From Streptomyces caeruleatus (lineage in GTDB: Bacteria; Actinomycetota; Actinomycetes; Streptomycetales; Streptomycetaceae), in the NCBI RefSeq assembly GCF_001514235.1, contig NZ_KQ948925.1, positions 1-64,000 of the forward strand: a DNA stretch of 64,000 nt, written 5' to 3'. A program made the translations under genes and the position numbers. Position 1 is the stretch's first letter, and each line of letters starts with the position of its first letter. The notes under the pieces were generated by a model. The model did no database searches. It had not been told where the DNA came from and worked only from the letters and a program-made list of their open reading frames with translations. Shown here piece after piece: positions 1 through 64,000 of the stretch.

Positions 1-1992
1 AGCACCCCCAGGCGCCATCGGCATGAACGGCATCCCAGCACCGGCACCAACACCGGCACCAGGCGCCTTCGGAGACGGCCCTCCCAGACCCGGGGCACCC
101 GCCAACGACACCCCGCCGACGCCGCTCCCGGCCCCCGAGCCCGGAAGCGTCACCCCACCAGCGCCCCCACGCCCCAGCACCTCGGACGGCATCCGGGACA
201 CAGGAGCACTCGGCGCGGAAACGGTCGGCGCGGACTGGCCGGGCGCCGATACGTCCGGCAACGGCACCTTGCTCGAAGGCGGGTTCGACGCGAGCGACAC
301 AGGGTCGATACCCGGACGTACACCACCGGTCGGCGCGGTCACGCCGCCTGCGTCAATGGTGCCCATGGTGGGCGGCGTAGCCCCCTGCCCACCGCCGCCG
401 TGCAACAAGTCCGACGGCATCGGAGCCGGAGACCCGAGTGTGGGCATCCCCGCCGCCCCACCACCGGCATTCCCCCGCCGACTCGCCGAGTTGAGCGACG
501 GCGGCACCACAGGACCCACCGAACCCCCCGTCGGCGACGGCACCCCACCAACAGACGGGGCAGAGGACAGCGACACCGGGTCAACACCCGTGGAGCCGCC
601 CCCCGCACCACCGCCGTTCAACAAACCCGACGGCATCGGAGCCGGAGTGCCACGAGACGGCGACGAGGGCACGTTCGTGCCCCGCGTCCCGGGTGCGGTC
701 GGCAATGTCGCGTTGGGAACGGAGCCCGGGTTGAGTGCCGCGTGCATCGCGGGGTTCACGTTCGTGGAGGTCGGCATAGGGGACGGCTTGGGCGACGGCA
801 GGGGTGAGTTCACCGGAGCCGAAGCCAACTGGGATGGCGGCACTGACGAGTTGGTCGGCACGTTCAGTCGCGAAGGTGTCGGAACCGCTGTACCCACAGA
901 TGAGCCCACAGATGAACCCACCGGTGAAACCGCCGGTGTCTGCGGCAAGCCGGGAGACCTCACCGGCGAGCTGTTAGGCCCTGTCCCCGGTAGGGGAGTC
1001 GTCACCGGCGCGGCCACGGGACCGATCCCCCCCAACCCCGGCGGTGACACAGGCGTGGGAGCGGGGGTGACGGACGGCACCGAAGGCGACGGCACCGAAG
1101 GCACCGTCACCTGAGGAATGGTCGGGAGTGTCGGCGACGTCGTACCCGGCAGCGGGACAGCAGGTGACGTGACCGGCCTCGTGGGAACGGTCGGACCCGG
1201 GCCCATCGAGATGGGTGTCGTGTTGACACCGGACGGCGCGGTGATGTCGGGCTGCTTGAAGTCAGTGGGCTTCGGCTGGTCGAAGTTGCCGACCGGACTG
1301 CCGAGGGGAGATGTGATGATCGTCGGTGAGACCTGGTTCAGTGTGCGCGTCTCGGCGGAGTACTGACGCGCCAGCGAGTGCAGAACGCCGCGCATGTCCT
1401 CCGTCATCATCTTGACGATCTCCGGGCTCTGGCTGACGGGAATGAGCCCGTTCTTCATCGGCTTGATGCCGATTTTCAGCGCCTGCTTGGCATACCAGTC
1501 GTCAATGGTCCGGATGTTCGCCTGGGCCACCGCGAGATTGTTGCCGGCGTCGACGAGGGTCTGCGCGACCGAGGCGCCCATACTCCCCCCGGCCAGCGCG
1601 TTGGTGCTGGAGGCCACCTGCTTGGAGAAGGTCTGCATCATGGTCATGAAGGAGTCCGCCGCGGTGCCCTGCCACGGCGAGTCCGCGTTACCTGCCAGCG
1701 CCTTGGCCTGGGTGACCAGTTGCTCCGAAACCACTCGCAGAACGTCGTGCACGTACTGGAACACGTTGCCGGCGTCGTAGAGGCTTTGCGGCTCTGCCAC
1801 GGTTTGCGCCCGGTCCCGCTCGTCCTGCTTCGCCATGTTCGAACCACCGAGAATGACCGCCTCGATCTGCTTCCAGTCCCAGGAGTCATAGTCGTTCGAG
1901 GACCCCATGACAGAGTTGTTGCCGAAGATTCCGGAGGTCTCCGACGCCTGTGTCGTGTTGCCGGTGTCGTAGTTCTTCTTGGAGTTCGCCAT
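1..1992 (-). CDS. WXG-domain protein with long Pro/Gly-rich tail, probable T7SS substrate (3' end outside window)
   Basis: The minus-strand frame is open for all 664 codons from ATG at 1992 to the window edge, so the C-terminus is missing. Residues about 35-215 are helical, with a WQG motif at W107 (context DSPWQGTAADSF) typical of WXG100/PPE-like secreted domains. From about residue 230 the chain becomes a low-complexity Pro/Ser/Thr/Gly/Val tail. The tail repeats a short motif, MPS-x-L/V-L followed by a Gly run, near nt 190, 410 and 630, and the phrase DPVSL twice. It is the last of four minus-strand genes that begin with two WXG100 proteins, so I infer a T7SS substrate or a cell-wall-spanning partner. 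The Shine-Dalgarno upstream of 1992 is weak. Plus-strand readings of the same DNA are mirror artefacts of the repeat-rich sequence. Confidence 0.8.
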   Translation of the reverse strand, partial: MANSKKNYDTGNTTQASETSGIFGNNSVMGSSNDYDSWDWKQIEAVILGGSNMAKQDERDRAQTVAEPQSLYDAGNVFQYVHDVLRVVSEQLVTQAKALAGNADSPWQGTAADSFMTMMQTFSKQVASSTNALAGGSMGASVAQTLVDAGNNLAVAQANIRTIDDWYAKQALKIGIKPMKNGLIPVSQSPEIVKMMTEDMRGVLHSLARQYSAETRTLNQVSPTIITSPLGSPVGNFDQPKPTDFKQPDITAPSGVNTTPISMGPGPTVPTRPVTSPAVPLPGTTSPTLPTIPQVTVPSVPSPSVPSVTPAPTPVSPPGLGGIGPVAAPVTTPLPGTGPNSSPVRSPGLPQTPAVSPVGSSVGSSVGTAVPTPSRLNVPTNSSVPPSQLASAPVNSPLPSPKPSPMPTSTNVNPAMHAALNPGSVPNATLPTAPGTRGTNVPSSPSRGTPAPMPSGLLNGGGAGGGSTGVDPVSLSSAPSVGGVPSPTGGSVGPVVPPSLNSASRRGNAGGGAAGMPTLGSPAPMPSDLLHGGGGQGATPPTMGTIDAGGVTAPTGGVRPGIDPVSLASNPPSSKVPLPDVSAPGQSAPTVSAPSAPVSRMPSEVLGRGGAGGVTLPGSGAGSGVGGVSLAGAPGLGGPSPKAPGAGVGAGAGMPFMPMAPGGA

Positions 1993-2030
1993 GGCGTCCG
2001 CGCTCTCGTCCGTACCTGAATGGGAAAACG

Positions 2031-2077
2031 CCTAGGGCGGCGTCAGGTCCGGGGAGGGGGACCTGACGCCGCCTAGG
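2031..2077 (-). terminator. Strong intergenic hairpin in the esx operon
   Basis: Left arm 2031-2050 and right arm 2059-2077 are complementary over 19 bp with one bulged base and an 8-nt loop (ggggaggg). It lies between the stop of the 179-aa gene and the start of the long WXG gene. There is no T tract, as is common for Streptomyces terminators. It could attenuate expression of the last gene or stabilise the upstream esx mRNA. Confidence 0.7.
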
Positions 2078-2095
2078 CAGCCATACAGCGTGTTG

Positions 2096-2635
2096 TCATC
2101 CGCCAGAGTTCATCTTGCTGAAATCGCTCTGGGCGGACTGCATTGCGGTGTTCAGGTCCTCGGCCGTCATCGTGGCCTCTTCTTCGGTGGTCTTGTAATT
2201 GGCACTCAGCTGGCGCATGCCGGCGCTGATGTCTGCCAGACCCTGGCCGAGAGAGTGGAGAACCTTGAGGTAGTTGTTCTGGAGCCCCGAGTCACCGTTG
2301 GCTCCGCAGGCGACCTGCCGGAGCATGTAGGCGTCGTAGAAGGCTCCGGGGTTGACCTTCTGGAGCTGCATCAGCTTGTCGTACGCCTTCTTGACCGGCT
2401 CCGCGAGCTTGTCCATGTTGTCGGCGAAGAGCTCCATGGACGGCGTGTCGACCGACGTCCTCGATCCCCGGCCGGTACCACCCGGAACCGGCGGCGGCGT
2501 GATGTCGGACTTCTCCGGCGCCGACCGCGTGGGCGGCGCGTGGAAGGTCGTGGGGTCCCACTCCTTGGGGGCGGGCCGATGCGCGATCCTGTCCAGCGCC
2601 CGCTTCGCCATAGCCTGCCCGGCAGCGGCTGACAT
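2096..2635 (-). CDS. Hypothetical helical protein coupled to the WXG100 genes
   Basis: A 179-aa protein whose ATG overlaps the stop of the preceding WXG100 gene as TGATG, which implies translational coupling. The first 65 residues are Pro-rich and probably disordered. Residues about 66-175 look like amphipathic helices with a coiled-coil character. There is no WXG turn, but a YKTTE stretch near residue 147 fits the loose YxxxD/E pattern of T7SS substrates. I do not recognise a named family. Position suggests a co-secreted partner or secretion chaperone. A longer upstream reading starting at 2800 is unlikely because it would run back through the coding sequence of the upstream gene. Confidence 0.75.
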   Translation of the reverse strand: MSAAAGQAMAKRALDRIAHRPAPKEWDPTTFHAPPTRSAPEKSDITPPPVPGGTGRGSRTSVDTPSMELFADNMDKLAEPVKKAYDKLMQLQKVNPGAFYDAYMLRQVACGANGDSGLQNNYLKVLHSLGQGLADISAGMRQLSANYKTTEEEATMTAEDLNTAMQSAQSDFSKMNSGG

Positions 2636-2925
2636 CAGCGGCTCCAGTAACTCACGCCGGTCCGCTCGGCCTCGGCGTACTGGGCGATGATCTTGCCCAG
2701 CGAAACCTGTGCGTTGCTGGCCTGCACGGTCATGTCGGTAGCAGCCCTGGCCCAGATGTTCCGCTGCTCGTCGAACAGGTCGCGCGCGCCGCTCTCCCAC
2801 TCGATGATGGCCTTCATCGTGCCGTTCTGCAGTTCACCCAGGAAGTCGTTGATCTGCGCGGAAATCCGGCCCATCTGCATGACCGCATCTTCGAGAGGCG
2901 CAAACTGGACACTGTAGTCGGACAT
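2635..2925 (-). CDS. WXG100 (ESAT-6-like) protein, WES variant
   Basis: A 96-aa protein of the right size for the WXG100 family of helix-turn-helix proteins secreted as dimers by T7SS. Two helices flank the turn EWESGARD at about residue 43, so the usual W-x-G reads W-E-S with the Gly one place later. The C-terminus carries YAEAE (about residue 83), which fits the YxxxD/E secretion signal. An AGGAG box lies 6 nt before the ATG. It follows the other WXG100 gene by 33 bp, the arrangement of an EsxA/EsxB heterodimer pair. It is the member bearing the signal, so I infer it carries targeting information to EccC. Confidence 0.88.
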   Translation of the reverse strand: MSDYSVQFAPLEDAVMQMGRISAQINDFLGELQNGTMKAIIEWESGARDLFDEQRNIWARAATDMTVQASNAQVSLGKIIAQYAEAERTGVSYWSR

Positions 2926-2958
2926 CTTCTTCTCCTGTCTGTGAAAGCCGGTGTGTTC

Positions 2959-3303
2959 TTAGGCCGCGAATCCGGGGAGCGTCGGAGCGTGAATCCCGGC
3001 GGCGGCCTGCTGGGCCTTCTGGATGGTCTCCTCGTTCGTCCGCGTCAGCAGGTTGGTGTTGTCGTCCAGGGTCTTCTCCATGCCGTTGAGCACCGAGATC
3101 ACCTTGTAGAAGTCCTGGAGCCAGCTCTGCAGTGCCCGGTCGAACGCCGCGTTCGCCTGCCCCCTCCACGAGGCCTGAATGTTGGCGAGCGTCTGGTGCA
3201 TCGCCTTGTACTGGCCGTCGAAGTTGGTGACGCCGTTCGAGAAGACATTGATGGCCTGGCGGAGACCCGCGAGGTCGACCTGTGTCATCTGCTGGGGGTC
3301 CAT
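2959..3303 (-). CDS. WXG100 (ESAT-6-like) protein, canonical WRG motif
   Basis: A 114-aa protein with two predicted helices around a canonical SWRGQA turn (W46). The C-terminal tail ends in an Ala/Pro-rich stretch without an obvious YxxxE. It is the first gene of the minus-strand esx operon and pairs with the downstream 96-aa WXG100 protein, presumably forming a heterodimer exported by EccC. The start is supported by an AGGAGG-like box about 10 nt upstream. In other Streptomyces loci esx genes sit next to the ecc genes. Here about 4 kb of apparently inserted DNA separates them. Confidence 0.9.
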   Translation of the reverse strand: MDPQQMTQVDLAGLRQAINVFSNGVTNFDGQYKAMHQTLANIQASWRGQANAAFDRALQSWLQDFYKVISVLNGMEKTLDDNTNLLTRTNEETIQKAQQAAAGIHAPTLPGFAA

Positions 3304-3717
3304 GGCGATCGAACCCTCCTGTTCCTGTCCCGGGTTCGTTGTCGAACCGTCTGCTCACACCTTCTCCGCGGCACAGGACCAACGGAACGGGATTCGCGGC
3401 CCCTTGCCCCGCCCACCAGCGATCGTTGCCCCGACGACCCCCAGGACCCGTCGTTTGGCCCATGCATCAGCGCCGCGGGGCGTGGCACGCGCTCCCCCAC
3501 TGCCTCATGGGCGGGGCCCCCAGCCGCGTTGTCGTCGGTTGCCGACCCTCCGCGTCGACGCCCCCTCCGCCATACATCTGCACACTCCCCCATCGCCCCG
3601 CTCGGGCGACTGGAAGGCACGCGCTCACAGCTGGCCTGATCCAGACGGCAGGCCCTACCCATAAGACCGCCGGACGTTGTTGACACCTGCGGTCTCCCAT
3701 CACCACGAAGGCCTGAC
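3304..3717. other. Intergenic, presumed esx promoter region
   Basis: About 410 bp upstream of the minus-strand esx operon and in front of the IS481-like remnant. No open frame here has the codon bias of the neighbours. It must contain the promoter for the esx genes, but I could not fix a convincing -35/-10 pair. Confidence 0.45.
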
Positions 3718-4089
3718 ATGCACCCTTCAGGCAAACTGCAGCAGGACCGCCAGGCCCAGCGCCGCCTGGCGCTCCTGCGTCACGCCGAGGAAGTCATGGG
3801 ACACGTCTCGCTGACCTGCCGGCGCTACGGGATCAGCCGGAACTGCTTCTACAAGTGGGAGCGGCGCTACGTCTGTCTGCGGCAGAACCACCACTTCGGG
3901 CCGATGAAGATCAAGATGCGCCTTGGGCGGTACCACGGCATCGACGCCGAGGAGTTCTACCGCATGCTCGCCGGCATCGTCATCGACGACACCGGAGTCC
4001 CCATCCGTCGCCCGCACGGCTCTCTCGCTGGCCCACGGCGTTGTGGCGTCGACTCGCCATTCCCTTGGGATGTCGGGGGTCTGCGGTGA
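3718..4089 (+). pseudogene. IS481-family transposase remnant lacking the catalytic core
   Basis: The 123-codon frame is a patchwork of IS481-type transposase pieces. It has an N-terminal HTH (RHAEEVMGHVSLTCRRYGIS, about residues 22-41), then LRQNHHFGP with a following RYH from the second part, then EEFYRMLAGIVIDDT and RRPHGSLAG from the C-terminus. The linker, the two catalytic Asp segments and most of the DDE core are missing, yet the pieces stay in one frame. It cannot be an active transposase. It marks one edge of the DNA that separates the esx genes from the ecc genes. Intact family members are roughly 320-350 aa. Confidence 0.8.
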
Positions 4090-4561
4090 GGGGACGGAGC
4101 CATCTCCGGTGCTGGCGGGTCGAGTTGGCGGAAGGAGCAGCCGCCGACAGGAGGGCTGGGACAGAGGAGAAGCGGCCATAGCCCTGGTTGGTGGGGCGGC
4201 AACCGCGTGGCAGGCCCGTGCCCTTCCCTTCCCCAGTAGCGGGCCTTGCGCGGGCGAGAACGGATAGCTCTGGGTGGACAAGGCGGTTGGAGGAGAGTTC
4301 GCTCTCTTGCCTGTGACGATGGTGTCATCGGCGCCGTTCCAGCCCGCGACGACGTTGCGAGCCTGTTCGATCTCGCACTGAAGGTGGCGGTCGCTCAGGG
4401 ATCGGGCGACGAAGTCTTCTGCGCCGGCGATCTCATCGGCCCGCTCGGCGTGTGGCGCAGCCGGGGCAGAAGCGGGGCGAGCCCCCTCACGGCCGCTGGA
4501 GGCCGGGGGATTGCGGGCTCCGCCCGTCACCCTTCTGGCACGCGGGGCCCTCGATCAGGTG
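4090..4561. other. Non-coding or eroded DNA
   Basis: No frame here shows a recognisable protein or an RBS-supported start. Lower GC skew order and short overlapping frames suggest eroded insertion-sequence DNA, but I cannot assign it to a family. Confidence 0.4.
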
Positions 4562-5596
4562 TCACCGTGCCTGGTCGTCAGCATGGTCTGCCTCAAGCCG
4601 GGCCAGCAGGTCCTCGAGTGCGGGCATGGCATGGCTGGTGCGGCGGCCTTCGGCCAGGCAGTCGTGCAGGGTTTGGACGTCCTGGGCGCGGACCTTGCCG
4701 CCGTGGTGGAATCGGTTGAACGCCTGGTAGTCCAGCGGCAGCATGTCCTGTTCGATGTTCTGGTGTGTCTGGGCGGTCTCGCGCGGGCCCATGGCCTTGG
4801 CCATCTGCTGTCCCGTCTCGCCGTGGCGCGGGAGCGTCATGATCTCGGTCTGGGCGCTGCAGGCCAGATTCCACAGCTCCTCGTCCTGCGTCAGGGTCGC
4901 GAAGTCGGGCCAGCCGGCGAGCTCACTCGCCGCGTACACGGGCGCGGCGGCGTTCAGGAAGACGTCGTCGACGGCGCGGGGGATCTGCGCACACTGTGAT
5001 TGACCGCTGCGCTCGTACAGCGAGGCGAACCGCTCGGCGGCAGCCGCATTGCCGGTCTCGATGCGGAAGCCGATCCGGTTCGCCGGATGCCGGTAGCAGA
5101 CGCTCGCCTGCGCCAGTGTCGCCGGGTCCGTCGGCGGATGCACGGGCAGGTCGGCCGCGGCCTGATGGCTGAGCATGCCCAGGAACCCGTGGGTGAGCCG
5201 GTCCTCCTCGATGCCCAGGGCCTGGAGGTGGTGCTCGCGGACACCGAGGCCGAAGCCGCACATGATGACGTGGGCGTCGCAGGCCCGAACCACATTGCCC
5301 AGGCCGCGCAGCAATTCGGTTCCCTCCTGCGTCCGGCTGGTGTGGCCGTCCAGCGTGATGACGACGAACTCGAAGTCCGTACCCGCCAGTTCCGTCACGT
5401 CATCGGCGACGCGGTAGTTGCCGAAGGTCTTCAGTTCGGTGTCGTCGTAGCAGTACAGCTGCTGCGTGGAGCCGAGCGCCTCCTTGCGGCCCGGCCGTAC
5501 CAGGAAGGTGATGTCGGCTCCCGCCAGCCCGAGGTGGTAGCCGACGGGCAGCCCTGTGGCGCCAGCGCCGACGATGAGGACGGATGAGGTGGTCAT
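4562..5596 (-). CDS. Ketopantoate reductase-family (ApbA/PanE) oxidoreductase
   Basis: A 344-aa NAD(P)-dependent oxidoreductase. The N-terminus has the Rossmann glycine motif VGAGATG (about residues 8-14) in the usual ApbA position. The rest follows the family layout, with a dinucleotide domain to about residue 175 and a helical C-terminal domain. The family reduces 2-ketopantoate or related 2-keto acids, but many Streptomyces paralogues are uncharacterised, so the true substrate is unknown. The start at 5596 has a GGAGG box 7 nt upstream. It is transcribed away from a TetR gene 440 bp off, and both are enclosed by transposase remnants, so they travel as a unit. The TetR protein probably regulates it. 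Confidence 0.82.
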   Translation of the reverse strand: MTTSSVLIVGAGATGLPVGYHLGLAGADITFLVRPGRKEALGSTQQLYCYDDTELKTFGNYRVADDVTELAGTDFEFVVITLDGHTSRTQEGTELLRGLGNVVRACDAHVIMCGFGLGVREHHLQALGIEEDRLTHGFLGMLSHQAAADLPVHPPTDPATLAQASVCYRHPANRIGFRIETGNAAAAERFASLYERSGQSQCAQIPRAVDDVFLNAAAPVYAASELAGWPDFATLTQDEELWNLACSAQTEIMTLPRHGETGQQMAKAMGPRETAQTHQNIEQDMLPLDYQAFNRFHHGGKVRAQDVQTLHDCLAEGRRTSHAMPALEDLLARLEADHADDQAR

Positions 5597-5657
5597 GCGA
5601 ATGCCTCCGGTTGAACGGTGGTAGGTCGGTCTGGTTGGTGCAGGAGTGCTCGGGGTC

Positions 5658-5820
5658 AGCCGAGCTCGGCCAGGCATCGGGCGGCCGGGGCGGGGTGCTC
5701 CTCGATCCCCCGCGGCCTGCCGCGTTGCGGGTGCAGGGACGTGATGAGGGCGTCGAGGTCGAACACGGTTTGGTCAGCCCTCTCCGGGGCGAAGCGGCCG
5801 AGGTCGGGTCGCCGCTGCGG
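5658..5820 (-). pseudogene. Possible short coding remnant
   Basis: A minus-strand frame of about 50 codons ends with TGA at 5658 and reads like real protein (FAPERADQTVFDLDALI, then AARCLAELG at the end). A stop lies just upstream and there is no good start or RBS. I do not recognise it; it may be the tail of a lost gene or chance. Confidence 0.25.
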
Positions 5821-5919
5821 AGCGCGTCACCGCTGCAGATCACCGCCTTACTGATCACGGCCCAGTCCCGGCCCACGCCGCCGTAGCGCCGACGCGGAAC
5901 GTCCGAGCTTGTGCGCACC

Positions 5920-5969
5920 CATGTGAATCATGAGCGCATCTCGAAAATCACGATCCACATGTGAAACAT
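5920..5969. promoter_or_regulatory. Candidate TetR operator: direct repeat CATGTGAAwCAT
   Basis: CATGTGAATCAT at 5920-5931 recurs as CATGTGAAACAT at 5958-5969, 38 bp apart start to start. The second copy contains ATGTgaaACAT and lies in a CACATGTG palindrome. The sites sit between the oxidoreductase gene and the divergent TetR gene, where autoregulatory operators are expected. Confidence 0.45.
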
Positions 5970-6036
5970 TGTGTCAGAGTAGACCGAGGAGCTCAGGACT
6001 GCAATTTTGAGTCTTTCCTGCAGTAGTATCGGAGGC

Positions 6037-6630
6037 GTGACCCCAGCCGTGACCCGAACCAGCACCCGAGACATCGCCCGCAACGCGGTACGGGCCGAGC
6101 TGGCCCAGGTGGCCTTCGACCTGGTCCGCCGCGAGGGGTACGAGAACGTGACCGTGAACGACCTCGCCACCGCCGCAGGCGTCTCGCGCTCCACATTCCT
6201 GCGCTACATCGGCAGCAAGGAGGAGGCCGTCCTCAGCGCCTTCGACGCACACGGCGAGCAAGTCGCCGAGGCGCTGCGCGCCCGCCCCGCCACCGAGGAC
6301 GACTGGACCGCGCTACGGCGTGCACTGGACACCCTGATGGAGCGCTATCGGCAGGACCCGCAGAGCGCGCTCGTGATCACGCGGCTGGTCCAGGACACCC
6401 CGGCGCTGTGCGCGCGCCACCTGGAGAAGCAGAAGGGCTGGCGGCCGACTCTCGCGAAGACCCTCGCCGAGCGCGCCGGCGAGGCCGAACCGACGACGCT
6501 GGCCCACGCCGCACGCGCCGCCGCGGCACTGGAATGCCTCGACGTCGCCCTCGACCACTGGACAGCCTCCGACGGCCGGCTGGACCTGCCCGGCCTCCTG
6601 GACGAAGCGTTCGCCGCTCTGGCCTTCTGA
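6037..6630 (+). CDS. TetR/AcrR-family transcriptional regulator
   Basis: A protein of about 197 aa with a clear TetR N-terminal HTH: helix 1 in the VAFDLVRREGYENVTV stretch and the recognition part in DLATAAGVSRSTFLRYIGSKE. The C-terminal ligand domain is unclassified. GTG at 6037 directly follows a GGAGG box (1-nt spacer) and GTG at 6049 follows it by 13 nt, so the exact start is unsure. An upstream TTG at 6007 is less likely. It is divergent from the ApbA/PanE-like gene with repeated sites between them, so it probably represses that gene and itself. The pair lies inside the islet bounded by insertion-sequence scars. Confidence 0.88.
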   Translation: MTPAVTRTSTRDIARNAVRAELAQVAFDLVRREGYENVTVNDLATAAGVSRSTFLRYIGSKEEAVLSAFDAHGEQVAEALRARPATEDDWTALRRALDTLMERYRQDPQSALVITRLVQDTPALCARHLEKQKGWRPTLAKTLAERAGEAEPTTLAHAARAAAALECLDVALDHWTASDGRLDLPGLLDEAFAALAF

Positions 6631-6655
6631 CACTGCCCCCGGAACTCCCAACCCC

Positions 6656-7230
6656 CTACACGACCACATCCCCGACCTCCGCGAAATGCGCGCCGGCGTG
6701 GTCCCCCACCTGCTCGAAGCTGCGGAGCCTGATGGATCGCGGGGTACAGATCGACCTTCGACGCCGCCGGATCGAAGCTGGGCGGCCGGCCACCTGCCCG
6801 GCCTCGCCGGACACGGGGTCCGATCTGGTCTGAGGGCTGGGGGTTGACGGCCCGGATGCCTCGGCGTCGTAGATGCCGGCGGATTGCGCGGGAGGAACAG
6901 GCCGGTCCGCAAGGACGACCTCGGGCCGGGTTCTCGGCCTACCGAGTCCGATACGCGGGACTCTGATCCGGGCCATGACCGCGTCGGACGCCGGCGCATC
7001 ACCCGCCTGGCCCGCGGTGATGTACAGGGCCAGGGGCCTTGCCCGACCGTCATCGGCCAGGAGGGCCGTCGTGCTCAAGCCACCGCGGGAGCGTCCGAGC
7101 GCCTGATCATCGGATTCCGCTTGGCCAAGGGCCCCTCTTCTTGTGAGCGGTTTGGAACGAACCGTCGTCCACGGACCGGATCGGCTGGCATCACCGGCTC
7201 GATCCGGTCCCGCATCGCGTCAGTGATCAC
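6656..7230 (-). pseudogene. IS5-family (IS427-like) transposase remnant
   Basis: The minus strand first reads ITDAMRDRIEPVMPADPVRG, the typical IS5-type N-terminus. It then jumps across a large deletion to DDQALGRSRGGLSTTALLAD and continues ITAGQAGDAP and RIGLGRPRTRPEVVLADR, the classic central DDE segment. After that the frame breaks, and PQPSDQ-like and RRGR-like pieces appear in other frames before similarity fades near 6656. At least one frameshift and a big internal deletion make it inactive. It marks the right edge of the insert between the esx and ecc genes. Confidence 0.75.
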
Positions 7231-7282
7231 CCTCCGGACAGGCACATCCGATCAACCGACCAACCCACCGAAGAGACACCCC

Positions 7283-10200
7283 CTAGGCCCCCGCGCCGGC
7301 TCCCGCCAGGGCCGGGCTGCCCTCCTCCGGAGGCCTCTGACCGGTACCGGAGGATTCGGGGGCGTCGGCGTCCCGGCGGGCGCCGCTCGGGCGGATTGCC
7401 GGGGAGTCCGACGCGGCCAGACGAGCGGCGAACTGGTGCGCCCCGTAGGCGCCCGCCGGGGGCGGAGAGTCGGTGAAGTGCTCGGCGAGCGAGTCGCGGA
7501 CATGGTCGTCGACCGTGAATCCGCGTGCTGTCAGGTAACGCAGCGAGAGTTCGGCCGCCTCCGCACCGGAGTAGTCGACGAACGGCAGGTACTCGGCGAA
7601 GCAGGCGGCCAGTTCGGAGCCGGCGCGCGCGTTCAGGACCTCCGCCAGCGTCGGGTCCTCCCCGAACAGCACCAGCGCCACCTCGGCGTTGCCGTCCGTG
7701 GCGGCTCGCAGCGAGCTCATCACGGCACTGCGCTCCGACTCCGGGCGGGCCAGGAACGCCTGGTCCAGTTCGAGCAGCAGCAGCCCGCCCGCGGCTTCCT
7801 CGAAAAGGGCGGCGGCGAACGCCCCGGCCTGCTCCCGCCAGCGCGCCGGGAACGCGGACAGCGCCTGCCGATGCACCGCGCCGGTCGCCAGGAGCCCGTG
7901 CTCGGCGAGGCACCGCGCGTACAGCCCGGCCACGGCACTGCGGCCGCTGCCCTGTCTGCCCGCGAACACGACGTTCATCAGCCCGGCGACGGGCTGGCCC
8001 TGCCGGTGCAACTCCGCGAGACCGGCGAGGCGTTCGAGGAGCGAGGTGCGGACCGCCTCCAGTCCGACCAGGTTCGCGAGGCGCCGGCTGCTGCGCGGCT
8101 CCGGGCGCCTGTTGCCCCCGGAGCCGGGTGCGGCGCTCTCCGCTCCGGACGGCTTCTCCACGTCGTCGGCCGACAGACGGGTGAACTCCGAGTCGGCGGT
8201 GGGGGGATTGGCGGCCAGCCGGGATGCCTGACGGTTGATCATCGACTCGAACAGCTGGCGGGCCACGCGTCCGTTGCCGAAGGTAGGGCCCTTCGGGGTG
8301 CGTTCGAAGTACGAGGTGAGCGCGTCCAGCGCGGAGTCGGTGAGCTCGTAGTAGTGCTTGCCGCACAGTCCCCGGACGATCGTCACCAGTTCCTCGACCG
8401 AGTAGTTGGGGAACTCGACGGTGCGGGAGAAGCGTGAGGCCATACCGGGGTTGGAGGACAGGAACTGGTCCATCTGCTCGGAGTAGCCCGCGACGATCAC
8501 CACGATCTCGTCGCGGTGGTCCTCCATCAGCTTCATCAGGGTCTCGACGGCCTCCTGACCGAAGTCGGGTCCACTCCCCTTGGCCTGGCTCGTCAGGGTG
8601 TAGGCCTCGTCGATGAAGAGCACGCCCCCGATCGCCTTGGTGAAGACCTCGGTGGTCTTGATGGCCGTGGCACCGATGTACTGAGCGACGAGGTCGGCGC
8701 GCGCGACCTCCACGATGTGGCCCTTGCTGAGGATGCCGAGTTCGGCGAGGACCGCGCCGTAGAGCCGGGCCACCGTGGTCTTGCCGGTGCCCGGAGGACC
8801 GGCGAAGACAAGGTGCCGGCTCATCGGAGGCATGGGCAGGCCCATCTCCTCCCGGCGCTGGGCCATCTTGTTGAGGTTGATGAGGCCGGTGACCTCCTGC
8901 TTGACGCTCTCCAGCCCGACCAGCGCGTCCAGTTCGGCGAGCGGCCCGGTGCCGGTGTGCTGCGCCGTCTCCGATGTGTCGGGCCCCTCCGAGCGATCCT
9001 CCGGCCGCCTCTTGCTCTTCGGCCCGGACTTGCTCTTCCGGTCGCCGCCGGTCAGGTTGCTGGCCGAGAACAGCGGATTGTCCCGGAGCTGATGGACCTG
9101 CTGGCCGCCGTTGTCGCGCACTTCGCAGTCGCGTACGCGTACGGGCTCCTCGGTGTTGGTGCGTACGCCGTCCCCCGCGTTGTCGAAGATCACGCAGTTG
9201 CTGACCTCGGCACGCGCGCTCGCCTGGATGTTCACACCGTGTCCGCGGGCGCTGTGCACCCGGCACCCGACGGCCGAGACCGATCCACCGCCGGTCACCC
9301 GGATCGCGTCGGTCCCGGAGCCGGCGACCTCGCTGTCCCGCAGGGTGAGCGTCGCGTCCTTGCCGACGAGGACCTCGCAGCCCTGGAGCCGGGCGGACAC
9401 CACCTCCGCCGCACCGCCGTCGGTCAGGGCGAGCCCGGTGCCGCCCGAGGTGCGCACGCGCAGCTCCTGGAAGGTGCCGGTGCTCTTCTCGGCCAGGACC
9501 ACCGCGTTCGCCCGGTCGGTGACGATCTCGCTGTCCCGCAGGGCGACCTTGGCCGCGCCCTCCACCCGCAGCCCGGTGCCCGCGCCCTCGGCCACCCGCA
9601 GGTGCTCCAACTCGGCGGTGGACCCTTCCGTGACGAGCACAGCCGCCTCGGCCGCCTCGCGTACAGCCAGATGTCTGAGGTCGGCGGTGCTTGCGCCGTC
9701 CACGACGACGCCCACCGACGCCTGTGTGATCTCGCAGTTCTCCAGCCGGGGCCGCGACTTCCCGGTGATGCGGAGTGCGGTTCCGCCCGGCGCGGCGAGG
9801 GTGCACGCCTTGAGCTGCGGGCTCGCGCCACCGGCGATGTGCACCGCCTCCGCACCGGCACCGGAGAACCGGCAGCCGGTGAGAGTGATCCGACCCTTGC
9901 CGGTGAGGTACGCGTCCACGCTCGCGCTGTCGGTCACGGTGAGGCCCGACACGGCCGCCGCGCCGTTCTGCTCGACGACCAGCGCCGGCTTGCCGCTCGC
10001 GCTGATCGCCGTGTCCTTGATCTGGACGCCCCCCTGGCCGTTGACGCAGATCCCGTTGCCGCCGGCCTGCTCGATGACGCTGTCCCGGACCGACAGCCGG
10101 CCGCCCTCGGCCACCACGATCGCGGACGAGCGGGCCGCCTTCACGACGGTCTTCTCGACCGTGTTGCCCCCGGCCGAGGTGACCACGATTCCGGCGCCGG

Positions 10201-10603
10201 GTGCCTCGTCGATGCGGCAGTCCCGTGCCGCCAGCGTCCCTTGATGCCACGCCAGGATCGCCGTCCATCCCGCGCCGGTGATCCGGCAGGCGTCGAGTGC
10301 GGCCTCGCCGCGCCGGATCTCGACGGCGGCCGTGTCGTCGTCTCCGCCGGAGATCGTCAGACCGGAGAGCTTCACCGCCTCGGCGTCGATCACGACGGCG
10401 CTTCCCGAATTCACACGGATGAGGACCTCGCTCGTGCCGCTCTCGGCAGCGATGGTCACCAGGCGCGTGATGACCAGAGCCTCCTCGTACGTCCCCCCGG
10501 CCACGGTGATCAGCGCGCCGTCGGCGGCGGCGCGCAGTGCGTCGCCCAGGGACTGGTAGGCACCCGGACGGTCCCGGGAGACCAGCAGGACCTGCCTCGT
10601 CAT
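7283..10603 (-). CDS. Beta-helix/AAA+ fusion protein, EccA-like T7SS component
   Basis: A 1,106-aa cytosolic protein. Residues about 15-510 form a right-handed parallel beta-helix of many PbH1-like turns (repeated I/V-x-G and N-G spacing). Residues about 555-830 are a CbxX/CfqX-type AAA+ domain like EccA, with Walker A GPPGTGKT (602-609) and Walker B VLFIDEA (661-667). Residues about 835-1050 repeat the AAA fold, but the P-loop reads GRQGSGRS and no acidic pair follows LLLLELDQ, so this copy is probably inactive. EccA ATPases act on T7SS substrates or chaperones, usually with a TPR N-terminus; here a beta-helix replaces it. ATG at 10603 overlaps the upstream stop (ATGA), so translation is coupled. 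Confidence 0.85.
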   Translation of the reverse strand: MTRQVLLVSRDRPGAYQSLGDALRAAADGALITVAGGTYEEALVITRLVTIAAESGTSEVLIRVNSGSAVVIDAEAVKLSGLTISGGDDDTAAVEIRRGEAALDACRITGAGWTAILAWHQGTLAARDCRIDEAPGAGIVVTSAGGNTVEKTVVKAARSSAIVVAEGGRLSVRDSVIEQAGGNGICVNGQGGVQIKDTAISASGKPALVVEQNGAAAVSGLTVTDSASVDAYLTGKGRITLTGCRFSGAGAEAVHIAGGASPQLKACTLAAPGGTALRITGKSRPRLENCEITQASVGVVVDGASTADLRHLAVREAAEAAVLVTEGSTAELEHLRVAEGAGTGLRVEGAAKVALRDSEIVTDRANAVVLAEKSTGTFQELRVRTSGGTGLALTDGGAAEVVSARLQGCEVLVGKDATLTLRDSEVAGSGTDAIRVTGGGSVSAVGCRVHSARGHGVNIQASARAEVSNCVIFDNAGDGVRTNTEEPVRVRDCEVRDNGGQQVHQLRDNPLFSASNLTGGDRKSKSGPKSKRRPEDRSEGPDTSETAQHTGTGPLAELDALVGLESVKQEVTGLINLNKMAQRREEMGLPMPPMSRHLVFAGPPGTGKTTVARLYGAVLAELGILSKGHIVEVARADLVAQYIGATAIKTTEVFTKAIGGVLFIDEAYTLTSQAKGSGPDFGQEAVETLMKLMEDHRDEIVVIVAGYSEQMDQFLSSNPGMASRFSRTVEFPNYSVEELVTIVRGLCGKHYYELTDSALDALTSYFERTPKGPTFGNGRVARQLFESMINRQASRLAANPPTADSEFTRLSADDVEKPSGAESAAPGSGGNRRPEPRSSRRLANLVGLEAVRTSLLERLAGLAELHRQGQPVAGLMNVVFAGRQGSGRSAVAGLYARCLAEHGLLATGAVHRQALSAFPARWREQAGAFAAALFEEAAGGLLLLELDQAFLARPESERSAVMSSLRAATDGNAEVALVLFGEDPTLAEVLNARAGSELAACFAEYLPFVDYSGAEAAELSLRYLTARGFTVDDHVRDSLAEHFTDSPPPAGAYGAHQFAARLAASDSPAIRPSGARRDADAPESSGTGQRPPEEGSPALAGAGAGA

Positions 10604-13600
10604 GGCGTCGTTCCCTTTCTGGGTGGTGCGGTGTCGGCGCTGCGCGGCGCTGCGCTGCGGCCTGTCACGATCAGCCCCGGCGGATGGCGAAGTGTGCCGG
10701 CGGCCGCCGCCGGGAGGCGGGTGGCGGGCTTGGCGTCCTGCCATTCCGTTGCGGCCTGCTCAAGCCCTGCCATGGCGATGTCGTCCAGGGGCAGGCGCCG
10801 GAGGTCGACGCTGCCGTCCGCGCCGATCTCCGGACCGGTCAGCTCTCGTAGCAGCACGCGTCGTTCCGCGTCGCGCACCCCGAGCACCTTGAAACTGGTG
10901 CCGGGCAGGTAGAGCACCCGGTCGGGGACGGTTGCGTCCAGCAGGGCGGTACGGCGGGCGGTCATCGACCAGATCAGTACGTCGACATCGCCGGCCAGCT
11001 CCGGATGTGCCGTGGTCAGCGCGGAGCAGAACGCCCACTCGGTGACGAGCCGACGCTTGCCGTACCACTGCCACTCGGCCTCGCTCAGTGTGGTGCGCAG
11101 CAGCGTTGCACCGCGATAGGACGGCAGCCGACGCAGCCCGGATGCCACGCAGCGGGCCAGCGGTACGTGGGGTCCGGTCTTTCCGCTCCGCACCGCGCTG
11201 TCGATCCGGTCGGTGCCCCCGGACAGGTACAGCCGGACCGCGACAAGGTCGGTGACCACGTCCTCGGCGGACTGCCGGGAAGCGCCGCGCAGCCCTGGGG
11301 ACTCGGACAGCACGCGTGCCACGTGGTTCGCGGCGGAGCCGTACTGCTCTTTGAACGTCCTTCGCAACCAGCTCCGTTCCTGCTCGATTCCGCGCTCCGG
11401 GGGTGCGGCGCAGGCTTCGGGGCCGGGGACGGGTTGCACCCGCACCGCCGACTGCTGGGCCCTGGGCTGCTGCGCCGCAGTGGGAGTCGGCGCGGGAGTT
11501 GGTGTTCCGGATGGTTCGGGGGCCCGGGAGAGACCTTGCGCGCCCGAGGGGCCGGAGGCAGCGGGCACAACCGGCGTTCCCGGAGGACCGGAGGAATGCG
11601 CCGCGGGGGACGCGGAGTCCAGCACCGGAGCCGGCACGGGAGCAGGCACGGGAGTGGGCACGGACGGCGTGGGCGGAGCCGGCAGCGCGGTCGTCCGCGG
11701 CGCCGGGCCTGTCCGGATCTCCAGATCCATGGCTTCGGCACCTGCGGCCGAGGCGTCGCTCGGTTCGACAGGTCCGGTCTCGACAGGCGGGGCGGACTCC
11801 AGTCGAAGGGATCGCGGGCGCATCGGAGCCGGGGGCGGCGTCAGCTGTGCTTCCTCGGTGTCTGGCCCCGTGGGACCAGCGGACACGGCCGGCGTGGCCG
11901 CGGTCCCGGGGGTGAGGGACACCGGCTCAGGCTCCGCCGACTCGGCCGCGGGGACGATCCGGCCCGTCTCAGCCTCCGGCACCGGTCCCTCATGCCCCGA
12001 CTCCCCTGCAGGCCCCGGTATTTCGACCACGGGAACGGGCTCGCCGGCCACGGAACCCGGGGCAGGCCCAGGCACCCCTGATCCGGATCCGGGGTGCCCC
12101 GGCGCGGGGGTCGGCACTGCGGCCCCGGGCGCAGGTTCGCCGGCCGCAGAGCCCGGTGCAGGCTCCGCAGGAGCGACCACGGGCCCAGGGCCGTGCGTCA
12201 CAGGACCCGGGACAGGCCCCGAGACACCCGCCACAGGGACGGACCCGTCCCCTGCAGAACCCGAAACGCCGACAGCGGACCCGCCATCATCCGCAACGGA
12301 CTCCGGCGTGGACCGCCGCCTCTCGAACGCCGGCGCGCGCTCACCCACCGCAGGCCCCGCAACACCGGTCGCGGGATCCGGAACATCGACCACCGGCCCT
12401 GGACCGCCCGCCGCGGGCCCGGCCACCTCGGCAGCAGGCCCACGCTCGTCCCTCGCAGGCACCAACCCGGGCTCCGTGACCCCGGCTTCTCTCCCGCTGT
12501 GTCCGGCGGTCCCGCTCTGTCCGGTTGCAGGCACCGACGCCCCAGCCGCAGCCCCGGGCTCATCCTCCACGGACACCGGTGCCGGGCCCGGTACCGACGT
12601 GGGCTCATGAGCTCCGGGCGGGTGCGGGGCACCGACGCGGGAAAGGTTCCCGGTTGTTTCCTTCGGAGCGGGCAGCACACGGCATGCCGCGGCAAGCTCG
12701 GGACCGAGCCTCTGCCGTACCTCTTCGGCCAGCGACCGCATCCGCTCGGCGGACTCCGACGTGCCCGCGTCGAAGTGGATGACCAAACCGGTCCGGTCGG
12801 GCGGGACGTGGTAGACGGCCGTGACGTCGACCGGGACCGTGGGTGGCCGCAGCCACAGACCGCTCTGGGTCACCTCCAGCACGGCGTCGGGCGCGTATTC
12901 GTACACGCCGGGCAGGACCTCCGGCAGACCGTCCACCGGCGGACGAAGGCCGAGCAACGCGGGCGGCGCCAGCTCCACGGAGCCGTTCGCGCCGGCCTGC
13001 CGGTAGACGAGCTCACGCACGAAGGTCGTCGGGCCCGGTGTGCCGTCCTCTCCGAGCACGCGCGTCAGCGTGCCGTCCGTGCCCGGATCACCGACCGTCG
13101 GCAACCCGGCGTAGAGGGTGACCTCGTGGCCGAGCCGGTCGGCCAGTATCTGACCGAGCGCCTTGTCCTCCGGCGCACCCACCGGCCCGTACGGCACGAA
13201 GCGCACCAGAGGGCGGGCATCCGGCGCGACGCATCCCCAGAACCGTTCGATTTCCGCCAGCGGCAGATCCGGCCCGGGGCAGCCGAGCACCACGGTGAGG
13301 CGATCGGTCTGGCAGCGCAGGAAGGCTGCCAGTCTCCTGCGATGGACGTCCAGCTCGTTCGCCGGCTGGTCCGTCCGTCGGATCCAGACGCCGGCGGGAA
13401 GGGGTTCGGCCGTGCCGACGACACTGGTGGCGAAGGAGCGCTGCGGCACCGCGTGGTCCCAGTCCGGCGCGGGAAAGCGCCGCGAGACCCGGGGCGCCGG
13501 TCTGTGCGGTGCGAGCCGCGTCCAGACGGACGATCGGCGGGGGCGGAAGCCCAGCCATCCGGAGCCGCCGTCCTCCGGTACGAAGAGGACGCCCCCGGCG

Positions 13601-13950
13601 GCGGGGAGCACCCTGCCGTCCGGGGTGAGCACTGTCCGGTCGAGCCGGTCGGCCAGTAGCTGACCGACCGTCATGGCGGTCTCGCGGCTGCTCGGCCGGC
13701 CGATCACCACCCGGAACGAACGCCCTCTGCGCTGGAGCAGTCCGGCGACCGACTCCCAGTCCTCGGTCGGCGGATCCGCCGGGAGGTCGACGACGACCAG
13801 GGTGTGTTCGGGGTCCTTGGCCAGCCCGGCGACGAAGGCACGCACCCGCGGGTCGATCTCCCCCTCGGGATGGACGAGGAGCGCACCGCCGATGTCCTGG
13901 CACTCCAACCGCGCACGGCTTGCACTGCGCGGACCGCTCTCGGATTGCAC
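10600..13950 (-). CDS. T7SS-locus protein with degenerate ADP-ribosyltransferase-like C-terminus
   Basis: A 1,116-aa protein starting at GTG 13950 with a GGGAGG box, just after eccB. Residues about 15-130 and 200-330 look like two copies of one alpha/beta domain; each ends in a near-identical turn (GQLLADRL, GQILADRL). Residues about 430-850 are a Pro/Ala/Gly/Glu-rich, probably disordered linker. The end (about 935-1040) follows the ART fold: YRG near 945, then WAFCSAL and VLYLPGTSFKVL. In active R-S-E enzymes an ExE pair precedes the LF/LY-PGT strand; here those positions read P-D-R, so catalysis is doubtful. There is no signal peptide. It could be a scaffold or a retired toxin. The fold call is by eye and moderate. 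Confidence 0.72.
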   Translation of the reverse strand: MQSESGPRSASRARLECQDIGGALLVHPEGEIDPRVRAFVAGLAKDPEHTLVVVDLPADPPTEDWESVAGLLQRRGRSFRVVIGRPSSRETAMTVGQLLADRLDRTVLTPDGRVLPAAGGVLFVPEDGGSGWLGFRPRRSSVWTRLAPHRPAPRVSRRFPAPDWDHAVPQRSFATSVVGTAEPLPAGVWIRRTDQPANELDVHRRRLAAFLRCQTDRLTVVLGCPGPDLPLAEIERFWGCVAPDARPLVRFVPYGPVGAPEDKALGQILADRLGHEVTLYAGLPTVGDPGTDGTLTRVLGEDGTPGPTTFVRELVYRQAGANGSVELAPPALLGLRPPVDGLPEVLPGVYEYAPDAVLEVTQSGLWLRPPTVPVDVTAVYHVPPDRTGLVIHFDAGTSESAERMRSLAEEVRQRLGPELAAACRVLPAPKETTGNLSRVGAPHPPGAHEPTSVPGPAPVSVEDEPGAAAGASVPATGQSGTAGHSGREAGVTEPGLVPARDERGPAAEVAGPAAGGPGPVVDVPDPATGVAGPAVGERAPAFERRRSTPESVADDGGSAVGVSGSAGDGSVPVAGVSGPVPGPVTHGPGPVVAPAEPAPGSAAGEPAPGAAVPTPAPGHPGSGSGVPGPAPGSVAGEPVPVVEIPGPAGESGHEGPVPEAETGRIVPAAESAEPEPVSLTPGTAATPAVSAGPTGPDTEEAQLTPPPAPMRPRSLRLESAPPVETGPVEPSDASAAGAEAMDLEIRTGPAPRTTALPAPPTPSVPTPVPAPVPAPVLDSASPAAHSSGPPGTPVVPAASGPSGAQGLSRAPEPSGTPTPAPTPTAAQQPRAQQSAVRVQPVPGPEACAAPPERGIEQERSWLRRTFKEQYGSAANHVARVLSESPGLRGASRQSAEDVVTDLVAVRLYLSGGTDRIDSAVRSGKTGPHVPLARCVASGLRRLPSYRGATLLRTTLSEAEWQWYGKRRLVTEWAFCSALTTAHPELAGDVDVLIWSMTARRTALLDATVPDRVLYLPGTSFKVLGVRDAERRVLLRELTGPEIGADGSVDLRRLPLDDIAMAGLEQAATEWQDAKPATRLPAAAAGTLRHPPGLIVTGRSAAPRSADTAPPRKGTTP

Positions 13951-13964
13951 TACGTCCCACCTCC

Positions 13965-15317
13965 CTAACCGGCACGTGCCGTGACGGCGGTCTTGGCGGC
14001 GGTGGCGTCCAGCCTCGGACCCGTGGACGCCAGGTCGAGCAACTCCCGCGGGAGCGTGCTCACCTTGGCCTGGCCGTAGCCGAACGCCACGACGGCGTTG
14101 TCACCCAGCGGGTACTTCTTGCCGCTGTCGGTGATCAGGAAGAGCTGCGCCGCGGAGCCGGTGGGGTCGGCGGAGTCGGACGCCTGCGCGGACGGCGCCG
14201 CGGCGAGCACGGCCTTGTTCGGCGGCACATACAGACCGGAGGAGCTCAAGCCGGCCGCGACGGGCTCGGTCACGACCGTGCCCCCCTTGGAGCTTCCGGC
14301 CTTCTGCAGCACGCAGAGCGCTGAGCCTCCCGGTTGGAAAGCGGACCCCGAGAGCACGTCCGGCACAGAGGTCAGCAAGGAGCGGTCCGACGAGACCTGG
14401 GCGGCCGCCACATCGGCCGCGCTCACCTGCTTCGGTGCGGTGGCTCCGGGTACCGCGCTGAGCAGGGCGGACGCCGTGCGGTTGATCGGCGCGAGGCCGT
14501 CGGGCAGCAGCACGTACAGCTCTTGTGCCCCGGCGGCCGTGGCCTCGAACAGCTGCCCCACCCGCGCGGGACTCCCGGCGACGGTGGGGCCCGTGGAGCC
14601 CGCCCCCTTGATGCTCGGGGCGGTCAGCGTCCCGGCGGAGGGCAGTTGAGCCAGCCATGTCGCCGAGGCCCGGAGGGGCTGTTCGGCCACCAGGCCGAGC
14701 GCGACCAGTTCGGCATGGGACCTCAGCCGGGACTTTTGGCCCTGCCAGAGGATGTACCGGGTGTTGTCCGGCCCGGCGAGCAGGACCCGCTGGTTGCGCG
14801 GGACAGGGGTGGTACGGCCCGTCGGGTCGAGGTCCACCAGCGTGCTTCCGCTGCCCGGCGGCAGGCACACCGAACGGTCTCCGGAGACCAGTTCGGCGGC
14901 GGGAGGCACGACATCGGGTGCGCCGAGGATGCCGAGCTGCGGTCCCCGCCGGACGCCGTCCAGGGAGTCGCGTGATACGGAAATGACCTTGCCGCGGCCC
15001 CCCGTGACCAGCAGCGCCGAGGCGTAGTTGGCCATCGGGTACAGCTGCTTGCCGAGGTAGACGTACCGGTTACCGGTCTCCTTCTCCACGATGATCGACC
15101 CGGGACTGCGCCAGGCCGTGCTCGCTCCGGGGCTCATCAGGCCGTATACCGCGAATCCCGCGGCGAGCAGCACGGCCACCAGCGCACCGAACTGCATGCC
15201 GAGATGGCCGCGCCGCATGGGGACTTCGACCGGGCCCGGATCGCCGGCCACCAGTGCTGAAACCAGCCGGCCGACGGCGAACCTGTGTGCCTGGACGTGA
15301 TCGCGTCGATTCTGCAC
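13965..15317 (-). CDS. eccB: T7SS core membrane protein EccB
   Basis: A 450-aa protein. A short cytosolic N-terminus (RDHVQAHRFAVGRLVSALV, typical EccB) is followed by one membrane helix at about residues 40-62. The rest is a large extracytoplasmic part of repeated beta modules (R1-R4 type). EccB forms part of the ESX membrane complex with EccC and EccD. It starts at GTG 15317 with a GAGGAGG box that overlaps the stop of eccD, 10 bp away, so the two are co-translated. Length is close to the family norm of about 480 aa. No subtilisin-like mycosin follows it. Confidence 0.93.
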   Translation of the reverse strand: MQNRRDHVQAHRFAVGRLVSALVAGDPGPVEVPMRRGHLGMQFGALVAVLLAAGFAVYGLMSPGASTAWRSPGSIIVEKETGNRYVYLGKQLYPMANYASALLVTGGRGKVISVSRDSLDGVRRGPQLGILGAPDVVPPAAELVSGDRSVCLPPGSGSTLVDLDPTGRTTPVPRNQRVLLAGPDNTRYILWQGQKSRLRSHAELVALGLVAEQPLRASATWLAQLPSAGTLTAPSIKGAGSTGPTVAGSPARVGQLFEATAAGAQELYVLLPDGLAPINRTASALLSAVPGATAPKQVSAADVAAAQVSSDRSLLTSVPDVLSGSAFQPGGSALCVLQKAGSSKGGTVVTEPVAAGLSSSGLYVPPNKAVLAAAPSAQASDSADPTGSAAQLFLITDSGKKYPLGDNAVVAFGYGQAKVSTLPRELLDLASTGPRLDATAAKTAVTARAG

Positions 15318-15327
15318 CGCCGCCTCC

Positions 15328-16734
15328 TCAACCGGCCAGCGAACGGAAGTACGCGTACACGTTCAGCACCTGCAGCAGCAGCGGGACGAGGGCCAGCGCC
15401 GTGCAGCCCTCAAGAAGCTCGCCGAGACGTCCCCATATCGGCCGTAGCCGTGCACCGGGCAGGCGCCAGGCCCCCGTCAGCAGCAGAGCGGCGGCGGCGA
15501 ACAGCCCGAGCATGAGGGCGGACTGTTCCAGAGGGGTCGCCCCCAGGGCGAGGGACAGCAGCACCAGGATCGCCCCGAGCACGCCGGCGACCACCAGCGC
15601 GATGCGCTGCCACGCGTTGGCCACGCCACGCGCGCGCAGCAGCACCGCCGCGCTGAACACCGCGGTGAACACCCAGCCCGACCAGTTCGGGGACTGCACC
15701 AGCAGCGCGGCGGCCACCGTGAAGACCGCGGCCACGGACAGGAAGAAGACGCTGAGGTAGCCGTCCGCCACCTCGACCCGGCGGGTGACGAGTGCCTCCG
15801 GCAGCGGGTCGATGCCCTGCTGCAGTTCCTCGGTGTTGTGCGGGAGTTCCACGACGCGCAGTCTGGCCACGAACAGCGCGATGCGCGGGGCGACCGGGGA
15901 CACGGCGAACAGGGCCGACGCGAGCACCGCTGCGACCCGTGTGGCGTCCCACCCGAGCACGATCGACAGGAACGATCCGAACTCCACCGTGCCCGCGAGC
16001 ACGAGCAGGCTGCCGAACACCGCGATCGGCACCCTGCCGGTCGCCAGGACGGCGGCGGCCGCCGCCCCGGTGAACGCGGCGGTGACCAGCCCGTCGAGCC
16101 GGCCGGGTGAGAGCAGGCCGGCGGGGCCCGCCGCCGCCGCAAGGCCCGCCAGCGTGGCGAACACGCATGCGCCCAGGCCGGTGACAGTCCCCATGCCCCG
16201 GTCTTCCAGCTTCGTGGTGACCAGAGCGCAGCCGACGACCAGGCCCAGTGCGAGCAGGCCGCAGGTGATCGCGGTCAGCGGACCGGGGCGTGCGGCGAGG
16301 GCCAGGACGACGCCGGACACCAGCACCAGACAGGCCAGGACGAGGCAGAGGATCCGGGTCAGTTCCGGTCGCCAGCGGTTGCCTCGGCTGCTGATCGCGG
16401 TGGCCACTCCGTCGGCCACGTCGTCGAACTGCAGCTGCGCCAGGGGGCTGTCCTTCGGCCGCAGGTACAGAACGTCACCGTCCCGCAGGCCGAGGGTCTC
16501 CGGGGTGCCGTCCAGATCCAGCGGGGCCTCTCCGAGACGTTGCAGCGCCCAGCTGCCGCCGAGGTCGTCCTCGGCCACGGCCCGCCGCACCACGACGGGC
16601 AGGAGGGTACCGATCATGGCGGAGACGGGCACCGCGAGGTCGGTGCGGCCGGATGGCGCGTTGATGGTCAGCCGGCAGACATCGGCGGTTCCCCCGTGCC
16701 CTGCGCGGGACGGGGACGACGCGGCGGTGCTCAT
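15328..16734 (-). CDS. eccD: T7SS core membrane protein EccD
   Basis: A 468-aa protein. Residues about 20-100 match the ubiquitin-like domain of EccD (CRLTINAPSGRTDLAVPV and a later LDGTPETLGLRDGDVLYL). From about residue 140 on there are roughly eleven hydrophobic segments, the family's transmembrane channel domain. In ESX complexes EccD dimers form the membrane vestibule. The ATG at 16734 has an AGGAG box 5 nt upstream and replaces a longer, Arg-rich in-frame extension that lacks coding character. It lies 88 bp after eccC and 10 bp before eccB, inside one transcription unit. Confidence 0.93.
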   Translation of the reverse strand: MSTAASSPSRAGHGGTADVCRLTINAPSGRTDLAVPVSAMIGTLLPVVVRRAVAEDDLGGSWALQRLGEAPLDLDGTPETLGLRDGDVLYLRPKDSPLAQLQFDDVADGVATAISSRGNRWRPELTRILCLVLACLVLVSGVVLALAARPGPLTAITCGLLALGLVVGCALVTTKLEDRGMGTVTGLGACVFATLAGLAAAAGPAGLLSPGRLDGLVTAAFTGAAAAAVLATGRVPIAVFGSLLVLAGTVEFGSFLSIVLGWDATRVAAVLASALFAVSPVAPRIALFVARLRVVELPHNTEELQQGIDPLPEALVTRRVEVADGYLSVFFLSVAAVFTVAAALLVQSPNWSGWVFTAVFSAAVLLRARGVANAWQRIALVVAGVLGAILVLLSLALGATPLEQSALMLGLFAAAALLLTGAWRLPGARLRPIWGRLGELLEGCTALALVPLLLQVLNVYAYFRSLAG

Positions 16735-16822
16735 TGTTCTCCTGCGGTGCGCGGACGGGGAATCGTTGATGCTGTACGCGAGGTCGAAGCGGTGCCCGGG
16801 TGCCGGGTGTCCGTCGCAGTGC

Positions 16823-19800
16823 TCATGACGGCGCCGCGAGTCCGGTCTGGAGCAGACCGACACCGCGCCGGGTGACGAACTGAGCGCGGCCCGCGGGCAG
16901 CGTGCGCGGTTTGGCCTCGCCGATGAACTTGCCCTCTTCCTTGGGGTAGGAGAAGAGCAGCGCCGGGCTTCCCAGTTCCCACATCCGGCGCATCAGCGGG
17001 TCCATCATGGCGCGCATCGCTCCGGAGGTGCTGCGCGCGACCACGATGTGCAGTCCGATGTTGGCCGCCTGGGCCAGCAGCGGCACCATGGGCGACATCG
17101 GGTTGTCCATGGCTCCGCCGGTGGCGAACAGGTCGTAGTCGTCGATGAGCATGAACAGCCGCGGCCCCTGCCACCAGTCGCGCTGCGACAGCCGCTCGGG
17201 GGCGATGTCGGGGCCGGGCACCCGGCCGCCCACCGACGCCGCGGCGCTGGCGGCGAGTTGCGCCAGTGCCTCGGTGCCCACGGCGTAGCCGACGCGGTAC
17301 TCCTCGGGGACGTCCCTCAGGAGCTGCCGGCCGGGATCGGCGAGCAGGATGCGCGCCTCGGCCGGGGTGTAGCGGGAGGTGATCGCCTTGGCGACCAGGC
17401 GCAGCGTGTTGGTCTTCCCGGTGGCGTCGTCGCCGAAGGCCATCAGGTGCGGCACCTTCTCGAAGTCGTGCCAGACGGGCTCCAGGCGCTTCTCGTCCCA
17501 GCCCAGACAGAACCGCATGTCGCCGTCCGGTGGCGGCAGCTGCTCCATCGGCAGGTTGGTGGGCAGCAGCCGGACGCCCGGGGCCGACCGGCCGGTCCAG
17601 AACGTCTCGATCTCCGCCACCGCGGCCTTGGTCGCGCTGGTCAGATCGTCGATCTCCGAGGAGCCGTCGAGCCGGGGCAGAGCGGACAGGAAGTGGTGGC
17701 CGGCGCTGGTGAGACCGCGTCCGGGACGCGAGGGCACTCCGCCGGCCTGCCGCGTTCCGACCTCCGACTCCATGGCGTCGCCGAGCCGGAGTTCGAGCTT
17801 GGTGCCCATGAGGTCACGCTGCTTGGGGCGGATCTCCGACCAGCGGACCGCCGATGCCACGACGTGCACACCGAAGGACAGACCACGGCTGGCCAGCTCG
17901 GCGACTCGGTCCTCCAGCTCGTCGAAGTCCTGCCGGAGCGTGCCCCACCCGTCCACCACGAAGAAGACGTCGCCGTACGGGTCGTCGATCTGCCCGCTCC
18001 TGCGCAGCGCGCGGTAAGCGGCCATGGATTCCAGGCCCATGCTGGTGAAACGTTCCTCGCGTGTCTCGAGGATCTGGGTCATCTCCTCGACGGTGCGCAG
18101 CACCCGGTCGCGTTCGAGGCGGGTGGCCACCGAGCCGACGTGCGGCAGGCCCGCGATGGAGACGATGCCGCCGCCGCCGAAGTCCAGGCAGTAGAACTGG
18201 ACTTCCTCGGGGGTGTGCGTCAGGGCGAGCGAGAGGATCAGGGTGCGCAGCAGGGTGGACTTGCCGCTCTGCGGTGCTCCCGCGATGCCGACGTGCCCGT
18301 CGGCTGCGGAGAGGTCAGCCACCAGGAGTTCACGCAGCTGCTCATAGGGGCGGTCCACCATGCCGAGCGGTATCTTCAGGGCGCCGACGGCCGGGTAGTC
18401 GCTGGCGCTCATGCCGCGCAGCGGGTCGGGCACGATGCCCGGCAGCAACTGGTCCAGGCTCGGCGACTCGTCCAGCGGTGGCAGCCACACCTGGCGGGCG
18501 GGCGGGCCGGCGTCGGTGAGCCGGTCGATCAGCACATCGAGCAGGCTTTCGGAGCTCTCGGACTGCTCGTCGTCGCGTGACGGCTCGTCAGGTTCCGGTG
18601 AGACGAAGGGATCCACGGTCGCCGGGTCGACCGGAAGCAGCGTGCGCTGATCGAGGCCGAAGGGGACGATCTCGGCCGCCGGCCCGGTCGGGGCGTCGCC
18701 CGCCACGGCGCGGGTCTGCGGCTCCGGGCAGGGTCCGGAGACGTAGGCCGCCTTGAATCGGACCAGGTTGGTGGTGTCGACCTTCAGGTATCCGTGGCCG
18801 GGCGCCGAGGGCAGCTCGTAGGCTCCCGTGACGCCGATCACGCTGCGCGACTCCATGGAGGAGAAGGTGCGCAGGGCGATCCGGTAGGAGAGGTGGCCCG
18901 CGACCTTGTGGATACTGCCTTCGTCAAGTCGCTGCGAGGCGAGCAGCAGGTGCACGCCGAGGCTTCGTCCGACGCGCCCGATCATCACGAACAGGTCCAC
19001 GAACTCCGGCTTGCTGGAGAGCAGTTCGGAGAACTCGTCGACGATGAGAAGCAGCGACGGCAGCGGGGTGAGCCGGGCCCCGCCGAGTCTGGCCTTCTCG
19101 TACTCGAAGAGGGAGGCGTAACCGGCCTCACGAAGCAGCTCCTGGCGGCGGATCACCTCTCCCTGCAGCGAGTCGCGCATCCGGTCGACCAGCGGCAGCT
19201 CGTCGGCCAGGTTGGTGATCACCGCGGACGTGTGCGGCAGCTTCTCCATGTTGAGGAAGGTGGCGCCGCCCTTGAAGTCGACGAGGACGAGATTGAGGAT
19301 CTCGGAGGAGTGCGTGGCGCACAGGCCGATGACCAGGGTGCGCAGGAGTTCGCTCTTGCCGGATCCGGTGGCACCGATCAGCAGGCCGTGCGGCCCCATC
19401 CCACTCTGCGCGGACTCCTTGAAGTCCAGCTCGACGATCTCGCCGTCCTCGGTCACCCCGAGGGGCACCCGCAGACGGGCATGCTGCGGGGTACGCGGCC
19501 GCCACTGGGAGGCCGCGTCCAAGGTCCGCGGGGCGCGGATGCCGAGCAGAGCGGTCAGGTCGAAGTCGTTCTCGAACGGTTCGTCGACCAGGTCCACCAC
19601 CCCGCCGGTACGCATCGGTGCCAGGTGTCTGGCCAGGTTCTCGGCCTCGGCCGCACTCAGTCCGTCGGCTCGCGCGGATGCCGTGGAGTCGCCGGAAGGG
19701 AAGGTCACCTCGCCGTTCTCGGTGGTCAGACGCAGTACCTTCGGACCGCCGGTCATGTCACCGGTCAGGTCGAGCAGGACCACGTTGCGCAGGCCGGCGC

Positions 19801-20800
19801 CGAGCAGCCGGGAGCCGGCCGGGAGGTGGGTTCCGGCGGCGACGATCACGATGAACGGCTCGGACGTGCTGGGCGCCTCGGACTTGTCGTGGTCCGGGCG
19901 GTCGGTGACGTCCTGACCGAGGAGTTCCAGCAGTGCGTCGTGGTCGGTGGCGACGAGCCGCAGCGCACCCGCGGCGTCACGCTCGTGTGGATGGGCGTTG
20001 TGGGGCAGCCACTTGACCCAGTCCCAGTCCGCCCGGCCCTCCTCGTCCGTGAGCACGGCGATCCGCAGTTCGTCCGGCGAGTGGAAGACGGCCAGTTGGC
20101 AGAGCATCGCCCGGACCAGTATGTACGCGTAGGCGCCGTCCCCTGCGAACTCGACGCTGCTGAAGCTGCGGAGCGAGACGGGGACGGCCATGCCCTCGAC
20201 CGACTGGTGGGCCTTGATGAACCTGCGCAGCGAGATCGCGGAGAGGGGTTCGAGGTCCTCGACCGGCTTGGTCTCCGGGGGGACGAAGCGCAGCGCGGCT
20301 CGTCGTGAGCCGAGCCCGACCCGGACCCGGGCGAAGTCGTCGTGGCTGGCGCGGCGCTCCCACAGCCTGGACCCCATCGCCAGCGACCACAGGTCCTGGG
20401 GTTCGGGATGGTCCCACAGGACGGCGGCCCGCTGCTCGGCCGCCGCCTCCCTTGCCTGCTTGCGCAGTTGGGCGAGGTAGCGCAGGTAGTCCCGGCGCTC
20501 GGCCCGCATCCGCCGCTTGCGCTCCTTGCCGGCCTGCCCGAGCTGGGTCAGGCTCATCGCGATCATGGAGACGCCCATCATCCCGGACATCATGTACGTG
20601 GTGGGCGAGCCGTTGCCCAGCGAGAGGCCCACCGCCATGGCGGCCGAGCCCAGGCCCATGGGGAGGAAGGCCAGCGCGGACCCGAAGTCGACGCTCGCCG
20701 GCTCACCGAGCACCGGCGGCTCGGCCAACTCGATCTCGCCCTCGGGCATCTCTGGAGCTGCCGCGCGCGAGCCACGCCTGACCGGCAGGGTGTTCGTCAT
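16823..20800 (-). CDS. eccC: T7SS FtsK/SpoIIIE-type ATPase EccC (single chain)
   Basis: A 1,325-aa motor and substrate receptor of the ESX system, here unsplit. Two membrane helices (about 41-62 and 69-88) precede a stalk/DUF region and three ATPase domains. Domain 1 has Walker A GATGSGKS (476-483) and Walker B LLLIVDEF (583-590), with the catalytic Glu present. Domain 2 has GAPQSGKS (841-848), but its Walker B ends VVDGW, lacking the Glu. Domain 3 has GDDATGKT (1123-1130) and LIDDYD. This matches known EccC, where domain 1 drives ATP hydrolysis and the others bind substrates. It starts 46 bp after the LuxR-type gene. Confidence 0.95.
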   Translation of the reverse strand: MTNTLPVRRGSRAAAPEMPEGEIELAEPPVLGEPASVDFGSALAFLPMGLGSAAMAVGLSLGNGSPTTYMMSGMMGVSMIAMSLTQLGQAGKERKRRMRAERRDYLRYLAQLRKQAREAAAEQRAAVLWDHPEPQDLWSLAMGSRLWERRASHDDFARVRVGLGSRRAALRFVPPETKPVEDLEPLSAISLRRFIKAHQSVEGMAVPVSLRSFSSVEFAGDGAYAYILVRAMLCQLAVFHSPDELRIAVLTDEEGRADWDWVKWLPHNAHPHERDAAGALRLVATDHDALLELLGQDVTDRPDHDKSEAPSTSEPFIVIVAAGTHLPAGSRLLGAGLRNVVLLDLTGDMTGGPKVLRLTTENGEVTFPSGDSTASARADGLSAAEAENLARHLAPMRTGGVVDLVDEPFENDFDLTALLGIRAPRTLDAASQWRPRTPQHARLRVPLGVTEDGEIVELDFKESAQSGMGPHGLLIGATGSGKSELLRTLVIGLCATHSSEILNLVLVDFKGGATFLNMEKLPHTSAVITNLADELPLVDRMRDSLQGEVIRRQELLREAGYASLFEYEKARLGGARLTPLPSLLLIVDEFSELLSSKPEFVDLFVMIGRVGRSLGVHLLLASQRLDEGSIHKVAGHLSYRIALRTFSSMESRSVIGVTGAYELPSAPGHGYLKVDTTNLVRFKAAYVSGPCPEPQTRAVAGDAPTGPAAEIVPFGLDQRTLLPVDPATVDPFVSPEPDEPSRDDEQSESSESLLDVLIDRLTDAGPPARQVWLPPLDESPSLDQLLPGIVPDPLRGMSASDYPAVGALKIPLGMVDRPYEQLRELLVADLSAADGHVGIAGAPQSGKSTLLRTLILSLALTHTPEEVQFYCLDFGGGGIVSIAGLPHVGSVATRLERDRVLRTVEEMTQILETREERFTSMGLESMAAYRALRRSGQIDDPYGDVFFVVDGWGTLRQDFDELEDRVAELASRGLSFGVHVVASAVRWSEIRPKQRDLMGTKLELRLGDAMESEVGTRQAGGVPSRPGRGLTSAGHHFLSALPRLDGSSEIDDLTSATKAAVAEIETFWTGRSAPGVRLLPTNLPMEQLPPPDGDMRFCLGWDEKRLEPVWHDFEKVPHLMAFGDDATGKTNTLRLVAKAITSRYTPAEARILLADPGRQLLRDVPEEYRVGYAVGTEALAQLAASAAASVGGRVPGPDIAPERLSQRDWWQGPRLFMLIDDYDLFATGGAMDNPMSPMVPLLAQAANIGLHIVVARSTSGAMRAMMDPLMRRMWELGSPALLFSYPKEEGKFIGEAKPRTLPAGRAQFVTRRGVGLLQTGLAAPS

Positions 20801-20846
20801 CCTGGTCCTCCCGCGAATGTGGCACGGCAGAGGCGCTCTTGAGGAT

Positions 20847-21494
20847 TCACAGCGCCCCGCACTTCATCGCGTACGCGACCGCGTGGGAGCGGTTGCGTAG
20901 GTTCAGCCTGGTCAACATGCCACTCACGATGTTCTTGATGGTTCGCTCCGAGTAGCTCAACTGCTTGGCGATCTCCACGGTGTCCAGGCCGTCGGCGAGC
21001 AGCCTCAGCACCTCGACCTCCCGTTCCAACAAGCCGCCGACGGCCAGCCCGTGGGGCACGAGCACGGTGCGCTGAATGGTCCTGACCTGCTCCAGCAGCC
21101 AGCCGACCATCTTTTCGGGGACGAGCGCGCGGTCCCGGCTGCTGTCCCGGATCGTCTTCACCACGCGGTCCCGGTCGGCCTCCTCACGCGACACGAAACC
21201 GACCAACCCGCTGGCGACCGCTCGCATCAGGTAGTGCTCGCTGATGGTCTCGGCGATGAGCACGATCCGCATCTCGGGATTGGTCGACTCGGTCGCAGCC
21301 TGTTCCATCCATTCGACGATGTCCTCCGTGGTCTGGTGGACCGTGATCAGCAGTACGTCGGCTTCCCGTCTCCGAGCGGGCGGGACCAGCGTGATCCCGG
21401 GGGTGTCGCGCAGGCAGGCGACGGCACCCTCACCGCTGACCGGGTCGGCGGCGTGCACGGCCACGCCGATCGCCGCGCTCTGTGCCCCTGCCAT
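20847..21494 (-). CDS. LuxR-family (response-regulator-like) regulator of the T7SS locus
   Basis: About 215 aa. The N-terminal half resembles a receiver (VAVHAADPVSGEGAV near residue 11), but the acidic pocket is not obvious; the region after LLITVHQTTED lacks a clear phospho-acceptor Asp, so it may be an atypical receiver. The C-terminus is a LuxR/NarL HTH: LLEREVEVLRLLADGLDTVEIAKQL, then SERTIKNIVSGMLTRLNLRN. I prefer ATG 21494, preceded by AGAGG at a good distance; ATG 21521 in the same frame is possible but has a weak RBS. Lying 46 bp ahead of eccC in the same direction, it probably controls the ecc operon. Confidence 0.85.
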   Translation of the reverse strand: MAGAQSAAIGVAVHAADPVSGEGAVACLRDTPGITLVPPARRREADVLLITVHQTTEDIVEWMEQAATESTNPEMRIVLIAETISEHYLMRAVASGLVGFVSREEADRDRVVKTIRDSSRDRALVPEKMVGWLLEQVRTIQRTVLVPHGLAVGGLLEREVEVLRLLADGLDTVEIAKQLSYSERTIKNIVSGMLTRLNLRNRSHAVAYAMKCGAL

Positions 21495-21502
21495 CGACGC
21501 CT

Positions 21503-21670
21503 CTACCGCGCGGGCGGCCATACCGACCAGCCTGCTTCTGTGTCACGGGACGGAGCGGGGGTGAGGATGGGGGTGAGGGTGGGGACGAGGTCGAGGACCG
21601 GGTTCAGTGCCCCGGGTTTCACGTCCCCGGCGCGGCCGGTTCCCCCGATGAAGACGATGTCGGCGTGCAT
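21503..21670 (-). pseudogene. Amidohydrolase N-terminal stub
   Basis: A 55-codon frame begins MHADIVFIGGTGRAGDV, the usual start of YtcJ-like amidohydrolases, which often lie opposite a TetR gene in Streptomyces. It then drifts into low-complexity Thr/Leu/Pro and stops at 21503, just before the LuxR-type start. It is probably what is left of a deleted gene once driven from the operator-bearing promoter at 21720-21789. It could instead be a small leader ORF for the LuxR gene. Confidence 0.45.
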
Positions 21671-21719
21671 GGCGTGCGATCTGCCTTTCCCTGACCTGAG
21701 GCGTCACCCGAACCTAACC

Positions 21720-21789
21720 GAATGACATTCAGTTGACGATAATATAGGCGACTTCCCCACCCTCGGGAAGGCATAAATGAATGCCATTC
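21720..21789. promoter_or_regulatory. Paired TetR operators GAATGnCATTC flanking a divergent promoter
   Basis: Two perfect 11-bp palindromes, GAATGACATTC (21720-21730) and GAATGCCATTC (21779-21789), are 59 bp apart centre to centre. Between them lies unusually AT-rich DNA with TTGACG at 21733-21738. The pair sits in the divergent region between the amidohydrolase stub and the TetR gene, so the TetR protein is the likely binder. Confidence 0.65.
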
Positions 21790-21873
21790 GATAACGGCTC
21801 GGTTACGGCCATCCGAGCTCACCGCCGCACTCCAAAGACCCGCCAATTAGCCCAAACACGAAACGGAGCCACC

Positions 21874-22497
21874 ATGGGACGGCCACGCACCCCCTTGCTT
21901 GACCGCCGCCGCATCGCCGCCGCCGCCCTGGACCTGGCCGACCAACAGGGCACCCTCACCATCCCCGCCCTCGCCAGAGCCCTCGGCGTGGCCCCCTCCG
22001 CCCTCTACCACCACGTCTCCGGCCGTGACGAGATCATCTCGCTCATGCGTGAGGAACTCATCATCACGACCAGCTGCGACCGGGACTGGTCACAGCCCTG
22101 GCCCCAGGCGCTCGACAAATGGACCCGCGGCTACCTCGCCGCCTTCACCGCCCACCCACGAGCCGTCCCCCTCCTCGCCACCACCCCACTCGCCGAACCC
22201 TGCATCCACGCCGTCTACGAAGAAGTCGCCGAACTCCTGCTCACCTCGGGCTTCGCCAAAGACCAGATCATGCCCATGATCACCGCCCTCGAGAGCTTCA
22301 CCCTCGGCTCCGCACTCGACTCGATCGCACCGCCCGTCATGGTCTCCGACGTCGCGCGCGAAAAGGCACCCCACCTCGCCATCGCCCTCGACCACACCCC
22401 CACCGACCAACAGCGCGCCCAAGCCGCCTTCGACACCGGCCTACAGGCCCTGCTCACCGGTTTCGCCGCCCTCCTCCCCGACCACCACACTCCCTGA
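21874..22497 (+). CDS. TetR-family regulator (TetR_C class)
   Basis: A 207-aa protein from ATG 21874 with GGAG about 6 nt upstream; an earlier in-frame ATG at 21781 lies inside the operator and is rejected. The N-terminal HTH reads IAAAALDLADQQG, then IPALARALGVAPSALYHHVSGRDEII, with the YHHV helix end typical of the family. The C-terminal domain (FTAHPRAVPLLATTPL, LESFTLGSALD) resembles tetracycline-repressor-type C-domains. Two GAATGnCATTC palindromes upstream suggest autoregulation. Its natural target was probably the amidohydrolase now reduced to a stub on the other strand. Confidence 0.9.
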   Translation: MGRPRTPLLDRRRIAAAALDLADQQGTLTIPALARALGVAPSALYHHVSGRDEIISLMREELIITTSCDRDWSQPWPQALDKWTRGYLAAFTAHPRAVPLLATTPLAEPCIHAVYEEVAELLLTSGFAKDQIMPMITALESFTLGSALDSIAPPVMVSDVAREKAPHLAIALDHTPTDQQRAQAAFDTGLQALLTGFAALLPDHHTP

Positions 22498-22650
22498 CCA
22501 ACCACCGGCGCCGCCCTGGTCGTCGACTGAGCCCGGACGTACGTGGGCCTGAGCGTCCGCATGCCGCCGCTGCTGATCGCCGGTGCGCACAAGGAGTCGG
22601 GAACACCTCAACGGCTCGACGGATCCGGTGAGGCCGACACTCGTGCAGGG

Positions 22651-22880
22651 TCACCGTGTGCACGTGCGCCGACGACGCCGCGGCGGTGGCCCGAAGGACC
22701 GAGCGGGCCGGATCGTCGGTGCTACGGCCAGCAGATCGAAGGACTCGACCAGGACGGACGCCGCCGGGTACCAGTCGGCGAGCCGGTCCTGGCCAACCGG
22801 TGGCCGGAACAGCACGACGTCCGAGATGCCGAGGAGGGACGGGACGTCGTTCCGCCCTACGGCCCGACGGGTCGGTGGCG
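22651..22880 (-). pseudogene. GT4 glycosyltransferase remnant (MshA-like)
   Basis: A minus-strand frame ending at TGA 22651 reads VVLFRPPVGQDRLADWYPAA, then SVLV and ESFDLLAVAP. It closely tracks the GT4/MshA pattern F-PP-x-R-x-LADWYRAAD...SESFGLVALEA. The VPSYS loop and the following AxACGTPVV segment are deleted, and no start, N-terminal domain or RBS is present. It is a decayed fragment of about 75 codons. The rest of 22498-22945 shows nothing else I can support. Confidence 0.5.
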
Positions 22881-22945
22881 AAGCGACCGCAACCCGTCAG
22901 CCGGTGAAGGCCTCGACGCGTGGGCGTACGGCATCCGCCGAGCGG

Positions 22946-23608
22946 TCAGCCCGCGTCGAGTTCGAGCAGGCCGAGCCGGACGGCCTCGCTGACCGTGCCG
23001 GCCCGGTTCTCGGTGCCGAGTTTGCGGTAGATCCGGACCAGGTGGGTCTTGACCGTGGCCTCGGTGAGGAACAGGGAGCGGGCGATGGCCCGGTTGCTGA
23101 GCCCCTGGGCGAGCAGTTGGACGACCTCGGTCTCCCGTTCGCTGAGCACCGGTCCCGGGTCGGCGGTCCGGCCGACGAGGCGAGCGGCCGCTTCGGGGGC
23201 CAGGCCCATACCTCCGGCTGCCGCCGCGCGTACGGCGCGGAACAACTCGTCGGGCGGGCCGGCCTTGAGGATGTAGCCCCGGGCGCCCGCCTCCACGGCG
23301 CGCACCACATCGCCACGACCGCTGTAACTGGTCAGAACGACGACATGGACACCCGGTGCGGCGGCGGTGATACGGCGTGTGGCCTCGATACCGCCGAAGC
23401 CGTCGTCCGCCGTGGCGGCATCCGACAGGCGCAGATCCATGAGCACCACGTCGGGCCGCAGTCGCCGGGCAAGGTGTACGGCCTCCTTGCCGTCGCCTGT
23501 CTCGGCGATCACGTCGAGGCCCGGCTCGCCCTCCAGCAGGGCGCGCAGACCGGCCCGGACGACGGTGTGGTCATCCACGATGAGGATCCGCAGCGTCTGC
23601 GCGGTCAC
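22946..23608 (-). CDS. NarL/LuxR-type response regulator
   Basis: A 220-aa two-component response regulator. The receiver has the acidic pair VDDH (12-13) and phospho-acceptor Asp58 in VLMDLRLSD, with the conserved T (VVLTSYS) and K (YILKAG) residues. The C-terminal HTH reads LSERETEVVQLLAQGLSNRAIARSL and then a TVKTHLVRIYRKL recognition helix. It starts at GTG 23608, overlapping the kinase stop by four bases (GTGA), so the two are translationally coupled. Target genes are unknown; the nearest candidate is the solute-binding protein gene just upstream of the kinase. Confidence 0.95.
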   Translation of the reverse strand: MTAQTLRILIVDDHTVVRAGLRALLEGEPGLDVIAETGDGKEAVHLARRLRPDVVLMDLRLSDAATADDGFGGIEATRRITAAAPGVHVVVLTSYSGRGDVVRAVEAGARGYILKAGPPDELFRAVRAAAAGGMGLAPEAAARLVGRTADPGPVLSERETEVVQLLAQGLSNRAIARSLFLTEATVKTHLVRIYRKLGTENRAGTVSEAVRLGLLELDAG

Positions 23609-24795
23609 GGTGTGCCGGCCAGGACGCGGTCGGCTGCGGGCAGCATCGCCCGGACGCGGGTGCCGTGACCGGGGGCGCTGTCGACGGTGAGTGTGCCGCC
23701 GAGGGCGCTCAGACGGCCACGAGCGGCAGCCAGTCCGAACCCCCGGTCGGGACCGAAGGGTTGAGTTCTCCGCTGGTCGAAGCCCCGTCCGTCGTCCCGG
23801 ACTTCGACGGCCGCCCTGCCGTCCTCGTAGGCGAGGGTGACATGGACATGGGTTGCCTGGGCGTGTTCGCGGGCGTTGGCCAGGAGCCCCTGAGCCACCC
23901 GCAGCAGCGTCACGGCCCGATCGGTGGGCAGGAGGTGCGGATCTCCTTCGGTGCGGAAGGCGACGTGTGGGACACCGGTGGAGGACTGCGGGCGGGTGCA
24001 CAGGCCACGCAGGGCAGCTTCCAGGTCGTCCCGCTCCAGTGCGGGAGGGGTGAGGTCGCTGATGATGCTGCGCGTCTCCTCCAGGTGCGCGCCGAGGGCC
24101 TGGGAGACGGCACGCACCTGGCGAAGAGCAGCGTCCGGGTTGCGCTCCCAGTCCCGTTCGGCGGCCTGCAGGAGCATGCGGCTGCCCGCGAGTTCCTGCG
24201 CGAGGGTGTCGTGCAGGTCCCGGGCGATCCGCGTGCGCTCGGCGAGCCGTCCGGCTTCGCGCTGACGCCGCCCCAACTCACTGCGTGTGGCGGCCAGTTG
24301 ACTGTTCAGCCGCTGCTGGGAGCGGTAGAGGACCACCGTGGCGCCGAGGGCGGCGAGCGGGGGCGCCAACACATCGAGGTCGACGCCGCCGATCCGCACC
24401 AGTGAGGCGAGCAGCACCGCCGTGATCGCGCCGACCGCCGCGACCGTCACCCGGCGCCCGGGCATCCGGAGTGCCAGCACCGCCAGCGGAACGGCGAGCC
24501 ATGTGTAGGCGAAGGCGAGTGCCACCGGGAGCTGCCAGGACACCCAGGCCCACAGCAGCACCAGCGTCCCCAGCCAGACCGGCCGCCCCGCGGCACCGAA
24601 CCGGTCCCAAAGGGCCGTCCCGGCGATGTAGAGCAGTCCGAGGGCGGCGATGACCGGTGCGACCCTCCAGCACACTGCGTCGTCCAGCTGGACGAGCCGC
24701 ACGAGCGTGCCGACGACCGGAAGCAGAAAGACCAGGTGAGGAAGGTGCCGCACGGTCGGGGACGGCCGTCGGCGCACGACGGTGGAGAGGGACAC
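23605..24795 (-). CDS. Sensor histidine kinase (HisKA_3/NarX-DesK type)
   Basis: About 396 aa from GTG 24795 (GGGAG 5 nt upstream); GTG 24885 in the same frame is possible but its RBS is too close. The N-terminal half has about five hydrophobic segments, giving a membrane sensor without a large extracellular domain. A HisKA_3 dimerisation domain follows with the phospho-His motif IARDLHDTLAQEL. The ATPase domain has the N box (LLANAREHAQA) and G box (VRDDGRGFD). It autophosphorylates and passes phosphate to the coupled response regulator. The gene starts shortly after the orphan solute-binding protein gene on the same strand. Confidence 0.93.
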   Translation of the reverse strand: MSLSTVVRRRPSPTVRHLPHLVFLLPVVGTLVRLVQLDDAVCWRVAPVIAALGLLYIAGTALWDRFGAAGRPVWLGTLVLLWAWVSWQLPVALAFAYTWLAVPLAVLALRMPGRRVTVAAVGAITAVLLASLVRIGGVDLDVLAPPLAALGATVVLYRSQQRLNSQLAATRSELGRRQREAGRLAERTRIARDLHDTLAQELAGSRMLLQAAERDWERNPDAALRQVRAVSQALGAHLEETRSIISDLTPPALERDDLEAALRGLCTRPQSSTGVPHVAFRTEGDPHLLPTDRAVTLLRVAQGLLANAREHAQATHVHVTLAYEDGRAAVEVRDDGRGFDQRRTQPFGPDRGFGLAAARGRLSALGGTLTVDSAPGHGTRVRAMLPAADRVLAGTP

Positions 24796-24866
24796 ACAGG
24801 CTCCCTGCGGCGGGCCGGACGCATTCGACAACGATGCCAGAAGTGTAGAACGAGCCCTGTGTGTCC
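24789..24866. repeat. Spaced inverted repeat around the kinase start
   Basis: GGGACACACAGGCT at 24789-24802 has its reverse complement, with one inserted C, at 24852-24866. The arms are about 50 bp apart. They bracket the region between the two possible kinase starts and could form an mRNA stem-loop or a protein site. No matching copy was noted elsewhere. Confidence 0.45.
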
Positions 24867-24897
24867 CGGGTAAAGACCAAACCACCCTCTGCCGCGG

Positions 24898-26052
24898 TCA
24901 CCGCCCCGGGTGCAGGCCCAGCCATCCCGGCGACGGATCGCCCTTGACCTCGCCGAAGTACAGGGCGAAGGTCTGCTTCAGCCGCTCGATCTCGGCACGG
25001 TCCTCCATGAACTTCGGGAAGCCTTCGACGTTGGCGTTCGGGAAGTCCCAGACGGGCCTGAGGCTCGCGTTCGGGGTGATGTCCTTACGGACCGACCAAC
25101 CGTTGAAGGCTGCCTTCTGGCGGGCCTCGGACAGCTGCCAGTTCATGTAGAGCTTGGCCGCCGCCGGATGCGCGGCCTGCTTCAGGATGGCGGCGCGCTG
25201 ACCCCAGGCCATGAAGGGGGCCTCGTCCGGGAGGACCCACTTCAGCGTCGTCGAGGTGGACACCGCGCTCCCGGAGCCACCGACGCCGATGGTCTTCTGC
25301 TTGCCGGTGACCGCGGCGCCGGGAGTGTTGGTGCCGCGCGCGAACTGCGGCTGCTGGGCCGCCATGGCAGCCACCCAGTCCCAGCCGTAGGTGCGCTGGT
25401 AGAGGCTGTAGAGGTAGAGGACCGCGTCGTCGTCGTGCGGATAGGAGGACGCGATGGCGTTCCGCCAGCGGGCGTCGACCAGGTCGGCCGGCGTCCTGGG
25501 CGCGTTCGCGCCGGCGGCCTGGATGTCGTACATGAAGCTGAAGGCGATGACCATCAGCGACGTCCACGCGCCGTCGGGGTCCTTGAAGCCCTTGTGCACC
25601 TCGGAGAAGCCGGCGGGCTTGTAGTGGAGCAGCTTGCCCTGGCGCTTCCAGCGGGTGAAGTCCTGAAGGGTCTGCAGCTGGACGACGTCGGGGACCAGGG
25701 TGCCGGTCGCGAGCTGGTTGTCGACGCGGACGTCGTGGTACTTGCTGTAGTCGACGGCGACCGTCAGCTCGACCTCGGGGAAGGCCGCTGCCCAGGCGGT
25801 CCGCACGGCGGCGGCCTGGCTGTCGACGTCGCCGCCCTGGTAGAGGACGAGCTTGCCGCCCTCGGCGACGGCGGCCTCGTACAGCTCTTCCAACGAGCGC
25901 CGCTCCTCACGGACTCCGAGCAAGGCAGCCCCGGGGCTGCGGCTGCCCGGTGCGGCAGACGCCTGGCCGACGGCGCCACCGGCGAGCGCGACGCCCGCGC
26001 CCGCGCCTGCGCCTGCGGCGAGCAGCCGTCGCCTGCTGAAGTCCGTGGACAT
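24898..26052 (-). CDS. Tat-exported extracellular solute-binding protein (family 1/6 type)
   Basis: A 384-aa periplasmic-type binding protein. It has a twin-arginine signal (DFSRRRLLAAGAGAGAGVAL) ending in an ASA-A-like cleavage site near residue 35. The mature part starts LEELYEAAVAEGGKLVLYQGGD and later VVQLQTLQDF, the layout of the Fe(III)/spermidine-like SBP family. No permease or ATPase gene adjoins it, so it is an orphan receptor. Downstream on the same strand come a histidine kinase and response regulator, so it may feed ligand information to that system. The start at 26052 has a GAGGAGAGG box. The ligand is unknown; iron is only one possibility. Confidence 0.82.
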   Translation of the reverse strand: MSTDFSRRRLLAAGAGAGAGVALAGGAVGQASAAPGSRSPGAALLGVREERRSLEELYEAAVAEGGKLVLYQGGDVDSQAAAVRTAWAAAFPEVELTVAVDYSKYHDVRVDNQLATGTLVPDVVQLQTLQDFTRWKRQGKLLHYKPAGFSEVHKGFKDPDGAWTSLMVIAFSFMYDIQAAGANAPRTPADLVDARWRNAIASSYPHDDDAVLYLYSLYQRTYGWDWVAAMAAQQPQFARGTNTPGAAVTGKQKTIGVGGSGSAVSTSTTLKWVLPDEAPFMAWGQRAAILKQAAHPAAAKLYMNWQLSEARQKAAFNGWSVRKDITPNASLRPVWDFPNANVEGFPKFMEDRAEIERLKQTFALYFGEVKGDPSPGWLGLHPGR

Positions 26053-26257
26053 GGTGGGAATCCTCTCCTCGTGCCTGAAGCTGTGCTGCCGTCGGCGACT
26101 CAGGCGCGACGGCCTGGCCAGTCTCGCGGGACGGGGCCCTGTTCCGCGTCGCCCGTAAGCCGGGACCGGATTCAACCGTTCGATGGACCCGAAGTGCGAG
26201 CTGCCGAAGGGGGCATGCCGCTTGGGCGCCGAGTCGACGCGGCCGAAGCGGAACACT

Positions 26258-27043
26258 TCACACCGGGTCCGCCCACTGTCTGATGAGCCTCGTGGCTCGC
26301 TCGGGATGCTCCTCGTGCAGGTAGTGGCCGACTCCGGGCCAGTGCTCCACGCGGGAGCCGGGCACGTGCAGGGTGCTCCGCTCCCAGTCGGCCGCTTCCG
26401 CCGACGTCCACACCGTCAGGGCCGGCTGCACGCGTCGGCGAAGGTACACCTCGCTGTGCGGGCGGATGCCGACGGCGTCCGGGTCGGTGTACATGCCGGC
26501 ATACGCCTGGGCGATGACGTGGCCCGGGGTGCCGAGCATGGTGCGGACGTGGGCGGTGCGCAGCCCGCGCGGGGCCTGCGGGGAGAAGGCACCGGTGACG
26601 AAGTCCGCCGCCGCCCGCGCCCCTTGTTCCCGGTAGGCGGCCGCCCGCCCCGGAATGCCGTCCACTTCGGTGCCGTGCGCGCCGTGGGCCGGGTCGAGGG
26701 CCATGACGGAGCGGACCAGTTCGGGGTGCCGTACCGCGAGCAGGTTCACCACCTGCCCGCCCATCGAGTGGCCGACAGCCACCACCGGGCCGCAGCCGAG
26801 GACCTCGACCAGGGCAGCCAGGTCGTCGGCCATCTCCAGCGGGGTGTTGCCCTCGTCCGGCACCTCGGAGCGGCCGTGTCCGCGCAGGTCGGGGACGATC
26901 ACCCGGAACCGGTCGGCCAGGTCCTCGGCGTGCGGCGACCATTCCCGGCCGTCGCCGCCCCAGCCGTGCACCAGCAGCAGGGCGGGGGCACCGGCGGGCC
27001 CCGGACTCGTGCAGAACAGGCGGACACGTCCGATGTCGATCAC
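26258..27043 (-). CDS. Alpha/beta hydrolase
   Basis: A 261-aa cytoplasmic alpha/beta-hydrolase-fold enzyme. The oxyanion motif LLVHGWGGDG is near residue 24, the nucleophile elbow GHSMGG is at about 95, and the catalytic His is in WPGVGHYLHEE near the C-terminus. It starts at GTG 27043, overlapping the stop of the GH43 gene (GTGA), with a GGGAGG box upstream, so it belongs to the carbohydrate operon and is coupled to GH43. By context it may remove acyl or ester decorations from imported sugars. The exact substrate cannot be read from sequence. Confidence 0.88.
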   Translation of the reverse strand: MIDIGRVRLFCTSPGPAGAPALLLVHGWGGDGREWSPHAEDLADRFRVIVPDLRGHGRSEVPDEGNTPLEMADDLAALVEVLGCGPVVAVGHSMGGQVVNLLAVRHPELVRSVMALDPAHGAHGTEVDGIPGRAAAYREQGARAAADFVTGAFSPQAPRGLRTAHVRTMLGTPGHVIAQAYAGMYTDPDAVGIRPHSEVYLRRRVQPALTVWTSAEAADWERSTLHVPGSRVEHWPGVGHYLHEEHPERATRLIRQWADPV

Positions 27044-28620
27044 GCCCCGCCCTCCCGGTACGTCGCGTACGCGAAGTCCGCGTGCACCCCGGCGCCGTCC
27101 AGATCCTGTACCCACAGGCCCAGCATCGCGCCGGTGAAGCCGAGGACGCGCAACTGCCCGTCGTGGAACTCGTCCGCGTGTTCGTCCGAGAGGATCGTGG
27201 CGTCGAGGTCGAAGGGCAGGGGGTGCGGGCCGGTCCCGTCGGTGTCGTGGAGGAAGCGCAGGGCGGGGCCGTCCAGTTCGGCGCGCAGAACGACGGGGTG
27301 GCCGGGCCGGAGCGGGATCCGGGCCGGGTGCGCGGTGAGCCGGCCGGCCGCGCAGCTCAGAGCGGTCAGCACCGGTGAGCCGGCGTCGTCGGCGGTCACG
27401 TACAGGTAGTGCCAGTTGCGGGTGTTGTAGTACGCCGTCAGTCCGGCGAGGTGGTCGGGGGTACGCGGGACGAACGTCACCCGGGTCTCGAACGAGCACC
27501 GCGGTGCGGTGACTCGGCGGGCGACCAGGCTGGGGGCCCGCCGGCCGGCGGGTGACTGGCCGCCGCGCAGACGCAGGCGTCCCGCAGCGGGCTCGGCCCA
27601 GTCGGACGTGGCGGGGCGTCGCAGGGTGGACCACTGCGGTCCGAGGGTGTCGAAACGGTCGGTGACGGGATCCGGTGGGACCGGGGCGACGGGAAGCGCG
27701 GGGGCGGGCACCCTGACGGCGGGCACGCCTTCAGCGATACGTGGCCAGCCGTCCTCGGTCCAGGTGACCGGTTGCAGGGCGGTCTCCCGGCCCAGGACGC
27801 ACCGGCCGCGCTCGGAGTAGGGGCGGGCGGTGATGTGGGCCGCGTACCACTCCCCCGTCGGCGTCCGCACGAAGGAGCAGTGGCCCGCCTTCTGCAGCTC
27901 CAGTGAGGGATCGTGACGGGATGTCAGGAGTGGGCCGGCCGGATCGGGTTCGTAGGGGCCGAAGAGGTCGCGGGAGCGGGCGACCGCCGCGCCGTGCTCG
28001 TACCCGGTGCCGCCCTCGGCGTGGACGAGGTAGTACCAGCCGTCCTTCTTGTACAGGTGTGGGCCCTCGGCGACTCCGGCGGCGGTCCCAAGGGAGATCG
28101 TCCGGGGTTCGCCGAGCAGGGCCTGCGCCTTGCGGTCGTACTCCTGGAGTTCGATCCCGGCGAAGGACTCCTTCCCCGGCCGCCAGTCGAAGCGCATGTT
28201 CAGCAGCCAGCTGCGGCCGTCGTCGTCGTGGAAGAGGGAGACGTCGAAGCCACGGCTGTGCAGGGGTACCGGGTCGGACCACGGGCCTTCGATCGACGGC
28301 GCCGTGGTCACCAGGTTGGGAAGGTCCTTCCAGCCCTCCGCGTAGGTGTCGACGACGGTGAAGACCAGGTGGAACAGACCGTCGGCGTACGACAGACCCG
28401 GCGCCCAGATGCCGCCGGAGTCCGGGACACCCGTGAGGTCGAGCAGGCGCCCGCTGTCCAGGATCCCGCCCAGCGGCCGCCAGTTCACCAGGTCCCGGGA
28501 GTGGTGGACGCGCACCCCCGGGTACCACTCGAAGGTGGATGTGGCGATGTAGAAGTCGTCACCGACCCGAAGGATCGCGGGGTCGGGTTCGAAGCCGCGC
28601 AGGACGGGATTGTGGATCAC
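27040..28620 (-). CDS. Glycoside hydrolase family 43 (beta-xylosidase/arabinofuranosidase type)
   Basis: A 526-aa cytoplasmic enzyme with no signal peptide. The start NPVLRGFEPDPAILRVGDDF gives the GH43 catalytic base Asp in the PDPAI segment. WAPGLSY and FDVSLFHDDDG carry the blade-2/3 residues, and the general acid Glu is in VAEGPHLYKKDGWYYL. Residues about 320-526 form the C-terminal beta-sandwich (DUF1349-like) found in GH43_11 beta-xylosidases. It would release xylose or arabinose from oligomers brought in by the upstream ABC importer. Start is GTG 28620 with GGAG. It is coupled to the next gene by a GTGA overlap. Confidence 0.93.
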   Translation of the reverse strand: MIHNPVLRGFEPDPAILRVGDDFYIATSTFEWYPGVRVHHSRDLVNWRPLGGILDSGRLLDLTGVPDSGGIWAPGLSYADGLFHLVFTVVDTYAEGWKDLPNLVTTAPSIEGPWSDPVPLHSRGFDVSLFHDDDGRSWLLNMRFDWRPGKESFAGIELQEYDRKAQALLGEPRTISLGTAAGVAEGPHLYKKDGWYYLVHAEGGTGYEHGAAVARSRDLFGPYEPDPAGPLLTSRHDPSLELQKAGHCSFVRTPTGEWYAAHITARPYSERGRCVLGRETALQPVTWTEDGWPRIAEGVPAVRVPAPALPVAPVPPDPVTDRFDTLGPQWSTLRRPATSDWAEPAAGRLRLRGGQSPAGRRAPSLVARRVTAPRCSFETRVTFVPRTPDHLAGLTAYYNTRNWHYLYVTADDAGSPVLTALSCAAGRLTAHPARIPLRPGHPVVLRAELDGPALRFLHDTDGTGPHPLPFDLDATILSDEHADEFHDGQLRVLGFTGAMLGLWVQDLDGAGVHADFAYATYREGGA

Positions 28621-28668
28621 GGTTGCTCCGCTGGGTGACTGGTCGAGGGCGAGTGATGAAGAGGGCGT

Positions 28669-29820
28669 TCAGAGCGTGAACAGCAGAGTGCCGAAGCCGG
28701 GGTGGTCGCACTGGGTCCCGTCGCCCTCGGGCCGCAGCCGCCTCGCCACCTGCTCCGTGTACGGGGCGGACCTGCCGGCGCGTCGCACGTAGTGGTTGTA
28801 GGCGATCTCGTAGATGTTCCGGAAGGATCCGCGGGCGGAGACGCTGTCCCAGTGCCAGTTGCACCGCCCGAACGCGGCGTCGTACGGCACGGTGCCTCCG
28901 AGGTTGTACTTCGCCGTGTACTCGTAGCCGGACAGCAGCAGGGAGCCGGACGCGCCGAACATGTCCAGGCCCTGTACCCAGCCGGTCTGGCAGATCTCGG
29001 CCAGCGAACCGAGGATCAGCTGGGTGTGCGCCTGGTCGCGGCCGGACTCGCAGCACTGGCCGGTGCCGGACCTGATCAGCTTGGTCAGCCCGCAGCAGCT
29101 GTGCGTCATGAAGGCGTTGTACGCGTCGTCGAACAGCCTGAGGTCGTTGCAGGCCACCGCGATCTGCGTCATCCCCTTGAGGCCCATCAGGCCGTAGCCG
29201 CCGTCGCCGTAGATGTCGATGCGCGGGACGAAGACGTTCTTGAACATCGCCACCGTGGCGGCGAGTTCGGACGCCGACCAGCTGCCCGCCGGGCCGGTGT
29301 AGTGCATGATCTCGACGGCGGCCGCCAGTTTGGCGCCGTAGATGCCGGCGGCCAGCTCGGCGTCCTTGCCGTTGATCACCCGAAGCGCGTCGGTCCAGGA
29401 CCTGATGATCTGCAGGGCCTTGGTGGCGTGGGCGGTGTCGCGGGTGATGTACCACATGAGGGCGTTCTGGTACGCCGCGTTGCAGTCGTACCAGAGTTCC
29501 GTGTTGCCGGGGGACCCCGCGGGGTCGCGCGTCACCGTGGCCCGGCCGCCCGCCATGACGTACGAGGAGCTGGAGAAGCGGTCGGACCTGAAGACGTTGT
29601 AGCCGCTCAGCCAGGGCTCGGCGCCCGCCGCGACCTTGGAGCGCATCCGGTCGAGGTCGGCGCGGCTGTGCAGCACGCCGGGATGGGTCAGGGCGGTCAG
29701 GCCCGAGGTCACGGCCGCGGCCCGGTTCGCGCCGGCCAGCGAGGCCCCGGCGAGCCCGGCCACGCCGGCCCCGACCGCTGTGATCTTGAGGAAGCGTCGT
29801 CGCGGATGGCTGTCGGTCAT
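28669..29820 (-). CDS. Tat-exported alginate-lyase-family protein
   Basis: A 383-aa secreted protein. The Tat signal PRRRFLKITAVGAGVAGL ends near residue 37. The mature part follows the alginate_lyase (PF05426) pattern: HPGVLHSRADLDRMRSKV, then an all-helical toroid with WYDCNAAYQNALMWYITRD. This family cleaves or binds uronic-acid polysaccharides, but many actinobacterial members are uncharacterised. Two CC pairs (HSCCGL and GQCCESG, about 30 residues apart) are unusual and may be a disulfide or metal cluster. The start at 29820 follows AAGGGAA. It sits in the ABC importer/GH43 operon, so it probably acts outside on the same polymer. Confidence 0.82.
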   Translation of the reverse strand: MTDSHPRRRFLKITAVGAGVAGLAGASLAGANRAAAVTSGLTALTHPGVLHSRADLDRMRSKVAAGAEPWLSGYNVFRSDRFSSSSYVMAGGRATVTRDPAGSPGNTELWYDCNAAYQNALMWYITRDTAHATKALQIIRSWTDALRVINGKDAELAAGIYGAKLAAAVEIMHYTGPAGSWSASELAATVAMFKNVFVPRIDIYGDGGYGLMGLKGMTQIAVACNDLRLFDDAYNAFMTHSCCGLTKLIRSGTGQCCESGRDQAHTQLILGSLAEICQTGWVQGLDMFGASGSLLLSGYEYTAKYNLGGTVPYDAAFGRCNWHWDSVSARGSFRNIYEIAYNHYVRRAGRSAPYTEQVARRLRPEGDGTQCDHPGFGTLLFTL

Positions 29821-29932
29821 GGGGTTCCCTTCACTCGTCGTCGAGTGCCGAAGTACCGAGGGGCGGATGTGCCGAAGCGGAGGCGTGCCGGGCCGGTGCG
29901 GGCCCCGTATCCGCACCGGCCCGGCGTGCGGA

Positions 29933-32857
29933 TCAGCCCCGGTACAGCACGAGCGTGCTGCGGGGTCCGAGCCGGTGCCGCGTGCCGGCGCCGATCGTCC
30001 TGCCGGTGGTGAGGTCGCGGGCCGGTCCGAAGTCCTGGCGGGCGGGCAGGGTGTACGTCTTGTCGGTGCTGGTGTTCATGGCGATGAGGTAGTCGCCGTA
30101 CTCGCACAGGTAGAGCGGCGCGCGGCCCACGAGCATGGTCTCGACGCCGTCGAAGTGGACGCCGAGGGTGGGGTCGGGAACGTCGGCGGGGACGGGCGCC
30201 AGGTGGTAGACGTCCCCGGCGAGCGCCTGGTGGAGGGTGTCTCCGGGGGGCGGGAAGCCACCGGGCGGGATGTGGCCGGCGCCGGGGTCGTTGATGGCGT
30301 AGTCCCACAGGACCCAGTCGCGGGCGGTGAAGGTCTTGTCGGTGGTGCCGGCGGAGCGCTCCCGGATGGTGGCCGATCGCTGGTCGACGGGGGTGACGTG
30401 GTGGACGCGGGCGTAGTTGTTCACGCCCTGGCGGGAGCGGAAGTACAGGGAGGCGAAGAGGAGTTCCTCGCCGTTCTTGACGGCCACGCAGCCGTTCTCC
30501 TCGTCGGTGAGGACGAAGTCGGGCTGGTCCCAGCCGGTGGGGATACGGCCGGGGCGGGCGGCCAGGGCCTGGAACTCCGGCCAGTCGCGGGAGAGGAACC
30601 GCAGGGCGTTCAGGCCCACCCGGGTCCAGGTGTGGGTGGCCTGGAGGTGCAGTTGCGGGTAGAGCTGGCCGTCGGCGGCCATCTCCTGCGTCCAGCCGAC
30701 GATCTCCGGGTCCCTGAACGCGACCGCTGCCATGAGGGGGTTGGAGTCCCAGGCGGTGCGGGACGCGTACGCGGTCTCGCCGGGGAACACCTCGTTGCGC
30801 CAGCCGATGACGGTTTCGATGCGGGAGATCCGATGGTGGTCCCGGTCCACGTCGATGACCCGGAATCTGCCGCGTGCCTTGGTCATCTTGACCATGTGGT
30901 CGCGTAGTTCGGGGGCTTGCTGTCCCTGATATCCCCGGGTGACCGACTCGTACATCATGACCAGCCAGTCGATGACCTCGCCGTAGCTGCCGACATACCC
31001 GAGTTCACGGGTCAGGCCCGCCTTGGTGACCTGGTGGTAGCTGTCGCCGAGGGGCTTGGTCGGGTTGCCGTCGGCGTCCTCGGGGCCGAGGTAGGGGACC
31101 ATGCCGATCGACTGGTACAGGTAGTCGCGGGCCCTGTCCTCCGGCAGGGCCAGGTCAGGGGCGAGGAGCTTCAGGCCGCGGTTGGTCTGGTAGAGGCCGA
31201 TGGCGCAGATCTGGGCCTGGTTGCTGTAGTGCGGGAAGTGCTGTCGCCAGTAGTCGCGGCTGGACCTGAGCATGTCGACGTAGGCGTCCTTGCGGACCGG
31301 CGGCACGGGCGTGGTCGTGTCGGCGGGGGCGACGAGAGTGACGTCGTCGAACCATGCGGTGCCGGGGCCGGACAGGCGCAGATGCATCTCCACCTGGGTG
31401 GCACCCGCCGGGGTGTCGAAGACGAACTCGACGTACTCCCAGTCGTGGGTGCCCTTGCTCGCGAACACCTTGTGGTCGCCGCCGACCAGTTTGCCGCTCG
31501 CGTCGAAGAACAGCGGGTCGATGTGGGCGCCGGCGCCCGTGACACCGTCGGTCCTGATCCAGGCGCCGTACTTGTAGGTGCCCTGGCCGATACGGGTCTT
31601 GGGCGCGGAGTACACGTAGCTGTACCCGGCGGCTCCGGTGGCCTCCAGCTTGAGGGAGGCGGAGCCGGACCGGTGGACCGTGGTGTCGCGGGACCAGGTT
31701 CCGCTGGGAGCCCAGCCGGGCTTCTCCCAGCCGGTGGGCGTGTCGGCGCCCGACTCGAAGCCGGGGTTGGCGATGGCGTACGGCGAGCCGGTCACCCGCT
31801 CGTCGAGACGGTCGCCGAGGTGCTCCCACAGCAGCGCCAGGACCAGGCCGACCCGGCCGAAGCCCTGCCACTGCTGGTCGGAGCCCGTCATGACGGTGTC
31901 GTCGGCCTGCCACGCCATGTACCGGCCGTCGATCGCCTGCAGTACGCGGTCGATCGCCTCGGGCTTGCCGTAGGCCGGGCTTCCGGACCAGAGATAGCCC
32001 TCGGCCAGCGACTGCATGGCCCAGCCGTCCATGGCGGCCGGGGTGGCCTTGGTGAGGAGCTGGTTCTGGTCCTTCGCCACCCGGGCCCTGATGGCGTCCA
32101 GGACCTCCTCGCCGCCGGTGCGCGGGGTCGCGGTGGGCGCGGTGCCCTGAACCTCGTCCTTGGGCGGCACGAAGTAGGGGTCGGTGTGGGTGTAGAGGCG
32201 GTAGATGCCGCGCGAGGGCGTCGTCATGGTGCGGTAGAGCTGGGTGGCGTCCTGGCCGTAGGGCCAGATGCGGCCCATGGACCGGATCTCCAGGGTCACC
32301 TTCTCCTTGCCGGCCGTCATCTTCTCCGGCAGCGGAAGGGTGTGGAAGAAGAAGCGGCCGGGGGCGCGCGGGGCGGTGTCGAGGATGTCGAGGCCGTCGA
32401 CGGCGCCCTGGTCCTGGTAACCGACCTGCTTGCCCTCGCAGAAGAGCTGGAGCCGCCACATGTTGGTGCCGGCGGCGGCCTCCTCGGAGGTGCTGTCGTG
32501 GTCGTCGCCCCACAGCCGGACCGTGACGTAGGTGGTGCCGGTCGGGCGGACGGCGACCTCGAACTTCAGGGTGCCGCCCCAGTAGGACGCCGGGCTGGTC
32601 GGGTTGAGGACGCGGGCGGACTGGCCGAGGCCGCCGGTGACCGTGTCGGAGAGGGTCGCGGTGAGGTTGTGCGCCGCCTCGGAGTCCGTGTCGCCGAAGA
32701 CAACGATGTCCAGCGGTCGACACTCCCGCTTCGTGGCAGCGGAGACGGAGGTCGCGGCGGTCGCCGTCGGAACCGACGGCAGACCGAGGACCGCGACGCC
32801 GGCACCGACCGTGCCGGCGTACTTCAGCACCTCACGGCGTCTGGGGGAGTCAGGCAT
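29933..32857 (-). CDS. Large Tat-exported protein of unrecognised family with a carbohydrate-binding domain
   Basis: A 974-aa secreted protein. The Tat signal RRREVLKYAGTVGAGVAVL is followed by TAAT-type cleavage near residue 35. Residues about 45-210 look like a beta-sandwich. About 240-360 and 530-860 are helix-rich, like toroid lyases. In between, about 370-500, NPGFESGADTPTGWEKPGW and FDDVTLVAP mark a CBM4/9-like module. The C-terminus (about 880-974) is a beta-sandwich. The architecture resembles polysaccharide lyases or heparinase-like enzymes, but I cannot name a family or point to catalytic residues. It is the first enzyme gene after the importer genes, separated from the permease by 10 bp. 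Confidence 0.75.
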   Translation of the reverse strand: MPDSPRRREVLKYAGTVGAGVAVLGLPSVPTATAATSVSAATKRECRPLDIVVFGDTDSEAAHNLTATLSDTVTGGLGQSARVLNPTSPASYWGGTLKFEVAVRPTGTTYVTVRLWGDDHDSTSEEAAAGTNMWRLQLFCEGKQVGYQDQGAVDGLDILDTAPRAPGRFFFHTLPLPEKMTAGKEKVTLEIRSMGRIWPYGQDATQLYRTMTTPSRGIYRLYTHTDPYFVPPKDEVQGTAPTATPRTGGEEVLDAIRARVAKDQNQLLTKATPAAMDGWAMQSLAEGYLWSGSPAYGKPEAIDRVLQAIDGRYMAWQADDTVMTGSDQQWQGFGRVGLVLALLWEHLGDRLDERVTGSPYAIANPGFESGADTPTGWEKPGWAPSGTWSRDTTVHRSGSASLKLEATGAAGYSYVYSAPKTRIGQGTYKYGAWIRTDGVTGAGAHIDPLFFDASGKLVGGDHKVFASKGTHDWEYVEFVFDTPAGATQVEMHLRLSGPGTAWFDDVTLVAPADTTTPVPPVRKDAYVDMLRSSRDYWRQHFPHYSNQAQICAIGLYQTNRGLKLLAPDLALPEDRARDYLYQSIGMVPYLGPEDADGNPTKPLGDSYHQVTKAGLTRELGYVGSYGEVIDWLVMMYESVTRGYQGQQAPELRDHMVKMTKARGRFRVIDVDRDHHRISRIETVIGWRNEVFPGETAYASRTAWDSNPLMAAVAFRDPEIVGWTQEMAADGQLYPQLHLQATHTWTRVGLNALRFLSRDWPEFQALAARPGRIPTGWDQPDFVLTDEENGCVAVKNGEELLFASLYFRSRQGVNNYARVHHVTPVDQRSATIRERSAGTTDKTFTARDWVLWDYAINDPGAGHIPPGGFPPPGDTLHQALAGDVYHLAPVPADVPDPTLGVHFDGVETMLVGRAPLYLCEYGDYLIAMNTSTDKTYTLPARQDFGPARDLTTGRTIGAGTRHRLGPRSTLVLYRG

Positions 32858-32867
32858 GGAAGGTCCC

Positions 32868-33749
32868 TTACTTGAGGCTGCCCATGAGGATTCCGCTGCG
32901 CCAGTACTTCTGGAGCGCGAACATGAAGACCGCGAGCGGGATGATCGAGAGCAGGGATCCGGTGAGCACGAGGGTGTTCATGTCACGGGCGGTCTGCGCC
33001 TGCTGGACCCAGGAGAAGAGGCCGAGCGTCACGGGGAAGGAGCGCTCACCGTTGAGCATGAACAGCGGAAGGAAGAAGTTGTTCCAGATGTTGACGAAGT
33101 CGAGCATGAAGATCGTGATGCCGCCGGTGCGCATCAGCCTCAGCGCGACCGAGAAGAAGATCCGGGTCTCGCTCGCCCCGTCGATCCGGGCGGCCTCCAT
33201 CAGCTCGGTGGGCACTGATGTGTCGGCGTAGACCTTGCCGAGATACACCCCGAACGGGTTGATGAAGTACGGGATCAGCACGGCCCACACGGTGTTGGTG
33301 AGGCCGATCTCGGCGAAGACGAGGTACAGGGGGAACGCGAGCAGGGTGCTCGGCAGCAGCGAGGCTCCGACGATGACGCCGAACAGGGCGCCCCGGCCCT
33401 TGAACTCGCACTTCGCCAGACCGTAGCCGGCGGCGAGGGAGACCAGGGTCGAACCCGCGGCGCCGACGGTGGAGTACACGACGGAGTTGAGCAGCCACCG
33501 GCCGAAGACGCCGTCGTGGTAGTCCCAGATCGCCTGGAAGTTGTCGGCGAGATGGTTGGCGGAGAACCACAGGCCGAAGGTGGAGTACAGGTCCGTCTGG
33601 TTCTTGGTCGAGGCGACCAGGAGGAACCAGGTGGGGGCGAGCGAGTAGAGCAGGAAGACGATCAGCAGGCCGGTGGTCAGTGCCACCGCGCGTCGGGTCG
33701 GTCGTGCTCCGCCGCCGGGGGCGGCCGCGTCATGCGTGGCGCTGCTCAT
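32868..33749 (-). CDS. Sugar ABC transporter permease (MalG/CUT1 type)
   Basis: A 293-aa integral membrane protein with six predicted helices. The EAA loop reads ELMEAARIDGASETRIFFSVALRLMRTG near residue 190, the contact site for the ATPase. It pairs with the other permease, whose stop it overlaps by four bases. No ATPase gene is nearby; Streptomyces CUT1 importers usually share the multitasking MsiK ATPase, so that is the likely energiser. It imports an oligosaccharide derived from the polymer attacked by the co-encoded enzymes. Confidence 0.94.
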   Translation of the reverse strand: MSSATHDAAAPGGGARPTRRAVALTTGLLIVFLLYSLAPTWFLLVASTKNQTDLYSTFGLWFSANHLADNFQAIWDYHDGVFGRWLLNSVVYSTVGAAGSTLVSLAAGYGLAKCEFKGRGALFGVIVGASLLPSTLLAFPLYLVFAEIGLTNTVWAVLIPYFINPFGVYLGKVYADTSVPTELMEAARIDGASETRIFFSVALRLMRTGGITIFMLDFVNIWNNFFLPLFMLNGERSFPVTLGLFSWVQQAQTARDMNTLVLTGSLLSIIPLAVFMFALQKYWRSGILMGSLK

Positions 33750-34699
33750 GACATCTTCCTGTTCGTGACGCGGTAGAAGACGAAGGCGAGAACGCCGGTG
33801 ACGACGGCGAGGACCAGCGACTCGGCGGCCGCGTACTGGTAGTCACCGGTCTTGAAGGCCCGGTCGAAGATCTCCAGCATCGGCGTGAAGTCGGTGCTGA
33901 TGGACTCCGGTGCCACATACCGCAGGAACAGCGGCTCGGTGAACAGCTGGAGCCGGCCGATCAGGGAGAACATGCCGGTCAGCACCAGGATGCCGGTGAT
34001 GTTAGGCACCTTGATCGACCAGGCGATCCGCCACTCCTTCGCCCCGTCCAGCCGGGCCGCCTCGTACAGCTCGCGCGGCAGCGCCTGCAGCGAGGCGGAG
34101 ATCAGGATCATGTTGAAGCCGATGCCCTGCCAGGTGAGCAGATTGCCCAGCGAGAGGTAGGTGTTGATGCCGCCGAAGAAGGTGACGCTCGTGCCGAGCC
34201 GGTCCGCGATGTCGACGATCGGGCTCGCGGTCGGGCTGTAGAGGAACAGCCAGATCAGGGTCGAGACCACGCCCGGGATGACGTACGGGATGAGCAGTCC
34301 GGCGCGGAAGAAGCGCACCGCGCGGGCCGCGATGCCGTCGAGGAGCAGGGCCAGCAGCAGGGAGATGCCGAGCATCACCGTGATCTGCGCGGCGCCGAAG
34401 AGGAGGGTGCGCAGCATCCCGGCCCAGAAGGCGCCGTCCGCGAGGATCGCCGCGAAGTTGGCGAAGCCCGCGAAGACGACCTTGGTCGGGCCGAAGCCGA
34501 TGCCGCTGCTCTTCTTCTCGTGCAGGCTCTGGTTGAGGGCGTATCCGATCGGTACGACGTAGGTGAGGAGGAAGCCGATCAGGAAGGGCAGCATGAACAG
34601 CAGGCCCTTGTAGGCTCCCCGTCTCCCGGCCCGGCGGGGGGAGGTCCGCCGGACCGGGGAGTCGGTGGCGACCTTCGGCGGTCGCGTCAGGGTGGACAA
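33746..34699 (-). CDS. Sugar ABC transporter permease (MalF/CUT1 type)
   Basis: A 317-aa integral membrane protein. A basic N-terminus (RRTSPRRAGRRGAYKG) leads into six helices. The EAA loop LPRELYEAARLDGAKEWRIAW is near residue 215. It is encoded 39 bp after the solute-binding lipoprotein gene and overlaps the second permease gene by four bases, giving a heterodimeric importer core. The shared regulation with the LacI-type operator upstream of the operon is inferred. Confidence 0.94.
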   Translation of the reverse strand: MSTLTRPPKVATDSPVRRTSPRRAGRRGAYKGLLFMLPFLIGFLLTYVVPIGYALNQSLHEKKSSGIGFGPTKVVFAGFANFAAILADGAFWAGMLRTLLFGAAQITVMLGISLLLALLLDGIAARAVRFFRAGLLIPYVIPGVVSTLIWLFLYSPTASPIVDIADRLGTSVTFFGGINTYLSLGNLLTWQGIGFNMILISASLQALPRELYEAARLDGAKEWRIAWSIKVPNITGILVLTGMFSLIGRLQLFTEPLFLRYVAPESISTDFTPMLEIFDRAFKTGDYQYAAAESLVLAVVTGVLAFVFYRVTNRKMS

Positions 34700-34738
34700 G
34701 GCAGTCTCCAGATCAGGTGGATCAGCAGATCGAGGGGA

Positions 34739-36064
34739 TCAGCCGGCCGCGACGGCCTTGACGCCCTTGCTCTTCAGGTCGGCGAGCACCCAGTCCTGAA
34801 GGTGCGTCAGCATCTCCTTCACGGTGATCTCCTTCTTCATGACCTGACCCCACTGCTTCTGCATCTCGGAGTACATGGCCGCGTAGTTCGGCCCGTACTG
34901 CCACTGGTCACCGACCCGGGAGGCGGCGGTGGTGATCACCTGGGCGCTGTCGGACTTCCCGTTGAACATCTCGGCCGGGATGATCTTGTCGACGTAGGGC
35001 GACACGTCCTTGACCGCCGGGAAGAGCCCGGACTTGGACTTGGGGTCGGTGAGCGCGGTCAGCGACTCCTTGCTGCTGGACAGCCAGGCCGCGAACTGGG
35101 CCGCGCGATCCGGGTACTTGCAGCCCTTCAGGACCGCGGTCACGTCGAAGTTGCTGGATGTCTGCGGCTTCGCCGGGTCGAACGCGGGTGAGTCGGCGAG
35201 CTGCCACTCGCCCTTGGACTTGGGGAAGTTGGTGTCATAGATCGGCAGCTGCCAGGTGGAGGTGGTCATCGCGATCGTGTGGCCTAGGTCCCAGGTCTTG
35301 AAGACGCCCGGGTCGGCGTACGAGGCGTTGGAGGCAAGGTCGTTGTCGACCAGCTGCTGGACGACATCACCGGCCTTGAGCGCCTCGGGCGAGGTGAAGC
35401 CGATCTCCCAGTGATCACCGGCGAGCTTGTACCACTGCGCGCCCGCCTCCCAGGACAGGTCGACGAGGGTGCTCGGGTCCTCGCCCGCCATGTTGTAGAT
35501 CTTGACGCCCTTGTCCTTCTTCTGCACCGCCTTGCCCGCGTCGATCAGGTCCTGCCAGGTCTTCGGCGCCTTGATCCCGTACTTCTGGAAGAGGTCCGCG
35601 CGGTAGGCGGTGAACAGCGGGGAGGAGCCGGTGGGGATGCCGTACGTGGCACCGCCGGGGCTGACCGCGTTCCAGGCCGGGGCGGTGTAGCGGGACTTGT
35701 ACGGGGCGGCGACCTCGCTGATGTCGGTGAGCAGTCCGTCGGCGGCGAAGTTCGCCAGGTTCATCCCGTCCATCTTGGACAGACAGGGCGCGTTGCCGGA
35801 CGTGACCGCGGCGCGCAGCTTCTGATAGACGGTGTCGCCGGCCGCGTTGACGAACTTCACCTGGGTCTCGGGGTGCGCCTTGTTCCAGACGCCGACCTGG
35901 GCCTCGATGCCGTCGGTCCAGCTCCAGAACTCCAGCTTCACATCACCCTTGGTGGTCTTCGCCGCCGAGTCGGAGCCGTCACCGCCACCGCAGGCGCTCA
36001 GGACGAGTGACAGGGAGAGGGCGGCGGCCGCGCCGGCCACTGCTCTGGTACGGATGGTGCTCAT
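34739..36064 (-). CDS. Sugar ABC transporter solute-binding lipoprotein (family 1)
   Basis: A 441-aa extracytoplasmic receptor. The signal sequence ends in a lipobox LSAC with Cys25, so it is membrane-anchored. The mature part begins VKLEFWSWTDGIEAQVGVWN and shows SBP_bac_1 features, including GIPTGSSPLFTAYRADLFQKYG. It is the first gene of the importer operon and captures an oligosaccharide for the two permeases. An RBS (GGAGG) precedes ATG 36064. About 90 bp further upstream lies a 14-bp LacI-type operator. The ligand is not readable; the operon's GH43 and lyase-like proteins suggest a pentose- or uronate-containing oligomer. Confidence 0.93.
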   Translation of the reverse strand: MSTIRTRAVAGAAAALSLSLVLSACGGGDGSDSAAKTTKGDVKLEFWSWTDGIEAQVGVWNKAHPETQVKFVNAAGDTVYQKLRAAVTSGNAPCLSKMDGMNLANFAADGLLTDISEVAAPYKSRYTAPAWNAVSPGGATYGIPTGSSPLFTAYRADLFQKYGIKAPKTWQDLIDAGKAVQKKDKGVKIYNMAGEDPSTLVDLSWEAGAQWYKLAGDHWEIGFTSPEALKAGDVVQQLVDNDLASNASYADPGVFKTWDLGHTIAMTTSTWQLPIYDTNFPKSKGEWQLADSPAFDPAKPQTSSNFDVTAVLKGCKYPDRAAQFAAWLSSSKESLTALTDPKSKSGLFPAVKDVSPYVDKIIPAEMFNGKSDSAQVITTAASRVGDQWQYGPNYAAMYSEMQKQWGQVMKKEITVKEMLTHLQDWVLADLKSKGVKAVAAG

Positions 36065-36152
36065 CGGTCCTCCGGAAAGGGCGGAACAGCGCCTGCGGTG
36101 GGGAGAAGGGCGCGGGCGGCAGCAGGGCAGAGGGTGGAACGGTCACGTGTTG

Positions 36153-36166
36153 TGTAACCGTTTGCT
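36153..36166. promoter_or_regulatory. LacI-family operator upstream of the importer operon
   Basis: TGTAACCGTTTGCT matches the LacI-family consensus TGnAAnCGnTTnCA at 9 of the 10 fixed positions; only the last base differs. It lies 89 bp upstream of the solute-binding protein start and about 245 bp before the divergent dehydrogenase gene. A related site precedes the lacI gene at 40080. Confidence 0.7.
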
Positions 36167-36409
36167 GTGGGACGGTAGGTCTCCTGAGTGGCTCAACACA
36201 AGAGGCGGAGACTTGTATGTTTCGTCAAGCTTTCCTCGAAGTAACACCACATGCCTGTTCACCTGCGCTTTCTCAACGTTGCCGCAACTTGGACCAGCAG
36301 GGGGACGGCTGAGCCCGATCCCGCGGAGGGCATTGACCATCCTGCCCGGCCCTCTCTAGCGTGGAATACGGTTACTACTCGCGTTCCCCCGCATCCGGAG
36401 TCCCCGCCC

Positions 36410-37417
36410 ATGCCTCAGCTGCCTCGCGCCGTGTTCGCCCTGAACCCGGTGCACCTTCCCGAGCTCTTCCCGCCCCCGCTCATGGCCCGGCTCCGCTCGC
36501 TCGTCCGGATCGACCCCGCTCTGGTCGTACGGGACTTCACCGATCCCGGCGCGGCCCGGGCCCTGGCTCAGGCGGAGGTACTGATCACCGGCTGGGGCTG
36601 CCCGCCCGTCGACGCGGACGTGCTGGCGGCGGCGCCCGGACTGCGGGCCCTGGTGCACGCGGCGGGCAGTGTGCGCGGCTGGGTCGGCGACGTGGTCTGG
36701 GAGCGCGGCATCGCCGTCTCCAGCGCGGTCGACGCCAACGCTCTGCCGGTCGCGGAGTACACGCTCGCCGCGGTCCTGTTCGCGGGCAAGGACGCGTTCG
36801 GTCTCCGGGAGCGGTTCCGGACCGGCCACACGTTCCCGGCACCGGCCGACTACGCGGCCGTCGGCAACCTCGGCCGGCGGGTCGGGATCATCGGGGCGTC
36901 CCGGGTCGGCCGCCGGGTCCTGGAACTCCTGCTGCCCTTCGACTTCACGGTCACGCTGCACGACCCGTACGTCGAAGACACCGAGGCCGTCGCGCTGGGC
37001 GCCACGCCCCTGCCGCTGGACGAGCTGCTGCGGACCAGCGACATCGTCAGCCTGCACGCGCCCGACACCCCCGAGACCCACCGCATGCTCGACCGCCGCC
37101 GCCTCGCCCTGATCCCGGACGGAGGTGTCCTCATCAACACCTCGCGGGGTGCGCTCGTCGATCCCGGCGCGCTCCAGGACGAACTGGTCAGCGGGCGGAT
37201 CAGCGCGGTGCTCGACGTGACGGAACCGGAGCCGCTGCCCGCCGACTCGCCCCTGTACACCCTGCCCAACGTCTTCCTCACCCCGCACATCGCGGGCTCG
37301 CTCGGCAACGAACTGGCCCGGCTCGGACGCACCGTCGTCGACGAGCTGACACGGCTGAGCGCGGGGTCGCCCCTGGCGCACGCCGTACTCCGAGGCGATC
37401 TGGTCAACAGCGCGTGA
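36410..37417 (+). CDS. D-isomer-specific 2-hydroxyacid dehydrogenase
   Basis: A 335-aa NAD(P)-dependent oxidoreductase. The cofactor motif GIIGASRVGRRVLELL is near residue 162. The catalytic set is present: Arg in LINTSRGALVD (about 245), Glu in VLDVTEPEPLP (about 273) and His in FLTPHIAGSLG (about 294). The family interconverts 2-keto and D-2-hydroxy acids. I choose ATG 36410 with a GGAG box; earlier in-frame starts back to 36251 would put coding sequence over the promoter region and lack codon bias. It is divergent from the importer operon and shares its LacI-operator region, so a role in sugar-acid metabolism is plausible. Confidence 0.9.
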   Translation: MPQLPRAVFALNPVHLPELFPPPLMARLRSLVRIDPALVVRDFTDPGAARALAQAEVLITGWGCPPVDADVLAAAPGLRALVHAAGSVRGWVGDVVWERGIAVSSAVDANALPVAEYTLAAVLFAGKDAFGLRERFRTGHTFPAPADYAAVGNLGRRVGIIGASRVGRRVLELLLPFDFTVTLHDPYVEDTEAVALGATPLPLDELLRTSDIVSLHAPDTPETHRMLDRRRLALIPDGGVLINTSRGALVDPGALQDELVSGRISAVLDVTEPEPLPADSPLYTLPNVFLTPHIAGSLGNELARLGRTVVDELTRLSAGSPLAHAVLRGDLVNSA

Positions 37418-37770
37418 CCGTGGCGGGGCCCGCCGACCCACGCCCCCCGGGCAGCCGGAACGGGGACGGCCAGGAGCCGGGCCACGGCGGCCCGTGCCCG
37501 GCCGCCGGGTCGGGAACGCGCCGGCGGCAGCGCGCCGCACCCCACCCATCACTTCTGTCGTAGAGCCCGGCTTGGGGTCGTCGCCCTTCTCGTGGCCTTC
37601 GGTGCCGGTACGACAGGTCGCCCCTGCCCTTGCTGATCCGTGGGGCTGTCGCCCGGCCCAGGCGGCCCCGGCTGGTCGCTGATGGCAGCGGGGCCGCCGA
37701 CAGGCAGGGCGGCGCAGTGCGGCTGCCGATCTCCCGTGCCGGGCGAGCCAACGGATCCCGTCGTGCGCGG
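37418..37770. other. Intergenic between convergent genes, nothing recognised
   Basis: About 350 bp between the dehydrogenase and the convergent GH36 gene. Short frames exist on both strands but have no RBS or family signature. A terminator is expected, but I could not identify a long clean hairpin. Confidence 0.4.
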
Positions 37771-39954
37771 TCAGCCCGTGGTACCGAGCCCGCCGAGGGC
37801 GATCAGGACCGCCGTGGCGGACGACAGGCCCACGCGCAGGACCCGCGCACCGCTGTCCCAGTCGAGCGACGGCCCGGGGCCGGTGGCGAACAGCACCCTC
37901 GGACGCTGTCCTTCCGGCACCCAGGGCAGCGGGACGCTCACCACGTCCGGCGCGCCGTCGCGGCGGCACACGGCGAGCAGCGTCGAGTCGTCGCCGACGG
38001 TCAGAGCGAGGGCGACCCAGCCGTCGCGCCAGCCGGGAAGGCCGAGCGGCCAGCACGGACGCGCGGTCGGCAGGAGGTGGCGGTACGTCCGGTACGTGTC
38101 CACCGCCCGGCGTACGACGCCCAGTTGACGCTCGCTGAGCAGGTCAGGTCGTCCGCTCAGGTGGACCCTGCCGAGCATGGCCGACACCATGACCGTGCCG
38201 AGGTCGGCCTCGGTGTGCTCGGGCAGCGGGTAGGCCCAGACGGCGCCCTGCTCGGGAGTGACGGCGGTGGGCGCGGCCGCGGCGATGGCGGGCAGCAGAC
38301 GGAAGTCCTGCTGGTCGGTGACGGAGTGGATGGGCAGCCGGGACAGGATCGCGTGGTCGGTACGGCTGCCGCCGGCCGCGCAGCTCTCCAGGACCAGGTC
38401 GGGATGGCGGTCGAGGACGCCGTCCAGCCAGTCCAGGTAGGCGCGGTTGTGGCGGAGCAGGCCGTCGCCCGGGCTGTCGCCGCCGTCCGTTCCGGCGCCG
38501 ATGTCGATGTTGTAGTCCAGCTTGAGGTACCCCACGCCGTAGTCGCGCACCAGCCGGTCCACGACCTCGTCGAGGTGGGCACGGGCGGCCGGATGCGCCA
38601 GGTCGAGCTGGTGGCGGCCCCACTCCACGGCCCGGATGCCGTCCCGGCGGAAGAACGCTTCTTCGGGCAGAGCCGCGGCGAGCGGACTGCGTACTCCCAC
38701 CACTTCGGGCTCCAGCCACAGACCCGGCACCATGCCCGCCGCGCGGATCCGGTCCAGCACCTCGCGCAGACCGCCGGGGAACCGGGTGGCCGACTCCTCC
38801 CACTCCCCCACCGCGTCCCACCAGCCCGGAACTCCGCCGGGGCCGACGGTGCCGGGCGGCTCGGCGTCGTACCAGCCGGCGTCGACGCAGAACACCTCGG
38901 CGCCCGCCGCCGCGGCGGCGTCCACCAGGGGCAGGAGCGCGTCGGTGCTGGGCTCGCCCATCAGACTGTTCATGAAGTCGTTGAAGACGACGGGCAGGCG
39001 AGCGTGATCCGGGTGCGGGCGGCGGGCGGCGCGGCGGTGGTCGGTCATCGCCCGCACGGCCGCCTCGAAACCGCCGTCGGACACCAGGGCGACGGCGGCC
39101 GGCACCGTACGGAAGCAGTCCCCAGGGGCGAGTCGGCGGCGCCACTGGTGCTCGCGGTCCGTCGGTCCGGACAGGGCCAGGTACACGTCGTCGAAGCGGT
39201 CGGCGACCTCGGCGTGCCAGGATCCGTTGTGCTCGATCTGCCACAGCAGCGCGCGGCCCGTACCCCTCTCCTCCACACACCCCATCGGCAGGTACTCGGA
39301 CGTGGACCAGGACCCCGTGCTGGTCACGGCGATCCGGTTCTTCGAGCCGGTCTGGCCGAAGCGAACCATGCCGACGTCGTACAGCCCGCGTTCGGCGAGT
39401 GTCGCCCTCGACCAGCGGAACTCACCGCTCCAGGGGTTGGCGGCCAGCCACAGGGACAGGGCGTCCTCCCAGCGCACCCCGTCCGGGAGCCCGCGGGCCA
39501 GGTGAGCCAACGCGAAGGAGGAGACGTACTCCAGCGTGACCGGGCGGTCCCCCGTGTTCTCGACGAGGACTTCGCAGCCGAGCACGGGGATGCCGTCGCG
39601 CAGTGTGTACGAGGCGGTGACGCGCAACCCTGTGGCGGCCTCCACCTGGCGGACCCGCAGGGTGGCGACGTCGCCCGCGCGGCTCTCTTCGTGCTCGGAG
39701 TAACGCAGGCCGCGAGCCAGGGCGCCGTCCACATGGCGCTTTCCTGACGTGCCCAGCCTTCCGCTGCCCGTGGTCTGCGTCTCGACGAGCGGCAGCGCGC
39801 CGCGGGCGAGGCGCGCGCAGAGGTCCGGCTCCCGCTCCGGGACGGGCAGACCGGACGCCGCGCCCGCGGCCAGTAGCCGCACCGGGCCGCTCGGGTCATG
39901 AGCGATGAGCAGGGACAACTCGTCGCTGCCCCAACGCAGGTGGGTGATGGGCAT
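37771..39954 (-). CDS. Alpha-galactosidase, glycoside hydrolase family 36
   Basis: A 727-aa cytoplasmic enzyme. An N-terminal beta-supersandwich (about 1-290) leads to a TIM barrel, with FCVDAGWYDA near 355. The nucleophile Asp is in YLKLDYNID (about 480), the CxxGGSR-type motif ESCAAGGSR is at about 520, and the acid/base Asp is in SVTDQQDFR (about 546). A small beta C-terminal domain closes the protein. It removes alpha-linked galactose from oligosaccharides such as galactomannan or raffinose-type sugars. ATG 39954 has GGAG upstream; a longer in-frame reading past it crosses the operator. It is divergent from a lacI gene, 126 bp away, with a LacI-type operator between. Confidence 0.93.
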   Translation of the reverse strand: MPITHLRWGSDELSLLIAHDPSGPVRLLAAGAASGLPVPEREPDLCARLARGALPLVETQTTGSGRLGTSGKRHVDGALARGLRYSEHEESRAGDVATLRVRQVEAATGLRVTASYTLRDGIPVLGCEVLVENTGDRPVTLEYVSSFALAHLARGLPDGVRWEDALSLWLAANPWSGEFRWSRATLAERGLYDVGMVRFGQTGSKNRIAVTSTGSWSTSEYLPMGCVEERGTGRALLWQIEHNGSWHAEVADRFDDVYLALSGPTDREHQWRRRLAPGDCFRTVPAAVALVSDGGFEAAVRAMTDHRRAARRPHPDHARLPVVFNDFMNSLMGEPSTDALLPLVDAAAAAGAEVFCVDAGWYDAEPPGTVGPGGVPGWWDAVGEWEESATRFPGGLREVLDRIRAAGMVPGLWLEPEVVGVRSPLAAALPEEAFFRRDGIRAVEWGRHQLDLAHPAARAHLDEVVDRLVRDYGVGYLKLDYNIDIGAGTDGGDSPGDGLLRHNRAYLDWLDGVLDRHPDLVLESCAAGGSRTDHAILSRLPIHSVTDQQDFRLLPAIAAAAPTAVTPEQGAVWAYPLPEHTEADLGTVMVSAMLGRVHLSGRPDLLSERQLGVVRRAVDTYRTYRHLLPTARPCWPLGLPGWRDGWVALALTVGDDSTLLAVCRRDGAPDVVSVPLPWVPEGQRPRVLFATGPGPSLDWDSGARVLRVGLSSATAVLIALGGLGTTG

Positions 39955-39998
39955 GGCGGCTCCGGCGGGCAGGCGGGCGTAGGCAAGGGAAATGACTA

Positions 39999-40012
39999 GG
40001 AAAACGTTTACT
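39999..40012. promoter_or_regulatory. LacI-family operator between GH36 and lacI
   Basis: GGAAAACGTTTACT matches the consensus TGnAAnCGnTTnCA at 8 of 10 fixed positions, with an unbroken AAAACGTTT palindromic core. It lies 45 bp before the GH36 start and 68 bp before the lacI start, the place for shared repression. Confidence 0.65.
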
Positions 40013-40079
40013 ACCCGCGAAGGGTACGCACTTCCCTGACACGCTCGCAAGAAGAGAGGAATGCAGTAACGTCGGAGCC

Positions 40080-41186
40080 GTGACGGATGAGGAAGAGGGC
40101 CCGCGACACGGTCCTGCCAAGCGGAGGGCGAAACGCAGGGGGAGAGCCGACGGTCCGAGCACCATCCGTGACGTCGCCGCCAAGGCCGGTGTCTCCGTAG
40201 CAACCGTTTCCCGGACGCTGGCGGGCAACTACCCGGTCTCCGCGGAGACAAGGCAGCGCGTCATGGCCGCCGTCGACTCCCTCCACTACGTCGTGAACGT
40301 CCACGCCAAAGCCCTGTCCGGCCGCGTCGCCGGCCCGGTCGCCCTCGTCCTGAAGGACATCACCGGTCCGTCACTCGCCCACGTGGCCGCCGGAGTGGAG
40401 GAGGAGAGCGGCCGCCGGGGCCGCCTCAGCCTGGTCTGCTCCACCAAGGGCGACCCGAAGCGCGAGGACGACCTCGTCCAGCTGATGCGGGAACAGCACG
40501 CGGCTGCGGTCATCCTGGTCGGCGGCACGGAACCGGACGACGCCTACCACCGCCGGATGGCCGGCTACGCGAAGGCGCTGCACTCCGCGGGTTCCCGGCT
40601 GGTGCTGTGCGGCCGGCCGCCACTGCCCTGGAACGCCCCGGTGACCGTCGTCGACTACGACAACCGCGGCGGCGCCTTCCAGGCCACGGCGCACCTGCTG
40701 ACCGCCGGGCACCGGCGGGTCCTCTTCCTCGGCGGCTCCCTCGGGTTCAGCAGCTCGGATGAACGCCGCCTCGGACACCGGGACGCCCTGCGCGCCCACG
40801 GCATCCCCTACGACGCGGCCCTGGACATCGCCGGGGACTACACCCGCAGGTCGGGCTACCTGCGCACGCGGGAAGCGCTGCGCGCGCAGGTCGCGTTCAC
40901 GGCGGTCTTCGCGGGGGCCGACGCGGTCGCGGTCGGTGCGCTGGCCGCCCTGCGCGAGGCCGGCCTGCAGATCCCGCGTGACGTGTCCCTGGTCGGCTTC
41001 GACGACGTCCCGTTCGCCGCCGACCTCACCCCCTCCCTCACCACCGTCCGCGTCCCGTACGAGGAACTGGGTCGCACCGCCGCACGCCTCGCCCTGGATC
41101 GAGACGACGGTCCGACGTCGGACGACCATGTCGTACTCAGCACACAGCTCGTGATCCGGGACTCGGTGGTTCGGGCGAAGACGTAG
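40080..41186 (+). CDS. LacI-family transcriptional repressor
   Basis: A 368-aa regulator. A basic N-terminal extension of about 26 residues precedes the HTH TIRDVAAKAGVSVATVSRTL (28-47) and hinge helix. The C-terminal periplasmic-binding-protein-like domain (PVALVLKDITGPSLAHVAAG to the end) binds a sugar effector. GTG 40080 follows GGAG with a very short spacer, so a few residues of uncertainty remain. It is divergent from the GH36 gene. Matching operators at 39999 and at 36153 suggest it represses itself, GH36, and the importer operon and/or the dehydrogenase. Confidence 0.93.
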   Translation: MTDEEEGPRHGPAKRRAKRRGRADGPSTIRDVAAKAGVSVATVSRTLAGNYPVSAETRQRVMAAVDSLHYVVNVHAKALSGRVAGPVALVLKDITGPSLAHVAAGVEEESGRRGRLSLVCSTKGDPKREDDLVQLMREQHAAAVILVGGTEPDDAYHRRMAGYAKALHSAGSRLVLCGRPPLPWNAPVTVVDYDNRGGAFQATAHLLTAGHRRVLFLGGSLGFSSSDERRLGHRDALRAHGIPYDAALDIAGDYTRRSGYLRTREALRAQVAFTAVFAGADAVAVGALAALREAGLQIPRDVSLVGFDDVPFAADLTPSLTTVRVPYEELGRTAARLALDRDDGPTSDDHVVLSTQLVIRDSVVRAKT

Positions 41187-41190
41187 CAAG

Positions 41191-41211
41191 GCACCCGGCA
41201 CCCGGCACCCG
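41191..41211. repeat. Three tandem 7-bp repeats after lacI
   Basis: GCACCCG occurs three times in tandem from 41191 to 41211, directly after the lacI stop codon, and is followed by gccggg. It is probably a simple slippage repeat within the 3' region. Confidence 0.6.
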
Positions 41212-41639
41212 GCCGGGAGGCGTCCCGCTCGGTCGGCAGGGTGCGGGGCATGACAGACATTCCCTCCGCCCGAGCCGGGCGCAGAGCCCGTCGGGTCACG
41301 CACACCGTCGCCCGTTCGAAGCCGCGCCCACGACACTCCCACAAGTACGTCCCGATGAACTGCCGCTCCGTGTCCGCCGGTTGCACTCGTGTCACGCGAG
41401 AAGATCTACCGGTCCTGGCCCGCGTCGAGGGCGGATTTACTCAGCTTGATCACGACTGGGTAGGCGCCCTACTGATCGGGCGCCGAGCAGGGCAGCCCAG
41501 TGGCGGCCGGTGGCGATCAGTCCGGCGACGGCCCAGTCGATCTCGGTTGCCGCCAGGACACGACGGCGGCGACGCCGATGCGATGGCTGTCGGCCCGTTC
41601 TTGGCGGCGTTGATCCACTGCAGTCCACCGTTCTATGGC
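41212..41639. other. Non-coding or eroded DNA left of the IS3 scar
   Basis: No frame here has both a recognisable motif and an RBS. It may contain eroded first-ORF or flanking IS3 DNA. I see no gene. Confidence 0.4.
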
Positions 41640-41998
41640 CAGTTGGGCTTGGAAGATCTGGCGCGAGCTGGACCGGTAGGGGCATACGGTGCCCGCTGTA
41701 CTGTCGAGCGCCTGGCGCGCGAGACGGGGCATCCAGGGTGCGGTCCGCGGCAAGCGGGTGATCACCACGCTACCCGGCAGACAGGTCGAGCGGGGCCCCG
41801 AACGTCTTGACCGCGGCTTCGTCGCCGCCGCCCCCAATCGATGCCGGGTCGCGGACTTCACCCAGGTGAAGACCCGGTCGGCGGCCGGCTACGTCGCGTT
41901 CGTCGTGGACGCCTTCCCCCGCCGGGCGGTCGGCCCCGCACCGTGCAGGTGACCGCCTTCGTCCTGGCCGCCCTGGAGTTGACAGTCCGTAACGCGAC
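41640..41998 (+). pseudogene. IS3-family transposase (OrfB) remnant
   Basis: Three frames carry successive pieces of an IS3-type integrase: YGARCTVERLARETG (from about 41680), then IQGAVRGKRVITTLP (from about 41731), then FVAAAPNRCRVADFTQVKT and GYVAFVVDAFPRRAVG (to about 41935), then TAFVLAALELTV in a further frame. At least two frameshifts separate them. The first catalytic Asp (VADFT) is present, but the rest of the DDE core is gone after about 41998. It is dead and separates the carbohydrate island from the esterase region. Confidence 0.78.
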
Positions 41999-42333
41999 CT
42001 CTACCAACCTCCCTTCTGCTCCGGCGAGTTGATCAAAACCCCGGACGCCTGACGCAATGCACCCTCATTCCCGGGCGGAGTGGTTGCGGATCAGTTGCAG
42101 GGGCTGCACCTGTGGCTCACGCTGGATCGTACGGACTTGCGTCGGTGGCGTAGCGTCAAGGACATCGGCGGGACGGCCGAGCCGGATCATCAATCGGCCG
42201 TTCCGTTCTCAGACGTTGTGGAGGTACGGCTCGCACGTGGTCTGAGAACAGATACGCGACCGTAGGCAAGCGGCTCTCCACAGTCTCGGTCAAGGAACTC
42301 ATCGGCGTCGCCGAAATGGTCGTCGGGAGAGAG
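41999..42333. other. Intergenic, nothing recognised
   Basis: Short plus-strand frames (for example 42080-42265) have no RBS and no family signature. It probably contains eroded insertion-sequence flank and the 3' end region of the minus-strand hydrolase. Confidence 0.4.
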
Positions 42334-43263
42334 CTATTGCGGGCAGCCGAGGTGACCGAGACCGCGCAGCCACTCTTCGAACCGGTCGAGCCAGGAGTCG
42401 GCTGCCTCGCCGGTCGGGGTGCATCCGAAGCCATGCCCACCGATGGGATAGAGGTGCGCCTCGACGGGACGGCCCGCGGACTGCCAGGCCTGGATCAGGC
42501 GGACGGTCTCGTCGAAGCACAGGACGTCGTCGGCGGTCACGACCGCGAACAGCGGAGGTGCGTCGTCGGGGGCAGTCTTGTCTTCGGCGTAGCCGCCGTA
42601 GATGCACGCGATGAAGTCGGGCCGTTCTACCGGGTCCTTGGCATCGACTGCGTTGGAGGCGAGGAAGGCGCCCGCCGAAAAGCCGATCAGGCCGATGCGG
42701 TCGCTGTCGATCTGCCACTCCGCAGCGCGCTCTCGCACGAGGGCCATGGCACGACGCGTGTCGTCCAGAGCGAGTCCCGGTGCCAGGTGGTCCATGTTGG
42801 CAACGGAGCCGGCCACCGTCTCTCCCGCGGTCACCGGCTCGAAGAGCGACACGAAGCGCTGCGCGAAGTCCGCCATGGTCGCGCCCGAGTGACCGACACG
42901 GTACTTCAGTAGAAACGCCGCGATCCCTCTCTCCCGGAGCCATTCGGCGACAGCCGTGCCCTCGCTCTCCATGGAGAGCATCAGGAAGCCGCCTCCGGGA
43001 GCGACGATGACCGCGGCGCCCGTGGCACGTTCGGGATCGGGCAGGTAGGGCGTCAGTGTCGGTACGACCACGTTGCGGACCTGCAGTGCACCCGTCGAGC
43101 CCACGAACACCGATTCCTGGTGCTCCCAGCCTTCCGAGCCGGGTGCGGTTCCCGGCCACAGCGGGATGCCCGGGGCGAGCGTGGTGACCGATCGGGGATC
43201 GAGCTCCTGTCCCGCGGCGATCATCCGTGCCGCTGTGGCGAGGGCGCCGTCGTCCTTCGTCAT
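42334..43263 (-). CDS. Acetyl-esterase-like alpha/beta hydrolase
   Basis: A 309-aa cytoplasmic hydrolase. The oxyanion motif is VIVAPGGGFLML (about 97-108), the nucleophile elbow is GFSAGAF (about 188), and Asp and His follow in VVTADDVLCF and GGHGFGC. This BD-FAE/acetylxylan-esterase-like subgroup removes short acyl groups from sugars. The start ATG 43263 follows AAGGAG. It is the last gene of a minus-strand run (48.6-42.3 kb) that contains a secreted hydrolase, SDR, CoA ligase and MFS symporter, with gaps of about 100 bp, so co-transcription is likely but not certain. Confidence 0.87.
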   Translation of the reverse strand: MTKDDGALATAARMIAAGQELDPRSVTTLAPGIPLWPGTAPGSEGWEHQESVFVGSTGALQVRNVVVPTLTPYLPDPERATGAAVIVAPGGGFLMLSMESEGTAVAEWLRERGIAAFLLKYRVGHSGATMADFAQRFVSLFEPVTAGETVAGSVANMDHLAPGLALDDTRRAMALVRERAAEWQIDSDRIGLIGFSAGAFLASNAVDAKDPVERPDFIACIYGGYAEDKTAPDDAPPLFAVVTADDVLCFDETVRLIQAWQSAGRPVEAHLYPIGGHGFGCTPTGEAADSWLDRFEEWLRGLGHLGCPQ

Positions 43264-43383
43264 ACGTGTTCTCCTTGGGTTGGGTACGGAAAGGGTGCTG
43301 CGACGTTGCATCGCAGTTCCCGGCTCGATCGGGGTCGTTCTGCTCACCCCGCGCTCATGCGCACCACGGCGGCCCGAGCCCCG

Positions 43384-44766
43384 TCATCGTCGTGCAGGCA
43401 AGTCCGCAGCGGGACAGGTGGGGAAGAGGTCCCGCGAGAGACCCTTCGGCGCGTTCGGATCACTGAAGCGGCAGCCGAAGGTCATGGACGCGACTTCCTT
43501 ACGGCTGAGGAAGTTGTCACCTGCAGGCCGCGCAGCGTCCTCGCCATGCGCCGCCCGCCGTTCCACCCACGAGGTGAGGTCCTTCCACGCCTTGCCCACC
43601 TCGGCCTCGGTGAAGTCGCAGTGCAGGGCGCCGCGGATGCCACGCTGGACAAGCAGATCGGACTGCCCGTTGCCGGCAACCTTCTTGGCGTAGCTCTGCT
43701 CCATCGACAACGGCACGAACAGCTCGCCGATGTCATGCAGACTCATCACCGGTACGTTCGGCTTGCCCACGATGCGCGGCACGTCATTGAGGGCCATGCT
43801 GTTGCGCCTGGCCCAACTGCTCGGCGCCACGCGCTCGACCGTCTTGTTGATGTCCACCGGGTAGGTCGGCTGGTAGCGCGTGGTGATGTTCTGCGTCGTG
43901 TCCTTGGTCGTACGAGGGGTCGGCGGCGGCGCCGCTGCCAGCATGGCCCCGACGTAGATACCCATTGCCTCGTCCGCGCCGGGCCGCGGGCCGCCGGACA
44001 GTTCTGTGAGCATCTGCTGGTACTGCCGTCCGGCCACCGTCGTGGGATCCTGGCCGACCTGCAGGTCTGTGATCCCGAGGCGCTTCTTGATCAGCGGCAG
44101 CGCATCCGTCGGGTAGTCCTCGGTCGCCAGATAGGCGTCGACGCCCGCCAGTGCCTGCGCCGCCAGGTTCGCGTCCAGGAAGTAGTCGAACAGCCTGATG
44201 TCACCGAGCTGTCCGCACAGCGACAGGGCTCCGTCGTAGTAGCCGGAGTACTCCTCGAGCGAACGGGCGACCACGTGGCCGCCCATCGAACCGCCGGTTA
44301 TGTAGGTGCGGGTTGGCCGGTGGCCGAGCAGTTCGGTGGCGGCGTACTCGGCAAGGTCGTGCGTGCTGCTGACACCCGACCCCGCGTCGTAGCCGTTGAC
44401 GGTGTAGCTGGAGGCGGCCCAGGCATAGCCCTGCCGCAGGAGCTGTTCCCGCAGGCCGAACGGCGGCAGGTCGACGGTGAGCTCCTTCGTGTCCTCGCGA
44501 GTGCCATGGGCGAACATGACGAGTTCGCCGTTCCACTTCGGAGGTACTTCCAGGTCGTACGCGGCATGGCCGTGAATGCCCTGGACGACACGCGTGAACC
44601 CGCCGTCGACCAGCATCGGCGCCAGCGGAGGGTTGTTGACCCGGTACCCGGGCAACGGCTGGGAGCCGTCCGGATCGTCCTGCGCGGCTGCCGGGCCGAC
44701 GGGTGAGAGCAGCACTGCGGCCACTGAGCACGCCACGAGCACCGAGAGACGCCTGTCCCATCGCAT
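43384..44766 (-). CDS. Secreted alpha/beta hydrolase
   Basis: A 460-aa exported enzyme. A Sec signal (RRLSVLVACSVAAVLLS) ends at an AAAQ-type site near residue 31. FAHGTRED gives the oxyanion region and TGGSMGGHVVARSLEEY (about 150) the nucleophile elbow. A long cap follows, and the C-terminal HCDFTEAEV segment may hold the catalytic His. I cannot assign a named family; the fold and secretion suggest an esterase acting on plant-derived or other extracellular esters. ATG 44766 has a GGAGG box. A run of ten G lies just upstream (44792-44801). Confidence 0.78.
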   Translation of the reverse strand: MRWDRRLSVLVACSVAAVLLSPVGPAAAQDDPDGSQPLPGYRVNNPPLAPMLVDGGFTRVVQGIHGHAAYDLEVPPKWNGELVMFAHGTREDTKELTVDLPPFGLREQLLRQGYAWAASSYTVNGYDAGSGVSSTHDLAEYAATELLGHRPTRTYITGGSMGGHVVARSLEEYSGYYDGALSLCGQLGDIRLFDYFLDANLAAQALAGVDAYLATEDYPTDALPLIKKRLGITDLQVGQDPTTVAGRQYQQMLTELSGGPRPGADEAMGIYVGAMLAAAPPPTPRTTKDTTQNITTRYQPTYPVDINKTVERVAPSSWARRNSMALNDVPRIVGKPNVPVMSLHDIGELFVPLSMEQSYAKKVAGNGQSDLLVQRGIRGALHCDFTEAEVGKAWKDLTSWVERRAAHGEDAARPAGDNFLSRKEVASMTFGCRFSDPNAPKGLSRDLFPTCPAADLPARR

Positions 44767-44872
44767 GATGGTCCTCCGTTGGTTGGGGTTCGGGGGGGGG
44801 GACGCCGGCCAGGGTGCGCGCCCAGCGCCAGGGCAGTCCCTGGCAAGCCGGGCGATCTGCCGGCAGGCGCAC

Positions 44873-45643
44873 TTACGCCAGCACGTATCCGCCATCGACA
44901 TGGAGACAGGTGCCGGTGGTGTAAGAGGAGTCGGGCCCGACCAAGTAGGCGACGGCTCCCGCGACTTCCGACGGCTCACCCATGCGGGGTATGGGTGTTC
45001 GGGAGACGCCGTACTCCGCGCCGGCCGCCATGGGGGACGCGATCGGTCCTGGGGCGACCGCGTTCGCGGTGATGCCCCAGACGCCGACCTGCCGGGCGAT
45101 CCAGCGGGTCAGGTTGATGGCTCCGGCCTTGGCCGAGGCGTAGGCCGCTCCGGATCGGCCGCCGCCGCCGGCCGAATCGACCGGGCCGATGCCGCCTACC
45201 TTGCCGGAGACGGAAGCTATGTTGACCAGACGGCCGCTCCCCTGTTCCTTCATGTGCGGGAAGACCGCCGCCTGGCAGGCGAATGCCATCGCGGTGAGGT
45301 TGGTGTCGATGTCGCGCTGCCACGTGGCGGGACTGAGTTCCTCGAAGGATTCCCGGCCGCAGGTACCCGCGCAGTTGACGAGGACGTCGAGCCGGCCGAA
45401 GCGGGTGGCGACGTCGTGCACGGCCGCCTGCAGTGCGGGGATGTCGCGTATGTCCACGCGCACCGCGTCGGCGGCCCCGATACGGGCCGCCGTGTCCTCG
45501 ACCGTCGGCGCGATGTCCAGCAGAACGGCGATGTCGCCGTCGGCAATGAGCCGTTGGGCGATGGCCTCGCCGATGCCCTGCGCTGCCCCGGTGATCAGGG
45601 CGACGCGGCGGCTCGGATCGGAGGATGCGGGATGTGCGGTCAC
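44873..45643 (-). CDS. Short-chain dehydrogenase/reductase
   Basis: A 256-aa classical SDR. The NAD(P) motif TGAAQGIG is near residue 19, NCAG at about 91, and the catalytic Ser and YxxxK in NIASVSGK and AAYASAKAG. The C-terminal cofactor-loop PG motif is in AVAPGPIASPM. It oxidises or reduces an alcohol/ketone. It follows the acyl-CoA ligase gene by 33 bp in the LysR-flanked catabolic cluster, so it may work on the CoA-activated substrate. Start GTG 45643 has GGAG upstream. Confidence 0.92.
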   Translation of the reverse strand: MTAHPASSDPSRRVALITGAAQGIGEAIAQRLIADGDIAVLLDIAPTVEDTAARIGAADAVRVDIRDIPALQAAVHDVATRFGRLDVLVNCAGTCGRESFEELSPATWQRDIDTNLTAMAFACQAAVFPHMKEQGSGRLVNIASVSGKVGGIGPVDSAGGGGRSGAAYASAKAGAINLTRWIARQVGVWGITANAVAPGPIASPMAAGAEYGVSRTPIPRMGEPSEVAGAVAYLVGPDSSYTTGTCLHVDGGYVLA

Positions 45644-45676
45644 AGTGATGCTCCGTACGGGTTCGCGGGAAGGGTG

Positions 45677-47215
45677 TCAGCTGCCTACGCGGAAGCGTCG
45701 GACCTTGCCGACGCTGGTGCGTGGGAGCTCGTCGATGAGGTGCCAGGCTCGTGGCCGGGCCGCGGGCGCAAGATTGCGGTCGGCCCACTCGTCCAGGTCT
45801 TCCGCGCGGGGTGGTTCGTTCGGGTCGCGGGCCACGACGTAGGCGACGGGAACCGTGTCGCGCACGGGGTCGGAGACACCGACCACCGCTGCCTCCAGGA
45901 CTCCGGGTGCCTGTGCCACGGCAGCCTCGACCTCGGTGAGGCTGACGTTCTCCCCCGACACCTTGATGACATCGTCGACCCGGCCGGTGAAGCGCAGCAC
46001 GCCGTCGGCGTCACGGGAGACGAGGTCACCGGTGGCGAACCAGGTGCCCTGCGGCTCGGTGGAGAAGGCGCGGGCGGTGGTCTCCGCGTCGTCGAGGTAG
46101 CCGGCGAACAGGTCGCGTCCGGGTGTGCCGAGCACCTGGAGTTCTCCCGTGGCTCCCGGTGCCGCCGGGTTCCCGCTCACCGGGTCCGCCACACGGATGC
46201 GGCGGTCGGCGACGGGGGTGCCGATCACGTCGTGCACGGGGTGTTCGCTGGAGTCGGCGCTGACGATCGCGACCGTCTCGGTCATGCCGTACAGCTGCCG
46301 TGGGCGAGTGCCCACCAAGCGCGCGAACCATTCGTAGTGTTCGGCGCCCAGGCTCTGCGCGAACCACACGTGTTCCAGCTGGAGCGGAGGCTCCTCGCTC
46401 GGGGTACGGGCAAGGATCATCCGGATCGGAGCGGCGAACAGACTCGCATGGGTGGCCCCCAGCTCCCGGGCCTGCCGAAGCCAGCCGGATGCGCTGAAGG
46501 CGGCGCTCAGGGCAACGCTCGCCCCGACGGCGATGGCCGGTGCGAAGCAGTAGTACTGGGCGTTGGCATGGAACAGCGGCAGCGTGACGTGCCATCGGTG
46601 GTGCGGTCGCAGCCGTGCCGCCTCTGCCATCACAGCGGCGACGTGGGCGTAGTTGGCCTGTGTGAGGACCACACCCTTGGGCTCCGCGGTGGTCCCAGAC
46701 GTGAACATGACCGCGAGCCGGTCTTCCGGCCGCAGTGCCTGATCGCCCATCTCCACGACCTCCGTGCACAACAGCGGGGTCTCACTGTCGTTCACGTCAC
46801 CGGCGTCCTCCGCCAGCACCAGAACTGCCGGGACCCGGTCACCGGCACCCTCGCGGTACACGGCTTCGCGGGCGGACGCGCACACCCCCACCGCCGGCCG
46901 CACCCGGCGCACCTGCCGGTCGATGTCGCGCGGGGAGGAGGCTGGATCGACCGGAACCAGCCAGGCACCCAGGCGGGACGCCGCCAGCCAAAGCGCCACG
47001 AACGCTGGGCAGTTGCGCAGTGCGACGTGCACCGGCGAGCCGGGACCGACCCCGGCCGCCCGCAGGGAGTCGGCTGTACGGGCCACTACGAGATCGAACT
47101 CCCCGTAGGTCCATTCGCACACCTCGCCCGACTCCGCCCGGAAGACAAGGAAGGGAGAGTCGGTGTGACGGCGCACCGCCGAGTCCCAGGTGTGCTGGAA
47201 GGTAGCGGATTTCAT
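45677..47215 (-). CDS. AMP-binding acyl/aryl-CoA ligase
   Basis: A 512-aa ANL-superfamily ligase that activates a carboxylic acid via an acyl-AMP to a CoA thioester. The P-loop reads MFTSGTTAEPKG (about 173-184), the A5 motif is YGMTETV, the A7 region is TGDLVSRD, and the A10-type lysine near the end is SVGKVRRF. The ATG at 47215 overlaps the stop of the MFS gene (ATGA), so uptake and activation are translationally coupled. Context with secreted esterases suggests an aromatic acid such as ferulate or another carboxylate, but the pocket was not analysed. Longer in-frame readings into the MFS gene are shadows. Confidence 0.93.
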   Translation of the reverse strand: MKSATFQHTWDSAVRRHTDSPFLVFRAESGEVCEWTYGEFDLVVARTADSLRAAGVGPGSPVHVALRNCPAFVALWLAASRLGAWLVPVDPASSPRDIDRQVRRVRPAVGVCASAREAVYREGAGDRVPAVLVLAEDAGDVNDSETPLLCTEVVEMGDQALRPEDRLAVMFTSGTTAEPKGVVLTQANYAHVAAVMAEAARLRPHHRWHVTLPLFHANAQYYCFAPAIAVGASVALSAAFSASGWLRQARELGATHASLFAAPIRMILARTPSEEPPLQLEHVWFAQSLGAEHYEWFARLVGTRPRQLYGMTETVAIVSADSSEHPVHDVIGTPVADRRIRVADPVSGNPAAPGATGELQVLGTPGRDLFAGYLDDAETTARAFSTEPQGTWFATGDLVSRDADGVLRFTGRVDDVIKVSGENVSLTEVEAAVAQAPGVLEAAVVGVSDPVRDTVPVAYVVARDPNEPPRAEDLDEWADRNLAPAARPRAWHLIDELPRTSVGKVRRFRVGS

Positions 47216-48570
47216 ATGAGGGATTCCTTCTGCTGGCGGGAGCCGACAGGACGGTCGAGGGAAGCCAGGGAGATCCCGCGTGTCTCTCGGAGACTGGCGA
47301 CCGCGAGGAGGGTGACGACCGAGGCCGCCGCGAGATACAGGGCGATCGGGGTCGAACTGTCGAAGCGTTCCAGCAGGGCGACAGCGAGGATCGGTGCGAG
47401 TGAACCGGCGGCGATCGAGGTGACCTGGTAGCCGAGGGAGATTCCGGAGTAGCGGATCCGGGTCGGGAACATCTCTGCCATCAGCGCGGGCTGTCCCGCG
47501 TACATGAGGGCGTGTACGAGCAGGCCGATCACGATCGCGGCGAGGATGATCCCGTCGTGGGCGGTGTCCATCATGGGGAAGGCGATGAAGCCCCAGCCGG
47601 CGCTCAGTACGGCACCGGCTGCGTAGACCGGACGCCGGCCGATGCGGTCCGTGAGGGCGCCGGCCAGCGGGATCGCCACGAAGTGAAGTGCATGCGCGAG
47701 GAGCAGGAGGCGCAGAATGCGCTCCGTGCCGGCCTCCACGACCACCGACAGATAGGTGATCGAGAAGGTGACCACGAGGTAGTACATGAGATTCTCGGCG
47801 AACCGGAGACCCATCGCGGTGAGCACGGCACGGGGATGTCTGCGCACCGCCTCGAACACGCCGTACTGCTCGGCCGAGCGCTGGGCCGCCTCGGTCTGCG
47901 CCGCCTGGAACACCGGCGCGTCCGTGACGTGCGTGCGCACGTAGTAGCCGATCAGGACGATCACGGCGGAGAGCCAGAAGGCGATGCGCCAGCCCCAGGC
48001 GAGGAATGCCTCGTCGGACAGGGTCGAGGTGAGGAGCAGCAGGACGGCCGTGGCGAGGATGTTGCCGACCGGTACGGCCGCCTGCGGCCAGCTGGACCAG
48101 AAGCCGCGGCGCTCGTCGGGGCTGTGCTCGGCGACCAGGAGTACCGCTCCGCCCCACTCGCCGCCCACCGCGAAGCCCTGCACGAAGCGCAGGACGACCA
48201 GGATCGCGGGGGCCGCGTAACCGATCGCGTCGAAGCTCGGAACGCAGCCCATGCCGAACGTCGCGACGCCCACCAGGACAAGGCTGACCTGCAGCAGCGT
48301 CTTACGGCCGTGCCGGTCGCCGAAGTGGCCGAAGACGAGACCGCCCAGCGGACGGGCGGCGAAGCCGACGGCGTACGTCACGAACGCGGCGAGGATGCCG
48401 TCCAGTTCGCTGCCACCGTCCGGGAAGAACAGCTTGCCGAAGACCAGCGTCGCCGCGGTGGCGTAAAGGAAGAACTCGTACCACTCGACGACCGTGCCGG
48501 CCATGGACGCGTACACGACGCGCCGCAACGCGGGGCCACGAGTGCCGTCTGGGACGGGGGGCCGGGGCAT
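47212..48570 (-). CDS. MFS metabolite:proton symporter (MHS family)
   Basis: A 452-aa transporter with about twelve membrane helices. It opens MAGTVVEWYEFFLYATAATLVF and has the MHS loop signature GHFGDRHGRKTLL between helices 2 and 3, plus RFVQGFAVGGEWGGAVLLV. Relatives take up carboxylates, betaines and aromatic acids. ATG 48570 has AGGAA upstream; upstream in-frame extension would run into the LysR region. It heads the operon with the CoA ligase and SDR and is divergent from the LysR gene that probably controls it. Confidence 0.93.
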   Translation of the reverse strand: MPRPPVPDGTRGPALRRVVYASMAGTVVEWYEFFLYATAATLVFGKLFFPDGGSELDGILAAFVTYAVGFAARPLGGLVFGHFGDRHGRKTLLQVSLVLVGVATFGMGCVPSFDAIGYAAPAILVVLRFVQGFAVGGEWGGAVLLVAEHSPDERRGFWSSWPQAAVPVGNILATAVLLLLTSTLSDEAFLAWGWRIAFWLSAVIVLIGYYVRTHVTDAPVFQAAQTEAAQRSAEQYGVFEAVRRHPRAVLTAMGLRFAENLMYYLVVTFSITYLSVVVEAGTERILRLLLLAHALHFVAIPLAGALTDRIGRRPVYAAGAVLSAGWGFIAFPMMDTAHDGIILAAIVIGLLVHALMYAGQPALMAEMFPTRIRYSGISLGYQVTSIAAGSLAPILAVALLERFDSSTPIALYLAAASVVTLLAVASLRETRGISLASLDRPVGSRQQKESLI

Positions 48571-48711
48571 GAGAGTTCCTGTCAGTGGTCGGTGATGGTC
48601 GGGGCCGGTCCGGCTGCACCACGTCCAAGGGGCGTGGAGTAGCAACGCCGTGCTGGACACACGTCGTACACAGTCGGTCGTGTCCGTGGGGGTGTGCGAC
48701 AGAGTTTCGAT

Positions 48712-48775
48712 CTGCAAGAAAGTTGGGTCAATGCCCCGCGAGGGGCTTGATTCGCAGTACGGTCCTGCAAAAATG
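48712..48775. promoter_or_regulatory. Possible LysR sites in the MFS/LysR divergent region
   Basis: CTGCAAGAAAG (about 48712) and CTGCAAAAATG (48765-48775) are direct repeats 53 bp apart, the second just before the lysR start. TTTC and GAAA also flank the first one as TTTCGATCTGCAAGAAA. These fit a LysR-type recognition and activation pair, but the match is loose. Confidence 0.4.
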
Positions 48776-48780
48776 TACAG

Positions 48781-49698
48781 ATGCAGACCTCGCGCCCCAG
48801 CGCCGACGACCTCCTCGTCCTCCTGGAGGTCGCCCGCAGCGGCCGGTTCAGCAGGGCGGCCGAGACCCTGGGGGTCAACCAGGTCACCGTCTCGCGGCGA
48901 ATCGCCGCACTGGAACACGCGGTCGGCGGCAAACTGCTCGTCCGCTCGGCCTCCGGATGGGAGCTCACCGACCTCGGCCGCCGCGCCCTGGCAGCAGCGG
49001 AACAGGTCGACGGAGTGCTGCAGAAGCTGGAGTCCGGATCGGAGGTCGGGACGGAGATCGAGGATGTGGTCCGGCTGTCCGCCCCCGACGGCTTCACCAC
49101 GTTCGTCGCCGCCCCTGCGGCTGCCCACCTGCACCAGAACCACCCAGGAATCAGTGTGGAGATCGTCTCCGCGACCCGGCGCGCGGCCCAGCACCGGTCC
49201 GGCCTGGACATCGAGATCGTCGTCGGTGAACCGCGCGTGATGAGGGCCCGTGCCCTCAGGCTCGGTGGCTACGTCCTCGGCCTCTACGCCACCCCCGACT
49301 ACCTGGCGCGCAACGGCTCACCGGCCGGTGCCGACGACCTGGCCCGGCACCGACTGATCTACTTCATCTCGTCCATGCTCCAGGTCGACGACCTGGACGT
49401 GGGACGCCGCCATCTCCCCGAGATGCGCGACGCGGTGACGTCGACCAACGTCTTCGCCCACATCGAGGCCACGCGCGCCGGCGGCGGCATCGGGCTGTTG
49501 CCCACCTTCATGATCACTCCGGACCGTGGCCTCGTCAGGCTGCTGCCCGACGAGGTCTCGGTCGAGATGAGCTACTGGCTCGTCGCCCGGGAGGACACCC
49601 TGCGCCGTCCCGCGGTCGCAGCCATGGTGAGGCAACTCATGCACACGATGCAGGGGATGGGCACCGTACTGTCCCCCACGGCCGATCCTGTGGTCTGA
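48781..49698 (+). CDS. LysR-family transcriptional regulator
   Basis: A 305-aa regulator with a winged HTH at the N-terminus (LLVLLEVARSGRFSRAAETLGVNQVTVSRRIAAL split over residues 12-46) and a periplasmic-binding-like effector domain from about 90. It is transcribed away from the MFS/ligase/SDR operon across a 210-bp gap, the usual layout for autoregulation plus activation of the neighbour by a pathway metabolite. It ends 17 bp from the convergent tannase-family gene. Confidence 0.93.
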   Translation: MQTSRPSADDLLVLLEVARSGRFSRAAETLGVNQVTVSRRIAALEHAVGGKLLVRSASGWELTDLGRRALAAAEQVDGVLQKLESGSEVGTEIEDVVRLSAPDGFTTFVAAPAAAHLHQNHPGISVEIVSATRRAAQHRSGLDIEIVVGEPRVMRARALRLGGYVLGLYATPDYLARNGSPAGADDLARHRLIYFISSMLQVDDLDVGRRHLPEMRDAVTSTNVFAHIEATRAGGGIGLLPTFMITPDRGLVRLLPDEVSVEMSYWLVAREDTLRRPAVAAMVRQLMHTMQGMGTVLSPTADPVV

Positions 49699-49715
49699 GG
49701 CTCCGGCCAACCGGC

Positions 49716-51362
49716 TCACGAGCTCGCGCAGGTGAAGTTGTCGGCTCGGTCGGGGTCGCCGATGCCGTTGTACCGGGGCCATTCCGGGTACTCGCACAAC
49801 GGGCGGGTGCGACCGGGGGTGGCAGGGTTGATGTCGGAGACGACCGGCTCGCGCGGCCCGTATCCCTTCTCGCTCCATCGCTGCAGGGCCGTCAGCGAGT
49901 CCCAGCTGGCCGTGAACGGGGCTTGGCCCCCGTGGCCCATGCCGGGGATGGTGTACATCCGCAGGAACTTCGACGTGGCGCGTGCTCCCATCGTCGCGCG
50001 GACCCGCTGGTAGTACTCGGCCGTGGAGCGATAGCTGACCGCTGGATCGGCCGTCCCGTGCACGAGCAGGAGCTTCCCGCCTGCCTTGGCGAACGCGGTG
50101 AGGTCGGGGTTGTTGATGTCCTGGAGCGCTGTCAGTTCGCTGATGCGCTTCTTCCACTTCCCCGGGGCGCGCGGGTCCAGTGTCAGCCCGTCGAAGTCGG
50201 GATCGCGCGCGATGAAGTACTTGGCCCACTGGTCCCAGAACAGGGCGGCGAAGGCGGTCGTGAAATCCACGGGCCGGGAGGGAGCCCTGCTGCCGATACC
50301 GAGCCCCGGGGTGCTCAGATCCGCCCCTGACAGGAACGGAGTACCGGGGTGGCCGCGTTCACCGCTGCCCAGCTTGTAGCCCCACTCGACGGGTGAGGAC
50401 AGATCCCGCACGGCCTTGATCTGCGTGTCCGACAGGCAGGTGGCGCCGTCATCCTCGCCACCGGGGCAGCGCAGGACCCGCGGGTCGAAGTCGCATCCGG
50501 CCTCGTCGGAGATGAGGCCGTCGCGCACCCCGTCGTCGCCGTCGCAGGTCTGCATGGCCCGGTCGCGGATCAACCGCTGCTTCGCGGGGCTCGGGAAGGC
50601 TCCGGGGCGCTGCAGTATCTGTGCCATGTGGCCGAACCACAGGTCGAGCGTGGCGGCGTTCCAGGCCGGGGCGACGGAGATGACCCCGTCGAAGTCGCGG
50701 GGCCAGCGTTGCGCCACGGCCAGAGCCTCGCGGCCGCCGCTGGATGACCCCGCGAAGTAGGAGCGGCGGGGCTGCGTGCCGTAGCGCTCGGCGATGATGC
50801 GCATCGCGGCGTCACGCGTCTTCTTGAGTGCGTCGGCGGCGAAGTTGCGCAGGGCCTCGTCGTTCATCGCGAAGGCTCCGGCATTCCCCAGATCACTCAG
50901 GTCGATCTGGTGGCCCGAGTCGCCGGCGAAGACGGCGAATCCTCGTCCGAGTGGAGTACTTGCGTCGGCATCGCCGAAGGGAACGTTCTCGGTGAGCGAG
51001 GGAATGACTCCGTCGTAGCCTCCGCCGCCGAACATCATTGCCCTGCCGTTCCACTCGGCCGGGAGCGCGACGCGCATCTCGATGTTCGGGGCCTCGATGT
51101 CGACGGGGAACAGCTCGGCGTCGACCTGACAGTATTCGCCGATGGCCCCGGAGCCCGTTCCGGAGTCAGGCACGGTCTTCGTCCCGGTGACACGTCCTCC
51201 CGATGTCGGAAGGCCCAACGCGTCGGCGGGGATGGCCAGTTCGGCGAGTGCCTCGCATCTGGCGGACGGCCCCGCCGCGGCCCCGGCCGGCGCCGGGAGC
51301 AAGGCAACCGTGGAGACCGCGACGACGGCAGCCGTCAGCGCGCGCACAAGGACGGATCTCAT
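49716..51362 (-). CDS. Secreted tannase/feruloyl-esterase family protein
   Basis: A 548-aa exported esterase. The Sec signal (LTAAVVAVSTVALLPAPAGA) is cleaved near residue 29. The nucleophile elbow is FAGSSSGGREAL (about 195), the acid is in LVHGTADPAVSYRS (about 455) and the His is in GMGHGGQAPF (about 494). Tannase/FaeB enzymes normally show a CS-D-HC motif, where Cys next to Ser and Cys next to His form a disulfide. Here both partners are replaced (Ser and Gly), which is a coordinated loss. The family cleaves gallate or hydroxycinnamate esters of plant material. ATG 51362 follows GAGGAG. A loop of Cys pairs (CDGDDGVRDGLIS) resembles the family's calcium site. Confidence 0.9.
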   Translation of the reverse strand: MRSVLVRALTAAVVAVSTVALLPAPAGAAAGPSARCEALAELAIPADALGLPTSGGRVTGTKTVPDSGTGSGAIGEYCQVDAELFPVDIEAPNIEMRVALPAEWNGRAMMFGGGGYDGVIPSLTENVPFGDADASTPLGRGFAVFAGDSGHQIDLSDLGNAGAFAMNDEALRNFAADALKKTRDAAMRIIAERYGTQPRRSYFAGSSSGGREALAVAQRWPRDFDGVISVAPAWNAATLDLWFGHMAQILQRPGAFPSPAKQRLIRDRAMQTCDGDDGVRDGLISDEAGCDFDPRVLRCPGGEDDGATCLSDTQIKAVRDLSSPVEWGYKLGSGERGHPGTPFLSGADLSTPGLGIGSRAPSRPVDFTTAFAALFWDQWAKYFIARDPDFDGLTLDPRAPGKWKKRISELTALQDINNPDLTAFAKAGGKLLLVHGTADPAVSYRSTAEYYQRVRATMGARATSKFLRMYTIPGMGHGGQAPFTASWDSLTALQRWSEKGYGPREPVVSDINPATPGRTRPLCEYPEWPRYNGIGDPDRADNFTCASS

Positions 51363-51540
51363 GACTTCTCCTCGGAAAAAGGCAGACTTAGCCGACCCCG
51401 GCGTGCGACGTCATCCAGGTCGCCTCCGGACGCCGGGGCTACGCGGCCGTAACGTTAGGGAGCAACCGCTGCGCTTGGAAATGCACCGGCAGCGCACAGT
51501 TACGCATCCGTGAACTGCACTTCTGTGCATGCGCTGTCTT

Positions 51541-51580
51541 CGGCGGGCCGGCCGAACGGGACCGTTCGGCCGGCCCGCCG
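51541..51580 (-). terminator. Perfect 19-bp inverted repeat
   Basis: CGGCGGGCCGGCCGAACGG at 51541-51559 is repeated as its exact reverse complement at 51562-51580, with a 2-nt spacer. It lies 68 bp beyond the stop of the minus-strand depolymerase-like gene and before the tannase-family start. There is no T tract. It is a likely Streptomyces-type factor-independent terminator. Confidence 0.8.
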
Positions 51581-51647
51581 GGGGATGCGGTCCGCACCGA
51601 CCGACTCCTCTGAGGCACCGGCGCCTGCCGTGACTCCAGGTACGTGG

Positions 51648-52673
51648 CTACCTGCCACAAGCCGTGTTGCCACGGCTGAGCGTGAACTGCTTGAAGAAGC
51701 GCCACGACGCCTCGGAGGCGCTGGGACCCTTCGGATCGTTGAACACGTCGGCGTACACCGGGTCGGTCGACCCTCCGGACCAGAAGTGCCCCATTCCGTC
51801 CACGATCCACCGCTCCGTGATCTGGCAGCCATGGGGGTCCCTGGCCACCTTGCTGGTCCACGCGTAGCCGCCAGGCACCTGGCCGCTCTTGGTGGACTGC
51901 GGATCGTCCCGGAAGGTGTCGCCGTCCGTACCCGGCTTCAGCAGGTTGTTCACGGCCAGCCACTGGATCGCGGCGGACCGCGCACACCCTCCGAGCTGCG
52001 CCTCACCGAGAGGGTCGTTGGTCCCCCCGATGGAGAAGAAGGGCATCACATGCGCCCGCGGCCCCATCTGCTCGACCACTTGGGGCGCGTGGAGCCGGGC
52101 GACGAGGTCCGTCAGGAGCATGCAGGAGACGAAGTCCATGCCGTAGCCGCCGCCTGCCGACACCCCGATGGCCGCGTACAGGTCGGGGTAGGCCGCGCCG
52201 GTGGCACTCGTCTGGAACGCACCCGAGGACATGCCCGCGAGGTACACACGGTCGGAGTCCGCCTGATACCTGGAGATGACCTCGCGAGTGATCCCGGCCA
52301 CGATGTCCGCGTCGCCGCCACCGCCTCGGGTCGAACTCGCCTGGTCGTTGAGCACCGCGCGCCAGCACTGCCCGCCGTTGTCGGGATACGCGACGAGGAA
52401 CCGCTCGCGGTCCGCCAGCGGGTTGAGCAGGTTGGCGTGCATCTGCTGCTCAGCCGTCGTGAGACAGCCATGCAGCATGACGTACAGAGGCAGTCTGTCG
52501 GTCTCCTTCCAGCCCTGCGGGACGTAGACCAGGTATTCGTTGGTCCCGGTCGCCGCTTCGTAGACCCGCCGCTCGACGTGCCCTGCCCCGCCTGCGGTGT
52601 CGGCAGGTTCGGCGGCGAGGGCGGGAGGGGCGGTGACGAGGGTCAGAGCACGGTGAGGAGGGTGCGAAGCCAT
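51648..52673 (-). CDS. Secreted PHB-depolymerase/feruloyl-esterase-like (CE1 type) protein
   Basis: A 341-aa protein. It has a short Ala-rich, only weakly hydrophobic signal ending PPALAAEP near residue 22, which makes the start at 52673 less than certain. LYVMLHGCLTTAEQQ (about 64) is the oxyanion region with the Cys typical of the PHB_depo family, the nucleophile elbow is AGMSSGAFQT (about 145), and the His is in DGMGHFWSGGS near residue 300. The family includes polyhydroxyalkanoate depolymerases and CE1 feruloyl or acetylxylan esterases. Next to a tannase-family gene the esterase reading is the better guess. It is divergent from the GH2 gene. Confidence 0.85.
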   Translation of the reverse strand: MASHPPHRALTLVTAPPALAAEPADTAGGAGHVERRVYEAATGTNEYLVYVPQGWKETDRLPLYVMLHGCLTTAEQQMHANLLNPLADRERFLVAYPDNGGQCWRAVLNDQASSTRGGGGDADIVAGITREVISRYQADSDRVYLAGMSSGAFQTSATGAAYPDLYAAIGVSAGGGYGMDFVSCMLLTDLVARLHAPQVVEQMGPRAHVMPFFSIGGTNDPLGEAQLGGCARSAAIQWLAVNNLLKPGTDGDTFRDDPQSTKSGQVPGGYAWTSKVARDPHGCQITERWIVDGMGHFWSGGSTDPVYADVFNDPKGPSASEASWRFFKQFTLSRGNTACGR

Positions 52674-53149
52674 GCCGTCCCGGCGGGTCTCCGTACAGCT
52701 CCCGAGCGGAGGGACGCTCCGCGATCACGCTGTTTCCAGCCGTACTTCATGCATGAGTGGGCCATGGATCCTCCAGGTGCGGCACCGCGGACACGGCAGA
52801 GGCGCACGTCGAAAGTGGGGATGCACACAGATGTGTGTGGCCCAGGCGGAGCAACGTAACGGCAGAGTCACCGAAGAACAAGACTCCGCGCCATGACCGT
52901 CAGTCATCAGGCAGGCACGGAACGTCGAACAGATCGACGCACCCATGTCACCACCAGCGGCAATAGCCGACGCACACTCACCGAACAGGTCGCGAATTTA
53001 TTGCCACGATAAGAAGTTGCTGTTACGGTCACCGCATCCTCGCCCCATGCGGGCACTCCCCCTGCCCAAGTCGGCTCCCGGTGCCATGTGCCACCTGAAC
53101 GAACCCGAACCAAGGCGCGAGGGCCCACCGTGCGCGATAAGGAATCCAC
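52674..53149. other. Divergent promoter region between the esterase and GH2 genes
   Basis: About 475 bp without a supportable gene. TTATTGCCACGATAA at 52998-53012 is an imperfect palindrome (TTATyG arms) and is the best candidate operator for the downstream TetR protein or another regulator. The evidence is weak. Confidence 0.4.
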
Positions 53150-55663
53150 ATGATTCGAACGTCGTTCAACGAAGGCTGGGAATTCCGGCCGCAGGTCAAC
53201 CCGTTCGCCGAACTGTCCGGCCCGAGCGCCCCCTACCGGCCGGTGACGGTTCCGCACGATGCCATGATCGGTCGGCAGCGCACGGCGTCGGCAGATGCGG
53301 CGGGGGCCTTCTTTCCCGGCGGGGCCTACGAGTACCGCAAGGTCTTCCATGTGGCGGCCGAGGATCAGGGCAAGCGCATCCTCGTCGAGTTCGAGGGCGT
53401 CTACCGGGACGCGATGGTCTACGTGAACGGCGCCTACGTCGCCCAACGCCCGTACGGATACTCGCAGTTCCACGTCGACATCGGGCCGCACCTGCGCTAC
53501 GGCGCGACGAACGAGATCCGGGTCGACGCCCGAACCCACCAGGACTCCCGCTGGTACACCGGCGCGGGCATCTACCGTGACACCTGGCTCCTGGCGGGCG
53601 GCCCTGTGCGGATCTCGCCCGAGGGTGTCCGTGTCACGGCCCTGGACACCGACCGAGAGCGCGCCGTGGTGGAGGTCGCCGTTCAGGTCGAAAGCGACGA
53701 GCGCATGTTGCGCACCGTCCAACTCGGTATCCGGATCACGGACGTTGACGGACGCGTCATGGCGACGGGTGAAGCACCGGTCACCGTCGAACCGGGCCAA
53801 CGGGCCGTGGCCCGGCAGCGGTTGTACATACCCGACCCCGGTCTGTGGAGCCCCGAACAGCCCACGCTGTACACCGCCGTGATCACGCTGGACGACGGCC
53901 AGGACACGGAACACGTCACCTTCGGCATCCGAACACTGCAACTCGACCCGACGCACGGTCTACGCCTCAACGGAACTCCCGTGAAACTGCGCGGCGCCTG
54001 CGTTCACCATGACAACGGACCGCTCGGCGCCGCCACCCATGCGCGCGCCGAAGAGCGCCGTGTGGAACTGCTCAAGGACGCCGGGTTCAACGCCATCCGC
54101 ATGTCTCATCACCCCATGAGCCGCGCCATGCTGGAGGCCTGTGACCGGCTCGGGATGCTCGTCGTCGACGAGGCATTCGACATGTGGACCTCCGCCAAGT
54201 CCGCCTTCGACTACAGCCTGCACTTCGCCGATTGGTGGGAGCGCGATCTGGAGGCCATGGTCGCCAAGGACTACAACCACCCCAGCGTCGTCCTGTACTC
54301 GATCGGCAACGAGATCCTCGAGGCCGGTTCACCCGCCGGTGCCGTGTGGGGCCGCCGGCTCGCCGAGAAGACACGTGCCCTGGACCCGACCCGCTACGTC
54401 ACCAACGGCATCAACACGGTCCTCGCTGTCATGGCCGACCTCAAGGCGATGAACCGGAACGAGGCGTCCGAGCAGAGCCACGACGACGCAACCGGCATCA
54501 ACACCCTCATGGCCGACCTCGCCGCCCGCATGGAGGCCCTGACCACTTCCGAGCTGGTCACGCGCAAGACGGAGGAGTCCTTCTCCGTCCTCGACATCGC
54601 CGGCATGAACTACGCCGAGGCCCGCTACGAGATCGACCGCGAACTCTTCCCCCAGCGCGTCATCCTCGGCACTGAGACCGTCCCCACCCACATCGACCGC
54701 ATCTGGCGCCTGGTGAAGGAACACAGCCACGTCATCGGCGACTTCACCTGGACCGGATGGGACTACCTGGGCGAAGTCGGCATCGGCCGCCCGCAGTACC
54801 TCACGGCCGGGGAGGCGCCCATGGAGTTCATGGCTCCCTTCCCGCACCTGACGGCCGACTGCGGCGACATCGACATCACCGGCCATCGCCGCCCCGCCTC
54901 CTACTACCGCGAGATCCTCTTCGGGCTGCGCACCGATCCCTACCTCGCCGTCCGCCGCCCGCAGCACCACGGCAGGACATACACCGCCACATCCTGGGCC
55001 TGGAGCGACAGCGTCCCCTCGTGGACATGGCCCGGCTTCGAGAGCGCCCCCATCACGGTCGAGGTGTACGGCGCCGGAGACGAGGTCGAGTTGTTGGTCA
55101 ATGGCTCCTCGCGAGGGCGACACCCCCTGACGAACTTCCGCACGGAGTTCGACCTCTCTTACGAACCGGGCGAGTTGCTCGCCGTCTGCTACACGGGCGG
55201 TACGGAGACCGGGCGTCACGCGATACGCACGGCCGGCACTCCGGACCGCCTGCGGGCGGAGTGCGACCGGCCTGTCATCGCGGCCGCCGGCGGCGATCTC
55301 GCTTATGTTTCCCTCACCCTCACCGATGCGGACGGCACCTGTCATCCGGCTGCCGACCGCTCCATCCGCCTGGAGGTCACAGGAAGCGGGGTCCTCGCGG
55401 GCTTCGGCTCCGCCCGGCCGTCCACCGAGGAGCGCTTCGACGCCCCCGACCACCTCACCTACGAAGGCCGGGCGCTCGCGATCCTGCGCCCCACCGGGCC
55501 CGGTGAGATCCGTCTGCTCGCTTCGGCGCAGGACTGCGGGACCGTCATGGTGCGGGTCGAGGTGCGGGACTTGTCGGTCGACGGCATGCCCCCCACGTCC
55601 CACACCGCACCTGCTGGCAGACGCGACCGGGCCGACGAGTCGGAGGCTGTTCTCTCCTCATGA
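53150..55663 (+). CDS. Glycoside hydrolase family 2 (beta-galactosidase type)
   Basis: An 837-aa cytoplasmic enzyme with no signal. The N-terminal jelly-roll carries FNEGWEFRP and FEGVYRDAMVYVNG. An Ig-like domain spans about 175-270 and the TIM barrel about 275-560, with RGACVHHDNG and the acid/base Glu388 in SIGNEILEAG. The nucleophile Glu509 is in LGTETVPT. Two C-terminal beta domains (DUF4982-like, then Ig-like) follow. GH2 members of this size are beta-galactosidases or related exo-glycosidases. ATG 53150 has AAGGAA upstream. A TetR gene follows by 50 bp in the same direction, probably its regulator. Confidence 0.94.
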   Translation: MIRTSFNEGWEFRPQVNPFAELSGPSAPYRPVTVPHDAMIGRQRTASADAAGAFFPGGAYEYRKVFHVAAEDQGKRILVEFEGVYRDAMVYVNGAYVAQRPYGYSQFHVDIGPHLRYGATNEIRVDARTHQDSRWYTGAGIYRDTWLLAGGPVRISPEGVRVTALDTDRERAVVEVAVQVESDERMLRTVQLGIRITDVDGRVMATGEAPVTVEPGQRAVARQRLYIPDPGLWSPEQPTLYTAVITLDDGQDTEHVTFGIRTLQLDPTHGLRLNGTPVKLRGACVHHDNGPLGAATHARAEERRVELLKDAGFNAIRMSHHPMSRAMLEACDRLGMLVVDEAFDMWTSAKSAFDYSLHFADWWERDLEAMVAKDYNHPSVVLYSIGNEILEAGSPAGAVWGRRLAEKTRALDPTRYVTNGINTVLAVMADLKAMNRNEASEQSHDDATGINTLMADLAARMEALTTSELVTRKTEESFSVLDIAGMNYAEARYEIDRELFPQRVILGTETVPTHIDRIWRLVKEHSHVIGDFTWTGWDYLGEVGIGRPQYLTAGEAPMEFMAPFPHLTADCGDIDITGHRRPASYYREILFGLRTDPYLAVRRPQHHGRTYTATSWAWSDSVPSWTWPGFESAPITVEVYGAGDEVELLVNGSSRGRHPLTNFRTEFDLSYEPGELLAVCYTGGTETGRHAIRTAGTPDRLRAECDRPVIAAAGGDLAYVSLTLTDADGTCHPAADRSIRLEVTGSGVLAGFGSARPSTEERFDAPDHLTYEGRALAILRPTGPGEIRLLASAQDCGTVMVRVEVRDLSVDGMPPTSHTAPAGRRDRADESEAVLSS

Positions 55664-55713
55664 CGCGTGAGACCGTCCGCCGGCCTGGCAAAGCGTTCCG
55701 ATAGGGTGCCGAT

Positions 55714-56301
55714 GTGTCAGAGCTTCGTCGGCGCGGCCCGTATGCACGTACGAGAGAACGCCGTGCGGCCATCGCGGAGGCCGTGCTCTCCCTGGTGATC
55801 GAGCGGACCCACCGCGGCGTGACCACGCTCGAGGTGGCGAAGCGGGCGGGCATCAGCGAAGCCGGCCTTCTCTACCACTACCCGTCCAAGGAAGCGCTCC
55901 TCGTCGCGGCGCTGGCTCTGTTCGACGAGCGCGAGATGAGCCTTCTGCGCCCGGGCGAGGCCCTCGAGACCGCGCCCGCACTCGCCGTTGCCGGTGTGCG
56001 ACGCACCAATGTCGTCCACCTCTACGCATCACTGCTCGGCGAGGCCAGCAACCCGGATCATCCCGCGCATGACTACTTCAAGGAGCGGTGGCGCATCTCG
56101 CGCGCCAGCCTGGCGCGCGACATCACCCTGCTTCAGGAGGACGGCGAGGTGGACCCGGCGCTCGACCCGAACCGGGCCGCGACCTTGATCATCGCCGCGT
56201 GGGACGGGCTGCAGAACCACTGGCTCGTCGACCCCACCTTTGACATCGGCGCCGAACTCAGGGCGCTGATCGACGCTGTCCTGATGCGGCGTCCGAGGTA
56301 G
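55714..56301 (+). CDS. TetR-family regulator
   Basis: A 195-aa regulator with an N-terminal HTH: ARTRERRAAIAEAVLSLV, then LEVAKRAGISEAGLLYHYPSKEALL. The C-terminal ligand domain includes AWDGLQNHWLVDP. It starts at GTG 55714 with AGGG upstream. It lies directly downstream of the GH2 gene and is probably co-transcribed with it, giving feedback control by a sugar-derived ligand. The stop is followed within 30 bp by a run of seven T, rare in this genome. Confidence 0.92.
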   Translation: MSELRRRGPYARTRERRAAIAEAVLSLVIERTHRGVTTLEVAKRAGISEAGLLYHYPSKEALLVAALALFDEREMSLLRPGEALETAPALAVAGVRRTNVVHLYASLLGEASNPDHPAHDYFKERWRISRASLARDITLLQEDGEVDPALDPNRAATLIIAAWDGLQNHWLVDPTFDIGAELRALIDAVLMRRPR

Positions 56302-56836
56302 CGCCAGCAGCGCTTCGGTGACCGCGATTTTTTTGGGGGCGCTCCGCGTTTCCCCAAGGGCTGGGGCGGCGTGACATCAGCGCTCCTCCAACTCTTCGCC
56401 GTGCAGGGAAACTTCAGCCCACCACCCATGAACGCCCGGCCGCGCCACCACAGCGCATCGCGCTGCCCAGCCGCCACCGACCGCCCAATTCTTATCTCGT
56501 CGCAGATATTGACGGCGCGCGATACACGACCCTACTTTGAGCACGAACTTCAAGTGTCACTGGGAATTCAACGGTCTGTCATCCGTCTGGAACATCGACC
56601 GCTGTCGTCATCCGACTCACTTCCGAAGGCGCCATCATGAGAATCGCGCACACACTCGTGTCGTCGTTCGCCGCTGACTGTGCTGCCAGGACCATCCCCA
56701 TGTCCGAGCCGTTCGCGCCCAGTTCAGGGCGCGGCGCCGAACACCGGGGCCCGCGTGGCGCCGCCGCACCGTTCAAGGCAATCCGCCGCTCTGCGGCGCC
56801 CCCGCTCCCCCCGTGCCCGTCCACGGAGGGCCGGCC
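56302..56836. other. Intergenic: possible terminator and promoter for the permease pseudogene
   Basis: A T7 run at 56328-56334 after CGGTgACCG may terminate the tetR transcript. TTGACG at 56509-56514, with TACTTT at 56533-56538 (18-bp spacer), is a plausible vegetative promoter reading toward the permease pseudogene. A small plus-strand frame from ATG 56637 to 56843 has no known family and I do not call it a gene. Confidence 0.4.
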
Positions 56837-57723
56837 ATGCTGAGGCTCCTGGGGCACCGTCTGCTCTGGTCGCTCCCCATGGTCTTCGTGGCCACCGCGC
56901 TGTCGTTCGTGCTCACCGCTCTGGTACCCGGCGACGCCGCCCAGTCGATACTCGGCTTCAAGGCCACGCCGGAGCAGCTCGGCGCCATGAGGGCACGACC
57001 TCGGCCTGGACAAGTCGTTGGTCGAGCAGTACGGCAGCTGGCTGGGGCACGCGGTCCAGGGTGATCTCGGGAGCTCCCTCTTCTCCGGAGAGAGTGTCAC
57101 CACGCAGCTCAACCAGCACCTGGAGATCACCTTCTCGTTGCTGCTCCTGGGCACGCTCGCGAGCACGGTCCTCGGCCTGGCGCTCGGCATCACCGCGGCG
57201 GTGCGCGGTGGAGTCGTCCGCAGCGTCGTCGACGTGCTGTCCCTGGCGGGGATGGCCATCCCCAACTTCTGGCTGGCGATGGTCCTGACGTCCGTCTTCG
57301 CGGTAGGACTGCGGTGGCTGCCGGTCGTGGGGTACGTCAGTTTCACGGAGTCGCCGCTGGACTGGGCACGCTCGCTGGTGCTGCCGGTGGCCGCCCTCGC
57401 GGTCGGATCGGCCACGATCATCGCCAAGCAGACGCGCGATTCCCTGGGGCAGGTCCTCGACCAGGACTTCGTCAAGACGCTCCGTGCCAACGGATTCGGA
57501 CCGCGGTCGGTCCTCTTCCGTCACGCGCTGCGCAACGCGGGCGTACCGATCATGAGCGTCATCGGCATCGTGTTCGTCAGTCTGATCGGCGGTTCCATCT
57601 TCGTCGAGCAGATCTTCGCGATGCCCGGCCTCGGGTCCATCACCCAGCAGTCGACGGCATCCCACGACCTGCCGGTGATCCAGGGAGCGGTCGTGTACTT
57701 CACCTTGCTCGTCGTCGCGGTGA
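56837..57723 (+). pseudogene. Dipeptide/oligopeptide ABC permease (DppB type), frameshifted and truncated
   Basis: The sequence reads as a DppB/OppB-like permease from ATG 56837 (GGAGGG box): LLGHRLLWSLPMVFVATALSFVL, then TPEQLGAMR. An extra G in the GGG at 56991-56993 breaks the frame; removing it restores RHDLGLDKSLVEQYGSWLGH. The second frame continues through the EAA-type region (GQVLDQDFVKTLRANGFGP) and AMPGLGSITQQ. It is cut after VVYFTLLVVAV near 57715, just short of the normal C-terminus. No binding-protein, DppC or ATPase genes follow. Two independent lesions make it non-functional. Confidence 0.85.
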
Positions 57724-57885
57724 AGATCGCAAGGGCCGACGGGGGGTGTTCGTCCACCGCGTCGAGAGTGCCGGAGACGAGGAAGGAGCCTTCCTCGAAG
57801 CGGGGAAAGAGCCAGCCCCGGTGGGCTTGCATGAGCTCGTCGGAAGGGTCTGCGCGGTGTACTCCACGAGCAGGGCGAAGAGCAT
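57722..57885 (-). pseudogene. YciI-like (YCII) protein remnant
   Basis: The minus strand begins MLFALLVEYTA at ATG 57885, then a one-base loss shifts frame to DELMQAHRGWLFPRFEEGSF and LDAVDEHPPSALAIF. This is the YCII fold's normal order. It ends abruptly at the junction with the permease remnant near 57722. Intact homologues are about 90-100 aa. The frameshift and missing C-terminus make it dead. It lies 25 bp after the phenolic acid decarboxylase gene on the same strand. Confidence 0.68.
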
Positions 57886-57910
57886 GTCGACTCCTGGGTC
57901 GCTGGGCAGG

Positions 57911-58447
57911 TCAGTTGGTGCGGGTGGACCAGTCGGCGGGGAGGTCACCCGGGGCGACGGAGATGACGGATTCGTCGTCGGCACCGGCGTACTCGAGGAA
58001 GGTGATCCTCGCGAACTCAGGGACCACGTAGATCGGGTAGGTCGGGCCCTTGTCACGGTACGCGCGCATCTCGTCGAGGTGCTCGTTCTGGAAGCAGACA
58101 GTGCGCTCGCCGTGCTCCTCGACCCAGTGCGGGAAGAAGATCACGCCGTGCAGGCGGCGCTTGCCTGGCATGACGTTGACCACGACGGAGGTGCCGGTGG
58201 GCTCGTTCCAGGAGATCTTGAAGCTGTCTTCGTCGAGTTGGACCAGGTCGACCTGCTGACCCTTGACCCAGCGGCCGCCGACCATGCCGGAGTGGATCCG
58301 GTAGTCGATGGTGCGGGCGTTCTTCACGTACATCTCGTACTGCCAGCCGTTGGCGTAGGTGTAGATGAAGCGGTGACCGACGATGCCGGACAGGTCCTGC
58401 GGGGGTACGGGGTTGGCGACGGTGGTGTCGTGGACCGCGCTGTTCAT
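57911..58447 (-). CDS. padC: Phenolic acid decarboxylase (PadC family)
   Basis: A 178-aa cytoplasmic enzyme that decarboxylates p-coumaric, ferulic or caffeic acid to the 4-vinylphenol, without cofactor. The sequence follows the PAD lipocalin-like barrel throughout. [17 protein letters not shown] carries the two active-site Tyr, [15 protein letters not shown] the substrate-binding Arg, and SWNEPTGT the catalytic Glu. [19 protein letters not shown] and [14 protein letters not shown] are also conserved. It is slightly longer than Bacillus PadC because of an N-terminal tail of about 15 residues. ATG 58447 has AGGAGAG. It is divergent from a MarR gene across three repeated operator-like sites. 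Confidence 0.93.
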
Positions 58448-58483
58448 GTTGGTCTCTCCTTGCGTGCACTCAGGCGATTTCCC

Positions 58484-58526
58484 TTTGCTGCAAAACTCGT
58501 TTGCCACAAAACTACTTTGCATCAAA
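58484..58526. promoter_or_regulatory. Three operator-like sites TTTGCnnCAAA at 16-bp spacing
   Basis: TTTGCTGCAAA (58484-58494, a perfect palindrome), TTTGCCACAAA (58500-58510) and TTTGCATCAAA (58516-58526) start exactly 16 bp apart. They fill the region between padC and the marR start. This fits binding of a MarR dimer array that represses padC until a phenolic acid is present. The DNA here is distinctly AT-rich for the window. Confidence 0.75.
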
Positions 58527-58542
58527 TGTGATTGCGGGCACA

Positions 58543-58995
58543 ATGGCCCTCATGGACACCGCGACCGAGTTCGGCCGGCTTCTCGGCCCCCTGCGCCGGG
58601 CTGTACTGCGCACCCGCCGCGCCGAAGGCCTGCCCGACCTCCCCGAGGCCCAGATCGAGTTGCTGCGCGCCCTCACCGAGACCGGCACCGCGACCCCGCG
58701 CCAGGTCGCGGTACGACTACGGGTCGCGCCGTCCACCGTCAGCAACCTGGTCCGGACGATGACCGCGGCCGGCCTGGTGGTGCGCACCCCGTCCGCCACC
58801 GACCTGCGCACCGTCCACCTCGCACCGTCACCCGAGGCCCTGGACATGCTCGACCGTTACGACCGCACCAGCACCGCCGCCCTGCGCCGCGCGCTGGACG
58901 ACCTCGCCCCACAGAGTCGCGAGGCACTGGAGCGGGCACTGCCGGTACTCGCCGAGTTGCTCACCGCCCTGGAGGCGGAGGGTCCCGAGGACTGA
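58543..58995 (+). CDS. MarR-family regulator, probable repressor of padC
   Basis: About 150 aa with the MarR winged [30 protein letters not shown], then [21 protein letters not shown] and the wing [17 protein letters not shown] 58543 (or 58552) is preferred; TTG 58501 in the same frame lies in the repeated operator and is rejected. It is divergent from padC, with three 16-bp-spaced sites between, so phenolic-acid-responsive control is likely. In many bacteria PadR plays this role; here a MarR protein seems to have it. The stop lies within a 13-bp tandem duplication. Confidence 0.9.
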
Positions 58996-59016
58996 CCCCG
59001 AGGACTGACAGCGGGC

Positions 59017-59049
59017 AGCCCGCGCGCGTCCGCGGACGCGTCCCGGGCT
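59017..59049 (+). terminator. Hairpin after the marR gene
   Basis: AGCCCG and CGCGTCCG at 59017-59032 pair with CGGACGCG and CGGGCT at 59033-59049, with a small internal mismatch. It begins 22 bp after the stop and lacks a T tract. A 13-bp tandem repeat (ccgaggactgacc) lies just before it. Confidence 0.6.
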
Positions 59050-59784
59050 GTCGTCGGCCTGGGTGCCGGGGGTGCTCGTCCATCTTGCGGCCGGCCTCCC
59101 CGCCCGCGGCTGACCGAGCAGGACGGGATGCCGTGAGCCGAGCGGCAACCAGCTGAACTGCAGCCCGTCAGTAACCTTCAGATCGAAGGCGCGCACGTGC
59201 TGGACGGCACGGGCACTTCGTCCGCCCGCCGCCGAGCAAGTGCGCGCCTTCGCCGTCGACCGGGTGCAGATGACCGCTGGCGGAAGAGCTCCGCGTCGAG
59301 GGCGTCGGCTGGAGCGCCGCTGTGGCCCGGCTGGTGCCGCCGCCGTTGTGTGTCCCGGACACGCGCCAAGGGCAACGGGATCATCTCGGGCCGCCAGAGG
59401 CATGACCGGGCAGGCTGGGCATCCGCGTCCTGCCGTGGGGCGTCAGGGCGGGACGATGTCGCGCCGGAGGCGCCGACGTCTTTGCAGGCGGGGTGAGCGG
59501 CCGGCTGTTCGAGACCACCGAGCTGCCGCTGCCGGGGGGCCAGTGCCGCAGCCTGTCTGATCGCGTCGCACTACCCCTGGACAACCGATCGGATGCACGA
59601 CTCTCGCAGATCCGCCACGACCCGAAACGGGCCTTCAGAGAGTGTCGCCATCCTCCGAAGGCCCGTATCCATTTCAGAACCCACGTCTGACGAGCGCGCG
59701 GGTCGCCAGCAACCATCGGGCCAGATGGTGCAAGGGCGCGTCCGAACCTCCTTGCCGTACGACGTGCGGCGGGACGTCGACGGG
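59050..59784. other. Non-coding or eroded DNA, no gene supported
   Basis: About 735 bp. Several frames read as if once coding (minus: DLKVTDGLQFSWLPLGSRHP near 59180-59120; minus: WVLKWIRAFGGWRHSL near 59680), but stops and frame changes are frequent and no start or family is recognisable. I take it as decayed DNA between the decarboxylase unit and the esterase/GH3 unit. Confidence 0.4.
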
Positions 59785-60738
59785 TCAGCCCTTGCGCAGG
59801 CGGGCGGCCATCCGGTCGAGGGTGGCGCGCGCGGCGTCGAGGCCCACGATGTTGAGGTGCCCGTGCACCACACCCGTCGAGAGCACCTGCTCGACATCGA
59901 CGCCCGCGGCACGCAGTTGCTCGGCGAAGCGTTCGCCGCTGCTGCGCAGGCTGTCGAACTCGTCGTTGTCGAGGTAGGTGGGCGGGAAGCCGGTCAGGTC
60001 CTCGGCATGGCCCGGGAACACGTACGCGGACGCCGTCTCGACCGGGGCGCCGTCCAGCATCAGGGCGGTCATCAAGTCCAGCTGCTCGTTGACCAAGACC
60101 AACGGGCCGGGCACCTGCGTCAGGGCTGCGGCCAGTTCTTCCGAGGGGTCGGGGATCGGTGCGTGGACGAGCGGGTAGAGCAGCAGGGCCTGCCAGGGCG
60201 TTTCGCCCTCGTCCCGCAGCCGCAGAGCGGCTCCGGCCGCGAGGTTGCCTCCGGCGCTGGCCCCGCCCACGGCGATGCGGGCCGGGTCGACGCCGAGGTC
60301 CGCGGCGTTGTCGCGCACCCAGCGGTAGGCGGCGACGACATCGTCGTGCGGGGCCGGAAAGTGCACTTCCTCGCTGCACAGGCGGTAGTCGACGGAGACG
60401 ACGACGGCGTCGGCACGGCCGGCGAAGCCACGGGCGGTCTCGTGCGCCTCCGGCATGTCGAGGTCACCGCCGATCCAGGCGCCGCCGTGCATCCAGACCA
60501 GGCACGGCCGCGGGGACGTAGCCACGCCGGCCGGCCGGTAGATACGCACCGGGATCGCCGGGCCCGGTCCGGGAATCGCACGGTCCTCGATCCGCAGGTC
60601 CCAGTCTTCAGGGGGACCGAGCGGCGCGCCCAGCGCCTCGTAGTCCGCGATGGTGCGGCTGCCGGCCGGCTTCTTGTTGAGCTCCTCGATACGCCGGCCG
60701 AGTTCCGGATCGTATTCATGACGCGGGAGCGCGGTCAT
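59785..60738 (-). CDS. Hormone-sensitive-lipase-type alpha/beta hydrolase
   Basis: A 317-aa cytoplasmic esterase of the HSL family. The oxyanion motif is MHGGAWIGGDL (about 87), the nucleophile elbow is GGASAGGNLAAG (about 160), and the acid and His are in FDSLRSSGE and VVHGHLNI near the end. It hydrolyses short acyl esters. ATG 60738 follows GGAGG closely. It lies 54 bp after the GH3 gene on the same strand, so it is probably co-expressed and deacylates the glycosides that GH3 cuts. Confidence 0.92.
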   Translation of the reverse strand: MTALPRHEYDPELGRRIEELNKKPAGSRTIADYEALGAPLGPPEDWDLRIEDRAIPGPGPAIPVRIYRPAGVATSPRPCLVWMHGGAWIGGDLDMPEAHETARGFAGRADAVVVSVDYRLCSEEVHFPAPHDDVVAAYRWVRDNAADLGVDPARIAVGGASAGGNLAAGAALRLRDEGETPWQALLLYPLVHAPIPDPSEELAAALTQVPGPLVLVNEQLDLMTALMLDGAPVETASAYVFPGHAEDLTGFPPTYLDNDEFDSLRSSGERFAEQLRAAGVDVEQVLSTGVVHGHLNIVGLDAARATLDRMAARLRKG

Positions 60739-60792
60739 ATGTGCCTCCAAGAGGTAGCAGCGGTTGGAGCGATTGGGGAGCGGGCGACCTGC

Positions 60793-63033
60793 TTAGGCAG
60801 CCCCGGCGCCCGCCTCCCCTCCCACGGCGGCGACGAGCGCCCTGATGGCGTCCGGGTCGAGACCGAGGGTGGGGCCGTCGAACTTGACGAGCGGGATCTG
60901 GACGGCAGCGGCCAGGGCCATCGGGTCGACGTCGTCCAGCCGGACCGCGCCGGGGTGTGCGTCGAGCCGCTCCCGCAGGAGCTTGCCGCCGACCGGGTGG
61001 TCCAGCCACTCCCCGAGCGAGGACTGCTCGGTGAGCGCCTCCGTATGGCCGTCACCGCGGGTGTAGAGCACGGTGTGCAGCCGGATGTCGCGGGAGGAGG
61101 AACCCACTTCCACGGTGAACGTGCCCGGGTCGATGCGCCAGCCGCCCCGCTGGGCCGAGTACCAGGCCAGGTCACGGCCGGTGAGACGGAACCGCGCCTG
61201 GCGCGAACTCCCTGGTGCCAGCGCCAGTTTGGTGAAGCCGCGCAGCTCGTGTCGCGGTCGGGTGGGGTGCGGCTCGTCGAAGGCGACGTAGAGCTGGACG
61301 ACCTCCTCACCATGACGGGTCCCGGTGTTGGTGACGGTGACACTGACCGTCCACTCGTTGACACCGGTCTCTTCGACCGCGAGGTCTCGGTAGGCGAAGG
61401 TCGTGTAGCTCAGCCCGTGCCCGAAGGGGTACGCGACCGGCACGTCCAGCGTGTCGTAGTGCCGGTAGCCGACGTAGCGCCCCTCGCCGTGCACGGTGTG
61501 GCCGTCCTGGCCGGGAAAGTGCAGGTACGAGGGGACGTCCTGGAGCCGAAGCGGAATGGACTCCGTCAGCTTGCCCGACGGATTGCAGGCGCCGAACACA
61601 AGGTCGGCCACGGCCGAACCACCCGCCTGGCCACCCAGCCAGGTCTCCAGTACGGCCTGTGCGTGGTCCTGCCACTCGCTCACCGACACGGTCGACCCGT
61701 TGGCCAGTACGACGGCGACCTGCGGACAGGCGGCAGCCACCAAGTGCACCAACTCCACCTGCGCCGAGGGAAGTCGGATGTGCGTACGATCCTGTCCCTC
61801 GGTCTCCGAGGCGTCCGGCAGTCCGAGGAAGAGCAGGACGACGTCGGCGTCGGCCGCACAGGTCACCGCCTCCTCGGCCAGCGCCGGGTCGGTGGTGTCG
61901 TCGAGGGAGAAGCCGGGAGCGAAGGTCAGCTGCAGCTCCGGGCCGGCGGCCTTCCGCAGTGCTTCCCAGGCGGTGTCCAGACGCGTGGGCACGACGCGGG
62001 AGCTGCCCTGACCCTGGTAGCGCGGGGTGCGGGCGAACTCGCCGATGACGGCCACCTTCAGGCGCGAGGCCGGATCGATCGGCAGCAGAGCGCCGTCGTT
62101 CTTGAGCAGCACCGCTCCCGCTCGGGCAGCCTCGCGGGCCAGCTCGTGGTGGGCGTCCACGTCCCACCCGTCGAAGTGCGGGGCCCGGTCGACCCGTTCC
62201 TGGAGCTGAAGCAGACGGGCGGCTGCCGTGGCCACGGCCTCCCGGTCGAGGCGGCCTTCCTCGACTGCCGCTGTGATCTGATCGTCGGTGCCGTTCGGCG
62301 GCATCTGCAGGTCCAGGCCTGCCGCCAGGGAGGCCACCCGGTCGTCGACGGCTCCCCAGTCGGACATCACCAGTCCGTCGAAGCCCCACTCCTCGCGCAG
62401 CACTTGGGTGAGCAGCCACGGGTGCTCGCTGGCGGGCACGCCGTTGACGCGGTTGTAGGAACTCATCACGGCGTACGGCTTCGCCTCGCGCACGATGTGC
62501 TCGAACGCTGGCAGATACAACTCGCGCAGGGTGCGCTCGTCGACATCGGCGCTGACCCGCATCCGGTCGGTCTCCTGGTTGTTGACGGCGAAGTGCTTGA
62601 GGCAGGCACCGACGCCCAACGACTGGATCCCGTCGACGACCGCGGCACCCATGACGCCGCTGACGTGCGGGTCCTCCGAGAAGTACTCGAAGTTGCGCCC
62701 ACACAGAGGGCTGCGCTTGATATTCACGCCGGGGCCCAGGACGACATCCACCTTGAGGGCACATGCCTCCCGCGCCACAGCCGCGCCGATCCGGCGGACC
62801 AGGTCGGGGTCCCAGCTGGACCCCATGGTGACCGCGGGCGGGTAGCAGGTGGCAGGGGCGCTGGGCGCGAACAGGCTGCCGTCCTCGATGGTGCGCCGGA
62901 GCCCGTGGGGACCGTCCGAGACGTTGAGGGCGCGCACGACGTCACGTACGGGGGCGGTGGACCAGGCCGTTCCGCCCGAGGTGAGGGAGGCCTGCTCGTT
63001 GAGGCTGAGGTGGGCGAGTTGCTCGGAAGTCAT
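60793..63033 (-). CDS. Glycoside hydrolase family 3 (beta-glucosidase type)
   Basis: A 746-aa cytoplasmic enzyme. The (beta/alpha)8 domain (about 1-320) has DGPHGLRR, CLKHFAVNNQETDR and the nucleophile Asp224 in VMSDWGAVDD. The second alpha/beta domain holds VLLKNDGALLPID and the GSTVSVSEW region. A fibronectin-III-like domain (NTGTRHGEEVVQLYV) follows. The last 80 or so residues resemble the C-terminal helical extension of some bacterial GH3 enzymes. It hydrolyses beta-glucosides or xylosides. ATG 63033 follows AGGAA; an in-frame start at 63135 would extend upstream without support. It is in line with an esterase and a beta-lactamase-family gene. Confidence 0.94.
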   Translation of the reverse strand: MTSEQLAHLSLNEQASLTSGGTAWSTAPVRDVVRALNVSDGPHGLRRTIEDGSLFAPSAPATCYPPAVTMGSSWDPDLVRRIGAAVAREACALKVDVVLGPGVNIKRSPLCGRNFEYFSEDPHVSGVMGAAVVDGIQSLGVGACLKHFAVNNQETDRMRVSADVDERTLRELYLPAFEHIVREAKPYAVMSSYNRVNGVPASEHPWLLTQVLREEWGFDGLVMSDWGAVDDRVASLAAGLDLQMPPNGTDDQITAAVEEGRLDREAVATAAARLLQLQERVDRAPHFDGWDVDAHHELAREAARAGAVLLKNDGALLPIDPASRLKVAVIGEFARTPRYQGQGSSRVVPTRLDTAWEALRKAAGPELQLTFAPGFSLDDTTDPALAEEAVTCAADADVVLLFLGLPDASETEGQDRTHIRLPSAQVELVHLVAAACPQVAVVLANGSTVSVSEWQDHAQAVLETWLGGQAGGSAVADLVFGACNPSGKLTESIPLRLQDVPSYLHFPGQDGHTVHGEGRYVGYRHYDTLDVPVAYPFGHGLSYTTFAYRDLAVEETGVNEWTVSVTVTNTGTRHGEEVVQLYVAFDEPHPTRPRHELRGFTKLALAPGSSRQARFRLTGRDLAWYSAQRGGWRIDPGTFTVEVGSSSRDIRLHTVLYTRGDGHTEALTEQSSLGEWLDHPVGGKLLRERLDAHPGAVRLDDVDPMALAAAVQIPLVKFDGPTLGLDPDAIRALVAAVGGEAGAGAA

Positions 63034-63159
63034 GTCGTTCCTGTTCGGTGCGGTATTGCACGTCTGCTCGGTTCGCGGCGCTGAATGTCTTGAGTGTCCG
63101 GTCGGGCGCAATGCGCCGGGCGCCGGGAAGGTCACTGGGTGGTGTCCGGCAGGTCGATG

Positions 63160-64000
63160 TCACTCCCCCTGGGCCACGGAGGACTCGATCGCGATGTGCC
63201 GTTCGTGGTCGGCCAGGACGTCGCGGTCCATCCCGCTGGTCAGCAGGCAGAAGGACAAGCCGGTCTCAGGGTCGGCCCAGGCGGACTGCCCGCCGGCTCC
63301 TCCATGGCCGAACCCCCGTTCGGACGTGCATCCACCGAACGGCCTCATGGGCAGGGCGGCTTCGCGCGACGGAATCCTCAGCTCGGTGCCGTCGTCCGGG
63401 CCGGAGATGATCAGGCCGATGCTCCGGTTCGCCCTCGCGCCCGCACGGACCGGATCGGGGAAGTCGTTGCGGATCCGCCCGGTGGCGTCGGCCAGCACGT
63501 CGGGCCGCCACAGCTCTGTCGAGTTCCAGAGGAGCTCCTGGTAGAAGAGGGCAACGCTGGCCGCGTCCGCGAAGGCGTTCGCGCCGGGCACGCCGGCCGC
63601 GACCAGCTCCGGGTCGTTGGCGACGGCCTGCACGTTCGCCTCGTTCGCCTCCAGAACCGCCTCGTCGACCGGGCGCCCGAGCAGCGCTTCGAGTGTGTCG
63701 ATGGGGTGCTTGCCGGTCGCGGTGACCTTCTTGAGGTCGCCCTGCCGCCCCTCAGGCACGCCCAGCTCGAGTCGCATGAGCCCCAGCGGGTCCAGCACCC
63801 GGCCACGCAACGCCTCGCGGTAGTCCTGACCCGTCACCCGGTGCACCAGTTCCGCGAGCACCCAATGGGCGGAGAAGGCGTGGTACTCGTAACGGCTGCC
63901 CGGCTCCCAGTCCAGTTTCCAGTCGGCCATGCACGCCGCCCGCGCCTCGCGGTCGACGACCGCGGCACGGTCGATGACGCCCTGAGGGAGCCCGCAGGTG
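63160..64000 (-). CDS. Beta-lactamase-family serine hydrolase (5' end outside window)
   Basis: The minus-strand frame is open from 63160 to the window edge (280 codons), with coding character before the first internal Met, so the N-terminus and its SxxK motif are outside. WEPGSRYEYHAFSAHWVLAEL is the segment after the active site that in class C/esterase relatives holds YxN; here Tyr is followed by H-A rather than S-N. FGHGGAGGQSAWADPETG corresponds to the HxG-type C-terminal motif. The family includes esterases and D-amino-peptidases as well as beta-lactamases. It ends 127 bp before the GH3 start on the same strand. Confidence 0.85.
   Translation of the reverse strand, partial: TCGLPQGVIDRAAVVDREARAACMADWKLDWEPGSRYEYHAFSAHWVLAELVHRVTGQDYREALRGRVLDPLGLMRLELGVPEGRQGDLKKVTATGKHPIDTLEALLGRPVDEAVLEANEANVQAVANDPELVAAGVPGANAFADAASVALFYQELLWNSTELWRPDVLADATGRIRNDFPDPVRAGARANRSIGLIISGPDDGTELRIPSREAALPMRPFGGCTSERGFGHGGAGGQSAWADPETGLSFCLLTSGMDRDVLADHERHIAIESSVAQGE

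Follow-up and report, generated by a model that had tools for sequence, protein, structure and literature searches.

A conserved pair of palindromes at 16-bp spacing, with one lineage-specific addition, as the putative operator of a MarR-family regulator divergent from padC in Streptomyces caeruleatus

Results

The stretch of DNA that we analysed (hereafter the window) comprises 64,000 nucleotides of contig NZ_KQ948925.1 of Streptomyces caeruleatus and harbours on its minus strand padC (57911..58447), encoding a phenolic acid decarboxylase of 178 residues. PadC matches PF05870 with an E-value of 2.3e-80 and covers profile positions 1-157 of 158, i.e. the domain is present at full length. The PadC proteins of close relatives are 72-89% identical to it, and a Shine-Dalgarno-like AAGGAGAG lies upstream of the padC ATG (58447). 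Divergently from padC, the plus strand encodes a MarR-family regulator (marR, 58552..58995) whose start is likelier at 58552 than at 58543, so that the true intergenic region spans 58448-58551.

Sequence profiles, the model fold and the structural neighbours all place the regulator in the MarR family. Two MarR profiles match it above their curated cut-offs (PF12802, MarR_2, E 2.6e-12; PF01047, MarR, E 1.2e-9), the AlphaFold model (pLDDT 92.5) has the order H-H-H-H-E-E-H-H of a winged helix with terminal dimer helices, and the best Foldseek matches are MarR-family proteins, those in the PDB including YusO, Rv0880, Rv0042c, E. coli MarR and PcaV. It scored below the cut-offs of the named NCBIfam equivalogs HpaR (28.4 vs 121.2 bits), Rv0880 (51.8 vs 220 bits) and FabT (28.6 vs 200 bits). 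A PadR-family regulator beside padC was not found either: no PadR model matched the adjacent regulator at E 0.001, whereas MarR models did. Among 24 MarR orthologs (43-92% identity) residues A59, T62, S64 and N65 of the recognition helix are invariant, as expected because the operator site described below is equally conserved.

On the far side of padC, the frame of an ABC-transporter permease (57018-57911) matches its family only as far as about 57720, beyond which it runs antisense into padC. Between the end of the permease match and padC, the minus strand has two frames (MLFALLVEYTAQ... as well as ...DELMQAHRGWLFPRFEEGSFLVSGTLDAV...) which gave no Pfam match and appear by eye to be fragments of a single disrupted small gene, YCII-like in character. 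A recombination junction just downstream of padC is probable.

Three 11-mers lie between the two genes: site 1 on the padC side (58484..58494, TTTGCTGCAAA), site 2 (58500..58510, TTTGCCACAAA) and site 3 on the marR side (58516..58526, TTTGCATCAAA). All three share the form of an odd palindrome, TTTG-N3-CAAA, with site 1 an exact TTTGNNNCAAA, and they are separated by two steps of exactly 16 bp each. The sequences, the coordinates and the exact period thus agree with those of the initial annotation, from which this analysis started. We rejected a chance origin of the array on the evidence of shuffles, the whole-genome count and searches of genus and class samples. Within the window TTTGNNNCAAA has three matches, all of them in the array, compared to 0.02 expected upon dinucleotide shuffling (0 of 100 shuffles reached three); the whole 10.29-Mb genome contains seven such places, three of which are again those of the array, and no second pair with 16-bp spacing is found elsewhere in these 10.29 Mb. 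Among 393 genomes sampled from the genus, the exact pair occurs in 13 (the window's included), adjoined by a marR ortholog in 13/13 and by padC in 12/13. In a class sample of 395 genomes no genome other than the window's own carries it, and a reversed control pattern had zero matches in both the 393-genome genus search and the 395-genome class search.

We then turned to padC loci of relatives, gathered from 395 genomes within the family and from a species-representative genome collection (the best 80 of 185), and scored the padC-marR intergenic stretches for TTTGNNNCAAA-N5-TTTGNNNCAAA, with a maximum of 16 bases. Somewhat more than half of the collected padC loci have a marR ortholog divergent from padC. 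The 50 distinct regions with such an ortholog (the window included) comprise 29 that score 16/16, 10 that score 15 and three that score 13; hence a pair with at least 14/16 bases at exactly 16 bp is present in 39/50 distinct regions between padC and marR, versus 1/39 padC loci that have no such marR (p ~1e-15). At a threshold of 13/16 the pair is found in 42/50 regions with a marR ortholog versus 1/39 padC loci without one (Fisher p = 7e-16), and when sites with at most one mismatch are considered, the step between neighbours is always either 16 bp (40 cases) or 17 bp (two cases). The sequences thus show that the sites exist, how they are spaced, that they are conserved and that they go together with marR; in their strict co-occurrence with it and their constant spacing they behave as an operator of the adjacent MarR. 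The conserved unit of this putative operator is the pair that matches 58500 and 58516. The earlier placement of an operator between padC and marR is borne out to the extent that the motif co-occurs with the marR ortholog and that the 16-bp spacing is conserved.

Individual loci depart from the common arrangement in several ways. One locus (L102, 1035-2683) has a marR ortholog and the pair, with a gene that by eye resembles the von Willebrand type replacing padC. Another (L003) has an intact padC (87% identical), a mere remnant of marR and no operator pair, and thus resembles a natural knock-out. In L023 the padC-marR intergenic region has shrunk to approximately 20 bp, such that operator and marR start are missing; the body of this marR is 68% identical. 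L079 is the exception to the association of motif and marR, as it has padC and the pair (15/16) with a lipase-like gene in place of marR; it is the sole region scoring above 11 among the 39 distinct ones without a marR ortholog. Finally, L013 and L017 carry padC in two frames (residues 2-114 and 118-178), owing to a frameshift or a sequencing error, with marR and pair intact.

Site 1 has a different history from the pair. When the pair is aligned from the marR start, sites 2 and 3 align with the pair of the relatives as its padC-proximal and marR-proximal halves, respectively; in the scoring script the window is anchored on its padC-side pair, and its third site is therefore counted there on the marR side. 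At the padC-side offset of site 1 no relative has 6/8 bases or more, and we reject the triple as a conserved state, since no other locus examined has a complete further site at an offset of +16 or -16. The best third-site score elsewhere is 6/8 in L025, on the marR side, where its promoter region lies. The nearest relative (L002; PadC 89%, MarR 91% identical) has the pair only and reads TCGCGACCACT at the position of site 1. The initial annotation had presented a phased triple and had suggested looking for it upstream of padC orthologs: the 16-bp spacing is indeed kept in relatives, but the conserved number is two, and the third site is known only from this genome. On this comparative evidence the array is best described as an ancestral pair to which this lineage has added one site. 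The site 1 unit and the site 2 unit are identical at 12/16 positions and both have a CAAAACT flank. Compared with L002, the window shows no increase in the distance from padC to marR, which makes a simple 16-bp insertion unlikely as the origin of site 1; without added length, it probably arose via base changes or replacement.

We also asked how the sites are placed relative to the promoters. A probable -10 box of marR (CACAAT, plus strand, 58539..58544) ends 7 nt before the ATG at 58552, and a -10-like hexamer (CACAAT, CAGAAT, CATACT or similar) is found 6-7 nt before the marR start in 36/39 loci, compared to 0-2 of the 39 for any other spacing between 2 and 15 nt. This position predicts a leaderless marR mRNA, and the marR transcript is probably leaderless. 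A likely -35 box of marR (TTTGCA, 58516-58521) falls within site 3, at a spacer of 17 nt to CACAAT; in relatives the corresponding spacer mostly measures 15-19 nt, although a few loci exceed this. Towards padC, a -10-like hexamer (usually CAAAAT) made up of the outer half-site plus the next two bases occurs in 33/39 loci versus 10/39 at the mirror position, and in five loci (L010, L072, L073, L080 and L093) such a padC hexamer stands 6-7 nt before the likely padC ATG. Since the boxes of both genes overlap the operator, the operator is predicted to cover both promoters. In the window (58498-58526) the padC -10 of the relatives is destroyed, reading CAAACG at site 2 and CAAAGG at site 1, and padC must therefore use something else there. 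A weak candidate, in which we have low confidence, is CAAAGT on the minus strand (58514..58519) with TTGTGC as -35 (58543-58538); a local promoter scan found no sigma-70 consensus.

Discussion

On the basis of these findings, we consider it likely that the divergently encoded MarR uses the array as its operator, binding with one dimer per site, repressing padC as well as marR and leaving the DNA upon binding of an inducer. Each TTTG-N3-CAAA would be a palindromic binding site for one dimer. A 16-bp step corresponds to ~1.5 helical turns and rotates neighbouring sites by ~189 degrees, whereas sites 1 and 3 are ~3 turns apart and offset by ~17 degrees. The geometry behind the previously suggested alternation of DNA faces is therefore sound, although the actual placement of dimers on it is our extrapolation. 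The ancestral operator would accordingly hold two dimers on opposite faces, ~1.5 turns apart, and between them these would mask the marR -35 box, upstream of the predicted leaderless transcript, as well as the -35/-10 region of padC. Without inducer, two (ancestral) or three (window) dimers may repress both genes through promoter occlusion; binding of an inducer, presumably aromatic, would cause MarR to leave the DNA and allow PadC to be made. Because the target is padC, the inducer is probably a phenolic acid or a relative of one, but the ligand class may differ, given that the comparable regulator CouR responds to p-coumaroyl-CoA. The third site, in the same register on the padC side, would bring a further 16 bp of the padC promoter or leader under MarR cover, and repression should become tighter, for padC to a greater extent than for marR. 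By analogy with PecS of Vibrio vulnificus, cooperative binding of MarR at the array is plausible; the sharp response to phenolic acids proposed in the initial annotation, and any sharpening through the third site, are hypotheses. We entertain only tentatively, and regard as rather doubtful, the further idea that the 16-bp register lets MarR dimers polymerise on alternating faces, in which case site number (one in Williamsia, two in most, three here) would be an evolvable dial for the steepness of padC control that this genome has turned up by one unit.

Several alternatives bear on how many of these sites matter and on what binds them. The most serious holds that the conserved pair alone (58500 and 58516) is functional and that site 1, as a product of chance or a decaying by-product, has little effect. 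Two sites suffice in nearly all relatives, the nearest of which has a MarR that is 91% identical and lacks site 1, and site 1 emerged without any gain in intergenic length over that relative; known from one genome only, it could be a neutral accident. Against this stand its 8/8 consensus bases, its exact 16-bp register and the flank that it shares with site 2, along with a probability of ~7e-7 for a match at a given offset, as calculated from the observed genome density, and we judge an operator made of the pair alone to be somewhat unlikely. Chance aside, the unit that is recognised could differ from the one we propose. An inner palindrome, CAAA-N5-TTTG, lies within the pair, whose whole 27 bp are perfectly palindromic in some relatives, and since the pair is also one long palindrome, another stoichiometry such as one tetramer is conceivable. 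The sites might then be half-sites of a single operator, recognised either through the inner CAAAA-N3-TTTTG or by one MarR tetramer on the 27-bp palindrome, as would fit the perfect or near-perfect palindromes of 27-29 bp in several relatives (L013, L018 and L032) and the AT-rich, nearly symmetric central N5. Yet both TTTG-N3-CAAA units are intact in L072 at a step of 17 bp, three Williamsia loci (L073, L076 and L093) and one of Curtobacterium (L081) retain a lone intact TTTGNNNCAAA whose partner is decayed or lost, and the third full unit of the window fits repeated units better than one closed palindrome. Owing to the L072 step, the single-unit loci and the whole unit added in the window, we favour TTTG-N3-CAAA as the unit bound by one dimer; the inner palindrome is an unlikely recognition unit given the L072 spacing and the single-unit loci, and the half-site reading in general appears improbable to us.

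Least probable is a reading in which marR is a bystander and the sites serve a different regulator with padC among its targets. Binding of MarR to the sites is a prediction from sequence, and in L079 padC has the pair without an adjoining marR, the one exception of this kind. However, the motif tracks the marR ortholog rather than padC, as 38/39 padC loci without marR also have no motif, the marR of L102 retains the motif without padC and the decayed marR of L003 is without it, which renders a foreign regulator very improbable. With MarR as the preferred occupant of the sites, the comparison resolves its operator base by base, and the comparative support for it is strong; this actinobacterial MarR, a regulator of phenolic acid decarboxylase, is widespread but has apparently not been described before. 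The natural one-, two- and three-site variants provide a ready test set for relating operator number and spacing to the MarR response, and the operator is a candidate biosensor part for lignin-derived hydroxycinnamates.

Neither this regulator nor its operator at base resolution nor the third site seems to have been described so far: in the openly searchable literature we found no paper for the motif TTTGNNNCAAA or for a MarR with TTTGCCACAAA, and no title or abstract describing a system of MarR with padC in Streptomyces. In Bacillus, Lactobacillus and Pediococcus, PadR is the repressor of the phenolic acid decarboxylase gene. PadR is of a different family, whereas the regulator of the window matches MarR models.

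The closest arrangement to the padC-marR array is the SCO3204-SCO3205 region of Streptomyces coelicolor with its two operator sites (PMC3737563). Like the system described here, SCO3205 is a streptomycete MarR with a divergent target gene, a short intergenic region, TT/AA palindromes and predicted autorepression. Its sites form distinct peaks that do not overlap, one upstream of each of the two genes, whereas the padC-marR sites abut at an exact 16-bp period; unlike that system, the window has a third site and padC as the target. CouR of Rhodococcus jostii RHA1 is likewise an actinobacterial MarR repressor, of hydroxycinnamate genes, whose box overlaps divergent -35 boxes and which responds to p-coumaroyl-CoA, not p-coumarate (PMC4737184). 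The CouR site is a single inverted repeat (cATTGA-N5-TCAATg), in contrast to the repeated TTTG-N3-CAAA of the window. PecS of Vibrio vulnificus, also of the MarR family, likewise places several dimers in a single divergent intergenic region, with predicted binding to opposite faces: at least three dimers bind with positive cooperativity (Hill 2.7); the PecS palindromes are 57 bp apart (PMC6391409), compared to 16 bp for the padC-marR sites. According to a review, MarR proteins that require two sites occupy opposite or adjacent faces, and the paired dimers of the QacR type (TetR family; opposite faces, palindrome of ~28 bp) are similar in arrangement only (PMC6018408). The premise of the initial annotation that MarR dimers usually use single palindromes was thus too strong, as SCO3205, PecS and the review all document multi-site binding. 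Seen against these systems, the kind of regulation is one already known, and the array looks like an ordinary repressor switch with a well-conserved architecture and one extra site.
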